46,515 bases of DNA, from assembly GCA_903835265.1 (NCBI GenBank), contig CAILMG010000073.1, positions 1-46,515 on the forward strand, given 5' to 3'. Of this stretch, positions 1 through 46,515 are shown piece after piece. Both the position numbers and the translations under genes were made by a program. This DNA is from an uncultured Methylococcus sp. GTDB lineage: Bacteria; Pseudomonadota; Gammaproteobacteria; Methylococcales; Methylococcaceae. Positions within the stretch are counted from its first letter, which is position 1. The number at the start of each line of letters is the position of its first letter. Below the pieces are notes generated by a model that had not been told where the DNA came from, ran no database searches, and saw nothing but the letters and a program-made list of their open reading frames with translations.

Positions 1-1286
1 ACCACTTTGCCGCCACTCGGCGCGGTGAATTCATTCGTCACAAAGTGCAGCCGGTAATCGTAACGAAGTTCTTTCCCTTCACCCGTAGGCTCATCTGGCA
101 CCCAAAACGCGACAATGTTGTCGTACTTTTCAGCATCACTTGGGATCTCAATGAGGTAGATCCCGCCAGCACCCCAATCGCCCATCGGCTCCACCCAGGC
201 ACTGGGGCGAAGATGATAGCCTGCCTCTAAATCCTGATAATGATCGAAATTCCGATCACGTGACATCAACCCAAAACCAGACGGTTTAGCATCCTTAAAG
301 ACACTGATTCGAAGCTGCTTTGGATTATTGAGTGGGCGCCACATCCATTCACCCGTACTCTTGCCAATCAGAAGCCCATCGGAATCGTGAACCTCGGGGC
401 GAAAATCATCCATAAAGCGATCGGTATTCTCACCCTGCATGAACATGCTAGTGAGAGGCGCAATCCCTAATCGCTCGACCTTCTTTCTGAAATAAAGGTG
501 GCTTTGAACGTCCATCGCAAGATCGAGTCCCGGGCGGAGGACAAAGCGGTAAGCCGCAGCGACACTCGGGCTATCGAGGAGCGCGTAGACGGTCAAAGAG
601 TTCGCCTCCTTATCAGGCTTTTCTACCCAGAACTCCCGAAAGATAGGAAACTCCTCAGCCTTTGGAAGTCCCGTATCAATCGCAAGACTTCGGGCAGAGA
701 GGCCGTAGGCCTGGCCTAGCCCTACCGCCCTGAAATAACTTGCGCCGAGGAACACGGCAATCTCATCGAAGGTTTCATCCCGCTTTAAGGGGTAATGGAA
801 GCGGAGACCTGCAAAACCAAGATCTTCGGGGAGCGGCGTCTCAAAGCGATTCTTCCCATAGTCGAAGAGGTCTGGCGAATAGCCGACACGGGTGCTGGAA
901 CCGTGGTCAATGATATTGACGATCACCCGATCCTTGAACATGAACCCTCGATGAAAGGCTTGGACCTGGAAGGGAAGGCCTTCATCACGCCATATGGATT
1001 TTTCAGTCTTGTAACGAATGTCGCGATACTGATCGTAATCAAGTTTCAGAAGGCTTTCCGGCATCCCGCTGTCATCACGGAGATAGGATTGTTTCGATAA
1101 GTCTTGCGCCTTGGTCTCGACATCCGAAAAGTCAAAGGGCCTGACCTCAGCCACCAAAGGGGCTTCAGCGGCCGCCACAGCCTGTTCTGGTGCGGGAGGC
1201 GGGGCCACTTTCCCTGGAGAGGCGATAGCCCCCCCGGAGATCCCAAGGACGAAGACGATCCAAACACCAAAACTAGATTTTCTCAC
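1..1286 (-). CDS. opgG: Periplasmic glucan biosynthesis protein OpgG/MdoG, 3' end cut by window edge
   Basis: OpgG/MdoG proteins act in the periplasm in making osmoregulated periplasmic glucans (backbone branching or release). I read the frame from the minus strand: about 428 residues, open to the window edge, so roughly the last fifth of the usual ~510 residues is missing. It starts at GTG 1286-1284, with an AGGAAG ribosome site 7-8 bases upstream and an in-frame TAG just before that. The N-terminus is a signal peptide (RKSSFGVWIVFVLGISGG, then an Ala-rich stretch). Family-typical segments follow, such as FDFSDVETKAQDLS, LKLDYDQYRDIRYK and the later GEWMWRPLNNP. It could be the OpgD paralogue; the family call is firm. 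The gene is divergent from sixA. Confidence 0.9.
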   Translation of the reverse strand, partial: MRKSSFGVWIVFVLGISGGAIASPGKVAPPPAPEQAVAAAEAPLVAEVRPFDFSDVETKAQDLSKQSYLRDDSGMPESLLKLDYDQYRDIRYKTEKSIWRDEGLPFQVQAFHRGFMFKDRVIVNIIDHGSSTRVGYSPDLFDYGKNRFETPLPEDLGFAGLRFHYPLKRDETFDEIAVFLGASYFRAVGLGQAYGLSARSLAIDTGLPKAEEFPIFREFWVEKPDKEANSLTVYALLDSPSVAAAYRFVLRPGLDLAMDVQSHLYFRKKVERLGIAPLTSMFMQGENTDRFMDDFRPEVHDSDGLLIGKSTGEWMWRPLNNPKQLRISVFKDAKPSGFGLMSRDRNFDHYQDLEAGYHLRPSAWVEPMGDWGAGGIYLIEIPSDAEKYDNIVAFWVPDEPTGEGKELRYDYRLHFVTNEFTAPSGGKV

Positions 1287-1431
1287 GGTCAGTCTTCCTA
1301 TCAACTAAGGTCAAGATCGGTTCTCCATTCGAGAGGCAAACATGAGTAACGGCAACACCGACAGCACTTCGAGTCATCATCGATGTCGGATTCCAACCGC
1401 CAAAATGTTTGGGTTAGTATAGCGCGGCCTG

Positions 1432-2010
1432 ATGCTCCAAAGAACGTCAAAAGACGGGCGTTCTTTTAAGCTCGAAACGCCCATAAAAATCCACCGAGGA
1501 ACCGCCATCAAAGAGCTCGTCGTCATACGTCACGCCAAGTCCAGTTGGGACGATCTAAGCCTCAAGGACCAAGATCGACCGTTGAATCAAAGAGGACTCA
1601 AAGACGCTCCAAGAATGGGGGCCCTCCTGAAGACGTGGGGCTATCTCCCCGATCATATCCTCTCAAGCCCCGCGCTACGAGCAAGAATGACCGCTGATCT
1701 CATCGCCGCAGCGGTGGATCACCCCGCAACCGATATTGAGATCAGGGGTGACCTTTATGAAGAGGGGACGAAGGGGCTAATGAGCGCGGTTCATGATCTA
1801 GACGACCGCTGGCATCGGGTCTACCTCATCGGCCACAATCCAGACCTCACTGATCTCATCAACGACCTGAGTGGCGCCGGCGTCTCCCATCTCCCCACCA
1901 CAGGTGTTGCGATTTTGGAGTTCCAGGTGGACGCCTGGCAGCACGTCATGAAAGGATCCGGACATATGCTGCGTTTTGAATACCCCAAAGGCCACCCAAC
2001 GGGATCTTGA
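1432..2010 (+). CDS. sixA: Phosphohistidine phosphatase SixA (histidine phosphatase superfamily)
   Basis: This is a small histidine-phosphatase (RHG-type) protein of the SixA family, which removes phosphate from phosphohistidine, for example on phosphotransfer domains. The catalytic motif is VVIRHAKSSWDD, with the His near residue 34. The second essential His is in LIGHNPDLTDLI. The ATG at 1432 gives 192 residues, about 25 more than usual before the conserved start KELVVIRHAK, and it has no ribosome site. A GAGGA lies 6 bases before an in-frame ATC at 1507, so the true start is uncertain. It converges on mltB. The family assignment is strong; the physiological substrate is not shown by sequence. 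Confidence 0.88.
   Translation: MLQRTSKDGRSFKLETPIKIHRGTAIKELVVIRHAKSSWDDLSLKDQDRPLNQRGLKDAPRMGALLKTWGYLPDHILSSPALRARMTADLIAAAVDHPATDIEIRGDLYEEGTKGLMSAVHDLDDRWHRVYLIGHNPDLTDLINDLSGAGVSHLPTTGVAILEFQVDAWQHVMKGSGHMLRFEYPKGHPTGS
1439..1467 (+). other. Inverted repeat at the start of the sixA frame
   Basis: Arms AAAGAACG and CGTTCTTT flank a 12-14 base loop. The structure lies inside the first codons of the annotated sixA frame, or in the leader if translation begins downstream at 1507. Function unknown. Confidence 0.35.
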
Positions 2011-2038
2011 ACCCCTGCCCCATCATGAGGACGAAGGA

Positions 2039-3145
2039 TTACTCAGCGCCCAAATATCGCCGCTTAATCGCCTGGCCCAGCTGATAAACCGCCAAGGCAT
2101 AATAGGTGCTGTGGTTATACCGGGTAATGACATAAAAGTTGGGAAAACCCAGCAAATACTGGTTGCCCGTCGTGGTACTCAATTCAAGCAAACTGGTCTC
2201 ACCGGAAACGTCGCCCCGGGCCGGCCGAATGCCATACTCTCTGAGCGTCGAAGGACTGTAACGGGTCTCAAACCCCCTTTTAAGCTCTGGCGCCAAATCG
2301 CCCATCACCTCGGCTTCGGTGACGACCGGTTCACCGGCCTGCCAGCCGTGAGCCTCAAAATAATGCGCGATGCTGCCAATCGCATCCTCTGGATCCCAGA
2401 GGTCCTTCCGGCCGTTCCCATCGAAATCCACGGCATATTTCAAGAAACTGCTGGGCATGAACTGGCCAAGACCCATCGCCCCTGCGAACGATCCAATAGG
2501 ACGGGAGGGGTCCATGCCCTCCTCGCGCGCCATCATCAAGAGACTCTCAAGCTCACTCGTAAAATATTCAGCGCGGCGCGGGTAATCAAACGCCAGCGTC
2601 GCCAACGCGTCAATGACCCGGTGATTGCCGAGATTCGCACCATAAATGGTCTCAACACCCATAATGCCAAGACTGACCTCGGGGGGGACGCCGGTCTCTC
2701 TCTCGGCTCTTTTAAGCGCAGAGGCATGACTCGACCAGAAGTGGACTCCGGCCTGGATATGCCTGTCATCGAGGAATTTAGCGCGATAACGGGTCCAGCC
2801 ACCCGGCTTGGGTTTCGTCGTCGGCTTTTCCCGGTTCATGTATTCGATGGTCCAGGTTTTACGCTTAGCCTGCGACAGGAGGCCATAAAGGTATTCCTTC
2901 GAAAACCCGTGGTCCCTCACCATGTTGTCAATGAATCGCTCCGCCTCTGGATATCCCCGAAAATCTCCCGTCAAAGCGTCCGCGGCATAAAGCCCCCCTG
3001 CATCGCCCTGAGCCTTTGGCAAGGAGGGCTTTGAGGATTTAGGAGGCTCTGCGATTGAGGCGTCCGGCGTCACCAGTTCAGTACACCCCGAACAGGCCGA
3101 GAGCACAATCACCGAGAGAAGGATCAAAAGGCAACGATGAAGCAT
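2039..3145 (-). CDS. mltB: Membrane-bound lytic murein transglycosylase B
   Basis: The product cleaves the MurNAc-GlcNAc bond of peptidoglycan non-hydrolytically, leaving 1,6-anhydro-MurNAc ends. It is 368 residues with a lipoprotein signal: the lipobox LSAC puts the lipidated cysteine at residue 18. The catalytic Glu is E165 in the motif IMGVETIYGANLG. Further MltB hallmarks are FAGAMGLGQFMPSSF and FDGNGRKDLWDPEDAIGS. The C-terminal segment GFPNFYVITRYNHS is also typical. The ATG sits only 5 bases after a good -10 element, and there is no ribosome site, so the message may be leaderless. A 352-codon plus-strand frame over the same bases is a shadow. AmpD, encoded at 27896, would recycle this enzyme's anhydro-muropeptide products. 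Confidence 0.96.
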   Translation of the reverse strand: MLHRCLLILLSVIVLSACSGCTELVTPDASIAEPPKSSKPSLPKAQGDAGGLYAADALTGDFRGYPEAERFIDNMVRDHGFSKEYLYGLLSQAKRKTWTIEYMNREKPTTKPKPGGWTRYRAKFLDDRHIQAGVHFWSSHASALKRAERETGVPPEVSLGIMGVETIYGANLGNHRVIDALATLAFDYPRRAEYFTSELESLLMMAREEGMDPSRPIGSFAGAMGLGQFMPSSFLKYAVDFDGNGRKDLWDPEDAIGSIAHYFEAHGWQAGEPVVTEAEVMGDLAPELKRGFETRYSPSTLREYGIRPARGDVSGETSLLELSTTTGNQYLLGFPNFYVITRYNHSTYYALAVYQLGQAIKRRYLGAE

Positions 3146-3150
3146 GGTAG

Positions 3151-3179
3151 TTGATATGTCCTGAGGCTAATCCTGACAA
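3151..3179 (-). promoter_or_regulatory. Probable sigma-70 promoter of mltB
   Basis: On the minus strand a TTGTCA -35 (3179-3174) is followed after 17 bases by a TATCAA -10 (3156-3151). The mltB ATG begins 5 bases further on, which places the expected transcription start at or beside the start codon. Confidence 0.5.
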
Positions 3180-3187
3180 TAATTGAA

Positions 3188-3204
3188 ACAAGGGGTCGAC
3201 CCCA
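3188..3204 (-). terminator. Possible weak terminator after the PfkB-family kinase gene
   Basis: GGGGTCGACCCC is a 12-base perfect palindrome (3192-3203). On the minus strand it is followed by TTGTTT. It lies just after the stop codon of the kinase gene. The stem is short and the T run is interrupted. Confidence 0.35.
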
Positions 3205-3213
3205 AAGAAGCCC

Positions 3214-4116
3214 TTAATCCAATGAAAACACGAGAGATTCCTTTTGGATAATCCGCGCGATCGATGACTCATCCGGAAGCCCGGGCCGTGCTCCTAAGAC
3301 TTCGCAACACGCCGCCCCGGCGGCAGAGGCAAACATCAGAAGATCCGGCCATGAAAGGCTCCGAACGAGCCCTGCTGCAAAAGCGCCGTGAAATGCATCC
3401 CCGGCACCGGTAGTATCTCGTGCCCTGATGGTGAAAGCAGAAAGTCGCCCTTTCATACCCTCATGCCACCAGAGAAGACCCCGCTCACCCAGTGTAATGA
3501 CCACCGTTGGCGCGATTTCGCAGAGCATCCTCAGAGCAATCTCCATATTCCCTTTTCCGGCCAGCGAGGCTGCAAATTTTTCAGAGCAAACCAAATAGTC
3601 CACTCGGCTCATCAGGGCCTCCGTTCCGGGGTGGAAAGAACCTGCATCGAGCACCGTGACCGCCGTCCCATCGATCATCGCCATAGACAGATCCGGTTCA
3701 TGACCATCCATCAAAATCACCCTAGGGGCCATTTCAGGCGGGAGGCCCTCGGCGCCATCCGAAGAGGAGCTGCCCTTAAAGGTCGTGACCGAACGGGCGC
3801 CATCGGGCTTGACCAAAATGACCGACACCGGCGTCGGCTGATGACCCCGGACGATGCCCGTGGTATCGACCTTCTCGTTTAAAAGCTCCTCGAAATGCAA
3901 AGCGCCATGGAGATCCTCCCCGAGATAGCCCATGAAGCCCGCTCGGTGGCCAAGACGAGCCACCGTGACCGCAGCATTGGCCGCAGGCCCTCCGCCACAA
4001 CCGATCATGCCCCCTGCAAACTGCTTTTCATCCGGCGAAGGATGATGATCCACTGAGAACACATGGTCATAGGAGGCGTGCCCGACACACAACACATCGA
4101 GAGCTCTGACGATCAC
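3214..4116 (-). CDS. PfkB-family (ribokinase-like) carbohydrate kinase
   Basis: A 300-residue ribokinase-fold kinase that should phosphorylate a sugar or nucleoside with ATP in the cytoplasm. The first family signature is GCGGGPAANAAVTVARLG near residue 40. The second is DTTGAGDAFHGAFAAG near residue 235, where the Asp is the catalytic base and the glycines form the anion hole. The ending AGAACCEVLGARPGLP is also typical of the family. The substrate cannot be read from sequence; sulfofructose kinase, fructokinase and ribokinase relatives are all possible. It lies 12 bases downstream of bamD and may be co-transcribed with it, though no functional link is obvious. The 164-codon plus-strand frame inside it is a shadow. 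Confidence 0.88.
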   Translation of the reverse strand: MIVRALDVLCVGHASYDHVFSVDHHPSPDEKQFAGGMIGCGGGPAANAAVTVARLGHRAGFMGYLGEDLHGALHFEELLNEKVDTTGIVRGHQPTPVSVILVKPDGARSVTTFKGSSSSDGAEGLPPEMAPRVILMDGHEPDLSMAMIDGTAVTVLDAGSFHPGTEALMSRVDYLVCSEKFAASLAGKGNMEIALRMLCEIAPTVVITLGERGLLWWHEGMKGRLSAFTIRARDTTGAGDAFHGAFAAGLVRSLSWPDLLMFASAAGAACCEVLGARPGLPDESSIARIIQKESLVFSLD

Positions 4117-4128
4117 TTAAAAAACTCC

Positions 4129-4971
4129 CTACCGTTCAAGGCCAATAAAGTGCCAGATATCCTCCATGGCTGACGTTTCATAGTTGACGTCCTTGACGGC
4201 GCGGCCTGGCGCTCCCGCTGCATAATTCTGCTCGAAGACCCGATGGGCATCATCAGCAAGTTGGGTCATTCCGAGTTTCCGATAGGCTTTTTCCATGATC
4301 TCAAGGGCGACTGGAACGGCTTGGGTGCGCTGGTATTTTCTGACCACATCGCCAGACCGACGAGCGGCGGCAAGATAAGCTTCACGCCGCATATAGAAAT
4401 CGGCCACATGGATCTCGTGCATCGCGAGATTGTTCCTGAGGGCGGTGAGGCGTTTTCTTGAATCCTCGGCATAGCGGCTATTTGGGAAGCGGCGAACCAA
4501 TTCCTCAAAATCCTTGTAGGAGTCGAGGGTCGGTCCCGCGTCACGCTGGGAGGAGTCCGTTGGAATGAATCGATCAATAAAGCCGATGCCTCGGTTATAA
4601 TTGACCAAGCCCTTCACGTAGTAGGCGTAGTCGACGTGAGGATGGGCGGGATTGAGTTTGATGAAGCGATCTGCGGCCGCAATAGCAGAGTCTGGCTCGT
4701 CATTTTTATAGTAGGCGTAGGCCACATCGAGCTGCGCCTGAGTGGCGTACTTACCAAAGGGATAGCGAGCCTCCAGTTTCTCGTAGAGCTTGGCGGCTTT
4801 TTCAAAACGCTTTTCATTCAGCTCGTTACGCGCTTCCTTGTAGAACTGTTCTGCGGTCCAGTCCGCATGTTCGTCCTGCGTTTCCTCTGGCGTATCAGAA
4901 CAACCCCCGAGCAGGAAGCTCAGGGCCATAAAAATCCATATCCAAGACATAAAAGGGCGGTGTATGCGCAT
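4129..4971 (-). CDS. bamD: Outer membrane assembly lipoprotein BamD
   Basis: BamD is the essential lipoprotein of the BAM complex, which inserts beta-barrel proteins into the outer membrane; it binds BamA and nascent substrates through TPR-like repeats. From the ATG at 4971 the product is 280 residues with a signal peptide ending in the lipobox LGGC (Cys 24). TPR-type segments follow, including EQFYKEARNELNEKRFEKAA, YEKLEARYPFGKYATQAQLD and VRRFPNSRYAEDS. A GTG at 5001 would add ten residues, but it lies about 2 bases from the expected transcription start, so I prefer 4971. Neither start has a clear ribosome site. It is divergent from rluD, and its partner bamB is at 14465. Confidence 0.95.
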   Translation of the reverse strand: MRIHRPFMSWIWIFMALSFLLGGCSDTPEETQDEHADWTAEQFYKEARNELNEKRFEKAAKLYEKLEARYPFGKYATQAQLDVAYAYYKNDEPDSAIAAADRFIKLNPAHPHVDYAYYVKGLVNYNRGIGFIDRFIPTDSSQRDAGPTLDSYKDFEELVRRFPNSRYAEDSRKRLTALRNNLAMHEIHVADFYMRREAYLAAARRSGDVVRKYQRTQAVPVALEIMEKAYRKLGMTQLADDAHRVFEQNYAAGAPGRAVKDVNYETSAMEDIWHFIGLER

Positions 4972-5009
4972 GAGAAACCGATTATTCAGGGCGTTGGCCA
5001 CATCGTTTC

Positions 5010-5017
5010 AGTATAAC
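5010..5017. promoter_or_regulatory. Overlapping divergent -10 elements between bamD and rluD
   Basis: The plus strand reads TATAAC (5012-5017) and the minus strand reads TATACT (5015-5010), so two -10 hexamers in opposite directions share four bases. Predicted starts fall near 5024 for rluD and 5003 for bamD. The -35 elements are poor on both sides. Confidence 0.4.
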
Positions 5018-5039
5018 GTGATTGTTTTGAACGACTGAA

Positions 5040-5996
5040 ATGAAATTGGAAACGATGCGGCAGGCCGAAATCCCCAATGACCTTGCAGGAAAGCGTCTGG
5101 ACCAGGCTCTGAGTGTGCTTTTTCCCGATTATTCGAGAAACAGGCTACAGGAATGGATCCGCTCCGGCCATGCCCGCCTTAATGGCGATCAGGTCTCCGC
5201 AAAGCACAAGGTTTTTGGCGGCGAACAGGTCACGCTGATCGCCGAACCGACCATCCTCACCCAGGTGGCTGCGGAGGCGATCCCCCTCGACATCGTGTTC
5301 GAAGACGAGACCGTTCTCATCATCAACAAACCCCCAGGGCTGGTCGTCCACCCAGCCGCCGGCCACTGGGACGGGACCCTACAAAACGCGCTACTCAATC
5401 ATTGCCCGACCCTCGAAACCGTCCCAAGGTCCGGTATCGTTCATCGAATTGACAAAGATACCAGCGGCCTGCTCATGGTGGCAAAAACCTTGGAGGCCCA
5501 TAAACACTTGGTCGACCAACTCCAGGACCGCTCCGTTCGAAGGACCTATCTGGCCTTGGTGCATGGCGCGATGACCGGGGGGGGCACGGTGGATGAACCT
5601 ATCGGGCGTCATGGCAATGATCGCAAGCGCTTCACGGTTCGCCACGATGGCAAGCACGCCGTGACTCATTACCGAATTGCCGAGCGTTTCAAGGTGCACA
5701 CGCTGGTGGAGGTCCGACTCGAAACGGGGCGCACCCATCAGATCCGCGTTCACCTCGCCCATATTCACTACCCCCTGGTCGGAGATCCTATCTACGGCGG
5801 CCGCGCCAGAATTCCAGCAGGCGCATCACCCGAGACCCTCGCCACCCTGAAGGCCTTTAAAAGACAGGCCCTCCATGCCCAGGCACTCGGCATCATTCAT
5901 CCAGGCACCCTCGACTCCATGGAATGGGAAGCGCCCATTCCATCGGACTTCGAAAGGGTTCTTCTCGCGCTCCGGCAAGAAGAGGGCCCGCCGTGA
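5040..5996 (+). CDS. rluD: 23S rRNA pseudouridine synthase RluD
   Basis: RluD makes the pseudouridines in helix 69 of 23S rRNA (U1911, U1915, U1917 in E. coli). The 318 residues carry an N-terminal S4 RNA-binding domain (KRLDQALSVLFPDYSRNRLQ) and the RluA-type catalytic core. The active-site motif GIVHRIDKDTSGLLMV holds the catalytic Asp at about residue 138. ETGRTHQIRVHLAH is the usual downstream motif. The start may be ATG 5040 or ATG 5055; the second has a better GGA upstream, and both fit family alignments. Its stop overlaps the GTG start of pgeF (GTGA), so the two genes are coupled. Confidence 0.95.
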   Translation: MKLETMRQAEIPNDLAGKRLDQALSVLFPDYSRNRLQEWIRSGHARLNGDQVSAKHKVFGGEQVTLIAEPTILTQVAAEAIPLDIVFEDETVLIINKPPGLVVHPAAGHWDGTLQNALLNHCPTLETVPRSGIVHRIDKDTSGLLMVAKTLEAHKHLVDQLQDRSVRRTYLALVHGAMTGGGTVDEPIGRHGNDRKRFTVRHDGKHAVTHYRIAERFKVHTLVEVRLETGRTHQIRVHLAHIHYPLVGDPIYGGRARIPAGASPETLATLKAFKRQALHAQALGIIHPGTLDSMEWEAPIPSDFERVLLALRQEEGPP

Positions 5997-6727
5997 ATTG
6001 GATCGAGCCTGAGTGGCCCGCCCCAGCTGGCGTTCGAGCGATCAGCACGCTCCGCTCGGGGGGATTTAGCCAGGGGCCTTACCATGGCCTGAACCTCGGC
6101 CTTCATGTGGGTGATGAACCTGACCGGGTCCAGAAGAACCGGGAGCAGCTTGAAACCGTTTTGGAGCTCCCTCAAAGCCCTTTCTGGCTCTCACAAGTTC
6201 ACGGTCACAATGTGGTTGAAGCCGGTCATGGCCTTCTCCCTGAGGCTGATGCCAGTTTTACCGATCAGCCGGGTGTCGTCTGTGGGGTCATGACCGCCGA
6301 CTGTCTCCCCATCCTTCTCACAACGAGAGATGGCCGCCAAGTGGGCGCCGTTCATGCCGGCTGGAAAGGGCTGGCTCAGGGCATTGTGGCTTCAACGATC
6401 AAGGCGATGGGCACGCAAGATCTCATGGCCTGGCTCGGACCTGCCATTGGCCCTAGAGCCTTTGAAGTCCGGGAGGATCTTCGCGAGGTTTTTCTGAACC
6501 TCGATCAAGCCTTCGATCAAGCCTTCATTCGAGAAGGATCTGAACATTTTTTAGCCAACATCGCCCTGATCGCACGGATGATGCTGATCGATGTGGGCGT
6601 GAACCCTGATGCGATCTATGGCGGCCACTGGTGTACCCATCACCAGCCTGCCGATTTTTTTTCCTACCGCCGTGACGGGACGACGGGCCGAATGGCCACC
6701 CTCATCTGGCGCACTCTGGATGCCTGA
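5993..6727 (+). CDS. pgeF: Purine nucleoside phosphorylase YfiH/PgeF (laccase-domain family)
   Basis: This is the YfiH/LACC1 family: zinc-dependent phosphorolysis or deamination of purine nucleosides, and in E. coli also editing of peptidoglycan precursors. From the GTG at 5993 it is 244 residues, matching E. coli YfiH. The start overlaps the rluD stop and has a GAGGG site upstream. The zinc-binding residues are His70 (WLSQVHGHNV), Cys104 (MTADCLPILL) and His121 (GAVHAGWKGLA). The C-terminal HWCTHHQPADFFSYRRDGTTGR is family-typical. A start further upstream at 5924 is open but lies inside rluD. The rluD-pgeF pairing is common in gammaproteobacteria. Confidence 0.93.
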   Translation: MNWIEPEWPAPAGVRAISTLRSGGFSQGPYHGLNLGLHVGDEPDRVQKNREQLETVLELPQSPFWLSQVHGHNVVEAGHGLLPEADASFTDQPGVVCGVMTADCLPILLTTRDGRQVGAVHAGWKGLAQGIVASTIKAMGTQDLMAWLGPAIGPRAFEVREDLREVFLNLDQAFDQAFIREGSEHFLANIALIARMMLIDVGVNPDAIYGGHWCTHHQPADFFSYRRDGTTGRMATLIWRTLDA

Positions 6728-6733
6728 TACCCC

Positions 6734-7507
6734 ATGAGCCTTTTGGTCCTGATCATTTGCTTTACTCTCATTGGCGGCATCCTGAGCGTCCTCAGCGTTT
6801 CATTGCTCCTGCTGATCCCTCAATACCATCACCCGAAGATTCTGCCGCATGGCGTGAGCTTCGCACTCGGAGCCCTCCTCAGTGTCGCCCTCCTCGATCT
6901 TCTCCCCGATGCCCTGGCGAAGGCCGGTCCCACGCATCATCAGCATATCCTTGGAACGGTCCTTCTAGGGATCCTCGGATTCTTTCTCTTAGAAAAACTG
7001 CTGTTATGGCGTCACTGCCATTCCGATCATTGCGAAACCCATCAGGAAGGCCATTTTCACCAACCCGCAGGCACCCTGATCGTTCTCGGTGATGCGATTC
7101 ATAATTTTGTCGATGGGATCTTGATCGCAGCGGCTTTTCTCACCGACGTTCAATTGGGTGTTGTCACCAGTCTCGCCGTCGCTGCCCACGAAATTCCTCA
7201 AGAGGTTGGCGACTTTGCCATCCTGCTGGAAAGTGGTTATAGCCGCATGAAGGCGCTGCTGTTCAACCTTCTGTCAAGTCTTGCCACCATGGTGGGTGGT
7301 GTCATTGCCTATTTCAGTCTCGGCGAAATCCACGAGCAACTGCCTTATATTCTGGCGCTAGCCGCTTCAAGCTTCATCTATATCGCTGTCGCCGATCTGA
7401 TACCCAGCCTTCATCAGAAAACCACGGCCAAAGCTGGATTCCAGCAAATTGTCCTGATTCTCCTCGGAGTCTTTGTGATTAGCCTGACGCATTCTGGACA
7501 AAATTAA
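6734..7507 (+). CDS. ZIP-family divalent metal transporter
   Basis: An integral inner-membrane protein of 257 residues with about eight predicted hydrophobic segments. The ZIP metal-site motifs are present: HNFVDG with His123, Asn124 and Asp127, and AAHEIPQEVGDF with His152, Glu153 and Glu157. The cytoplasmic loop between spans 3 and 4 is histidine- and cysteine-rich (HCHSDHCETHQEGHFHQ, residues 94-110), as in zinc transporters of this family. It is expected to import Zn2+ or Fe2+. It follows pgeF, itself a zinc enzyme, by six bases and is probably co-transcribed. Metal specificity is not readable from sequence. Confidence 0.9.
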   Translation: MSLLVLIICFTLIGGILSVLSVSLLLLIPQYHHPKILPHGVSFALGALLSVALLDLLPDALAKAGPTHHQHILGTVLLGILGFFLLEKLLLWRHCHSDHCETHQEGHFHQPAGTLIVLGDAIHNFVDGILIAAAFLTDVQLGVVTSLAVAAHEIPQEVGDFAILLESGYSRMKALLFNLLSSLATMVGGVIAYFSLGEIHEQLPYILALAASSFIYIAVADLIPSLHQKTTAKAGFQQIVLILLGVFVISLTHSGQN

Positions 7508-7539
7508 CGCCATGGCGCAGCTTCAAACTTTCATTTTCA

Positions 7540-8031
7540 ATGGGCTCCATGGTGACAGCGCAAAACCTTGATAATTCGGGCATCACCTCCCTCAACGCCG
7601 CTCAGCTTAGGCTGAAACACACCCTGACTGAACTGCTGGGGACTCAAGGGCTCGCCTTCGAGGAACACCTGATTCAGGCGGCGGAGCGGCTGCCGAACGA
7701 TTTGAGCCGCGATGTGCTCAATCTCCTGAAGGAGGTCGGGACCTATGAGTCCGCCCCGGACGCTCACCTCCTTGGAGATCTTCTTTTTGATATGGGCATC
7801 CTCCATGAAAAGATGCGCGCGCAAAATCAAGCTCAGATGGAAATTGAAAGCACCATCATCGATCTCGAAGGCGTCAGAACCTCATCGCTTGAAATCCCAG
7901 AATCAGAGCGTATCAGCCGCTTCATCGCCCTGAGGGACCAGCTGTTCAGGAAAGTCGCTGATGTCACCCTCAAGGTGATGTTGATCCTTTTGGGTCTTTT
8001 GATCCTCGGACTCTTGATCGGCATCATATAA
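7540..8031 (+). CDS. Unknown protein with C-terminal membrane anchor
   Basis: I do not recognise this 163-residue protein. The first ~135 residues are soluble and rich in predicted helix, with Glu- and Leu-rich stretches such as LRLKHTLTELLG and HEKMRAQNQAQMEIESTI. They include a possible coiled coil around residues 90-110. The last ~20 residues (VMLILLGLLILGLLIGII) are one hydrophobic span with nothing after it, so it would be tail-anchored. The start is either ATG 7540 or ATG 7549, neither with a clear ribosome site. It lies 32 bases after the ZIP gene and upstream of the rplU promoter, so it may be the last gene of the rluD-pgeF-zip unit. Confidence 0.7.
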   Translation: MGSMVTAQNLDNSGITSLNAAQLRLKHTLTELLGTQGLAFEEHLIQAAERLPNDLSRDVLNLLKEVGTYESAPDAHLLGDLLFDMGILHEKMRAQNQAQMEIESTIIDLEGVRTSSLEIPESERISRFIALRDQLFRKVADVTLKVMLILLGLLILGLLIGII

Positions 8032-8072
8032 AGATACCGCTGAAGGACCAGCCTCCCATCACGCTGGAGATA

Positions 8073-8102
8073 TTGACTTATACCCCTCAATGCCGATAAA
8101 AT
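8073..8102 (+). promoter_or_regulatory. Promoter of rplU-rpmA
   Basis: A TTGACT -35 (8073-8078) and a TAAAAT -10 (8097-8102) are separated by 18 bases. They lie about 40 bases upstream of the rplU ATG. This is one of the best sigma-70 matches in the window, as expected for ribosomal protein genes. Confidence 0.7.
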
Positions 8103-8142
8103 TCCGGGTTTACCGAATTTCTCTCCATTGGAGACTCATATC

Positions 8143-8454
8143 ATGTACGCGGTTATTCACACAGGTGGCAAGCAATACCGGGTTAAGCCGGGTGAACTCT
8201 TGAAGGTCGAGACCCTTCTCGCCGAAGCTGGTCAAGAGATCCACTTTGACAAGGTCTTGCTGGTTCAAACCGATGCGGGCATCAAGATTGGCAAACCTTA
8301 TCTTGAAGGCGGCAAAGTCACCGCGACTGTGACCGCCCAAGGTCGTCACCCGAAAGTGAAGATCCTGAAGTTCCGTCGCCGCAAGCATCATATGAAGCAA
8401 GCCGGTCATCGTCAGAACTTCACTGAAGTTAAAATTACCGGCATTACGGCCTAA
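8143..8454 (+). CDS. rplU: 50S ribosomal protein L21
   Basis: L21 binds 23S rRNA in the large subunit. The product is 103 residues, the same as E. coli L21, and begins [18 protein letters not shown]. It ends in the basic [15 protein letters not shown] region followed by FTEVKITGI, the usual C-terminus. I chose the ATG at 8143 because it has a GGAGA site 8-9 bases upstream; the TTG at 8128 would add five residues unknown in L21. It forms the standard rplU-rpmA pair, with obgE following after a terminator. Confidence 0.98.
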
Positions 8455-8474
8455 ACTTTTCAAGAGGCACACCC

Positions 8475-8741
8475 ATGGCTCATAAGAAAGCAGGCGGCAG
8501 TTCAAGGAACGGTCGCGATTCGAACGCTCAACGTCTCGGCGTTAAGCGCTTTGGTGGCCAACTGGTCACCGCAGGCAGCATCATTGTTCGTCAGCGCGGC
8601 ACCAAGTTCCATGCCGGCGAAAACGTTGGGGTTGGCAAGGACTATACCCTGTTTGCGCTCACCGATGGCCACGTCACCTTCAAAGTGAAAGGCCCCCTGG
8701 GTCGCAAGTACGTCAGCATCGCCCCGGCTCAGACTCACTGA
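8475..8741 (+). CDS. rpmA: 50S ribosomal protein L27
   Basis: L27 lies near the peptidyl-transferase centre, with its N-terminal tail reaching the tRNA acceptor ends. The 88 residues begin [16 protein letters not shown], so there is no cleavable N-terminal extension of the Firmicutes type. The conserved [19 protein letters not shown] and FHAGENVG motifs are present. An AGAGG ribosome site precedes the ATG. It is 20 bases after rplU and followed by a terminator. Confidence 0.98.
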
Positions 8742-8774
8742 GACCTTGCAACCAGTGCGCCTTGCGCACGCATC

Positions 8775-10962
<2,188 letters not shown>

Positions 10963-10972
10963 AGCCAAAGAC

Positions 10973-11001
10973 CTCAGAGCGACCTATGGGGTCGCCCTGA
11001 G
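10973..11001. terminator. Hairpin between convergent proB and rpsT
   Basis: The stem is CTCAG plus GCGACC pairing with GGTCGC plus CTGAG, with a small internal bulge and a TATGG loop. No T tract follows on either strand. It sits exactly between the two convergent stop codons, so it may act as a shared or Rho-assisted end, or protect the 3' ends. Confidence 0.45.
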
Positions 11002-11010
11002 CGGCTCGAA

Positions 11011-11286
11011 TCAGGCTGCCTTTAGCGCCAGGGCCTTGACCCGTGCGTTGAGACGGCTCTTGCTGCGCGCCGCCTTGTTCTTGTGGATCAGGCCCTTGTT
11101 GACTGAAGAGTCAATGATCGGGACAGCAGCACGAAACGCAGCCTGAGCTTCCTCGAGATGACCGGCCTCGACCGCCAGGATGACTTTCTTGATGAAGGTG
11201 CGCAAACGGCTGCGCATGGCGGCATTGTGAGCGCGGTGCTTTTCAGACTGAAGCGCACGTTTTTTTGCTGAAGCGATATTGGCCAA
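11011..11286 (-). CDS. rpsT: 30S ribosomal protein S20, TTG start
   Basis: S20 binds 16S rRNA in the body of the small subunit. The product is 91 residues, highly basic and helical ([17 protein letters not shown], then [18 protein letters not shown]). The start codon is TTG at 11286-11284, with an AGAGG site about 9 bases upstream. No ATG or GTG in frame would give a full-length protein. E. coli rpsT is known to start with UUG and to be autoregulated at translation, so the unusual start is conserved. A possible promoter lies near 11330-11365. Confidence 0.97.
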
Positions 11287-11441
11287 GACACGAACCTCTT
11301 GTCATTTAGGGAAATCCAACTCGGCATTTTCTTTCTAAAACACGACGTCGTCAAGCCTCAATCCGCAGTTACTCCAAAAAAAGTGCGGTAAATCCCGATG
11401 AGCGGGCGATTTCAAGGGATTTCCCCGAAGACAAGACAGGG

Positions 11442-11447
11442 TACAAT
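11442..11447 (+). promoter_or_regulatory. Candidate -10 element upstream of the L,D-transpeptidase gene
   Basis: TACAAT stands alone as a good -10; the base composition 17 bases upstream gives only a poor -35. It is the best candidate in the 274-base gap between rpsT and the transpeptidase gene, which otherwise shows no gene. Confidence 0.3.
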
Positions 11448-11572
11448 TGCGCTTAACGCACCGTCTTTGGTCGCTTTCACCAAAGACCATCACTCAAAAG
11501 ATAACCGATACCCCTTGAAGACACGACTTTTTCAGCGACCGATAGGCCCGAACGCTTTCAGTGAGATCCTCG

Positions 11573-13033
11573 ATGCGTGACCCAAAGGCGCCACCGCCAA
11601 ACGATCAAGCCACCTCCTGGCGATTGGGCCTTAAACCCCATCACTGGATCCTGATCGGCCTGGCCTTCATCAGCGTCGCCGGATTCTGGCTAGGACGCGT
11701 TTCGCTGCCCTTCGGCATTGACCTCCCAAAGCTCCTACAGAGCGAGGAAACACGCCATACCATCGACCCCCATGAGCGTCTGGTGATTGAAGGTATCGGC
11801 TTTGGAACCCTCCTCTCTCAGGTTGAAATTCGTGAAATCGACGGCCCGGTGGTCGCTGAAGCTCAGAAAGTAGAGGACTTTGAAACCAAAGCCCCACTTG
11901 ATTTTGGTAAACGTTACCGACTTTTAGTCGAGGCTGAACGCCCCTGGCTGGGCCAAAAAATGCATCAAGAGGTCGCCTTTGAAACCGCTCTTATTCCAGC
12001 GATTCAGAGCCCTCTAAGGCAGGAGCTTGCTCCTGGCGGGAGCCTCACCCTGGACTTTTCAGAACCCGTCGGCAGAATCACCGCCAAAGGCCCCTTTAAT
12101 CTTCAAACCAAAAGCGATGAAAGCCGGCGACACTTCGTGCTCTTAAGCAAACCAGAAGAGGTCACCCAGGGGGAAACCTTTACCGTCAGCTTCGATTGGG
12201 AAACCATGAATGGCGTCGCCCTACCGCCTTTTACACTCGAGGTAACAACGGCTCCAGCCCTTGGCGCCACCATCCCGCTCAACAACCAAAAGAACCTTGG
12301 GGTTGCAATGCCTATCCAGATCGACTTTAGCGAACCCCTGGAAGCCCGAGAGAAGGTCGGGGACGCCATCAAGGTCACGACGGAACAGGGCCAGACCCTC
12401 GGCGGAAAATGGGTCTGGTATGGCAAACAACACCTTCAGTTTCGACCAGAACCCTTCTGGCCTGCCCACTCGATCATCAAGGTCCACGTCGATCCCAAGG
12501 CTGCACGCAGCATCCGAGGCGGCGTTCTCGCGCAACCGATCGATGCCTCATTCAGCACCGGGCCGGATCGCCGCATTGAGGTCTATTTGGACCGTCAGCG
12601 CGTTGAAATCTATGAAAACGGCGACATGATCAAAACCATGAAGGCGTCCACCGGAAAACTAAAAACCCCAACAGTCACCGGCTCCTTCTACATCTACGCC
12701 CGCTTCCCGACAAAGACCATGAAAAGCACCGGGCTTAAGCCTGGAGAAAAAGGGTATTACGAAGTCAAGGATGTGCCCTATGCACAATATTTTCATGAAG
12801 GCTATGCCTTTCACGGGGCTTTCTGGCACAACAACTTTGGACACCCCGCGAGTCATGGCTGCGTCAATCTGGCAACGCAGAAAAAAAACAGCCGGAAGGG
12901 CGTCAATGAAGATGCCGGTTGGCTTTATCACTGGGCATCGCTGGGAGTTCCGGTGACCGTTCACGGCACTTCCCCCGCCAAGGACCCGGTCATGGCCGGG
13001 GATGACGAAAGCCTTCGGGGTTCCCCTCCTTAG
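11573..13033 (+). CDS. L,D-transpeptidase (YkuD) with bacterial Ig-like domains
   Basis: The predicted role is cross-linking peptidoglycan (3-3 links) or attaching proteins to it in the periplasm. An N-terminal membrane anchor (HHWILIGLAFISVAGFWLG, around residues 23-41) is followed by two Big_5-like Ig domains, marked by LTLDFSEPVG and IQIDFSEPLE. The C-terminal YkuD domain has the catalytic motif HGAFWHNNFGHPASHGCVNL, with the nucleophilic Cys at about residue 430. The start is ATG 11573 or an in-frame GTG at 11561. This resembles Ig-containing Ldt proteins of actinobacteria more than the LysM-type Ldt of enterics. Its stop codon sits in the loop of a hairpin shared with the end of der. Confidence 0.88.
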   Translation: MRDPKAPPPNDQATSWRLGLKPHHWILIGLAFISVAGFWLGRVSLPFGIDLPKLLQSEETRHTIDPHERLVIEGIGFGTLLSQVEIREIDGPVVAEAQKVEDFETKAPLDFGKRYRLLVEAERPWLGQKMHQEVAFETALIPAIQSPLRQELAPGGSLTLDFSEPVGRITAKGPFNLQTKSDESRRHFVLLSKPEEVTQGETFTVSFDWETMNGVALPPFTLEVTTAPALGATIPLNNQKNLGVAMPIQIDFSEPLEAREKVGDAIKVTTEQGQTLGGKWVWYGKQHLQFRPEPFWPAHSIIKVHVDPKAARSIRGGVLAQPIDASFSTGPDRRIEVYLDRQRVEIYENGDMIKTMKASTGKLKTPTVTGSFYIYARFPTKTMKSTGLKPGEKGYYEVKDVPYAQYFHEGYAFHGAFWHNNFGHPASHGCVNLATQKKNSRKGVNEDAGWLYHWASLGVPVTVHGTSPAKDPVMAGDDESLRGSPP

Positions 13034-13040
13034 AGGGGAA
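13021..13040. terminator. Hairpin over the stop codon of the L,D-transpeptidase gene
   Basis: TTCCCCTC-CTTA-GAGGGGAA forms a perfect 8-base-pair stem with a 4-base loop, and the TAG stop (13031-13033) spans loop and stem. There is no T tract. It lies 38 bases from the convergent der stop codon. Confidence 0.4.
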
Positions 13041-13078
13041 GGGCGGGGCGATGAGCCCGAGAACAAGGCACATCGCTC

Positions 13079-14461
13079 TTATTTGACGTGACGAATCATC
13101 CGTCGGCGCTTCTTGATCTGGCGATCGGTCAGAACATTCCGTTTGCCCTTGAAGGGATTCTCGCTGGCCTTAAATTCCAGCTTGATGGGCGTGCCGGTGA
13201 TGGCCATGGCGTTCCTGAAATAATTAATCAGGTAGCGTTTGTAGCTTCCAGGAATCTCTTGGACCTGATTACCATGGATGACCACCGTCGGTGGATTGGT
13301 GCCGCCCTGATGGGCGTACTTCAACTTGATCCGGCGTCCTCTGACTAGGGGAGGCTGGTGCGCATTGACCGCGGTCTGCAGTAACCGCGTCAGATGGGAC
13401 GTTCCCATGTCGGTCATGGTCGCCCCAAAGACCTCTCTGACCGCATCAAAGAGATGACCCACCCCAGTCCCATGGAGGGCGGAGATGAAATACTTCTCGG
13501 CAAAATCGACAAATTCGAGTTTGAGATCGAGGCGACGCCTGGTTTCATCGCGCTGATCCTGCGTCATCCCATCCCACTTATTGAAACCCACAATCAGCCC
13601 GCGACCGATTTCAAGCACCATCCCGAGAAGATTCGTGTCCTGATCGGTAACGCCTTCGCGCGCATCCAGGAGGTAAATCACTACATGCGCCTTTTCAATG
13701 GCCTGCATCGCCTTGATGACACTAAACTTCTCGACCGTTTCAGCAATCTTACCCCGGCGCCGAATACCCGCCGTGTCAATCAACGTGTAACGCTGACCAT
13801 GGCGTTCAAAAGGAATTTCAACACTGTCCCTCGTGGTGCCTGGCGCATCAAAGACGACCACCCGCTCCTCACCAAGGAGACGATTGACTAAGGTGGACTT
13901 CCCCACATTGGGACGCCCAACGATCGCGATCCTGATGCCACCTTCCTCCTCGTGGGGGAGCTCTTCAAGGGTCGGAAGTCGGCTTTCGAGGAGATCCAAC
14001 AGGGATTCAATGCCTTGCGCATGAGAGGCGGAAATAGGCTGCGGCTCACCGAGCGCCAGAGCGTGGAAATCGGCCGTCGCCAGAATGAGGCTGGCCTGAT
14101 CAATCTTATTTGCGGTCAGAATCACCGGCTTGCCGGTCCTTCTAAGGCGCTCAGCAATGACCTCGTCCCCCACATTCAAGCCATCTCGGGCATCGACCAA
14201 AAAGAGAATCACATCGGCTTCCTTGAGCGCGATCTGAACCTGGCGCATTGCCTGCTCATCAATACCGGCGTCCGTCTCGACAATGCCACCGGTGTCGACC
14301 ACAAAATAATCGCGCTGGCCCCGCTTGACCCGCCCATACTGACGATCACGGGTCAAACCCGGATAATCCGCCACCAGCGCATCACGCGTTCGCGTCAGAT
14401 AATTGAAAAGGGTCGACTTCCCAACGTTTGGGCGGCCGACCAAAGCCACGACTGGCAGCAT
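13079..14461 (-). CDS. der: Ribosome biogenesis GTPase Der (EngA)
   Basis: Der is an essential double GTPase needed for 50S maturation. The 460 residues carry two G domains. Domain one has P-loop [15 protein letters not shown] and [13 protein letters not shown]. Domain two has [15 protein letters not shown] and [11 protein letters not shown]. The C-terminal KH-like domain ([17 protein letters not shown]) and a basic tail follow. It starts 3 bases after the bamB stop. The gene order hisS-yfgM-bamB-der is the standard gammaproteobacterial one. Confidence 0.97.
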
Positions 14462-14464
14462 GAT

Positions 14465-15652
14465 CTAGTTGATTCCAATAGCCGCCAGCAAACCGCTGGA
14501 GGAGTAAACAAAAAGGGTCTCGTCATGAAAGACGGGGGTCGCGAGAATCGGGTCCCCATCGATCTCCAGACGACCGACAAGGCGCCCATCGTCCGCCGAC
14601 AGGGCGTGGAGATAGCCTTCAAAATCCCCCACCACCACATAATTCCGAACGGTCGCGGGCACCGTTAATCGGCGTTGATGTAACGCCGTCTGTTTCCATT
14701 TCTCAACGCCGTTGGCGCTATCAAATCGGGCCACATCGCTGTTCGTATCACTAATAAAGAAGGCATGCCGGCCAGGGGCCAACCCATGACTGGAATAGGC
14801 GCCATTTTGGTGCCAAAGAATCTCGCCATCCGGGATATTGACTGCCGTGATCCCTGCCTGGAAACCCGTGATATACACGGTCTCATCTTCCACCAGAGGA
14901 TCTGCATCGAGTTCAACAAGACGCTCAACCTCAGAGCGTCCTCGACCCGTTGCCGCCGTCGTTTCCCAAACCAAGCGGCCATCTTGAAGCGATAGAGCAA
15001 TCAGCTTGCCACCACCGAATCCATCCAGCACCAAGTCACCGACGATCGTCGGTGACCCCTGACTTCGTACCGAAAGAGGGGGGATACTCCGCTCGTGGGA
15101 CCACTTCAACCCGCCATGCTGGAGATCAAGACCTACTAACCGGCCGTCACTGGTGCGGACCACAACCACATTATGAGCCACCCGGGGCAAGGCCAACATT
15201 TCGCTGGTCAGGGTAGCTTTCCAAAGAAGCGCTCCATCGGCAATACTGACGGCGATAATCTCTGCATTGCTCGTGCCCATGAGCAGCTTATCTCCCGCCA
15301 CCACGGGACCCGCCGAAATCTCAAGCGCCGTCTCATGACTCCACAAGCGCTCCCCATCCTGGCGGGCGTAAGCCTCAAGGAGCCCGCGGCGATCGGCGAC
15401 ATAAACGGCCGTCGAAGTGACCGCGGGCACCAAATTGACGACCCGACCGTCATAGCCCTTGCCGACCGATGTTTTCCAAAGAATATTCATCGCAACGGTC
15501 GGCTCCAGAGGTTCTAGCTCCTTCGGAGGCTCGGCGTTATCGGTCCCTGAAATCAGTCCTTCCACCGAGGTGGCGAGCTCTTTAACGGCACTGAATTGGG
15601 TGCACCCCGTGAGAAGGAGAACACCCAACAGGAGAGGGAGCAACGTGCGCAT
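14465..15652 (-). CDS. bamB: Outer membrane assembly lipoprotein BamB
   Basis: BamB is an eight-bladed beta-propeller lipoprotein that binds BamA in the BAM complex. The 395 residues begin with a lipoprotein signal (LLLTGC, Cys 17) and contain repeated PQQ-like blades, for example VYVADRRGLLEAYARQDGER and LVLDGFGGGKLIALSLQDG. The ending GLLAAIGIN is typical. The start shares one base with the yfgM stop (TGATG). BamD is encoded 10 kb away; bamA is not in the window. Confidence 0.95.
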   Translation of the reverse strand: MRTLLPLLLGVLLLTGCTQFSAVKELATSVEGLISGTDNAEPPKELEPLEPTVAMNILWKTSVGKGYDGRVVNLVPAVTSTAVYVADRRGLLEAYARQDGERLWSHETALEISAGPVVAGDKLLMGTSNAEIIAVSIADGALLWKATLTSEMLALPRVAHNVVVVRTSDGRLVGLDLQHGGLKWSHERSIPPLSVRSQGSPTIVGDLVLDGFGGGKLIALSLQDGRLVWETTAATGRGRSEVERLVELDADPLVEDETVYITGFQAGITAVNIPDGEILWHQNGAYSSHGLAPGRHAFFISDTNSDVARFDSANGVEKWKQTALHQRRLTVPATVRNYVVVGDFEGYLHALSADDGRLVGRLEIDGDPILATPVFHDETLFVYSSSGLLAAIGIN

Positions 15653-16284
15653 CAGACTCCGGCTGGCAGATCGTTGATCTTCAGTTCGAGGAGGGGCGAG
15701 GGATTACCCTCTTCTTTTGCTTTCATATAAGCCGCACGCGCTTCTGAGGGACGCTTGCCGGCGATGAGAAGATCACCACGGAGCTCTTCATAAAGACCCA
15801 GGAAACTACCGGCCGTTTTTTCGGTAGCCCCGGTTAAGGACTTCAGCCCCGCCTCGATATCCCCCTTGGCCAGGAGCACCCGTCCAAGCCGCAACCGAGC
15901 TAAGCTCTTGAGGACATCATCTTTCCCTTTGGCCAATTCTTCATCAAGAGCCATACGCGCGCCTTCAAGATCACCCGCATCCACCTTCAGCTTCGCGAGG
16001 ATCAAACGGGCATATTCGGCGTAGGTACTCGAGGCATGCTCCTGAATCAGGCGATCCGCAAGCTTCACAGCGCTGTCAACCTGCTTGGCATCCGTGGCCT
16101 GGGTCAACTGGTGATAGGCCAGTGAAGCTTTTTCCTGGCCATCCAGCTGATGGGCCTGCCACATTTTCCAACCCGCAATGAAGATTAACCCCAGAATGAG
16201 GCCGGCGATCAGGGATGATTTATTGTCCTTCCACCATCGCTGGAGGGCCTCAACCCGTTCTTCCTCGGTCAAATACGTTTCCAT
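15652..16284 (-). CDS. yfgM: YfgM, SecYEG-associated TPR protein
   Basis: YfgM is an inner-membrane protein that sits at the Sec translocon with PpiD and helps hand over periplasmic clients. The 210 residues have a cytoplasmic start (METYLTEEERVEALQRWWKD), one span at about 26-42 (LIAGLILGLIFIAGWKM) and a periplasmic TPR-like domain (YAEYARLILAKLKVDAGDLE). It lies between hisS (7-base gap) and bamB (one-base overlap). The family is also annotated as UPF0070. Confidence 0.93.
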   Translation of the reverse strand: METYLTEEERVEALQRWWKDNKSSLIAGLILGLIFIAGWKMWQAHQLDGQEKASLAYHQLTQATDAKQVDSAVKLADRLIQEHASSTYAEYARLILAKLKVDAGDLEGARMALDEELAKGKDDVLKSLARLRLGRVLLAKGDIEAGLKSLTGATEKTAGSFLGLYEELRGDLLIAGKRPSEARAAYMKAKEEGNPSPLLELKINDLPAGV

Positions 16285-16291
16285 GCAATCC

Positions 16292-17569
16292 TCATCGTTG
16301 TAGCAAGCTGGTTAAGTGGGATGAGACATCGCCGACCGCCAAAACAGCCTGCTCCGATTCACCCCTTAGAGATTTTACGCCGATCGTGCCTTCAAGGACT
16401 TCGCTTTCACCAAGAATCAGCGCCCAACGGGCGCCTGACTTATCGGCCCGTTTAAACTGGCTTTTGAAGCTCCCCCCCCCACAGTTCATCTGGAGTCTTA
16501 AGGTGGGGAGTTCGTCCCTGAGGCCCTCGGCCAAGATCAAGGCCAAAGCCTCCGCCTCATCGCCAACCGCAATCAGATAAACATCTGGATCGGCCGCCGC
16601 ATCAAGGGCCTCAGAGTTTAATAAGAGCTCAATAAGACGCTCCATCCCGAGGGCAAATCCCACCGCCGTGGATTCTTTGCCGCCCAATTGCTCCACTAGC
16701 CCGTCATAACGCCCCCCAGCACAGACGGTGCCCTGAGCACCCAAGGCATCGGTGACCCACTCAAAAACCGTTCTCGAATAGTAATCTAAACCCCGAACAA
16801 GTCGAGGATTGACGACATAGGGCAGCCCCAGACGATCAAGCCGGCTCAACAGGCCCTCAAAATGGGCTCGAGATTCTTCTTGAAGCGCTTCGATCAGACT
16901 CGGAGCTCCCGCAATGATAGCGCGAAGATCCGGATTTTTGCTGTCGAGAATCCTTAAAGGATTGGTCTCAAGACGGCGAAGGGACTCTTCATCGAGGGCA
17001 TCGAGATGCTCCTTGAAATACACCACCAGGCGCTCCCGGTAGCGAGACCGCTCCTCGCTGGTCCCAAGGGAGTTGATCTCGAGGCGAAGCGTTCGATCAA
17101 TCCCTAAGTCGCGCCATAATCGGTAAGACAATAAAATCAGCTCCGCATCAATATCAGGGCCTACCATGCCATAAGCTTCGACGCCTAACTGATGAAACTG
17201 CCGATAGCGGCCCTTCTGCGGGCGTTCATGCCTGAACATTTGACCCATGTACCATAGCCGTTGAGTCTGATGGTAAAGCAGCCCATGCTCAAGGCAGGCC
17301 CTCAGGCAGCCTGCGGTTCCTTCAGGCCGGAGGGTCAAAGAATCGCCATTGCGATCCTCAAAGGTATACATCTCCTTTTCGACGATATCGGTGACTTCAC
17401 CAATAGATCGCTTGAAAAGATCGGTCTTTTCGACGATGGGCAGCCGAATCTCCTGGTAGCCATAAGCGCCCATGACCCGTCTCAATAGGTTCTCGACATA
17501 CTGCCAGCGGGGTGTTTGCGTCGGCAGGATATCGTGCATCCCCCGGATCGCCTGAATTTTTTCGCTCAT
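16292..17569 (-). CDS. hisS: Histidyl-tRNA synthetase
   Basis: Class II aminoacyl-tRNA synthetase charging tRNA-His. The 425 residues begin [16 protein letters not shown]. Motif 2 ([18 protein letters not shown]), the histidine-binding signature [12 protein letters not shown] and motif 3 ([13 protein letters not shown]) are present. The C-terminal anticodon-binding domain follows. In E. coli ispG lies directly upstream; here rlmN does. Confidence 0.97.
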
Positions 17570-17620
17570 ATGGATGATTCGTCGATCTTCAGCAAAGAGG
17601 CCCCTAAAGGGCTTATTGGA

Positions 17621-18715
17621 TTATCCGGCGCTTAACCGGATGGTTCTCCGGGTCTTATCCGTGACCTGGCCCACTAACTGGCCGCAGGCCGCATCAATAT
17701 CATCGCCCCGAGTCTTACGGATGGTGGTCACCAACCCTGCTGCCTGGAGGATATCGCTGAACTTTTGAATGGTTTCGCGCCCCGAACAACGATAATCAGA
17801 TCCTGGGAAGGGATTGAAGGGGATCAGATTGACCTTGGAGCGGAGCTGACTTAAAACGCGCACCAGCTGACGGGCATGCAGAGGGGAATCATTGATGCCA
17901 TCAAGCATCACGTACTCGATGGTGACTTTACGGCGTGGATCTTGGCCAATATAGCCCCTACAGGCAGCCAGCAGCTGCTGAATGGGGTACTTCCGATTGA
18001 TTGGAACCAGCTCATCCCGAAGCGCATCGGTTGGGGCATGCAATGACACCGCGAGGCTCACATCCACGGCGTCCGCCAGCCGCTCGAGAGCGGGAACGAC
18101 ACCCGAGGTACTGAGGGTCACCCTGCGCTTTGAAAGGCCATAGGCATGATCATCTAGCATGAGATGAATCGCCGACACCACATTATTGAAATTAAGCAGC
18201 GGCTCACCCATTCCCATGAGCACCACATTGGTCACTGCACCCACCCCCAGTTCACGCTGGGCCACCCAAAGCTGACCGATAATCTCGGCCGCCGTTAGAT
18301 TTCGATTGAAGCCCTGGCGAGCGGTTGAACAGAAGGTACATTCAAGGGCACAGCCCACCTGGGATGAGATACAGAGGGTGCCGCGACTCTCCTCTGGGAT
18401 GAACACGGTTTCAACCTGATTCTCGGCATCGGTCTTCATCACCCATTTGCAGGTCCCATCCCTTGATCGCTGCTCTTGGACGATGACCGGCGGGGCAATC
18501 TCGCAGTCCGCCTCAAGGCTCGCTCTCAACGCCTTGCTGAGGTTAGACATCTGAGCGAAGTCATCGATCCCGCGCTGATAAATCCATTGCATCAGCTGAG
18601 CGGCCCGAAACGGCTTTTCCGAGCGCTCGACACAAAAGGCTTCAAGGGCCTTGAGGTCGAGCCCTAGGAGATTGACCTTCCCCCCGGAATTAGCGGGTTC
18701 TGGCGCAGAGTTCAT
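17621..18715 (-). CDS. rlmN: RlmN, 23S rRNA A2503 / tRNA A37 C2-methyltransferase
   Basis: A radical-SAM enzyme that methylates C2 of A2503 in 23S rRNA and of A37 in some tRNAs. The ATG at 18715 gives 364 residues; a longer frame back to 18850 runs antiparallel through ndk codons and is not needed. The 4Fe-4S motif is [17 protein letters not shown]. The methyl-carrying Cys is probably that in the conserved C-terminal segment DIDAACGQL, with the [12 protein letters not shown] motif between them. The start overlaps the end of ndk by 26 bases and has no clear ribosome site, suggesting coupled translation. Confidence 0.95.
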
Positions 18716-19121
18716 TCGGCTGAAAGAAAAACGCGATTTCCTGTGTGGCCGTTTCGGCGCTATCAGAGCCATGGACGGCATTTTCGTCAATGCTGTCGGC
18801 AAAATCGGCGCGAATGGTCCCAGGGGCCGCATCCTTCGGATTGGTGGCACCCATCACATCACGATGCTTACTGATCGCACCCTCACCCTCGAGGACCTGG
18901 ATCATCACTGGACCTGAAATCATAAAGCTCACCAGGTCGTTGAAGAAGGGGCGTTGCTGATGAACTGCATAGAAGCCCTCGGCTTGCTCCAGGCTGAGGT
19001 GCGTCATCTTCGCGGCAACGATGCGAAGACCCGCTTTTTCAAAGCGGCTGTAGATTTCGCCAATGACATTCTTAGCAACGGCATCTGGCTTGATGATGGA
19101 AATGGTACGTTCAATGGCCAT
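18690..19121 (-). CDS. ndk: Nucleoside diphosphate kinase
   Basis: Ndk transfers the gamma phosphate from ATP to other nucleoside diphosphates through a phosphohistidine. From ATG 19121 it is 143 residues, the usual length, beginning [15 protein letters not shown], with a strong AGGAG site 7-8 bases upstream. The active-site motif is [18 protein letters not shown], with the catalytic His first. An upstream ATG at 19157 would add 12 residues not found in the family. It opens the ndk-rlmN-hisS-yfgM-bamB-der unit and follows the iscA terminator. Confidence 0.97.
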
Positions 19122-19169
19122 GAGAACTCCTGATGGGCTATATTCTGGCCGCATCAAAAACTGCCGGCC

Positions 19170-19196
19170 AAAAGAAAACCGCCCACTGAGGGGCGG
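19170..19196 (-). terminator. Rho-independent terminator after iscA
   Basis: On the minus strand CCGCCC-CTCAGT-GGGCGG forms a 6-base-pair GC stem followed by TTTTCTTTT. It separates the isc operon from ndk. Confidence 0.8.
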
Positions 19197-19251
19197 GGGT
19201 TAACCTGAGGATTCTACAGGAAAAGGCCGCTAATAGTCATCTTCAAGGCAC

Positions 19252-19578
19252 TCAAGAAATGGCGAAGCTTTCCCCACACCCACAGTTAGCCGTCACGTTA
19301 GGATTATCAAACCGAAATGCCTCACTAATCCCTTCTCGACGAAAATCGACTGTGGTTCCGCTCAGAAAGGACAAGGACCCAGAATCAACCACCACCTTGA
19401 CACCATACTGCTCAAAAACCTCATCCTCCAAACGCAGATCATCTGCATAATCAATCACATAGGCATACCCGGTACACCCTGATTTCTTGATGCCTAAGCG
19501 AAGCCCAATCCCCGTCCCTCGCTTCGATAACTGCGTGGCCACCTGCCGGGCCGCCGCTTCGGTCAATTGGATTGCCAT
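19252..19578 (-). CDS. iscA: Iron-sulfur cluster assembly A-type protein IscA
   Basis: A-type carriers bind Fe or Fe-S clusters through three cysteines and deliver them to apo-proteins. Those cysteines are Cys35 (KKSGCTGYAY), Cys99 and Cys101 (CGCGESF), at exactly the E. coli IscA positions in a 108-residue protein. A strong AGGAGG site lies 8 bases before the ATG, and the gene is 12 bases after iscS. It occupies the position where iscU would be expected. Confidence 0.95.
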   Translation of the reverse strand: MAIQLTEAAARQVATQLSKRGTGIGLRLGIKKSGCTGYAYVIDYADDLRLEDEVFEQYGVKVVVDSGSLSFLSGTTVDFRREGISEAFRFDNPNVTANCGCGESFAIS

Positions 19579-19590
19579 ATGAAGTGCCTC

Positions 19591-20712
19591 CTACTGATTA
19601 AGATGCCTTAAATCCTTGAGTGTTTCGATCAATCGATCGACCTCCTCCTGCGTGTTCGAGACTCCGAGACTCACTCGGATCGCCCCCTTGGCCAAGGTCT
19701 CATCCACTCCCATCGCGAGCAGCACAGGACTTGGCGCACCGCCGCCACTCTGACAGGCAGAGCCACTGGATACCGCAAACCCGCGCCGATCAAGGAGCAT
19801 CACCAGCGCCTCGCCATCAAACCCTTTGACACTGAACTGAACCGTATTGGGGAGACGTAGGGCCTCAAAAGCAAAGATCGTGACCGCATCAAGGGCTAAA
19901 AGCCCGGCTTCGAGGCGCATTCTGAGGTCGAGGAGATGATCTCTACGAGAGGTCAACTCCAAGCGCGCCAATCGGGCCGCCTGTCCAAAGCCTACAATGC
20001 CCGCCACCGATTCAGTGCCCGGCCGAAAACCAGACTCCTGGCCTCCCCCCCACATCATCGGCGTCAACGGAACTTCAGGGGCCACGATCAAGGCGCCAAC
20101 GCCTTTGGGCCCATAAAGCTTGTGAGCGGAAAGAGACAGCGTATGCGCTCCTAACGCTCCGAAATCGAGGGGGATCTTGCCTGCCCCCTGCACCGCATCC
20201 ACATGCAACCAGCCCCCCGCGGCCCGAATCTGTTCCGCCAAAGGAGCGACCCGCTCGATCACCCCGGTTTCATTATTCGCCAGCATCAAGGTCGCCGCCA
20301 CCGGCCCCTTTTGGGGAGCCTCTAAAAAAACCTCAGGATCATGCGCCCCAGAAGCCTTGAGGGGCAGGGCCTCAAGGAGCCAGCCTTGCCGCTCCAACTC
20401 CTTGAGCGGGGCCATGACCGAGGGATGCTCAGTCCTCCCGTGGAACCATACACCCGGCGATAAGCCCCGGGCCAAACCCAGAAGAGCCAGATGATTAGAC
20501 TCGGTGCCACCACTCGTAAAGAGGACCTGAGAGGGGTTCACCCCAACCAGCTGGGCCACCTCCAGGCGGGCAGTATCAAGCGCCGTTCTGGAGAGCCGAC
20601 CGAGTCGGTAAAGAGCGGATGGATTCCCATAGAAACCACGAAGATAGGGCAGCATCGCGTCGAGGACCCGCTCATCCAACGGGGTCGTAGCATTATGATC
20701 CAAATAGATCAT
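19591..20712 (-). CDS. iscS: Cysteine desulfurase (IscS/NifS family)
   Basis: A PLP enzyme that takes sulfur from cysteine for Fe-S clusters and tRNA thiolation. From ATG 20712 it is 373 residues, starting MIYLDHNATTP. The PLP Lys is K198 (SAHKLYGPKGVGAL). The persulfide Cys is C320 in SSGSACQSGGGAPSPVL. The protein ends about 30 residues sooner than E. coli IscS, so the C-terminal tail that docks IscU is absent. No iscU gene follows. A GTG at 20739 would add nine residues overlapping iscR. It could equally be called NifS-type. Confidence 0.93.
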   Translation of the reverse strand: MIYLDHNATTPLDERVLDAMLPYLRGFYGNPSALYRLGRLSRTALDTARLEVAQLVGVNPSQVLFTSGGTESNHLALLGLARGLSPGVWFHGRTEHPSVMAPLKELERQGWLLEALPLKASGAHDPEVFLEAPQKGPVAATLMLANNETGVIERVAPLAEQIRAAGGWLHVDAVQGAGKIPLDFGALGAHTLSLSAHKLYGPKGVGALIVAPEVPLTPMMWGGGQESGFRPGTESVAGIVGFGQAARLARLELTSRRDHLLDLRMRLEAGLLALDAVTIFAFEALRLPNTVQFSVKGFDGEALVMLLDRRGFAVSSGSACQSGGGAPSPVLLAMGVDETLAKGAIRVSLGVSNTQEEVDRLIETLKDLRHLNQ

Positions 20713-20725
20713 AGGCCAAAAACGC

Positions 20726-21211
20726 TCAGAGTCGAACACCTCGCTGCAGGGGGCGCTCGATAGATCCCATCACGACCTGTTGATCCTGACGCTCGGCCAC
20801 CGCCCGGACACTGGACCGCCCGAGAACATCTTCGAGGCTGATCGAATCGAGATACTGACGAATCTGGTCACTGAGACCCATCCAAAGATCATGGGTCAAA
20901 CAAGGTTGGGCATTTTGGCAGTTGGCTTCGCCGCCACAACGCGTTGAATCGATGGTCTCATCGACCGCCGCAATAATCTCTGCAATGCTGATGGCGCCCG
21001 CTCCGCGGCATAGCTGGTAGCCGCCACCAGGACCCCGAACGCCTTCGACCATCCCCGAGCGGCGCAAACGAGCAAACAGCTGCTCGAGATAGGAGAGGGA
21101 TATTTCCTGACGCTTGGCGATATCGGTCAGCGTCACCGGGGTTTTCTCGCTGTGATAAGCGAGGTCGAGCATCGCCGTAACCGCATAGCGTCCTTTGGTC
21201 GTCAAGCGCAC
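20726..21211 (-). CDS. iscR: Fe-S cluster regulator IscR (Rrf2 family), GTG start
   Basis: IscR is a 2Fe-2S winged-helix repressor of its own isc operon. The 161 residues start at GTG (21211) with (M)RLTTKGRYAVTAMLDLAYH, closely matching E. coli. The recognition helix region SLSYLEQLFARLRRSG and GVRGPGGGYQL are conserved. The cluster ligands Cys92, Cys98, Cys104 and His107 sit at the same numbers as in E. coli. A candidate IscR site lies 48 bases upstream, consistent with autoregulation. Confidence 0.96.
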   Translation of the reverse strand: MRLTTKGRYAVTAMLDLAYHSEKTPVTLTDIAKRQEISLSYLEQLFARLRRSGMVEGVRGPGGGYQLCRGAGAISIAEIIAAVDETIDSTRCGGEANCQNAQPCLTHDLWMGLSDQIRQYLDSISLEDVLGRSSVRAVAERQDQQVVMGSIERPLQRGVRL

Positions 21212-21258
21212 GGGGCATCTCCATCAAAATCAGGGCTAAATAGAGGGTTGAGAGTCAC

Positions 21259-21283
21259 ATATCCTAGGAAAATAGTCAATTAT
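21259..21283 (-). promoter_or_regulatory. Candidate type 1 IscR binding site upstream of iscR
   Basis: On the minus strand the 25 bases begin ATAATTGACTATTT and end TAGGATAT. They agree at 20 of 25 positions, by my hand alignment, with the remembered E. coli type 1 consensus (ATA...GACT...AGT...TAT). The TTGACT within it could also be a -35 element. Confidence 0.55.
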
Positions 21284-21347
21284 TCGAGGGAGACCAAAAG
21301 GACTCGGTCTCACCTGCCTTTTGAAGACCCCCCGCGAACCACGTATC

Positions 21348-21980
21348 ATGGCTCCCATGCTCACCCCAAGTCCTCCTCTCCTTCGAAGGATCTGTGTCTT
21401 CTGTGGCGCTAGCCATGGCCGCCATTCGGTCTATGGCGAGGTGGCCAAGCGTCTCGGGGAGACGCTGGCCCATCAGGGCATCGAACTCGTCTACGGCGGT
21501 GGGAATGTCGGCTTGATGGGCGTCATCGCCGATGCCTGCCTCAGGTCCGGCGGCAAGGTCACGGGCATCATTCCTAAAAGCCTGGTCGGACGCGAAATCG
21601 ATGGGGAGCGCGTCGAGCACCCCGGGGTCACCCACCTTGAAGTGGTGGACTCCATGCACACCCGGAAGGCGCTCATGGCCGAACTGGCCGACGGCTTCAT
21701 TGCCCTCCCAGGCGGCTTTGGAACCCTCGAGGAGCTTTTTGAAATCCTGACCTGGGCCCAGCTCGGGTTTCACCAAAAACCCATTGGGCTTCTCAATACC
21801 CAAAGCTACTTTGATCCCCTCCTAAAGCTCCTTGAGCACGCCCTCGAGGAACAGTTCATTCGACCCGAAAACCTTTCGCTGCTGCTCCATGAGCAGACCC
21901 CCGAAGCCCTCCTTCTAAAAATAAAGGCCTACCAACCGCCGCCGCACAGAACCTGGATTAATAACCCCGACCAACTGTGA
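21348..21980 (+). CDS. LOG-family nucleotide phosphoribohydrolase
   Basis: This family hydrolyses nucleoside 5'-monophosphates to base and ribose phosphate (cytokinin-activating LOG in plants; PpnN-like relatives in bacteria). The signature motifs are GGGNVGLMGVIADACL and PGGFGTLEELFEILTW, with the catalytic Glu and Arg in SMHTRKALM...ELFE. From ATG 21348 it has 210 residues. ATG 21357 is an equal alternative; neither has a good ribosome site. It starts about 65 bases from the IscR site on the other strand. The stop is close to the possible murJ start, suggesting one unit. Confidence 0.88.
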   Translation: MAPMLTPSPPLLRRICVFCGASHGRHSVYGEVAKRLGETLAHQGIELVYGGGNVGLMGVIADACLRSGGKVTGIIPKSLVGREIDGERVEHPGVTHLEVVDSMHTRKALMAELADGFIALPGGFGTLEELFEILTWAQLGFHQKPIGLLNTQSYFDPLLKLLEHALEEQFIRPENLSLLLHEQTPEALLLKIKAYQPPPHRTWINNPDQL

Positions 21981-21987
21981 ACACCAG

Positions 21988-23598
21988 GTGCTATTTGACA
22001 TTGGATGCTGCCAAGGAGGGCAGCACCCCCCTCGGAGATCTCTCCTGAGCCGGCAATTGCTTCGATCGACGGTCGTGGTTGCGGGATTCACCTTGCTTTC
22101 ACGCCTCTTGGGATTTGCCAGAGATCTCCTGATCGCTAGCCTCTTTGGTGCTAATGGCGGCACGGATGCCTTCTTCGTTGCCTTCAAGATCCCCAATTTC
22201 TTGAGACGGCTTTTCGCCGAAGGGGCCTTTTCTCAAGCCTTCATCCCGGTCTTGAGCCAAACCCGGAAGACCGCCCACCCCGAGGACCTTCAGCACTTTG
22301 TGAGTCGGATCACCGGGAGCTTTGCCCTCGTCTTGTTCTTACTCACGGCCTTCGGCGTCCTCTTGAGCCCTTTTTTGGTCTGGCTGTTTGCACCCGGCTT
22401 CAGGGACCATCCCGATCAGTTTGCGCTGACCCAGGAACTGCTTGAGATCACCTTCCCCTATCTCTTCTTCATTGCCATGACCGCCCTCGCCGGAGGCCTG
22501 CTCAACACCTTTGGTTTTTTCGCGGTCCCCGCCTTCACCCCAGCCCTCCTCAACGGTGCCATGATGGTCGCAGCGGTCTGGCTTGCGCCTCGGATGGAGC
22601 CGCCGATTCTGGCCCTCGCCATCGGGGTCTCTATCGGTGGCGCCTTGCAGCTTCTGATCCAAATCCCCGCCCTGTTAAAGATCGGCCTGCTTGACTGGCC
22701 GCGCATCGATTTTAGACATCCAGGCGTTCGCCGGATTATGACCTTGATGACCCCCGCCTTATTCGGCGCCTCCGTCACTCAACTCAATCTGCTCATCAAT
22801 ACCTTTTTGGCCTCACTCCTGACCACGGGCAGCATCTCCTGGCTTTACTACTCAGACCGTTTGGTAGAATTCCCCCTCGGCATTTTCGGGGTGGGCCTTG
22901 GCACGGTGATTCTTCCCTACCTCTCCAAGAAACAATCAGCCGGTGACCTTGAAGGCTTCTCAACCTCCCTTGATTGGGCCGTGCGTTGGTGGCTTCTCAT
23001 CGGGACACCCGCTACCCTCGCCCTCATCATTTTGGCAGAACCCCTGATGTTCAGTCTGTTTCAGCATGATCAATTCACTCCCGAAGATGCCCGCATGGCG
23101 TCCCGGAGCCTCATGGCCTATGGTCTTGGCCTGATGGGATTTTTAGGCGTAAAAATCATGGTGCCGGCCTTTAGCGCCCAAGAGGACCTTAAAACGCCGG
23201 CTCTGATTGGGATCTACTGTGTGGGCATCAATGTCGTCTTCAGTGTCAGTCTCGCCCTTTGGCTCGCCCCCCCGGGATGGGGCCATGCAGGACTTGCGCT
23301 CTCGGCCTCTCTCGCAGCCACCGCCAATGCGATACTGCTAGGCGCGACCCTGGTGCGCCGCGGAGCCTATCGACCCGCCTATCGCTGGCGCCTCTTTGGC
23401 CTTCGCCTCTTGGCAGCAAATATCCTGATGGCCGTCTTCCTGATGACACAAAGCCACCACATCGACTGGTCCACCGCGAGCAACAGTGCGCGTTTGATAG
23501 CGCTTTTCTGGTGCGTCACCGGGGGCCTCGGCGTCTTTTTGGTCACCTTGATCGCCTTGGGCCTGAGGCCCCGCCATCTCCTCATGAAAGAAGGCTAG
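21988..23598 (+). CDS. murJ: Lipid II flippase MurJ
   Basis: MurJ moves lipid II across the inner membrane for peptidoglycan synthesis. The protein is almost wholly hydrophobic, with about 14 spans. Signature segments are TLLSRLLGFARDLLIASLFG, the DAFFVAFKIPNFLRRLFAEGAFS loop and YYSDRLVEFPLGIFGVGLGT. The GTG at 21988 gives 536 residues, but the first ~23 (with two Cys and PP) do not resemble MurJ. The homologous start is nearer a TTG at 22057, so the N-terminus is uncertain. It is followed directly by ribF. Confidence 0.95.
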   Translation: MLFDIGCCQGGQHPPRRSLLSRQLLRSTVVVAGFTLLSRLLGFARDLLIASLFGANGGTDAFFVAFKIPNFLRRLFAEGAFSQAFIPVLSQTRKTAHPEDLQHFVSRITGSFALVLFLLTAFGVLLSPFLVWLFAPGFRDHPDQFALTQELLEITFPYLFFIAMTALAGGLLNTFGFFAVPAFTPALLNGAMMVAAVWLAPRMEPPILALAIGVSIGGALQLLIQIPALLKIGLLDWPRIDFRHPGVRRIMTLMTPALFGASVTQLNLLINTFLASLLTTGSISWLYYSDRLVEFPLGIFGVGLGTVILPYLSKKQSAGDLEGFSTSLDWAVRWWLLIGTPATLALIILAEPLMFSLFQHDQFTPEDARMASRSLMAYGLGLMGFLGVKIMVPAFSAQEDLKTPALIGIYCVGINVVFSVSLALWLAPPGWGHAGLALSASLAATANAILLGATLVRRGAYRPAYRWRLFGLRLLAANILMAVFLMTQSHHIDWSTASNSARLIALFWCVTGGLGVFLVTLIALGLRPRHLLMKEG

Positions 23599-23607
23599 GG
23601 ACCCCTG

Positions 23608-24558
23608 ATGAAACTCGCACTCGGACTTCAATCCCGATACCTCCCAAGCCAAGGCTGTGTGGCCACCATTGGTAATTTCGATGGCGTCCATCTGGGCCAC
23701 CGAGGGGTCATCGAGCGACTCCGGATGGAAGGTGAGCGCCTTAAGCTTCCCGTCTGTGTCGTCCTTTTTGAACCCCAACCCAGGGAGTTCTTTGATCCAG
23801 ACCATGCCCCCCCACGGCTGATGCGCCTCCGGGAAAAAGTGGATCGCTTGTCAGAGCTTCCAGTCGATCACCTCTTGATTCTGAGATTTAATCAGGCCCT
23901 CGCTCACATGAGCCCGGAGGCCTTTATCAAAAAAATCTTGGTGGATGCCTTAAAGCTTCGATATCTTGTGATCGGCGATGATTTCCGCTTTGGCCGTCAA
24001 CGCGCAGGCGACTTTGAAGGTCTTCGCACCGCCGGCTTAGAGCATGGCTTTGAGGTGGTGGATACGCCCTCCGTGATGATGAAGGGCGAGAGGGTCAGCA
24101 GCACCTTAATTCGGGAAGCCTTGACCCAGGGACAACTGGAACGAGCCGCACGGCTTCTTGGCAAACCCTATGAAGTCTGCGGCCGGGTCATCCATGGCCA
24201 AAAGCGCGGTCGAACCCTTGGATTCCCCACGGCCAACCTCTTGTTGCAGCGCAAAAACACTCCAGTCCATGGGGTGTTTGCCGTTACAATGCGCGGTTTA
24301 GGGGAACACGCCCTTCCGGGGGTTGCCAACGTCGGTGTCCGGCCAACCGTGACCGGCAATGAGACGATCCTCCTTGAAACCCACCTCCTTGATTTCAAGG
24401 GTGACCTTTACGGCAAACGCGTTGAGGTCGAGTTTCATTCTAAGTTGCGTGAGGAACGCCGCTTTAAAGACCTTCAGGCCCTTAAGGCCCAAATTGAACT
24501 GGATATTATCGCCGCGCGAACCTTTTTCGCCGGCGTCACGAATCACCCGAGCGTTTAG
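23608..24558 (+). CDS. ribF: Bifunctional riboflavin kinase / FAD synthetase
   Basis: RibF phosphorylates riboflavin to FMN and adenylates FMN to FAD. The 316 residues hold the N-terminal FAD-synthetase domain (TIGNFDGVHLGHRGVIERL, VSSTLIREAL) and the C-terminal riboflavin-kinase domain (GKPYEVCGRVIHGQKRGRTL, GFPTANLL). It stands 9 bases after murJ and 3 before ileS. The order ribF-ileS-lspA matches E. coli. Confidence 0.96.
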   Translation: MKLALGLQSRYLPSQGCVATIGNFDGVHLGHRGVIERLRMEGERLKLPVCVVLFEPQPREFFDPDHAPPRLMRLREKVDRLSELPVDHLLILRFNQALAHMSPEAFIKKILVDALKLRYLVIGDDFRFGRQRAGDFEGLRTAGLEHGFEVVDTPSVMMKGERVSSTLIREALTQGQLERAARLLGKPYEVCGRVIHGQKRGRTLGFPTANLLLQRKNTPVHGVFAVTMRGLGEHALPGVANVGVRPTVTGNETILLETHLLDFKGDLYGKRVEVEFHSKLREERRFKDLQALKAQIELDIIAARTFFAGVTNHPSV

Positions 24559-24561
24559 ATC

Positions 24562-27378
24562 ATGACTGCCGATTACAAAGCCACGCTAAATCTTCCTGCC
24601 ACCGATTTCCCGATGAAGGGCAATTTGCCCCAGCGGGAACCCCAGCAGCTGGCCCAATGGCAGTCCATGGATCTTTATGGCAAGATCCGCGAGGCCCGTA
24701 AGGGTCAGCCCCTGTTCGTGCTCCACGATGGCCCCCCTTATGCCAATGGTGAAATCCATATCGGCCATGCGGTCAATAAGGTCCTCAAAGATTTCATTAT
24801 CAAGAGTAAGAATCTTCAGGGATTTGATGCCCCCTTTGTCCCCGGCTGGGATTGTCACGGCCTCCCCATTGAATTGATGGTCGAAAAAAAGATCGGCAAG
24901 GCCGGGGTCAAAGTCGAAGCCGCCGAATTCAGAAAAGCCTGCCGCGACTATGCAGGCCAGCAGGTTGATACCCAACGTCAGGAATTCATTCGCTTAGGGG
25001 TCCTTGGCGACTGGCACCAGCCTTACCTCACGATGGATTTTGCCTTTGAGGCCGATATCGTTCGAGCACTTGGCAAAATGAACACCAAGGGGCACCTGGT
25101 CAAAGGGGCTAAACCGGTTCACTGGTGTACCGACTGTGCTTCCGCGCTTGCCGAAGCCGAGGTCGAATACGAGAACAAGCACTCCCCAGCCATTGATGTT
25201 CGTTTTCGTGTCGCCAGCGAGGAAACCTTACTGTCGCGTTTTAAGTCCCTATCAGACCCGGGCCAGGGCCCGATCGCGGTGGTGATCTGGACCACCACTC
25301 CCTGGACCCTCCCCGCGAATCAGGCGGTGGCTCTAGGTCCTGAGGTTGAATACGTCCTGATCGAGTGCCCTTCAAATCATGAACGCCTGATCGTTGCCGA
25401 TGCCCTCCTTGGGGATGTTCTGGCCCGCTGGGATATCAACGATTATCGCGTCATTGGAAGAGCCTTGGGTGCAGCGATCGAAGGCGTCAGCCTCCAACAT
25501 CCCTTCGAGTGCCGAGAGGTCCCTGTCATTGTCGGCGATCACGTGACGCTCGATGCGGGTACCGGCGCCGTCCATACCGCGCCAGGACATGGTCAGGAGG
25601 ACTATGTGGTGGGCATGCGCTACCAACTCCCCGTCGAAAATCCGGTCGGGGATGATGGTAAATTCCTCCCCAACACCCCGCTTTTTGCCGGCGAACATGT
25701 GATGAGCGCTAATCCGCATGTGATTGAAGTGCTCAAGCAGCACGGCAACCTGGTTCATGAGGCCCGCATCGAGCATAGTTACCCCCATTGCTGGCGCCAC
25801 AAGACCCCCATCATTTTCCGGGCGACACCCCAGTGGTTTATCTCGATGGAGGCTCAGGGTCTTCGTGGGAAGGCCCTCAGCGAAATCGAGACGGTTGCCT
25901 GGATCCCAGAATGGGGGCAGGCACGCATCGAGAGCATGGTCGGCCATCGACCCGATTGGTGCGTCTCTCGTCAGCGCAACTGGGGGGTTCCGATGGCCCT
26001 TTTCATCCACAAGGAAACCAATGAACTCCACCCGAAGACCGAAGCGCTCATCGAAGCCGTCGCGAAGCGCATCGAAACCCGCGGCATCGAAGCCTGGTTC
26101 GATCTCGATCCTAGCGACCTTTTAGGCGAGGACGCCCAGCATTATAAAAAGGTCACCGATACCCTCGATGTCTGGTTCGATTCAGGCGTCACCCATTCCT
26201 GTGTCCTTCAAAGAAGACCCGAACTACATTTCCCGGCAGACCTCTACCTTGAAGGCTCCGATCAGCACCGCGGCTGGTTCCAGTCATCCCTTTTGGCATC
26301 GGTGGCGATGCGGGACGTTGCGCCCTATCGTGAAGTGTTGACCCATGGCTTCGTCGTCGATGCCGAGGGCAAAAAAATGTCGAAGTCGAAGGGCAACGTG
26401 GTCGCCCCACAAAAGGTCATGCAGAACCTTGGAGCCGATGTTCTAAGACTTTGGGTTGCCGCCACTGATTACCGGCAGGAAATGCATGTGTCGGATGAAA
26501 TCCTCAAGCGGACGGCCGATGTTTACCGGCGCCTGAGGAATACGGCTCGCTACTTGTTGGCTAATCTTGAAGGCTTTGTTCCAAGCCGCGATCTCGTGCC
26601 CCTTGATGCATTGTTGCCGCTTGACCGCTGGGCGGTTGATCGGGCGTTCCAATTACAGGGCGAGGTCATCGAGGCCTACCAGACCTACCAGTTTCATACG
26701 GTCTATCAGCGTGTTCATCATTTTTGCTCGGTGGATCTTGGTAGTTTTTATCTCGATGTCCTCAAGGATCGTCAGTACACCTCCAGGGAGAATAGCCCGC
26801 TGCGTCGCTCCGGTCAGTCGGCGATGTACCACATGGCCGAGGCTCTGGCCCGCTGGCTGGCTCCAATCCTAAGCTTTACCGCCGAGGAAATCTGGCATCA
26901 CCTCCCAGGAGACCGGAGTGAATCGGTGTTCCTTGAAACCTGGTATGAAGGGCTCGCCCCGATCGATGCAGCGTCTCCTTTCGACCACGCCTTCTGGGAT
27001 GACCTTCTGGCGATCAGAGAATCGGTCAGTAAAGCCATGGAAGGACTTCGGAGCCAGGAGGCCATTGGCTCCTCCCTTGATGCTGAAGTCCACCTCCATT
27101 GCAGCGAAGAGCGTTTTCAAAAGCTGGCGCCGGTCGCCGATGATCTTCGTTTCATCTTCATTAATTCAAAGACACAAGTCCTCAAAGAGACGGGTGGCAA
27201 CGAAAGAGGCAGCGAGATCGATGGGCTTCGGATCGAGGTCGTGCCCTCACCCCATCCCAAATGCATTCGTTGCTGGCAACACCGGGCGGATGTGGGATCA
27301 GACGGACGTCATCCCGAACTCTGCGGCCGTTGCGTGACCAACATTGAAGGGGCCGGCGAAAGCCGTGTTTTGGGGTAA
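24562..27378 (+). CDS. ileS: Isoleucyl-tRNA synthetase
   Basis: Class I synthetase of 938 residues, the usual bacterial length. HIGH is at residues 66-69 ([11 protein letters not shown]) and KMSKS near 604 ([13 protein letters not shown]). The editing domain contains [17 protein letters not shown]. Two C-terminal cysteine pairs, CIRCWQH and CGRC, form the zinc site expected for this bacterial type, which is usually mupirocin-sensitive. It lies between ribF and lspA. Confidence 0.98.
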
Positions 27379-27383
27379 TCAGG

Positions 27384-27848
27384 ATGCACAAATGGCTTTG
27401 GCTGGCGGCTTTGGTTCTGGTGATCGATCAGATAACCAAACGCGTGGTGGATACCACCTTAAGGCTTTATGAATCGATTCCCGTCCTCCCCTCCTTTTCT
27501 CTCACCTATCTCAGGAATCAAGGGGCTGCCTTCAGTTTTCTCTCAAGTGCGGGGGGCTGGCAACGCTGGTTTTTCATCGGTCTCGCCGTCATTGCGAGCG
27601 TCCTGATCTGTTTCTGGATTCGTCAAATACCGAACGACCGCAAACTCGAAGCCAGCGCCTGGGCTCTGGTCCTCGGGGGGGCACTCGGCAACCTCATCGA
27701 TCGAGTCCTCTATGGCTATGTGATCGATTTCCTCGATGTTTACTACGGCGACTGGCACTGGCCCGCATTTAACGTTGCAGACTCCGCCATCACGGTCGGT
27801 GTTGTCCTTCTCCTTCTGGAGTCTTTCAGATCAAAGCCCGCCCATTGA
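27384..27848 (+). CDS. lspA: Prolipoprotein signal peptidase LspA
   Basis: LspA removes signal peptides from diacylated prolipoproteins. The 154 residues form four membrane spans. The catalytic aspartates are in GYVIDFLDVY (Asp115) and WPAFNVADSAI (Asp133), with NLIDR before them. Its substrates here would include MltB, BamB, BamD and the DUF4136 lipoprotein. The fkpB and ispH genes that follow in E. coli are absent. Confidence 0.97.
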   Translation: MHKWLWLAALVLVIDQITKRVVDTTLRLYESIPVLPSFSLTYLRNQGAAFSFLSSAGGWQRWFFIGLAVIASVLICFWIRQIPNDRKLEASAWALVLGGALGNLIDRVLYGYVIDFLDVYYGDWHWPAFNVADSAITVGVVLLLLESFRSKPAH

Positions 27849-27895
27849 TGTCCCTCTGAGAGACCCGAGGCACCGCCTATGAAACTGTCGACACC

Positions 27896-28438
27896 ATGAG
27901 GATCAAGCATCATCGGCTCGAAGGCATCCGCTTCATCGAAAGCCCCAATCAAGACCAACGGCCCCTTAGAGAGGATCCCGATCTCATCGTGATCCACTGC
28001 ATCAGCCTTCCTCCGGGTCAATTCGGCACCGAAGGGATTATTGAACTCTTCACCAACCGCCTTGATCCCGAGGAACACCCCTATTATCAGGGCATTGCAT
28101 CGCTTAAGGTCTCAGCCCATCTGGTCATTCGAAGAGACGGCGAGATCATCCAGTTTGTCCCTTTCGATCGACGAGCTTTCCATGCGGGCATCTCGTCCTA
28201 TCAGGGACGGGAGGCCTGTAACGATTTTTCGATTGGCATTGAGCTTGAAGGGACCGATGACACCGGCTATGAGGCGATACAGTACGATCAGTTGAACCTT
28301 GTTATTGACGCTCTGATCACCACCTACTCCCCGCTATCGAGATCTAGAATGGCGGGACATCAGGAGATTGCGCCTTTGAGGAAGACCGACCCTGGGCCCT
28401 TCTTTGAGTGGCACCGTGTTGATCGAGGTGAGGCGTGA
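27896..28438 (+). CDS. ampD: 1,6-anhydro-MurNAc-L-alanine amidase AmpD
   Basis: AmpD is a cytoplasmic zinc amidase in peptidoglycan recycling and an indirect regulator of beta-lactamase in organisms with ampR-ampC. The 180 residues match E. coli AmpD closely: LIVIHCISLPPGQFG holds zinc ligand His34, CNDFSIGIELEGTDD the catalytic Glu, and AGHQEIAPLRKTDPGP zinc ligands His155 and Asp165. The ATG at 27896 has no good ribosome site. It lies 47 bases after lspA and ends in a terminator. Confidence 0.96.
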   Translation: MRIKHHRLEGIRFIESPNQDQRPLREDPDLIVIHCISLPPGQFGTEGIIELFTNRLDPEEHPYYQGIASLKVSAHLVIRRDGEIIQFVPFDRRAFHAGISSYQGREACNDFSIGIELEGTDDTGYEAIQYDQLNLVIDALITTYSPLSRSRMAGHQEIAPLRKTDPGPFFEWHRVDRGEA

Positions 28439-28486
28439 ACCTTATATTGCGGCGAGAAGGTCACGAAAGACCGTTGATGACCGTCG

Positions 28487-28514
28487 AAAAAAAAGCCCCA
28501 AGATGGGGCTTTTT
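28487..28514. terminator. Bidirectional Rho-independent terminator between ampD and the 26-codon ORF
   Basis: GCCCC-AAGAT-GGGGC has eight A residues on one side and five T on the other, so it can act on ampD (plus) and, with an eight-T tail, on the minus-strand micro-ORF at 28568-28648. Confidence 0.8.
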
Positions 28515-28567
28515 CATGCGTGTTGTTTTAGATGCGTCATCTTTTTTTCCATCGCAGCGGTTAAAAT

Positions 28568-28648
28568 TTAGTCGTCATTTTTGTTTTCACGAATGTCCAC
28601 GGTCGCCACCGCACCAATCAAAACCACGGTCAAAATTAATATTTCCAT
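28568..28648 (-). CDS. Candidate 26-residue single-span membrane peptide
   Basis: Not recognised. ATG at 28648, TAA at 28570-28568. The peptide starts MEILILTVVLIGAVATV, one hydrophobic span, and ends in a charged tail (DIRENKNDD). A TAGGAG ribosome site lies 6 bases before the ATG, one of the best in the window. The AT-rich stretch upstream (28660-28740) could hold a promoter, and a strong terminator follows. Its size and layout resemble small subunit peptides of membrane complexes (for example CydX, KdpF), but its sequence matches none I know. The same region on the plus strand has no convincing gene. Confidence 0.6.
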   Translation of the reverse strand: MEILILTVVLIGAVATVDIRENKNDD

Positions 28649-28762
28649 TATCTGCTCCTAGTCATTAAACGCAGGATGACTGTAACAGAAAACAATTGAC
28701 TTTATAATTTACTCATTATTTCCTAAAAGGAAACAAGTGACCCACCCCTCTCTCGAAGGGAA
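28649..28762. other. AT-rich intergenic stretch with an inverted repeat
   Basis: Contains TTTCCT-AAA-AGGAAA (around 28720-28735), a 6-base inverted repeat that could be an operator. On the plus strand there is a TTGACT (about 28697) followed by AT-rich sequence. On the minus strand a TATAAA lies upstream of the micro-ORF. None is decisive. Confidence 0.3.
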
Positions 28763-28801
28763 GCCATAAAAAAACCCGGGTAGCCCGGGTTTTTTTATGG
28801 C
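28763..28801. terminator. Perfect 39-base bidirectional terminator palindrome
   Basis: Two perfect 18-base arms (GCCAT, seven A, CCCGGG; then the complement) are separated by TAG. There is a T7 run on either strand. It ends the minus-strand mtoX operon. Confidence 0.9.
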
Positions 28802-28830
28802 GCTGCATGGGAGTGGCGAGCCTTCGAGGA

Positions 28831-28983
28831 TTACTCCCCGTGATCGCGCTCGGCCCGGATCGCAGCCAGCCTATTTTCTGAATCCCGATCAAGGATTCGA
28901 ACCGGCTGCATGACCGGCTGTGAGGCGATGCGGTCGATCAAAAGAAATACCACCAACATGACACTTAGAGAGATTAGTTCCAT
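28831..28983 (-). CDS. 50-residue single-span membrane protein at the end of the mtoX operon
   Basis: Not recognised. ATG 28983 has a GAGGG site 5-6 bases upstream; an ATG at 29016 in the same frame has none. The protein begins MELISLSVMLVVFLLIDRIA, a single N-terminal span, then about 30 polar residues ending RLAAIRAERDHGE. It lies 51 bases after the SCO-MauG fusion gene, on the same strand, and just before a strong terminator, so it is probably co-transcribed. The start pattern (ME, then a hydrophobic run, then Asp) is like the 26-residue peptide next door. A role as an accessory or anchoring peptide for the oxidase system is conjecture. Confidence 0.6.
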   Translation of the reverse strand: MELISLSVMLVVFLLIDRIASQPVMQPVRILDRDSENRLAAIRAERDHGE

Positions 28984-29034
28984 CTGGACCCTCACTGGTT
29001 GAGCGGCAAATGCCATAACGTCAGAGGGGCAGAA

Positions 29035-30951
29035 TCAATGAAAAGTTCCCGATGCGGGGCTGACCTTTCTAAGAGTCTGGCTATCCTCATCGCCAACCGG
29101 CGCACTCCAAGCATCTTCAACCAATAAAGGAACACGAGGACTGGTGAGCGTTTCAAGAAATAAAACCAGCGCCGCCCGTTCTTCAGGCGTCAGGCGAAGG
29201 GGTTTGATCAAGGGATCTAAGGCCTCATGTTGAACGCCGCCCGCCTGATAAAAATCGATGACCGACGGAAGGGTCGGAAGACTCCCATCATGCATGTAAG
29301 GAGCGGTCAGTGCGACGTTCCGAAGGGAAGGGGTTCGATAGGCCCACCGGTCCTTGGGATTCTGGGTCCATTCATAGCCGCCAAGATCAGAAGGTGGAGG
29401 GCCCGATACCGGTCCCAGGCGTTGAGTATTGATGAGAAACGTCACGCCAGGCGCCACCTGAACGGGGGTTTGATCCATGCCAAGGCCCATGCTGGCGCGA
29501 TAGCCAATCCCGGTATTGTGGAGCGCATCATCGGTCAAAAAGGCCACACGTTGGTTGATCAGGTGGCAGCCTGAGCATCCCGCCTGACCCTTAAAAAGAG
29601 CAAAGCCTCGTTGGGCCTCAAGACTAATGGCGCCTGCCTCGTGGCCAAAGTACCAGCGATCAAAAGGCGAATCACCCGCGACCAGGGTCCTCTCATACGC
29701 CGCCAAAGCCTCCCCTACCGTGCTCATATTCGCCGGCTGACCGCCAAAGGCCTTTTCAAAAAGGCCCCGGTAGTCAGGAAGATGCTGCAAGGCCCCCATG
29801 ACGGCGCCCACAGAAGGGTTACCCATCTCGTTTGGCGCTAAAAGAGGACCCCAGACCTGCTGTTCGAGGGCCGTCTCCCGCCCATCATGAAAGAGGATCG
29901 GCCAGTAGGCCGCATTCAGTAGGGTCGGCGCATTCCGGCGAACAGATCGTCCCTCAAGGCCCACCGCCGTCGCCTGCTCTTGACTGGTGAATCCCTGCTC
30001 GGGGATATGACACATCGCACAGGAGATGGTGTGATTCAGTGACAGACGACGGTCATAGAAGAGTTTCCGCCCCAGCGCAATCTTGTCCCGAGTCAAGGGC
30101 TGCTGTGCGGGCACGGGGACCTTCGGAAGCCCAAGCCCTGGGTTCCTTGCAAGAGAAAGAAGATCCTGAGGGTGCCCGCGCCGCTGACTTAAGGCGGCGG
30201 CATGGGTTTCATAATCCGCCGACTCATAGTGCTTCTTATCATCCCCCGCCGCCAAATGGGGAGATACCCCCAATGACGCCGATGGCACTTCCTTCGGGGC
30301 CTCTATCAGAAGCGTCTCAAGATCAGCCATCACTAAATCCGGATGGAGCGCTGACGTGCTATAGATATTCCGTATCGCTCCCTGGTCATCCAAGAGGAAT
30401 AGACGAAGGGCATGAGAAAATCGCTGCCCCTTCGGAGTCTGTTCAGCGTCCAAGGACTGCCCATAGGCCTTCAAAATGGGCTCAAGGTCTGTCTTCGAAG
30501 CGGTGGTCAAAAAATGCCAGTCGGATGCCGCTGCGTTCAACGACTCACCAAAACGCGCCATGACCGCCGGCGTGTCTTTGTCAGGATCAAAACTGAGTGT
30601 CACCAGTCTGACGCGGGCCTTGAGGGCTGGACGCTTCAAAAGGGCCGCCTGAACTTGATGCAGAACCATCGTCGCCATCGGGCAACCTCCGGCGTCATCA
30701 CAGCTGGTATAGATAAAGCTCAAAAGGACCACCCGACCCTTGATCAGGGAAGAGAGCGAGGTGGCCGAACCATTGGATTCAAGGACTCGACCATCGGCAG
30801 CGGGCCCCATCACCGGCAAACGATAGGAACCTGCGGCCGGCGCGGCATAGGGGAGAGGGGAGCTCAAAGCTGCCCCTTCTGAGGGATCGGCGGCACTCGC
30901 CGAAAGCCCCCAAAGAAGAGGCAGGAACCGAAAAAAACCTTTGAGGCTCAA
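29035..30951 (-). CDS. SCO/SenC copper-chaperone domain fused to di-heme MauG/cytochrome c peroxidase
   Basis: A 638-residue exported protein (signal peptide ~1-21, ending SASA). Residues ~45-215 are a SCO/SenC thioredoxin-like domain with copper-ligand candidates Cys84 and Cys90 (YTSCDDAGGCPMA, five residues between them instead of the usual three) and His180 (RFSHALRLFLLD). Residues ~280-615 are a di-heme peroxidase of the MauG/CcpA family, with heme motifs CAMCH (311-315) and CSGCH (459-463) and the APYMHDGSLPTL segment. It starts at TTG overlapping the mtoX stop (TTGA). In known mtoX loci SCO and MauG proteins are encoded separately and are thought to mature MtoX. The frame is open through the join, so this is a true fusion in this sequence. 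Confidence 0.9.
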   Translation of the reverse strand: MSLKGFFRFLPLLWGLSASAADPSEGAALSSPLPYAAPAAGSYRLPVMGPAADGRVLESNGSATSLSSLIKGRVVLLSFIYTSCDDAGGCPMATMVLHQVQAALLKRPALKARVRLVTLSFDPDKDTPAVMARFGESLNAAASDWHFLTTASKTDLEPILKAYGQSLDAEQTPKGQRFSHALRLFLLDDQGAIRNIYSTSALHPDLVMADLETLLIEAPKEVPSASLGVSPHLAAGDDKKHYESADYETHAAALSQRRGHPQDLLSLARNPGLGLPKVPVPAQQPLTRDKIALGRKLFYDRRLSLNHTISCAMCHIPEQGFTSQEQATAVGLEGRSVRRNAPTLLNAAYWPILFHDGRETALEQQVWGPLLAPNEMGNPSVGAVMGALQHLPDYRGLFEKAFGGQPANMSTVGEALAAYERTLVAGDSPFDRWYFGHEAGAISLEAQRGFALFKGQAGCSGCHLINQRVAFLTDDALHNTGIGYRASMGLGMDQTPVQVAPGVTFLINTQRLGPVSGPPPSDLGGYEWTQNPKDRWAYRTPSLRNVALTAPYMHDGSLPTLPSVIDFYQAGGVQHEALDPLIKPLRLTPEERAALVLFLETLTSPRVPLLVEDAWSAPVGDEDSQTLRKVSPASGTFH

Positions 30952-32330
30952 GGTGATTTAGCGAGCGGCTCAACTTGAGGGCTTGCCGCTAGACCCGAAT
31001 AAAGGGCATGGGCACCAAAACGCATTTGGTGAGGCCGGCCGAGCTTCTCTGCGGTAAAGTCGATACTGAACACCGGCTTGAGTTCCTTGCCATTCCATTC
31101 GTAAAGCTTCAGAAACTGTTCATTGTCGGTGCCCTTCTTATCCCAGTTGGCGAGCAGCGAGGACGTGAAATAAAGGCGCTTGCCATCCCAACTCGAGGAC
31201 ACCATGTTGAGCTGGGCACCGATATGTTTCTGGTAAATTTCAACGGGCTTTTCAGGATGCGAGATATCAAAGGCGTGGGTATTCCCGTCCATGAAGGTAT
31301 TCACCCACAAGAGCTTATCATCACTGGAAATCGAGAGATCCACCGGAAGCGGGATCAATTTTGGATCCCCAATATCGGCCACATCCTTAGCCTGCCATTC
31401 GCCTTTGGCATCCTCCTGAATCAACCAGATCTTCGACGTCAGGGCTGTTGAGGTAAAACAGTAAGGATGGGCATCACCCAAGGCGCAACGAATTTCAAGG
31501 GGCGCTCCTGGCACATCAAAGACCTTCTTGGGCTTTCGGGTGTGAAGATCCCACGTCACTATGGTGTTGCCAAAATGCTTCATGGCCTCCGGGTCCTTCA
31601 GCATCTTGCCAAAATCCATCATGTAGTTGTTCCATCCCGTAAAGGAGGAGGTCACCAGGAGGTTCTTGCTCGGTAGCGCCCGAACATCGTAGTTATAGCC
31701 ATCGGCATACTTACCCGTTTTGACGGCGCCCCGGAGGTCGCTGTCCGTCGGCATCCAATGCGTTGCCACGAATTCACCCTCATTGGTGTACTCCACCATG
31801 GCCGTCCTGCCGCCATGATCTTTATTATTCGATAGCCCGGTGATCAGCATACGGCCAGGTAAGGCATAGAGGGAATGGGGTCCGACGACGCCACCGCTGC
31901 GGGCGACAAAATCAGTGATGGTCTTTACGAGCTTCGGCTTTAAGGGGTCCGCCTTCACGTCAAAAACAAAAATCTTGCTGGTATCAAGCCCTGAAGCCCA
32001 GAGATACTGGCGATCATCGGTAAAATCAGAGTGATGCGCTTCATTGCGGCCACCGACCGACACGGCATGAATCACCTTGCCAAATCGTTCAGATTTCGGG
32101 TTAACATCGACGGTGACCAGTTTGTCCTGCTCATCGCCAACCCCTTCGGTACCGAGGGTCCAGACATAGAGGACGTCTTCTTGTCCTGTTATCTTCTTCA
32201 TGTAGGGTGATGCGCAGGTTTCATCCGCCATCAAAGGCGATGACACAAAACCCCCAACCGCCAGCAGCACCATCAGTAGCTTGACGGTCTTCAAGGGTTT
32301 GTCGTTTGATCGATGGAAACGCTTCAACAT
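30948..32330 (-). CDS. mtoX: Exported SBP56-family protein, probable methanethiol oxidase
   Basis: SBP56/selenium-binding family; bacterial members such as MtoX of Hyphomicrobium are copper-dependent periplasmic enzymes that oxidise methanethiol to formaldehyde, H2S and H2O2. The 460 residues carry a signal peptide (VKLLMVLLAVGGFVSSPLMA). SBP56 landmarks follow: AHHSDFTDDRQYLWASGLD, VGPHSLYALPGRMLITGLS, GYNYDVRALPSKNLLVTSS, PLEIRCALGD and WDGKRLYFTSSLLANWD. The His residues that ligate metal in the family are kept. The GGAGAGGAG ribosome site is very strong. The SCO-MauG fusion gene downstream supports the methanethiol oxidase reading. Confidence 0.88.
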   Translation of the reverse strand: MLKRFHRSNDKPLKTVKLLMVLLAVGGFVSSPLMADETCASPYMKKITGQEDVLYVWTLGTEGVGDEQDKLVTVDVNPKSERFGKVIHAVSVGGRNEAHHSDFTDDRQYLWASGLDTSKIFVFDVKADPLKPKLVKTITDFVARSGGVVGPHSLYALPGRMLITGLSNNKDHGGRTAMVEYTNEGEFVATHWMPTDSDLRGAVKTGKYADGYNYDVRALPSKNLLVTSSFTGWNNYMMDFGKMLKDPEAMKHFGNTIVTWDLHTRKPKKVFDVPGAPLEIRCALGDAHPYCFTSTALTSKIWLIQEDAKGEWQAKDVADIGDPKLIPLPVDLSISSDDKLLWVNTFMDGNTHAFDISHPEKPVEIYQKHIGAQLNMVSSSWDGKRLYFTSSLLANWDKKGTDNEQFLKLYEWNGKELKPVFSIDFTAEKLGRPHQMRFGAHALYSGLAASPQVEPLAKSP

Positions 32331-32378
32331 GGCTCCTCTCCTGGTGAATCATTCGTTATTGTTATCGCTTTTCATAAG

Positions 32379-32390
32379 GTCCCAAGGGAC
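32379..32390. promoter_or_regulatory. Inverted repeat upstream of mtoX
   Basis: GTCCC-AA-GGGAC lies about 50 bases before the mtoX ATG. On the minus strand its TTGGGA part, with AACAAT 17 bases later, could be a weak promoter, so the repeat might be an operator. The rest of the 228-base gap to the SemiSWEET gene shows only an unconvincing His-rich frame. Confidence 0.3.
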
Positions 32391-32558
32391 TATCCCCCTA
32401 GAGTGTAATCATGAACAACCTGTGGCACCATCCACCTTGGCGTGATGAGGACCCAAATTCAGCACCCGGCCACGTCGCCCGAGGCGACAATGCCCCTAAA
32501 AAAATAGTACGCCACAAAAAAATGTCCCCCGATCACGCATCCAAACTTCGAGGCCCTC

Positions 32559-32831
32559 ATGATCACGAATGACCTGATCGGGAGCATCGCCGGCACCCTC
32601 ACGACCATCGCTTTTTTGCCTCAGGTCCTTAAAACCTATCGCTCGCGTTCTGCGAAGGATATTTCCCTGGTGATGTTTCTGCTGTTTAGCCTCGGCGTCT
32701 TCCTTTGGCTTCTCTATGGCCTCAGTCTGCAGTCGATGCCGATCGTCGTCTCCAACGGCATCACCTTAGTGCTCTCTCTCAGCATCCTGGCGATGAAGTT
32801 CTGGTTTGGAAGGAAGGCCAAGGGGACATGA
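32559..32831 (+). CDS. SemiSWEET (PQ-loop / MtN3) sugar transporter
   Basis: A 90-residue three-span protein that would work as a homodimer to move sugars. The PQ-loop motif is TIAFLPQVLKTYRSRSAKDI. The following spans (FLLFSLGVFLWLLYGLSLQS, then ITLVLSLSILAMKFW) are typical. A GAGG site lies 6 bases before the ATG. The stop overlaps the next gene's ATG (ATGA). The substrate is not readable. Confidence 0.9.
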   Translation: MITNDLIGSIAGTLTTIAFLPQVLKTYRSRSAKDISLVMFLLFSLGVFLWLLYGLSLQSMPIVVSNGITLVLSLSILAMKFWFGRKAKGT

Positions 32832-33571
32832 CAACGCCTTCAAGGAAGACCCTTGGGGTTTTGGGGGAGGCTTCAGCCTGGCTTCGAATTGGGTGGGTAA
32901 TCGGTTGCCTGATGGGACCTGCCGACGTCTTTGGAGGACCTCGGCCAGATGCCATTGAACAGGCCTCAAGGCGGCTTCAATCAGAGTGGTCCGAAGTGTT
33001 TTACCTCGCCCCACGTCAAACCAAGACGGCACGCTATCAGGATCTTTTGACGCGGACTCAAAGCCTCAAGGCTAAGAACCCTGATCGCGCTGAGCCATTG
33101 ATTGTCGAAGCGATCATTCTTTGCACCTACAGCGCATCGGCCTTAGGGCTTGATACCATCGAGCTCCTAGAAACCTCCCGCGATCTTCTAAAGAAGGCCA
33201 TTGCTATGGATCCTTTGGCCCTCGAAGGGGCCGCCTATGTCACCCTTGGGAACCTTTACCGCAGACTCCCAGGCTGGCCTCTCCTCTATGGCGACAAGAA
33301 GATGGCAAGAGACTATTTCGAATCAGGGGTCAGAAGGTATCCCGAAGGCATTGACACCAATTTTTTTTATGGCGACTTTCTCCTTGAGGAAGGCGAAGGA
33401 CTGAAGGCAATTCCCTATCTTGAGAAAGCGGAGCGAGCACCTATTCGGCCGACCCTTAAAGTCTCAGATACCCGCCTCAAGGAAGAACTGAAGACAATCT
33501 TGAAGGATGCCCGGAGCGGGACGACCACCCGATCCGATTTCTTTGGTCTGTTTACGCCGTCCTTTCACTAA
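32828..33571 (+). CDS. TPR-containing exported protein of unknown function
   Basis: ATG 32828 overlaps the SemiSWEET stop and gives 247 residues; the longer frame from 32705 runs inside SemiSWEET. The N-terminus may be a signal peptide (LRIGWVIGCLMGPADVFGG). Helical TPR-like repeats follow, for example AAYVTLGNLYRRLPGWPLLY and TNFFYGDFLLEEGEGLKAIP. The arrangement resembles TRAP-transporter-associated TatT-like TPR proteins, but I cannot assign a function. The gene ends 6 bases before glnE. Confidence 0.75.
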   Translation: MTTPSRKTLGVLGEASAWLRIGWVIGCLMGPADVFGGPRPDAIEQASRRLQSEWSEVFYLAPRQTKTARYQDLLTRTQSLKAKNPDRAEPLIVEAIILCTYSASALGLDTIELLETSRDLLKKAIAMDPLALEGAAYVTLGNLYRRLPGWPLLYGDKKMARDYFESGVRRYPEGIDTNFFYGDFLLEEGEGLKAIPYLEKAERAPIRPTLKVSDTRLKEELKTILKDARSGTTTRSDFFGLFTPSFH

Positions 33572-33577
33572 AGGGAT

Positions 33578-36430
33578 ATGGCTCAAGTCGCCCACCCAGA
33601 ACCGATGCCGCCCCTTTCAGACGCCTTAAAATCGCTGATGGAAGGACGCTGGCAACGCTTTGTGGAACACGCCGGGAACGACCGGATTGCGACCCTTGAA
33701 GAGCCCCTGAGGACCTCTGCCAAAAAGGTCTTGGGATTCAGCCCCTTTATTGCCGAGCAGTGCACCCGAAGACCCGATCTCCTTTTTGGTCTCATGGCGA
33801 GTGGCCGACTGTTGAGAGCCTCTCACGAGTTTGAATGCGCGGGTTTACTGTCATCGGCCTTATCAGGCGCCACCGATGAAACCAGCCTGATGGCTGCTCT
33901 TCGATCCTTCAGAAACCAGGAGATGGTGAGGATCGCCTGGCGTGACATCATGAACGGGTCTTCTCTTCAAGAAACCCTGAGTGACCTCACAACCCTCGCC
34001 GAGGAGATCGTCAGTCAGTCCCTCGATCAACTCTTTAGCTTTGCCGTCGAACGTTTCGGCACCCCCTTGAATGAGCGCGGCGAGCCGCAGAACCTCATCG
34101 TCCTTGGGATGGGAAAACTCGGCGCCTTTGAACTCAATTTTTCCTCCGACATCGATCTCATCTTTGCCTTTCGCTGCAATGGATCGCTCAATGACCGAAA
34201 GGAAACCAGCTATGGAGAGTTTTACACCCGACTCGCACAACGCCTCGTCAAGGTGCTGGATGCCCCTACGGAAGACGGCTTTGTCTTCAGAGTCGATACG
34301 CGCCTCAGGCCCTTTGGCGATTCAGGACCCTTGGTCATGAGCTTTGAAGCCTTAGAGGCCTACTACCAAAGTCAGGCCCGGGAGTGGGAGCGTTATGCGA
34401 TGGTCAAGGCCAGAACCATTGCCGGCGATCTTCAAGGAGGACGTGACCTTGAAGCGTTCCTTAAACCGTTTGTCTACCGCCGCTATTTGGATTTTCGAGC
34501 GCTGGGAGAGCTCCGGGACATCAAGCACAAAATCAGCCAGGAACTTCGCCGAAAGGACCTGAAAGACAACATCAAACTAGGGCCGGGAGGGATTCGCGAA
34601 ATCGAATTCATCGCACAGGCCTTTCAATTGATCCGCGGCGGCCAAGTCAAGATCCTCCAGCAGCGGGAGGTCCAGAAGGTTCTGCCGGCACTGAGCGCTC
34701 TGGGCCTTCTCAGCCAGGACGTCGTCGACACCCTGATGAGCGCCTATAGGACTCTTCGGCGAGTCGAAAATCGGCTGCAACAACGCGCCGACGAACAAAC
34801 CCATGACCTCCCCATGGATGAGATCGCACGGGAAGCCTTGGCGGCCATCCTTGGTCACCCAAACTTTGAGACCTTCAAACGGTCATTGGATGCCACTCGA
34901 GAGGCGGTCCACAGTATTTTTAGGGAGGTCATTGGGGAGACCGATGAGCCCTATAGCCCTGATCTTCTGGGGGCCCTTAAGGACGATCTCACCCCATCGC
35001 TCCTCGCGTTGGGCTTTCAGCATCCCGAAGCTGTCGCTGGACTCCTTGAGTCCTTTGGACACCGACCGATCATTGAGAAACTCTTGCCTGGCGGCCAAAA
35101 GGAACTTCGGCGCTTGTTACCACAACTCCTCAAGGTCGTAGCCCTCACCCCTCATCCCGAAGCGACCCTTGAAGGGGTCTTCGAAGTGATTGAGGCGATC
35201 GCCAGCCGGACCGTTTATCTGAGTCTCCTCGCTGAAAATCGGCTGGCACGCCATCATCTGGTGCAGCTAGTGGCCGCCAGCTCCTGGATCAGCAGGGCCA
35301 TCGCTCGACATCCTTTCCTGCTCGATGAATTGCTCGATCCAAGGACCTTCCAAAAACCATTGACGCCTGAAGAGCTCAAGCAGGATCTCGACCGAAGAAT
35401 GGAGGAGATTGACCCTCAAGACATCGAGGCGCTGATGCGGGTGCTTCGGGAATTTAAGCAAGCGAATGTCCTTCGGGTCGCCGCCGCGGATCTTTTTGAC
35501 CTCCTACCCCTGATGGCGGTCAGCGATGACTTAACCTTTATCGCGGAAACCCTTCTAAAGCGTTGCCTCGCTGAAGCCTTTGACAGCACGGTGCATCAGT
35601 ACGGTTTACCGATGGGTGCCACGACGATGCTCGATGCCGGCTTCGGTATCATTGCCTACGGCAAGCTGGGTGGCCTTGAACTAGGCTATGGCTCTGATCT
35701 CGATCTCGTCTTTCTCTATCAGGGCGATGGGCTGTCGATGACCCAAGGCGAAAATCCCAAGAGCCTCGCCGAATTTTTTGCCCGGTTAGCGAAACGCATC
35801 ATTCATTTAGTTTCCACCAATACCCCATCAGGGATCCTCTATGAGACCGATTTGAGGCTCCGCCCCTCAGGCAACTCAGGCCTTCTGGTGAGCCGCCTTG
35901 AAGCCTTCGAGAACTATCAGATGGAAACCGCCTGGACCTGGGAACAGCAAGCCTTGGTCAAAGCACGCTTCATCAGTGGCGACCCTTCGGTGAAAGACGC
36001 CTTCGAGCGCATTCGGCAAACATCCTTAAGGCGCCCAAGGCCAATCAATGCCCTGAAGGAGGACATCAGAACGATGCGGGAAAAAATGCGGGCCTCTCTC
36101 AGTCCCCATGATCCCCTGCTGTTTCATTTAAAGCACGATGTCGGCGGTATCGTGGATATCGAGTTTCTTGTACAATTTGGGGTTCTATCAAAGGCCCACT
36201 TGGATCCGGATCTGACCGAGTGGACGGATGTAGTCCGCCTTCTGGAACGTCTCGCGGCATCAGGATTCCTGAACCAGGACGACGCTCATTTCCTGAAGGA
36301 GACTTACTGCACCTACCGTCGTCGCGCGCATCGCTTGGCGCTAGAGGATGTGCCCACCTCCGTCCCGGCAACCGAATACAGCGCGCTTCGCGCTCAGGTC
36401 GCGGACCTTTGGCAAACCCTGATCGGCTAG
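33578..36430 (+). CDS. glnE: Glutamine synthetase adenylyltransferase / adenylyl-removing enzyme
   Basis: GlnE switches glutamine synthetase off and on by adding or removing AMP, under control of PII. The 950 residues carry two nucleotidyltransferase domains. The adenylyl-removing half has GMGKLGAFELNFSSDIDLIF near residue 177. The adenylylating half has AYGKLGGLELGYGSDLDLVF near residue 692. Neither metal-binding Asp pair is lost, so both activities should be present. The PII-binding linker lies between. The glnE-ilvE order is common in gammaproteobacteria. Confidence 0.97.
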   Translation: MAQVAHPEPMPPLSDALKSLMEGRWQRFVEHAGNDRIATLEEPLRTSAKKVLGFSPFIAEQCTRRPDLLFGLMASGRLLRASHEFECAGLLSSALSGATDETSLMAALRSFRNQEMVRIAWRDIMNGSSLQETLSDLTTLAEEIVSQSLDQLFSFAVERFGTPLNERGEPQNLIVLGMGKLGAFELNFSSDIDLIFAFRCNGSLNDRKETSYGEFYTRLAQRLVKVLDAPTEDGFVFRVDTRLRPFGDSGPLVMSFEALEAYYQSQAREWERYAMVKARTIAGDLQGGRDLEAFLKPFVYRRYLDFRALGELRDIKHKISQELRRKDLKDNIKLGPGGIREIEFIAQAFQLIRGGQVKILQQREVQKVLPALSALGLLSQDVVDTLMSAYRTLRRVENRLQQRADEQTHDLPMDEIAREALAAILGHPNFETFKRSLDATREAVHSIFREVIGETDEPYSPDLLGALKDDLTPSLLALGFQHPEAVAGLLESFGHRPIIEKLLPGGQKELRRLLPQLLKVVALTPHPEATLEGVFEVIEAIASRTVYLSLLAENRLARHHLVQLVAASSWISRAIARHPFLLDELLDPRTFQKPLTPEELKQDLDRRMEEIDPQDIEALMRVLREFKQANVLRVAAADLFDLLPLMAVSDDLTFIAETLLKRCLAEAFDSTVHQYGLPMGATTMLDAGFGIIAYGKLGGLELGYGSDLDLVFLYQGDGLSMTQGENPKSLAEFFARLAKRIIHLVSTNTPSGILYETDLRLRPSGNSGLLVSRLEAFENYQMETAWTWEQQALVKARFISGDPSVKDAFERIRQTSLRRPRPINALKEDIRTMREKMRASLSPHDPLLFHLKHDVGGIVDIEFLVQFGVLSKAHLDPDLTEWTDVVRLLERLAASGFLNQDDAHFLKETYCTYRRRAHRLALEDVPTSVPATEYSALRAQVADLWQTLIG

Positions 36431-36508
36431 CCCCTCATGGAATCTTGCTGTCCTTCTATAGCGAAGGCCCAAGAAACCTTGGCCACAATCTGAATTCGGA
36501 GAACGATT

Positions 36509-37447
36509 ATGTCGATGGACGACAAAGACGGCGTCATCTGGCTTGACGGTGAATGGCTGCCCTGGCGCGAGGCCAAGGTGCATGTCCTGACCCACACACT
36601 TCACTATGGCTGTGGGGTTTTCGAGGGTCTCAGGGCTTACCAGACCGCCAAGGGGCCCGCCATTTTTCGCTTGAGGGACCACACGGATCGTTTGTTTCGT
36701 TCCGCCCACATCATGAAAATGGAGATTCCATTCGACAAGGACACATTGGACCAGGCGCATTGCGAAGCGATCAGCCGGAACCAGCTGAAGAGCGCTTATA
36801 TCCGCCCGATGGCCTTTTTTGGTGCCGAAGCGATGGGGCTTCATGCAAAGGGCATCAAGACTCACGTCATGATCGCCGCCTGGGAATGGGGCAGCTATCT
36901 CGGTGAAGAGAATATGGCCCGAGGCATCAAAGTCAGAACTTCTTCTTACACCCGAAATCATGTCAACAGCCAGATGTGTAAGGCCAAGGCCAACGGCAAT
37001 TACGTCAATTCGATTTTAGCGGTCCGTGAGGCCGTCGAATGCGGTTGTGATGAAGCCCTGCTATTGGACCATGAAGGCTACGTGGCTGAAGGCAGTGGTG
37101 AAAACATCTTCATCGTCCGTAAAGGCAAACTCTATACCCCGGACCTGACCAGCGCGCTGGAAGGGATCACCCGAGAAACGATCTTCACCATGGCCCATGA
37201 ACAGGGTCTTGAGGTCATCGAAAAGCGCATTACCCGGGATGAAGTCTATGTCGCCGATGAGGCGTTCTTCACCGGCTCGGCGGCGGAAGTGACCCCCATC
37301 CGAGAGCTGGATGGACGAAAGATCGGAGCCGGTGGTCGAGGCCCTGTCACCGAGAAGCTCCAGAGCCTCTACTTCGATTATGTCTACGGCCGACGGGATG
37401 ACCACGCCGAGTGGCTCACCTTGACCCATGGATCGAGCACCTCGTGA
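36509..37447 (+). CDS. ilvE: Branched-chain amino acid aminotransferase
   Basis: Class IV PLP aminotransferase for the last step of valine, leucine and isoleucine synthesis. The 312 residues include HTLHYGCGVFEGLRAY, the PLP-lysine region CKAKANGNYVNSIL (around residues 156-158), and EGSGENIFIV. The C-terminal FFTGSAAEVTPIREL is family-typical. A GGAGAACG ribosome site precedes the ATG. The second in-frame ATG at 36515 is also possible. Confidence 0.96.
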   Translation: MSMDDKDGVIWLDGEWLPWREAKVHVLTHTLHYGCGVFEGLRAYQTAKGPAIFRLRDHTDRLFRSAHIMKMEIPFDKDTLDQAHCEAISRNQLKSAYIRPMAFFGAEAMGLHAKGIKTHVMIAAWEWGSYLGEENMARGIKVRTSSYTRNHVNSQMCKAKANGNYVNSILAVREAVECGCDEALLLDHEGYVAEGSGENIFIVRKGKLYTPDLTSALEGITRETIFTMAHEQGLEVIEKRITRDEVYVADEAFFTGSAAEVTPIRELDGRKIGAGGRGPVTEKLQSLYFDYVYGRRDDHAEWLTLTHGSSTS

Positions 37448-37512
37448 CGAACCCTGGGGGATTCCGCTAAGCTTGGAACCTGATGTGGTTGTTTTTATTT
37501 GGAGCTCACCCC

Positions 37513-38148
37513 ATGATCCAGCGACTCTGCGCTCTCTCTATATTGACGCTCGCTCTCTTGGGGTTATCTGGATGTAGCACTCCGCCCCTCAAGGTCGTTC
37601 GGGAGATCGACCCCAACACCGACTTCTCTAAAATCGGAAGCTTCGGTTTTGACGCCCAAGCAGATTCGGTAGATTCCGATGCCGCAGCAAAGACCCGAGA
37701 ACGTCTCCAGCTTGATCAAATGATCATAGGGCACGTTTCACTGCAACTGAAAGCCCTAGGACTCCGTCAAGATGAGGTCCATCCCGATATGACGGTGGCT
37801 TGGTCCTTTGGTGAGTGGGCGGTCGACAGCCACAAGACCCCCAATGGCGGCTATGGGAGCCAAGGCATTATGTTCCCCGGCGCTCATGGTTCCCTCATTC
37901 CCAAGGGCTCCGATGGGCGAGCGGCACCGCCATCGGTGGACCCCTACTCGAGTCAGCATGAGGAAGCGCGACTTGAACTGCGATTGATGGATCCCACCAC
38001 ATCAAAAATCATCTGGCGGGCGCAGGTCACCGACGAAACCGACTTTGGCTACTTTAGATCGGCCCAGAGCGATCGCATCGGCCACGCGATCGATCGCCTC
38101 CTCGAGGGGTTCCCGGCGCATGGGACGACGGCCGCAACAAGCCCTTGA
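37513..38148 (+). CDS. DUF4136 lipoprotein
   Basis: A 211-residue lipoprotein of the DUF4136 type, function unknown, probably anchored at the outer membrane. The lipobox LSGC places the lipidated Cys at residue 21. Family-like segments are FSKIGSFGFD near the start, then VAWSFGEWAVD, and ARLELRLMDPTTSKIIWRA. I chose ATG 37513 because GGAG lies 8 bases upstream and it gives a clean signal peptide; ATG 37483 would add ten residues. It is a substrate for LspA. Confidence 0.85.
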   Translation: MIQRLCALSILTLALLGLSGCSTPPLKVVREIDPNTDFSKIGSFGFDAQADSVDSDAAAKTRERLQLDQMIIGHVSLQLKALGLRQDEVHPDMTVAWSFGEWAVDSHKTPNGGYGSQGIMFPGAHGSLIPKGSDGRAAPPSVDPYSSQHEEARLELRLMDPTTSKIIWRAQVTDETDFGYFRSAQSDRIGHAIDRLLEGFPAHGTTAATSP

Positions 38149-38199
38149 TGCCGCCTATTGAAATCCCCTGAAGCTGCCCACAGATTGGCCGTATGGTTT

Positions 38200-38265
38200 G
38201 ACCCGGGCCCCTCATCCTGCCTCAGGACCCGGGATTTAAGCTTAAAATCCCACTCAAGGACCCGG
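38200..38265 (+). repeat. Three GACCCGG repeats and a 21-base palindrome before degQ
   Basis: GACCCGG occurs at 38200, 38226 and 38259. Between the second and third is an imperfect palindrome (38231-38251) with arms GGGATTT and AAATCCC. The last repeat overlaps the degQ ribosome site (AAGGA). A regulator site is possible. Confidence 0.35.
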
Positions 38266-38266
38266 T

Positions 38267-39625
38267 ATGTTGCAAAAGACGATCTTCCTCTTAATCACCC
38301 TGATGTCGGCCGCCATGGCCACCTCAGCTCCCAGTGGTGCGGCGTTGCCGCTGGCCCTCGATGGCCAAACACTCCCGAGCCTTTCACCCATGTTAAAACG
38401 GGTCATGCCGGGGGTTGTCAATATCTCGACCAAGACCCAGATCCAGCAAGCAGAGCACCCCTTAATGCGGGATCCGGTGTTCCGGCATTTCTTTGGTGTC
38501 CCCAACATGCCGAGCCAGCGAGAAAGTTCAAGCCTTGGCTCCGGTGTGATTGTGGATGCTCATCGCGGTTACGTTCTGACCAATAATCATGTCATCGACA
38601 AGGCCGATGAAATCACCGTCACCCTCACTGATGGTCAAAAACTCAAGGCCAAACTGGTGGGGGCGGATAAAGAATCCGATATCGCCGTGATTGAGGTCAA
38701 AGGGGACCACCTCACCGCGTTACCCATCGCTAATTCCGATCAACTTCAGGTGGGCGATTTCGTGGTGGCGGTCGGCAATCCCTTTGGTCTTGGCCAAACC
38801 GTGACCTCCGGCATCGTCAGCGCGCTTGGACGGTCAGGACTTGGAATTGAAGGCTACGAGGATTTTATTCAGACCGATGCGTCCATTAATCCCGGCAATT
38901 CGGGCGGCGCGCTGGTGGACCTCAATGGCCAACTGGCCGGCATCAATACGGCCATCTTGGCGCCCAATGGCGGCAATGTCGGGATTGGCTTCGCCATTCC
39001 GGTCAACATGGCGATGAGTATCATGAATACGCTGGTCACCCACGGTGAGGTCAAACGCGGCCTCCTCGGCGTGACGGTCCAGGATCTGACGCATGAGCTC
39101 GCAGAGGCCTTCAAACTGAATCAGACCCAAGGCGCCGTCATCACCAGCGTCAAACCCGGATCGCCTGCAGAATCTGCGGATCTTGAGGCGGGCGATGTCG
39201 TCCTCACCATCAACGGCAAGAAGGTCAAGAACAGCGCCGATGTGCGCAATATCATCGGCCTGGCTCAGATTGGGGATGCCGTCGAGGTCGAAGTCATCCA
39301 CAAAGGCTCGACAGTCATTCGAGAAGCAACCGTGGCCGCTCCAAAGATCAGCGAATCCGATGGTGCCTCGCTTCATCCGAAGCTCGCCGGACTCAAACTC
39401 CGCGACATCCAAGATGGTAACGGCGGCGCCGGGGTTCTCATTGACCAAATGAATACCGCTTCTTATGCCTTCCGCGTCGGCTTAAAGCCCGGCGATGTCA
39501 TCGTGGCCGCTAACCGGAAGCCCACCGGGTCCACCGAGGATTTACTAAAGGCCATCAAGGGGGCCCGCGAGATCCTCTTGAATGTGATGCGAGGCCCCCA
39601 AGGCTTGATCGTCGTCCTCCGTTAG
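38267..39625 (+). CDS. degQ: Periplasmic serine protease of the DegP/DegQ (Do) family
   Basis: HtrA-type protease and chaperone for misfolded envelope proteins. The 452 residues have a signal peptide (FLLITLMSAAMATSA), a trypsin-like domain with His108 (TNNHVID), Asp138 (SDIAVI) and Ser212 (NPGNSGGALVD), and two PDZ domains (about 250-345 and 360-450). The LA loop region between residues 60 and 85 is short, favouring DegQ or MucD over DegP. The stop codon stands just before a hairpin shared with rlmI. Confidence 0.93.
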   Translation: MLQKTIFLLITLMSAAMATSAPSGAALPLALDGQTLPSLSPMLKRVMPGVVNISTKTQIQQAEHPLMRDPVFRHFFGVPNMPSQRESSSLGSGVIVDAHRGYVLTNNHVIDKADEITVTLTDGQKLKAKLVGADKESDIAVIEVKGDHLTALPIANSDQLQVGDFVVAVGNPFGLGQTVTSGIVSALGRSGLGIEGYEDFIQTDASINPGNSGGALVDLNGQLAGINTAILAPNGGNVGIGFAIPVNMAMSIMNTLVTHGEVKRGLLGVTVQDLTHELAEAFKLNQTQGAVITSVKPGSPAESADLEAGDVVLTINGKKVKNSADVRNIIGLAQIGDAVEVEVIHKGSTVIREATVAAPKISESDGASLHPKLAGLKLRDIQDGNGGAGVLIDQMNTASYAFRVGLKPGDVIVAANRKPTGSTEDLLKAIKGAREILLNVMRGPQGLIVVLR

Positions 39626-39628
39626 GGA

Positions 39629-39656
39629 GGCCCGCCTCCGCTTAGAGGCTCGGGCC
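39629..39656. terminator. Hairpin between convergent degQ and rlmI
   Basis: GGCCCG plus CCTC pair with GAGG plus CGGGCC around a CGCTTA loop, with a two-base bulge. The rlmI stop (TAA on the minus strand, 39644-39642) lies in the loop. No T tract is present. Confidence 0.45.
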
Positions 39657-40841
39657 GACGTGACAAAAGAAGGCTTTAAGGTAATCGGTCTCAGGGATCG
39701 CAGGGTGGATGGGATGATCCTTCGCTTGTCCACCCCGCCCTAATAGGACCAGATGGCGATCAAGATGACGGGATGACGCCCTTAGAAGATCTTGGAGTTG
39801 ATCTCTTGATAGATGAAAGGAGCAGGAGGCAGAGACCAGGAGACCCCCGGGACTTAAAATCTGGAGCGCCATCTGATTCAGTCGACGGTAGGCTTCGAGG
39901 CCCTTTAGATGATCCTTCTTGCGTTTGATGAAGGCGGGGGGATCAACGATGATGACATCGAAGTGATCACGAGACTCCCGCGCCGCTTTTAGAAAATCAA
40001 AGACGTCGAAAGGGTGAACATTGAAGCGGTCCGACACCCCGTTGAGTGCGGCATTTTGGAGTGCCAGCTCAAGCGCTTGGGCCGACGCATCGACACAATC
40101 AACAGAGCGAGCGCCCTTTAAAGCGGCCGGTATTGCCCAGGCACCGGTGTAGGAAAAAAGGTCGAGGACCCGCTTGCCAGCGACCTGCGCCGAGAGCAGC
40201 GCACGATTATCTCGGTGATCAAAAAACCAGCCTGTCTTCTGCCCCCCAAGGGGATCCATCAGGAAACGGGCGCCATTTTCCTCGATCTCGATCGCATCAG
40301 CCACCGAACCCATCACCACCTCGGTATGAGACTCAAGCCCCTCGAGGGATCTGAGACTAGAGGTATTCCGAAGTATGATCGCTCGAGGCGACAAAGAGGC
40401 CTCCAAGGCCTTGAAGATCAATGGCTGCAGGCGCTCCATGCCGGCCGTATTGGTCTGGATGACCACCACATCCCCAAAACGATCGATAATGAGACCTGGA
40501 AGCCCATCACTTTCCCCAAAGATCAGTCGGTAAAAGGGCCTTCCGTAGAGGCCCTCCCGCAGCCTTAAAGCGCGCTCAAAGCGCTTTAGGAAGAAACTCT
40601 GATCAATGGCTTCACTGACATGCCGGGTTAAAAGACGACCCGCAATCAGGGAGTCGGGATTGATGGTGACCACCCCGAGCGCCTCACCGCGGGCATTCTC
40701 AAGTAACCCCAGAGTACCGCGCTCCAAACCCTTGATGGGCGTTGCCACAACATCCACCTCGTTACTAAAAACCCACAGGTGCCCGCCACGGAGACGGCGA
40801 TCTTCATTCTTCTTAAGGCGGAGCAAGGGGTAATCGGTCAT
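39642..40841 (-). CDS. rlmI: RlmI-like 23S rRNA (cytosine-5)-methyltransferase
   Basis: RlmI methylates C1962 of 23S rRNA in E. coli. The 399 residues comprise an N-terminal PUA domain (PLLRLKKNEDRRLRGGHLWV), a central EEHEE-type domain and a SAM-binding Rossmann domain (VLDLFSYTGAWAIPAALKG) with DVIIVDPPAFIKRKKDH. The C-terminal SASCSFHLSRD carries the usual Cys. It is divergent from hslV. Confidence 0.93.
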   Translation of the reverse strand: MTDYPLLRLKKNEDRRLRGGHLWVFSNEVDVVATPIKGLERGTLGLLENARGEALGVVTINPDSLIAGRLLTRHVSEAIDQSFFLKRFERALRLREGLYGRPFYRLIFGESDGLPGLIIDRFGDVVVIQTNTAGMERLQPLIFKALEASLSPRAIILRNTSSLRSLEGLESHTEVVMGSVADAIEIEENGARFLMDPLGGQKTGWFFDHRDNRALLSAQVAGKRVLDLFSYTGAWAIPAALKGARSVDCVDASAQALELALQNAALNGVSDRFNVHPFDVFDFLKAARESRDHFDVIIVDPPAFIKRKKDHLKGLEAYRRLNQMALQILSPGGLLVSASCSFHLSRDQLQDLLRASSRHLDRHLVLLGRGGQAKDHPIHPAIPETDYLKAFFCHVGPSL

Positions 40842-40932
40842 GGGAATCCCGTCGATGGGTGGTAAGGAGGGTGTGAGTGAGCATTCTAACTGGACGCGTC
40901 AAGATCACCGCCAACGGGAGCCGATGAGGTAG

Positions 40933-40938
40933 AATAGG
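40933..40938 (+). promoter_or_regulatory. Candidate -10 element of the hslVU unit
   Basis: TAGAAT lies about 35 bases before the hslV start. No convincing -35 or heat-shock sigma-32 -35 (CTTGAAA-like) is seen at the right distance, although hslVU is heat-shock controlled in E. coli. Confidence 0.3.
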
Positions 40939-40972
40939 TCCCTTTGAGACCCCCTCTTTTGGACGATAGCAA

Positions 40973-41533
40973 GTGGAACAGTTTCACGGCACGACGATAG
41001 TCTGTGTTCGCCGAGGTAACCAAGTGGTCATCGGCGGGGATGGTCAGGTCACCCTCGGCAATACCGTCATGAAAGGCAATGCCCGAAAAGTCAGGCGGCT
41101 TTATCATGGGCGTGTCCTTGCGGGTTTCGCTGGCGCCACCGCTGATGCCTTCACTCTGTTCGAGCGCTTTGAGGGGGAGCTTGAAAAACAGCGTGGCAAC
41201 CTCACTCGAGCGGCGGTGGAACTGGTCAAGGATTGGCGAACCAACCGGATGCTGCAACGCCTTGAAGCATTGCTCGCGGTTGCTGATGACAAGGCCTCCT
41301 TGATCATCTCCGGAAACGGCGATGTCATCGAGCCAGAGAATGGCCTGATTGCTATCGGTTCCGGCGGACCCTTTGCCCAATCGGCCGCAAGGGCACTGCT
41401 TGAAAATACCGATCTTGATGCTCGCCAGATTGTCGAACGCTCACTCTCGATTGCCGCGGACATCTGCATCTATACCAATCACCATATCACCATCGAAGAA
41501 CTGACGTCCCCCACTGACGTCGCACCATCATGA
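40973..41533 (+). CDS. hslV: ATP-dependent protease HslV (ClpQ), GTG start
   Basis: Proteasome-like peptidase that forms two hexameric rings capped by HslU. The 186 residues begin with a short propeptide, then the mature Thr in [12 protein letters not shown]. coli HslV lacks such an extension, but beta- and some gammaproteobacteria have it. [19 protein letters not shown] and [19 protein letters not shown] are typical. The start is GTG, with no strong ribosome site. The stop overlaps the hslU ATG (ATGA). Confidence 0.96.
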
Positions 41534-42861
41534 CTGACCTGACCCCCACCGAGATCGTCGAGGAACTCGACAAACACATCATTGGCCAAGCCGATGCCAA
41601 GCGGGCCGTGGCCATCGCGCTCAGGAACCGATGGCGGCGCGCACGGGTTGCCGAGGGGCTCCGGGAGGAAATCACCCCGAAGAACATTCTGATGATCGGC
41701 CCAACCGGCGTTGGCAAAACCGAAATCGCCCGTCGCCTCGCAAAGCTCGCTCAAGCGCCTTTCATCAAGGTCGAGGCAACCAAGTTCACCGAAGTGGGTT
41801 ATGTCGGACGAGATGTCGAATCGATCATTCGTGATCTTATCGACGCCGCCCTCAAAATGGCCCGACAGGAGGCCATCAAGCGGGTCACGGACCAGGCCCA
41901 TCGCGCCGCCGAGGAACGGGTTCTCGACATCCTTCTCCCAGGTGTCGCTGGCTGGTCCGGTGATCAGGCTGAAGCCGCCGCGCCCTCACCGACCCGCGAA
42001 ACCTTCCGCCAGCGCCTTCGGGATGGGATCCTCGATGACAAGGAGATCGACATTGAGATCAGCGCGACACCCGTTGGCGTTGAAATCATGGCGCCGCCTG
42101 GGATGGAGGAGATGAGCAACCAACTCCAGAGCATGTTCCAGAATCTCCATACGGGTCGCACCAAAACCCGAAAGCTCAAAATCGCTGAAGCCCTCAAAAT
42201 TCTTCAAGAGGAAGAATCCTCCAAAATGATCAATGAGGAAGAGCTCAAGCACAAAGCCATTGAGGCTGTCGAGCAGAACGGCATCGTCTTTATCGATGAA
42301 ATTGACAAGATCTGTAAACGATCCGAGCATGGCGGCCCAGACATTTCTCGGGAAGGTGTTCAAAGGGACCTTCTCCCCCTGGTCGAAGGCTCGACGGTCA
42401 GCACAAAGTTCGGCATGATCAAAACCGATCACATCCTCTTTATCGCCTCCGGGGCCTTCCACCTCTCGAAACCTTCAGACATGATCCCTGAAATGCAAGG
42501 GCGCTTTCCGATCAGAGTCGAACTTCACGCCCTCGAGAGCGCCGATTTTGTCAGAATTCTGACCGAACCAGACGCCTCACTCACCCGGCAATATGCTGCA
42601 CTCTTGGAGACGGAAGGCGTCAGCCTTCACTTCACGCCGGAGGGCATCGCAAGGATTGCTGAGGTGAGCTTTGAGGTCAACGAACGCACCGAGAATATCG
42701 GCGCGCGGCGACTTCATACCGTTCTTGAACGACTCCTTGAGAAGATTTCTTTTGAGGCTCCGCGCCATCGAGGTCAGAACCTGCTGATTGATGCCGATTA
42801 TGTGAACCTCGAGCTGGGCGCTATTGCCCACAATGAGGATCTCAGCCGTTACATTCTCTGA
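41530..42861 (+). CDS. hslU: HslU ATPase (ClpY)
   Basis: AAA+ unfoldase that feeds substrates to HslV. The 443 residues hold Walker [16 protein letters not shown], Walker [14 protein letters not shown], the pore motif GYVGRD, the inserted I-domain (about residues 110-240) and the sensor-2 region [16 protein letters not shown]. The C-terminus ends DLSRYIL, the tail that activates HslV. Confidence 0.98.
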
Positions 42862-42872
42862 ATGAAGCCCCT

Positions 42873-43247
42873 ATGAGCTCGCGCGTACCCACGCATATCA
42901 CCCTGCATCAGGCCTCGCGGCGACTCGAGATCGGATTTGATGAAGACGACCTATTTAGCCTTCCCTTTGAATACCTTCGAGTGTTTTCACCCTCCGCAGA
43001 AGTTCAAGGCCATGGCCCAGGACAATCGGTCCTCCAGATCGGCAAAGAATCGGTGGTCATCACCGATCTTCGCCCGGTCGGCCACTACGGCATCTGTCCG
43101 ACCTTTAGCGATGGCCACCAAACGGGGATTTATACCTGGGACTACCTCTACGAATTGGGCGTCACCCAGCCGCAACGGTGGCAGGAATACCTTGAAGCCC
43201 TCGCACAACAGGGCCACCTGAAGGCCAACGAACCCCCCTTGTCCTGA
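42873..43247 (+). CDS. DUF971 (gamma-butyrobetaine-hydroxylase N-terminal-like) protein
   Basis: A 124-residue protein of the DUF971 family, related to the N-terminal zinc domain of gamma-butyrobetaine hydroxylase. Landmarks are ITLHQASRRLEIGFDE, FEYLRVFSPSAEVQGHGPGQ, VGHYGICPTFSDGHQTGIYT and WDYLYELG. It is 11 bases after hslU and 39 before ubiE, and this placement recurs in many proteobacteria. Function unknown. Confidence 0.9.
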   Translation: MSSRVPTHITLHQASRRLEIGFDEDDLFSLPFEYLRVFSPSAEVQGHGPGQSVLQIGKESVVITDLRPVGHYGICPTFSDGHQTGIYTWDYLYELGVTQPQRWQEYLEALAQQGHLKANEPPLS

Positions 43248-43286
43248 TGATCCCAAAGGATTCACGCACTCACTTGAAAGAGGTCT

Positions 43287-44036
43287 TTGATGACGGATGA
43301 AACCACCCATTTTGGCTTCCGCCAGGTGCCAGAGGGCGAAAAAGCCCATTTGGTTCGCTCGGTCTTCGACTCCGTGGCGGGCAAATACGACCTCATGAAT
43401 GATCTCATGTCGATGGGTATTCATCGGATATGGAAACGCATTGCGCTCCAGCTCAGTCATGTCCGTTACGGCGAAAGCGTTCTCGATCTGGCCGGTGGCA
43501 CGGGCGATATGACCGCCCTTTTCAGGGATCGCGTGGGTGATCGCGGCCGCGTAGTTCTCTCCGACATCAACGCTGAAATGCTGACCCGCGGGCGTGATCG
43601 GCTGATCGACAATGGCGTCACTTCTGGGGTGGAGTTCGCCCAAATTGATGCCGAGAAGCTGCCCTTTGAGGATCAAAGCTTCGATTGTGTGTGTATCGCC
43701 TTCGGACTTCGGAATGTGACCCATAAGGAGGCGGCACTGAAATCCATGTACCGGGTGTTGAAGCCCGGCGGGCGGGTCATCATCCTTGAATTCTCCGAGG
43801 TCAAGGGCGCTTTCTTCAAGAAGACCTATGATCTTTATTCCTTCAAACTCCTCCCGATGATGGGGAAACTCATCGCCCAGGATGAGGAGAGCTACCGTTA
43901 TCTTGCGGAAAGCATCCGGATGCACCCCAATCAGGACACGCTCAGGGACATGATGAATGCCGCCGGGTTTGAACGCACGGAGTACTTCAATCTCACCCAT
44001 GGGGTCGTGGCGATTCATCGAGGTTACCGCCTTTGA
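43287..44036 (+). CDS. ubiE: Ubiquinone/menaquinone C-methyltransferase UbiE
   Basis: SAM-dependent C-methylation of the benzoquinol ring in ubiquinone synthesis (and of demethylmenaquinol, where menaquinone is made). The 249 residues include [20 protein letters not shown], the SAM motif [12 protein letters not shown] and [10 protein letters not shown]. The start lies 39 bases after the DUF971 gene. The stop overlaps the ubiJ start (TTGA). Confidence 0.97.
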
Positions 44037-44674
44037 GTCAGAACCATCCCTTGCTGGCGGCGAGCCTCTCGGAGAGCTTAAGGACTCTGATCCGCCATCA
44101 TCTGACGGACTCCCCGGAAGGGAGAGACGCGCTTCAGCGCCTCGCAGGTCAGATCATTGCCCTGAGGCTGCTGCCGTTTGATCGGGCCCTCTATCTCTGC
44201 CCGACCGACGAGGATATCCAATTCATGACCGAGATTAGCGGCACCCCGGATGTCACCATCACCGGCCATCTGCCCGCGTTTCTCGAGGCGGCGAGAGCCA
44301 GTGCCTCGAAGGAGACCCTTAAAAGCAGCGAGCTATCGATCGAAGGCAGCCTTCAAACGGCACAGGACGTCCAGCACCTATGCCGCGCACTCAACATCGA
44401 TTGGCAGCGTTTTCTGGCCCGCTATTTAGGATACCGTGTTGCAGGCACGGTGCTTTCGACCCTTCGCACTGGTCGCGAGCATGTCCGAGAATCCTTTCTG
44501 GCTCTGGAGACCGATCTTTCGGAGTATCTCCGGGAAGAGGTTCGACTGCTGCCTCAAAAGCACCATACCGAGACGTTTTTTGCCGAGATTGACACGCTTC
44601 GCGCCGATACCGATCGCTTGAAGGCCCGCTTAGAGCGACTTGAATCTCGCCGGCCCTCCCCCCCCGCCACGTGA
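44033..44674 (+). CDS. ubiJ: Ubiquinone biosynthesis accessory factor UbiJ, TTG start
   Basis: UbiJ holds ubiquinone intermediates in a lipid-binding SCP2-type pocket within the soluble Ubi complex. The 213 residues have the SCP2-like N-terminal half ([13 protein letters not shown], then [20 protein letters not shown]) and a helical C-terminal half ending in a probable coiled coil ([18 protein letters not shown]). The start is TTG overlapping the ubiE stop. It ends overlapping the GTG of ubiB. Confidence 0.9.
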
Positions 44675-46305
44675 TCAGGTCAGGCCATTTTCGGCGTCTG
44701 CGCCATATCCACCGGGTTCTCACCCAACACGGTCTCGATGACCTGATTCCCCTGGCACAACTGCCTCTCTCCCTGCGGCTCCTGATCGCCGCTGGCGGGC
44801 GCGGCTCGAAAGCCGCCAAGGCCTTGCCGCGGGGGGTTAGGATCCGGGAGTCTCTGGAAGAACTGGGGCCGATCTTTGTCAAATTTGGCCAGACCCTCTC
44901 CACCCGCCGCGACCTTCTCCCGGATGATATTGCCGAAGAATTGGTGAAGCTTCAGGACCAAGTTCCGCCCTTTTCAGGCACTGAAGCCCGGGAGATTATC
45001 GAGACGTCGCTCAAAGAGCCCCTGGAGACCCTTTTTAGGACTTTCGATGAGACGCCTCTGGCCTCCGCTTCGGTCGCCCAAGTGCACGCCGCTACCCTTC
45101 ACGCCGGCGACGACGTCATCGTCAAGGTCCTAAGACCCGGCATTGAAACCCGGATCCAGACCGATCTTGACCTCTTATTCGAGCTCGCTAGTCTGGCTGA
45201 GCGTTTCCTTCCTGAGGCCAAGCGCCTGCGCCCAATTGCTGTGGTCAGCGAGTTTCAGAAAACCATCCTTGATGAACTCGATCTGGTTCGGGAAGCCGCC
45301 AACGCGGCCGACATCCGTCGGCGCTTTGAGGACTCCGACATTCTTTACATCCCCAGAGTCTATTTTGACTATACCCGTCAGAAAGTCATGGTGATGGAGC
45401 GCATTTCCGGCATCCCGATCGGGGATCTGGCGCGGCTTCGCCGCGAGGGCGTCAACCTCAAGCTCTTGGCCGTTCGCGGCGTAGAGATCTTTTTTACCCA
45501 AGTATTGAGGGACAGCATTTTCCACGCCGACATGCATCCTGGAAATATCTTCGCAACACCCTCAGCCGGCTACATCGCGGTTGATTTTGGCATCATCGGC
45601 AGCATCTCCACCGAAGACAAACGGTACATCGCTGAAAATTTCAGGGCCTTCTTCAATCGAGACTACCGGCGCGTCGCTGAGGTCCATATTGAATCGGGAT
45701 GGATCCCCGCGGATACCCGCGTGGTTGAATTCGAAGCGGCTATCCGCGCCGTCTGCGAACCGATTTTTGAAAAACCCCTGAAGGATATTTCCTACGGCCA
45801 TCTGCTGCTGAGATTGTTTCAAGTGGCGCGTCGCTTCCAGATGGAAGTCCAGCCTCAACTGGTGCTGCTCCAAAAGACGCTCCTCAATATCGAAGGTCTC
45901 GGACGGGATCTCGACCCGGATCTGGACCTCTGGCAAACCGCGAAGCCTTTGATCGAAGCCTGGTTCAAACAAGAGATGGGACCCTCCCAAGGACTCAACA
46001 AGTTGCGCTCAGAACTCCCCCATTGGGCTCAACACTGGGCCGAAATGCCGATGTTGGCCCACAAGGTGCTCAATGAGAGTGCTCAAGGCAAATTCAGAGT
46101 CAAGATCCAGTCAGAAACCCTGGAGGCCCTTCGAGAGGACCTGATGTTTCAACAGAAGAGGCTCTTGCTGGCCATCAGCGGCGGCTCGGTTCTGATGAGT
46201 GGCAGCCTTCTCATGACCTTTGGTCGTTGGCCAGAGGTCTCCCTAGCCGTTATGAGCCTCGGCACGCTCCTGCTCCTTGGAGGCCTTCTCAAGCGGCGTC
46301 GTTGA
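44671..46305 (+). CDS. ubiB: UbiB protein-kinase-like ATPase for ubiquinone synthesis, GTG start
   Basis: UbiB/ADCK family: an unusual kinase fold with ATPase activity that supports ubiquinone synthesis at the membrane. The 544 residues include the KxGQ motif (GPIFVKFGQTLSTRRDLLP), the Ala-rich loop ASASVAQVHAA, and the catalytic ADMHPGN with VDFGIIG. Two C-terminal membrane spans end the protein. It starts at GTG overlapping the ubiJ stop, so ubiE-ubiJ-ubiB form one coupled unit. Confidence 0.96.
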   Translation: MIRSGHFRRLRHIHRVLTQHGLDDLIPLAQLPLSLRLLIAAGGRGSKAAKALPRGVRIRESLEELGPIFVKFGQTLSTRRDLLPDDIAEELVKLQDQVPPFSGTEAREIIETSLKEPLETLFRTFDETPLASASVAQVHAATLHAGDDVIVKVLRPGIETRIQTDLDLLFELASLAERFLPEAKRLRPIAVVSEFQKTILDELDLVREAANAADIRRRFEDSDILYIPRVYFDYTRQKVMVMERISGIPIGDLARLRREGVNLKLLAVRGVEIFFTQVLRDSIFHADMHPGNIFATPSAGYIAVDFGIIGSISTEDKRYIAENFRAFFNRDYRRVAEVHIESGWIPADTRVVEFEAAIRAVCEPIFEKPLKDISYGHLLLRLFQVARRFQMEVQPQLVLLQKTLLNIEGLGRDLDPDLDLWQTAKPLIEAWFKQEMGPSQGLNKLRSELPHWAQHWAEMPMLAHKVLNESAQGKFRVKIQSETLEALREDLMFQQKRLLLAISGGSVLMSGSLLMTFGRWPEVSLAVMSLGTLLLLGGLLKRRR

Positions 46306-46377
46306 CCATGTTGGGGGCGCTTTGGGGAACGCCGAGCAGGGTCATCCGAAGGGCAAAAAAAAAATCAAGCCAGCCCC

Positions 46378-46406
46378 TTGAACATGATTGTCAACAAACA
46401 TAGAAT
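46378..46406 (+). promoter_or_regulatory. Promoter reading out of the window
   Basis: TTGAAC (46378-46383) and TAGAAT (46401-46406) are separated by exactly 17 bases. Transcription would start near 46413 and run off the window. Confidence 0.55.
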
Positions 46407-46453
46407 GATATCGCGCGTCAGGACAGGATGGTCACATCCACCGGGCCACGACC

Positions 46454-46469
46454 AGTAACTTCGGTTACT
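46454..46469 (+). other. UUCG-capped hairpin in a 5' leader
   Basis: AGTAAC-TTCG-GTTACT forms a 6-base-pair stem closed by C-G around a UUCG tetraloop. It lies between the promoter and a possible start codon at 46482. Confidence 0.5.
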
Positions 46470-46481
46470 ACATAAAAGGCG

Positions 46482-46515
46482 ATGGAGTCCGGTTTCTGGA
46501 ATCTGTCGGATAACA
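46482..46515 (+). CDS. Possible gene start, truncated by window edge
   Basis: ATG 46482 follows an in-frame TAA (46473-46475) and is open to the edge, reading MESGFWNLSDN. An AAAAGG lies only 2 bases upstream, too close for a good ribosome site. The promoter and hairpin before it are the main support. Product not identifiable from 11 residues. Confidence 0.3.
   Translation, partial: MESGFWNLSDN

Follow-up and report, generated by a model that had tools for sequence, protein, structure and literature searches.

Does a reading frame of 26 codons that gene callers missed represent a genuine gene, and if so, what might its product do? The frame lies on the minus strand of a contig from an uncultured Methylococcus sp. 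(CAILMG010000073.1), and by the window we mean the whole 46,515-nucleotide stretch of this contig that was analyzed. The original prediction described an unannotated membrane peptide with translation and termination signals of its own. On re-reading of the sequence, the frame, its start and its stop were as described, and the Shine-Dalgarno sequence was present at the distance given for it. The claim of one hydrophobic span followed by a charged tail also agreed with the hydropathy analysis, in which residues 3-17 formed the sole hydrophobic span (mean Kyte-Doolittle value 2.9). The features of the locus are listed in Table 1.

Table 1. Features of the peptide locus in the window, its context, and the related peptide-less element
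Feature	Position	Strand	Basis or remark
Small open reading frame (smORF), 26-aa one-span membrane peptide MEILILTVVLIGAVATVDIRENKNDD	28568-28648	-	Conservation of family A1 and purifying selection
Shine-Dalgarno sequence TAGGAG, 6 bases 5' of the ATG	28655-28660	-	Sequence
Predicted -10 TACAGT with TG ahead (extended -10)	28679-28684	-	Consensus only; position common to the copies
Conserved promoter block, 43.6-bit match to model R3	28675-28736	-	Window promoter is itself in the R3 training set
WatR-type palindrome CTTGTT-TCCTTTTAGGA-AATAA (motif ATTGTT-N11-AACAA)	28716-28737	-	Motif from PMC10355033
Intrinsic terminator at the end of the peptide transcript; acts bidirectionally, for the AmpD-type gene too	28487-28514	-	Hairpin against shuffles
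Intrinsic terminator that ends the 50-aa gene upstream and insulates the peptide unit	28763-28801	-	Hairpin against shuffles
Another small membrane protein of 50 aa, from a conserved family of its own; context, outside the peptide unit	28834-28983	-	Own ECF-like promoter
AmpD-type amidase gene, convergent neighbor; context	27896-28438	+	Name presumed from resemblance
Peptide-less RNA element with invariant CUUGCUCCUCCUU and terminator, beside a TrmH-type methyltransferase gene	L189:1511-1686; L195:1574-1747 (-); L190:1501-1675		

The peptide had also been placed between two strong terminators. Both hairpins exceeded their shuffled controls, with z-scores on the two strands of -3.4 and -3.5 for the hairpin beyond the stop codon and of -6.3 and -8.0 for the upstream one. 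Thus the existence of the two structures was upheld, but their roles had to be refined. That is, the upstream hairpin is most simply explained as terminating the adjoining 50-aa gene, and the other is bidirectional and is shared with the convergent gene, which we take from its resemblance to encode an AmpD-type amidase. If the upstream hairpin ends the 50-aa gene, the promoter of the peptide gene should lie between 28649 and 28762. A dedicated promoter block in this interval and the terminator after the stop codon support the view that the peptide has a short minus-strand transcript of its own.

The 50-aa gene is likewise unannotated, is conserved in five of the six genomes of the genus, and has its own terminator. 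Its promoter resembles those of ECF sigma factors (GGAACTT-N15-CGTC); the window copy has CCTC, and its GGAACTT is at 29043-29049. In the genome of the window (G000) and in G004, this gene immediately follows a di-heme cytochrome c peroxidase-like gene. Homology of the 26-aa peptide to this neighboring 50-aa family was considered and found to be unsupported (hhalign, 24% over the first 21 residues).

In a first search of 61 relatives, the peptide was found beside an AmpD-type gene in the closest relative, and more copies were found elsewhere. That relative (G005) keeps the order ampD, peptide, 50-aa gene, and its peptide is 88% identical to that of the window; the frame is therefore retained in a close relative that shares the flanking genes, where its absence would have counted against the original prediction, and the prediction is supported. 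With alignment A1, ten copies were found in five of the six genomes of the genus (Methylococcaceae). The copies share the pattern ME-(hydrophobic)-A-x-ATVD, in which M1, E2, A15, T16, V17 and D18 are invariant, and they range in length from 26 to 43 aa with hydrophilic tails that vary freely. Differences at the three codon positions, summed over all pairs, were 233, 38 and 421, and pS was 0.58 vs a pN of 0.19. Within the first 18 codons, two pairs of copies at the same locus gave ratios of synonymous to non-synonymous differences of 6:0 and 4:0. The 6:0 pair consists of the window copy and its nearest same-locus relative, which is also beside an AmpD-type gene, and it shows the synonymous bias by which the original prediction proposed to check the frame. 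In every copy with a readable stop codon, a hairpin and a T-run follow shortly 3' of the stop. Judged from these comparisons, the smORF is a genuine translated gene under purifying selection, and the peptide is conserved in a group of freshwater methane-oxidizing bacteria.

Outside the genus, no copy rose above noise among the remaining 32 genomes of the family, among 201 genomes sampled from the order or among 369 sampled from the class, and searches of viral and plasmid sequences with the window peptide family were empty. Neither the peptides nor the RNAs had a match above the curated cut-offs of Pfam, NCBIfam and Rfam; the Rfam search of the window and the peptide loci gave nothing except a nearby c-di-GMP riboswitch in L226.

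The neighbors of the peptide gene differ from locus to locus, and no partner gene accompanies it. From their resemblance, we take the genes adjoining the copies to be AmpD-type, exonuclease VII-like and cti fatty-acid isomerase-like genes, with a YigZ-like gene near one copy. Further sites are presumably an array of conjugative-element genes and the interval between ammonium-transporter-like and release-factor-3-like genes. In G004 and G001, genes other than the peptide gene follow the AmpD-type gene, and therefore the peptide unit has moved, or has been lost and gained. Two copies (L055 and L061) adjoin what we take to be TraD/TIGR03747-like genes, and L055 also adjoins presumed TraL/TraE/TraK-like genes. 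With such Tra-like neighbors, the unit may be carried by conjugative elements.

A common block of about 60 bp is located upstream of the copies; it reads TTGTTTCC-N5-GGAAAC, then TTGT about 35 nt further on, and then a -10 element TAnAGT. The block contains the palindrome TTGTTTCC-N5-GGAAA, although some copies carry half a box only (the G004 prfC locus and G001). A sequence-only promoter model trained on the ten peptide genes (R1) was run on the six genomes of the genus, and it recovered its ten training genes and one further related locus in G004 (E 0.004), a site that precedes no peptide and belongs to the peptide-less element of about 120 nt discussed below. A model of the peptide-less element built without any peptide gene (R2) weakly matched three peptide promoters (E 0.004, 0.04 and 0.12). 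A third model (R3) was made from 14 such promoters, none of which came from Methylomonadaceae, as we call family f8 from its Methylomonas and Methylobacter matches. Applied to 301 genomes of the order, R3 gave E values down to 1e-6 outside the training family, and the genomes with the best matches held several each, up to eight. Because AT-rich genomes inflate weak matches, only the best loci were read. The result was clear: 21 of the 23 best out-of-family loci encode one coherent family of membrane peptides of about 50 aa (L217-L239, alignment A6), and the other two (L228 and L234) have the promoter and CCUCC but no peptide.

A regulator with a matching site is already known in this order. 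WatR of Methylomonas sp. DH-1 is a LysR regulator, the ChIP-seq motif of which is ATTGTT-N11-AACAA, and it represses five unannotated smORFs of about 50 aa, watS1-watS5, and activates them on acetate (PMC10355033). WatS1-4 are homologous to one another and have one predicted transmembrane domain, and WatS5 is unrelated to them in sequence (PMC10355033). Overexpressed WatS peptides improve the growth of DH-1 under acetate; the gain in acetate tolerance from WatS1 depends on the presence of the RND pump WatABO, and direct contact between WatS and the pump has not been demonstrated even in DH-1 (PMC10355033).

The palindrome of our block has the core and the spacing of the WatR motif. On the gene strand, the box of the window has two mismatches to the consensus, and on the opposite strand it reads ATTATT-TCCTAAAAGGA-AACAA with one mismatch. 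About seven matches with two mismatches to the bare motif are expected per window by chance, and the case for a WatR box therefore rests on the whole block and its recurrence. The paralogues, the common promoter and the link to WatR are additions to what the original prediction contained.

The family of about 50 aa (A6) is multi-copy and has invariant D, F, SG, S and F positions; its scanned members had no Pfam or NCBIfam match above the curated cut-off. The block was also present at members found by protein search alone (L240, E 1.1e-6; L242, E 0.0015), and the protein-found members include one on a viral contig and one on a Methylobacter plasmid. From its size, promoter and genus, we think that this family is probably that of WatS1-4. 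In the plasmid case (L242, Methylobacter sp. YRD-M1, 61.8 kb), the WatS-type gene is annotated just as a hypothetical protein and immediately follows umuD and a Y-family polymerase gene. We also asked whether the 26-aa family is homologous to A6, and the hhalign probability was 1.3%. We dropped the idea that the window peptide corresponds to a second helix in WatS-type proteins, as the profiles did not support it.

A candidate for the regulator was found in the genome of the window. In G591, a WatR box with one mismatch separates a WatS-type gene from a divergent LysR gene, and a methyltransferase-like gene comes after the latter. A search for LysR genes and boxes that covered about 29% (0.72 Mb) of our genome gave a LysR gene (G000:C102:1069-1998, L344) whose product is 62% identical to the LysR protein of G591. 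The sequence ATTGTTTCGGTTAGACAACAT is located about 20-40 bp ahead of its start and has three mismatches at the exact spacing. This gene is followed by a CYTH-type gene, not by a methyltransferase gene. We regard it as a candidate for the WatR of the window organism.

From the observed gene, its conservation and paralogy, the common promoter element and the WatR-motif match, we propose, with a probability of roughly 0.6, that the window peptide is a WatR-box-controlled, WatS-like accessory membrane peptide that acts on an RND pump. The peptide gene would be a transcription unit of its own, driven by a dedicated promoter that carries a WatR-type LysR site and closed by the intrinsic terminator. 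As in DH-1, WatR would repress the gene during normal growth and activate it upon a build-up of acetate or a related weak acid. Once made, the peptide would enter the inner membrane as a one-pass helix (in a predicted orientation), and this helix would dock on a bigger membrane protein, of which an RND efflux pump is the likeliest, and alter the specificity of that protein. The parts of this scheme differ in strength. Control by a WatR orthologue is highly probable, and acetate or another weak acid is the most likely inducer by analogy with DH-1; for action by docking of the helix on an RND pump, which is also argued from analogy, we see roughly even odds.

The peptide resembles WatS1-WatS5 in being encoded by an unannotated intergenic smORF of a Methylococcales methanotroph with a WatR-type palindrome upstream (PMC10355033). 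As with the WatS peptides of DH-1, there are several paralogues per genome at scattered loci, each with one predicted membrane span. WatS5 is unrelated in sequence to WatS1-4 (PMC10355033), and so is the window peptide to the family of about 50 aa. In contrast to the WatS peptides of about 50 aa, the members of the window family have 26-43 aa (26 in the window copy) with one hydrophobic span; they carry the conserved ATVD at the end of the helix and are confined to one genus of Methylococcaceae. Since homology to the family of about 50 aa fails, we call the peptide WatS-like by control and form and not a member. The model used for WatS is AcrZ (PMC10355033), the one-helix inner-membrane peptide that tunes the RND pump AcrB in Escherichia coli. 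Binding and structure are established for AcrZ, whereas the window peptide is likened to it by form and its pump partner is proposed.

The docking partner may differ from that of the WatS peptides, because the sequence is wholly unlike the family of about 50 aa. A WatR-regulated peptide could instead act on another transporter or on a respiratory or methane-oxidation complex, and the small-residue motif G/A-A-x-A-T in the helix would suit helix packing there. We consider a partner other than an RND pump rather unlikely, since the common promoter suggests the same stress response and no partner gene travels with the peptide. The main rival of a different kind is a type I toxin-antitoxin system, in which overproduction of the peptide would depolarize the membrane and an RNA would hold the peptide down. 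Type I toxins such as Ldr, Ibs and TisB are short hydrophobic single-span peptides and are often multi-copy. The window family is similar in its short hydrophobic form, its several copies per genome and its restriction to one lineage, and some copies lie within a conjugative-element gene array. However, a conserved antisense promoter was looked for across the peptide copies and was not found (an RNA might still act in trans), and the predicted leader has just about 25-30 nt. Moreover, the promoter matches that of a LysR regulon responsive to a metabolite, and overexpression of the promoter-sharing WatS peptides in DH-1 aids growth under acetate and does not kill. A toxin is thus unlikely.

Two further readings concern whether the peptide is the product at all. 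The RNA might be the main product, that is, a base-pairing small RNA carrying an incidental smORF, as would fit the peptide-less relatives with the same promoter and terminator and the CCUCC of many related 3' UTRs. Coding selection is strong, however, and neither the window copy nor its same-locus relative carries the motif, and we hold this reading to be very improbable. Any sequence contains many frames this short, and the one here could have arisen by chance, without function; against ten conserved copies, a synonymous bias, a common promoter and terminators, this is hardly credible.

An RNA role beside the peptide deserves consideration for the sister copies. Of the 29 3' UTRs in the wider set, 15 have CCTCC ahead of the terminator, vs 3.4 expected by shuffling, and none has GGAGG; the excess is to be taken as indicative, because related copies are not independent. 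At the exonuclease-VII-like locus, CCTCC is in a loop closed by GTTCT/AGAAC, and in another species the pair is ATTCT/AGAAT. CCTCC was sought in the window copy and its same-locus relative and was absent, and the anti-Shine-Dalgarno idea was dropped for the window copy. A peptide-less element of about 120 nt, found twice in G004 and once in G001, has the same promoter, the invariant CCGGCTTCAGAGTCTTGCTCCTCCTT and a terminator, and it is a candidate anti-Shine-Dalgarno small RNA. At apparently the same TrmH-type place in genus g8, the block drives a hydrophobic peptide of 35 aa, MTTLELILILAFVGTIGGTIRFLRNNYPGKPSSDS (L200/L201; G012 and G021). In two species its coding region is the same nucleotide for nucleotide, even though the flanks have diverged, which suggests a constraint at the RNA level.

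The CCUCC before the terminator and the peptide-less copies suggest that the sister transcripts, to the exclusion of the window copy, may have a dual function as peptide and RNA. Small proteins and regulatory RNA are combined in the short stress-controlled transcripts ccaF1-CcsR1-4 and Pos19 of Rhodobacter sphaeroides (PMC10253847, PMC5036791). The CCUCC-bearing sister copies resemble these, although the promoters and proteins differ and the window copy lacks CCUCC. More broadly, there might be a WatR-type system throughout Methylococcales, in which one regulated promoter drives interchangeable lineage-specific peptides, many of the transcripts are dual-function CCUCC transcripts, and peptide-less small RNAs persist. 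The copies counted there as persisting separate small RNAs are in G004 and G001 (near the TrmH-type gene), G139 and G186. We offer this wider scheme tentatively and think it possible but doubtful. If it is true, acid stress would induce a pump-tuning peptide together with an RNA that reduces the translation of other genes.

Returning to the WatS-like reading of the window peptide, the findings extend smORF control of the WatR-WatS type, known from one Methylomonas strain, across the order of methane oxidizers. The same promoter is kept while the peptide sequence is replaced between lineages, and this provides a testable case of whether pump-tuning membrane peptides need a specific sequence or just a short helix. 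A possible companion small RNA is also indicated. In addition, many unannotated genes are added to methanotroph genomes that serve biotechnology, a field in which acid tolerance is sought by engineering.

Follow-up and report, generated by a model that had tools for sequence, protein, structure and literature searches.

In methanethiol oxidase (MtoX) a single tryptophan, Trp233 in the protein described here, goes with the presence of a MauG-type partner: all 110 distinct MtoX sequences with a linked MauG retain it, and it is lost from all 16 judged to be MauG-less, in which His, Arg, Tyr, Lys, Phe or Leu takes its place. In the window (the whole stretch of 46,515 nucleotides that was analysed, from an uncultured Methylococcus sp.) the partner is one half of a protein that also carries a SCO domain, and on balance this fusion protein is probably a maturation factor of periplasmic MtoX, its SCO half handling copper and its MauG half oxidising Trp233. 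The covariation of Trp233 with MauG, and a CX5C signature in the SCO domain, are two details that look new. The source organism is probably a methane-eating bacterium, and the substrate of MtoX is a foul-smelling gas.

Both genes, and all features given below, lie on the minus strand. The first, mtoX (30948..32330), encodes a probably exported SBP56-type methanethiol oxidase of 460 aa that belongs to the NCBIfam methanethiol-oxidase equivalog NF052453 (750.4 bits, cut-off 650) and also matches Pfam SBP56 (PF05694). A hydrophobic stretch recognised by eye at residues ~1-35, ending before ADETC (32226..32330), is the putative N-terminal export signal; in the predicted model pLDDT is below 50 in nearly all of residues 1-36. 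By alignment, Cys39 in TCASPYM (32214..32216) is the counterpart of reactive Cys28 of Ruegeria MTO, in TCQSPYM (PMC10936201; this and the other publications are cited from the excerpts available). The putative copper ligands His99-His100 (32031..32036; published ligands in PMC5739008), His152 (31875..31877) and His434 (31029..31031) are invariant in 19 aligned rows, and in a multi-genome comparison Trp233 (31632..31634) and Trp396 (31143..31145) equal Ruegeria Trp223 and Trp386 by a constant offset, so that the copper-ligand histidines and the Trp pair of MTO named in PMC5739008 and PMC10936201 are all present. Absence of the copper ligands, which the preliminary description had named as grounds for giving up its reading, was thus looked for and not found. 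A promoter scan gave one hit (2.6 expected) and a terminator scan nine (4.4 expected), none of which was taken up.

The two genes share a TTGA overlap (30948..30951), in which the TGA stop of mtoX runs into the TTG start of the fusion gene (29035..30951, 638 aa). From stop to stop the fusion frame has only 640 codons, so the TTG start lies almost at its open end. The SCO1/SenC-type domain (residues 67-192, 30376..30753) is recognised by PF02630 with 56.6 bits against a gathering cut-off of 22.8, and the structure model also matches the Sco protein 1xzo; Pfam CCP_MauG matches residues 289-438 with 174 bits (cut-off 25.6). The SBP56 protein, the overlap and the single frame with both parts, as first described, are borne out by open reading frames, Pfam and NCBIfam alike, and the domain search suggested for the 638-residue product found both families over their cut-offs. 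An assembly error, frameshift or base error joining two genes is ruled out, since an uninterrupted copy of the same frame, 92% identical, is present in another genome, and one-frame full-length relatives occur in six families of the host's order (f1-f4, f7 and f8). The structure model of the fusion is moderate (pLDDT 73, pTM 0.57), and the relative placing of its two halves was therefore left uninterpreted.

With both domains in one gene adjoining mtoX, the locus has the architecture of the SCO1-MauG fusions already in print (PMC5739008, PMC6548844), and the claim that the fusion departs from a known arrangement of separate genes does not stand. SCO1 and MauG domains form one gene in some mtoX loci, for example in Methylophaga thiooxydans (Eyice et al. 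2017, PMC5739008), and in 2019 a paper on that species described the fusion in two clusters, with induction on DMS and a suggested role in MTO maturation (PMC6548844). Shared with these loci are the position of mtoX beside a gene with both domains, export (predicted in Methylophaga) and the maturation proposal; different here are the organism, the TTGA gene overlap and the TTG start. The available excerpts of PMC5739008 and PMC6548844 mention neither the CX5C loop nor Trp loss in MauG-less loci, and those of PMC4831470 name several Methylococcus capsulatus MauG-family proteins and hold nothing on the present locus. Fusion is not the only state: the survey of mtoX loci that had been proposed found both, with separate genes in the order's genus g20 (6 genomes, whose frames of 424-442 aa match the MauG half alone) and in alphaproteobacterial and some gammaproteobacterial loci. 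The split mtoX-SCO-mauG operons of Hyphomicrobium sp. VS and Ruegeria pomeroyi hold the same three functions with two partner genes instead of one, and the Ruegeria sequences likewise show CX5C in SCO and retain the Trp in MtoX.

In the SCO domain Cys84 and Cys90 are spaced CX5C (CDDAGGC, 30682..30702), and His180 (30412..30414) is the likely third metal ligand; all three stand where they were first placed, as do both CXXCH motifs, and are invariant in a 30-row alignment. The SCO1/SenC motif is CXXXCXnH (PMC9145763), so this domain, with CX5C and His180, is an SCO-type domain with a non-canonical motif and not a canonical SCO1. Like the SCO1/SenC copper chaperones it exceeds the Pfam cut-off and has two Cys and a distal His; unlike them it is not free-standing. 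The spacing had been called unusual, which is true of SCO proteins at large but not of those linked to MtoX and MauG: CX5C occurs in 109 of the 110 distinct MtoX loci with linked MauG (1 unread) and, among 91 distinct fused frames, in all but one that is unread (90), and thus is no oddity of the fusion protein alone. Paralogous SCO loci have CX3C in 17 of the 18 fetched (1 unread). The reading script recognises CX3C and CX5C only, and locus L179, which had no match with a home-made SCO profile, counts as unread. To judge from these alignments, CX5C is a signature of those SCO domains that accompany MtoX and MauG.

The di-heme MauG/MbnH-like domain (residues 280-606, 29134..30114) is neither a true MauG nor a true MbnH at family level, since it scores 216 bits against the MauG equivalog TIGR03791 (cut-off 444) and 237 bits against MbnH TIGR04039 (cut-off 363), the latter being nonetheless its top NCBIfam match and one found in 30/30 members of the alignment. 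A MauG search in the phylum gave 0/100 over the cut-off and 67 with weaker matches. The best fold match of the fusion is MbnH (6e1c; E 7.9e-16, TM 0.41 by query length and 0.71 by target), and the domain shares with MbnH and MauG the di-heme fold, two CXXCH motifs and a tyrosine near the domain end, differing in its scores, in the N-terminal SCO domain and in His355. The heme c motifs are CAMCH 311-315 (30007..30021) and CSGCH 459-463 (29563..29577), with Cys, Cys and His invariant in 30 rows. His355 (29887..29889) stands where bacterial CcPs in the printed alignments carry the Trp of FWDGR, which makes the heme pair unlike that of a standard peroxidase; in 91 distinct fused frames this residue is His (74), Tyr (7), Phe (5) or Gln (1), with 4 unread. 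Tyr568 (29248..29250), also invariant in 30 rows, probably occupies the position of MauG Tyr294, as query 290-569 matches MauG 10-295 (ranges, with residues not printed) and Tyr falls on Tyr in the 6e1c alignment; the CcP alignments stop or gap at this place. In MauG this Tyr is the distal ligand of the six-coordinate heme, and CcPs carry Met at the corresponding place. An invariant Tyr there would argue against the MauG half being a peroxidase that clears MtoX-made peroxide and protects the copper site, a reading to which we give little credence even though the domain falls in the di-heme CcP Pfam family; Trp233 loss in the absence of MauG would also be left unexplained by it. H2O2 is said to arise from methanethiol degradation (PMC6548844), but none was detectable from Ruegeria MTO (PMC10936201).

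The linkage survey covered all 173 distinct MtoX sequences above 600 bits, a partner counting as linked if it shares the strand and lies no more than 2.6 kb away. Besides those with MauG, seven have SCO linked without it: six lack Trp233 and have CX3C, and the seventh (genome G1058, L260/L287) has Trp233 and CX5C, with MauG adjoining on the opposite strand. Where no partner is linked despite room on the contig the Trp233 position holds 33 Trp and 4 His, and where a contig end leaves the linkage undecided there are 13 Trp, 4 His, 1 Arg and 1 Tyr. MauG-less MtoX retains the copper-ligand histidines and Trp396 and, where SCO is present, goes with CX3C (6/6). The rule was written down from two MauG-less alphaproteobacteria and family f5 before trial on named plasmids, where, in the stretches read, it held in 4/4 without MauG (Skermanella mucosa, S. 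rosea, Microvirga lotononidis and M. ossetica) and in 1/1 with MauG (Ruegeria pomeroyi).

In the host's order, the fusion or its MauG half occurs in 152 of the 168 genomes with a strong MtoX (E < 1e-90), and in 5 genomes that have no MtoX match. The 16 without a fusion match at that threshold include the 10 of family f5, in which no fusion was found genome-wide and Trp233 is replaced by His in 8, Arg in 1 and Tyr in 1; 9/10 of these encode a MauG/MbnH-like protein on its own, at 42-46% identity. Five others keep Trp233: G002, G013 and G456 are drafts of 380-520 contigs, in G032, likewise a draft, the contig ends inside the fusion gene with the SCO part seen, and G340 is one contig with mtoX cut short by a stop; the remaining genome is G532. 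L303, a degenerate paralogue with Trp233 and no partner linked to it, was excluded from the MauG-less set because the fusion is present elsewhere in its genome. Also excluded from the 16 MauG-less proteins were the divergent SBP-SCO pairs found in G017 and G1197, which have CX3C and no linked MauG, because Trp233 cannot be safely aligned there (SSW vs SSFTGW). In distant SBP56 proteins without a partner within 1.5 kb a Trp aligns to Trp233 in 20/20 but not in a second alignment (motifs SSEW vs SSFTGW).

By parsimony there are 2 changes of MauG and 2 of Trp/non-Trp (4 and 3 with all 81 rows), and 7 letter changes at position 233, none of them among the 110 with MauG linked. The losses of Trp233 and MauG amount to at most two events whose independence is unproven (AU test, p 0.347 and 0.066); an independent-pairs test on the 81 rows gave 3 pairs, 2 agreeing and 1 without difference, too few for significance. 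With two clades only, and with other positions also shifting (M238R in f5 and most others, W342F in alphaproteobacteria), MauG-less MtoX could be different enzymes whose Trp233, Trp342, Met238 and SCO loop shifted along with substrate or host, MauG loss being a by-product. We regard this as quite improbable: the six different residues at 233, with the copper ligands and Trp396 fixed, speak for a relaxation of constraint and not for a new role of the site.

The same covariation would be expected if the MauG half were the electron acceptor of MtoX, with Trp233 a station over which electrons hop from copper to the hemes, and if the SCO half acted in redox control; the two c-type heme motifs and the replacement of the FWDGR Trp by His355 suit such a role. 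This seems unlikely, although it has a stronger claim than the other alternatives, since the published MTO reaction has O2 as oxidant (PMC10936201), the closest relatives with a name or a solved structure are MauG/MbnH proteins that modify tryptophan or are linked to copper, and the putative copper ligands of MtoX are kept without MauG. The preliminary description had left the choice between maturing MtoX and passing on its electrons; the covariation fits maturation best and is also compatible with electron transfer.

For maturation, MtoX and the fusion product would both be exported; the SCO half would bind or redox-handle copper through Cys84, Cys90 and His180 and pass it on to the histidine site of MtoX. 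With its MauG-type Tyr568, the MauG/MbnH-like half would use peroxide or O2, and long-range hole transfer would oxidise Trp233 near the putative copper site. Fusing the halves would keep both steps together, and is not essential, since split genes retain the same signatures. A tryptophan-derived cofactor in bacterial MTO has been proposed since 2017, from the MauG neighbour and conserved Trp residues (PMC5739008). By analogy with CorA and MopE, in which kynurenine lies near copper and MauG-like cytochromes adjoin (PMC3912023), the product may be kynurenine or another oxidised tryptophan; those systems likewise place a copper protein beside a MauG-like cytochrome, but here the protein is of the SBP56 family, an SCO domain is added and the modification of MtoX would be a prediction. 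Oxidised Trp233 is preferred over a Trp233-Trp396 cross-link, given that MtoX lacking both Trp233 and a MauG partner still has Trp396. Some activity does not need the modification, as methanethiol is consumed by Ruegeria MTO produced in E. coli in the absence of MauG (PMC10936201) and, in a copper-dependent way, by human SELENBP1 from the same expression host (PMC10362175). A fuller version, possible but tentative, is that the MauG/MbnH-like half oxidises Trp233 singly (e.g., to kynurenine) at the copper site and makes no Trp-Trp cross-link, that the CX5C loop is adapted to working with this heme half, and that lineages dropping MauG lost loop and Trp and run a simpler, copper-only enzyme.

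The original observation is thus confirmed and its interpretation partly supported, the link to MtoX holding and copper delivery with heme oxidation being the likely theme. The covariation singles out Trp233 as the residue on which the MauG half probably acts, and the pattern argues against a two-Trp cross-link as the sole model. CX5C versus CX3C offers a motif by which annotation can tell MauG-coupled SCO domains from ordinary ones, and the MauG-less MtoX of Skermanella, Microvirga and family f5 supply natural controls.

The minus-strand mtoX gene (30948-32330) passes the NCBIfam methanethiol oxidase equivalog with 750 bits against a cut-off of 650, and shares the bases TTGA with the start of the minus-strand fusion gene (29035-30951), mtoX stopping inside that start. 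The fusion protein contains a Pfam SCO1-SenC domain (residues 67-192), followed by a di-heme region that Pfam CCP_MauG matches at residues 289-438 and NCBIfam at 280-606; judged by eye, this protein and MtoX both begin with what looks like a putative export signal. Matched by a constant offset to published residues, MtoX has the histidines proposed in print as copper ligands (His99, His100, His152 and His434), together with Trp233, Trp396, and Cys39 in TCASPYM. The closest named mtoX among the matches listed is that of a Methylococcus MAG (L051, 95%). A short GC-rich palindrome between A and T runs, 3' of the fusion gene (28777-28797), resembles, on inspection by eye, a bidirectional terminator; it is absent from the list of the terminator scan.

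The fusion is genuine and in one frame, as another genome has an uninterrupted 92%-identical copy next to an mtoX of 95% identity; a single frame with both CXXCH motifs and CX5C occurs in 20/20 of its best fetched relatives. The preliminary description presented it as a departure from the separate genes known before, but passages of two papers already describe it. One (PMC5739008) reports that mtoX of many organisms lies together with SCO1/senC and mauG genes or with both domains 'fused in a single gene' (Methylophaga thiooxydans being an example), and puts forward roles in copper delivery and in forming a TTQ cofactor; the other (PMC6548844) finds the fusion in two clusters, where DMS induces it, and suggests a part for it in MTO processing. 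On these passages the architecture is therefore known, and the window locus is a new member.

Of 575 relatives, 80 named mtoX loci were kept among the matches listed; in the fetched stretches of these matches the fused gene is present at 47 of the 80, an SCO frame is cut by the locus end at three (L057, L093, L126), no partner is seen at 30, and a split SCO/MauG pair at none. Within the order, 168 of 251 genomes have a strong MtoX (E < 1e-90), of which 152 also encode the fusion or its MauG half and 16 do not; five other genomes have the fusion or MauG half with no MtoX match. MtoX searches gave matches in 24 of 299 genomes of the phylum and, among Alphaproteobacteria, in 8 of 385 from the class to which G155 belongs, and the G017 protein as query matched 43 of 369 in the window's class. 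Most fetched relatives from the order are fused; in four loci of genus g20 (L160, L212, L213, L234) SCO and MauG are separate neighbouring genes, which may represent a split of an ancestral fusion, Trp233 being kept and CX5C read in L160, L213 and L234. A second, stand-alone MauG-like gene lies 3' of the fusion in L276, L284, L296 and L298 and right after mtoX in L293, in each case with two CXXCH motifs and >520 bits with a home-made profile. At L284 5764-7803 the SCO domain carries an insertion rich in His and Met, HSAHEGHDMSGHEGHDMSAM, that looks like an additional metal-binding loop.

The five-residue Cys spacing of the window SCO domain, initially called unusual, is so relative to the CXXXCXnH by which SCO proteins are described in part of PMC9145763, but not among fused frames, 90 of 91 distinct ones sharing it (one unread); split loci and Ruegeria pomeroyi show it too. 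All 17 readable paralogous SCO loci (18 were fetched from the order), the window's own genome among them, have CX3C. In an SCO tree made without the loop columns (domains of any other spacing having been dropped by script), 49 domains form one starred group, 47 of them CX5C, and 30/30 outside it are CX3C. The group's two CX3C members (G632, G598) are its two without MauG, none being found in genome searches down to E 1e-25.

The CX5C loop and Trp233 of MtoX both go with a linked MauG; the loop signature and the Trp233 covariation look new, judged by an open-access library. Linkage (within 2.6 kb, same strand) was counted for all 173 distinct MtoX of the fetched loci that score above 600 bits. 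Of these, 110 have a linked MauG, and every one of the 110 keeps Trp233; with SCO linked and no linked MauG, Trp233 is lost and the loop is CX3C in 6/7, and in the seventh a MauG adjoins on the opposite strand. With no linked partner despite room on the contig, position 233 is Trp in 33 and His in 4 (in the order the fusion often sits elsewhere in the genome); at contig ends it is Trp in 13, His in 4, Arg in 1 and Tyr in 1. The four His cases with room and the six non-Trp cases at contig ends all belong to family f5 of the order (10 genomes, one genus), in which no fusion is found at E < 1e-90 and position 233 is His in 8, Arg in 1, Tyr in 1 and Trp in 0/10. There Cys39 is also lost (Pro in 9, unaligned in 1), and the putative copper ligands and Trp396 are retained; the persistence of Trp396 where Trp233 and MauG are lost argues against a Trp-Trp cross-link being all that the system is for. 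Near mtoX in one f5 locus (L156, 8021-9799) is a multicopper-oxidase-like gene, named by eye from its translation.

The Trp233/CX5C rule was written down before annotated plasmids were searched, and five records matched. In the Ruegeria pomeroyi record MauG is present, position 233 is Trp and the loop is CX5C. The other four have SCO with CX3C: Skermanella mucosa and S. rosea, both with Lys at 233, Microvirga lotononidis, with Leu, and M. ossetica, with Phe. No MauG was found within 4 kb of mtoX on these four plasmid stretches, though one may lie elsewhere in the genomes.

Five further genomes of the order keep Trp233 with no full fusion hit. Three (G002, G013, G456) are drafts of 380-520 contigs, and should the fusion really be missing from these, the figure of 16/16 MauG-less MtoX with Trp233 lost would overstate the rule; in G032 the SCO part is visible at a contig end; in G340 (one contig) mtoX is shortened by a stop and no fusion was found in the genome, so that this locus (L220) seems to be decaying. 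In G532 MtoX is only partial. A second MtoX paralogue (L303, genome G1200) has Cys39 replaced by Arg and His100 by Gln, with no linked partner. L227 (G017) and L273 (G1197) each pair a divergent exported SBP (TCLSPYI motif; Trp396 to Ile, Asp215 to Glu, Glu279 to Ala) with a CX3C SCO directly after it and have no linked MauG; the pair may be a copper system of its own.

The MtoX without MauG fall into two clades, one in Alphaproteobacteria and one in f5. By parsimony MauG changes twice, Trp/non-Trp twice and the letter at site 233 seven times; these seven, against none in 110 MauG-linked proteins, suggest that the constraint on Trp233 is relaxed once MauG is gone. A single origin of MauG-less MtoX is not rejected (AU p 0.347 and, in a second test, 0.066), and the 16 MauG-less MtoX must therefore not count as 16 independent cases. 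The main rival to a maturation role of the fusion is electron transfer through Trp233 to its hemes, which would be expected to produce the same covariation.

The heme half is closest to the curated families MbnH and MauG, scoring under the cut-off of both, and the best fold match of the predicted fusion model is 6e1c, a MauG-like protein tied to copper homeostasis. In MauG Tyr294 is a heme ligand, where CcPs have Met; the invariant Tyr568 lies at this position by match ranges and is aligned with a Tyr of 6e1c. In CcPs the motif FWDGR has a Trp located between the hemes; His takes its place in 74/91 distinct fused frames.

MauG may not be strictly needed for MtoX activity: according to passages of the respective papers, Ruegeria MTO (PMC10936201) and human SELENBP1 (PMC10362175) are active when expressed in E. 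coli, and 20/20 distant SBP56 proteins with no linked partners have, in an uncertain alignment, a Trp at a similar place. A precedent for the proposed Trp oxidation near copper is offered by CorA and MopE, which, according to passages of PMC3912023, have kynurenine beside copper and MauG-like cytochromes nearby; the paper also refers to a mutant with one such cytochrome knocked out, in which copper may still be bound. The parsimonious reading is that the fusion is an MtoX maturation factor, which would bring two tools to its partner, copper handling and oxidation of a Trp near the MtoX copper site.
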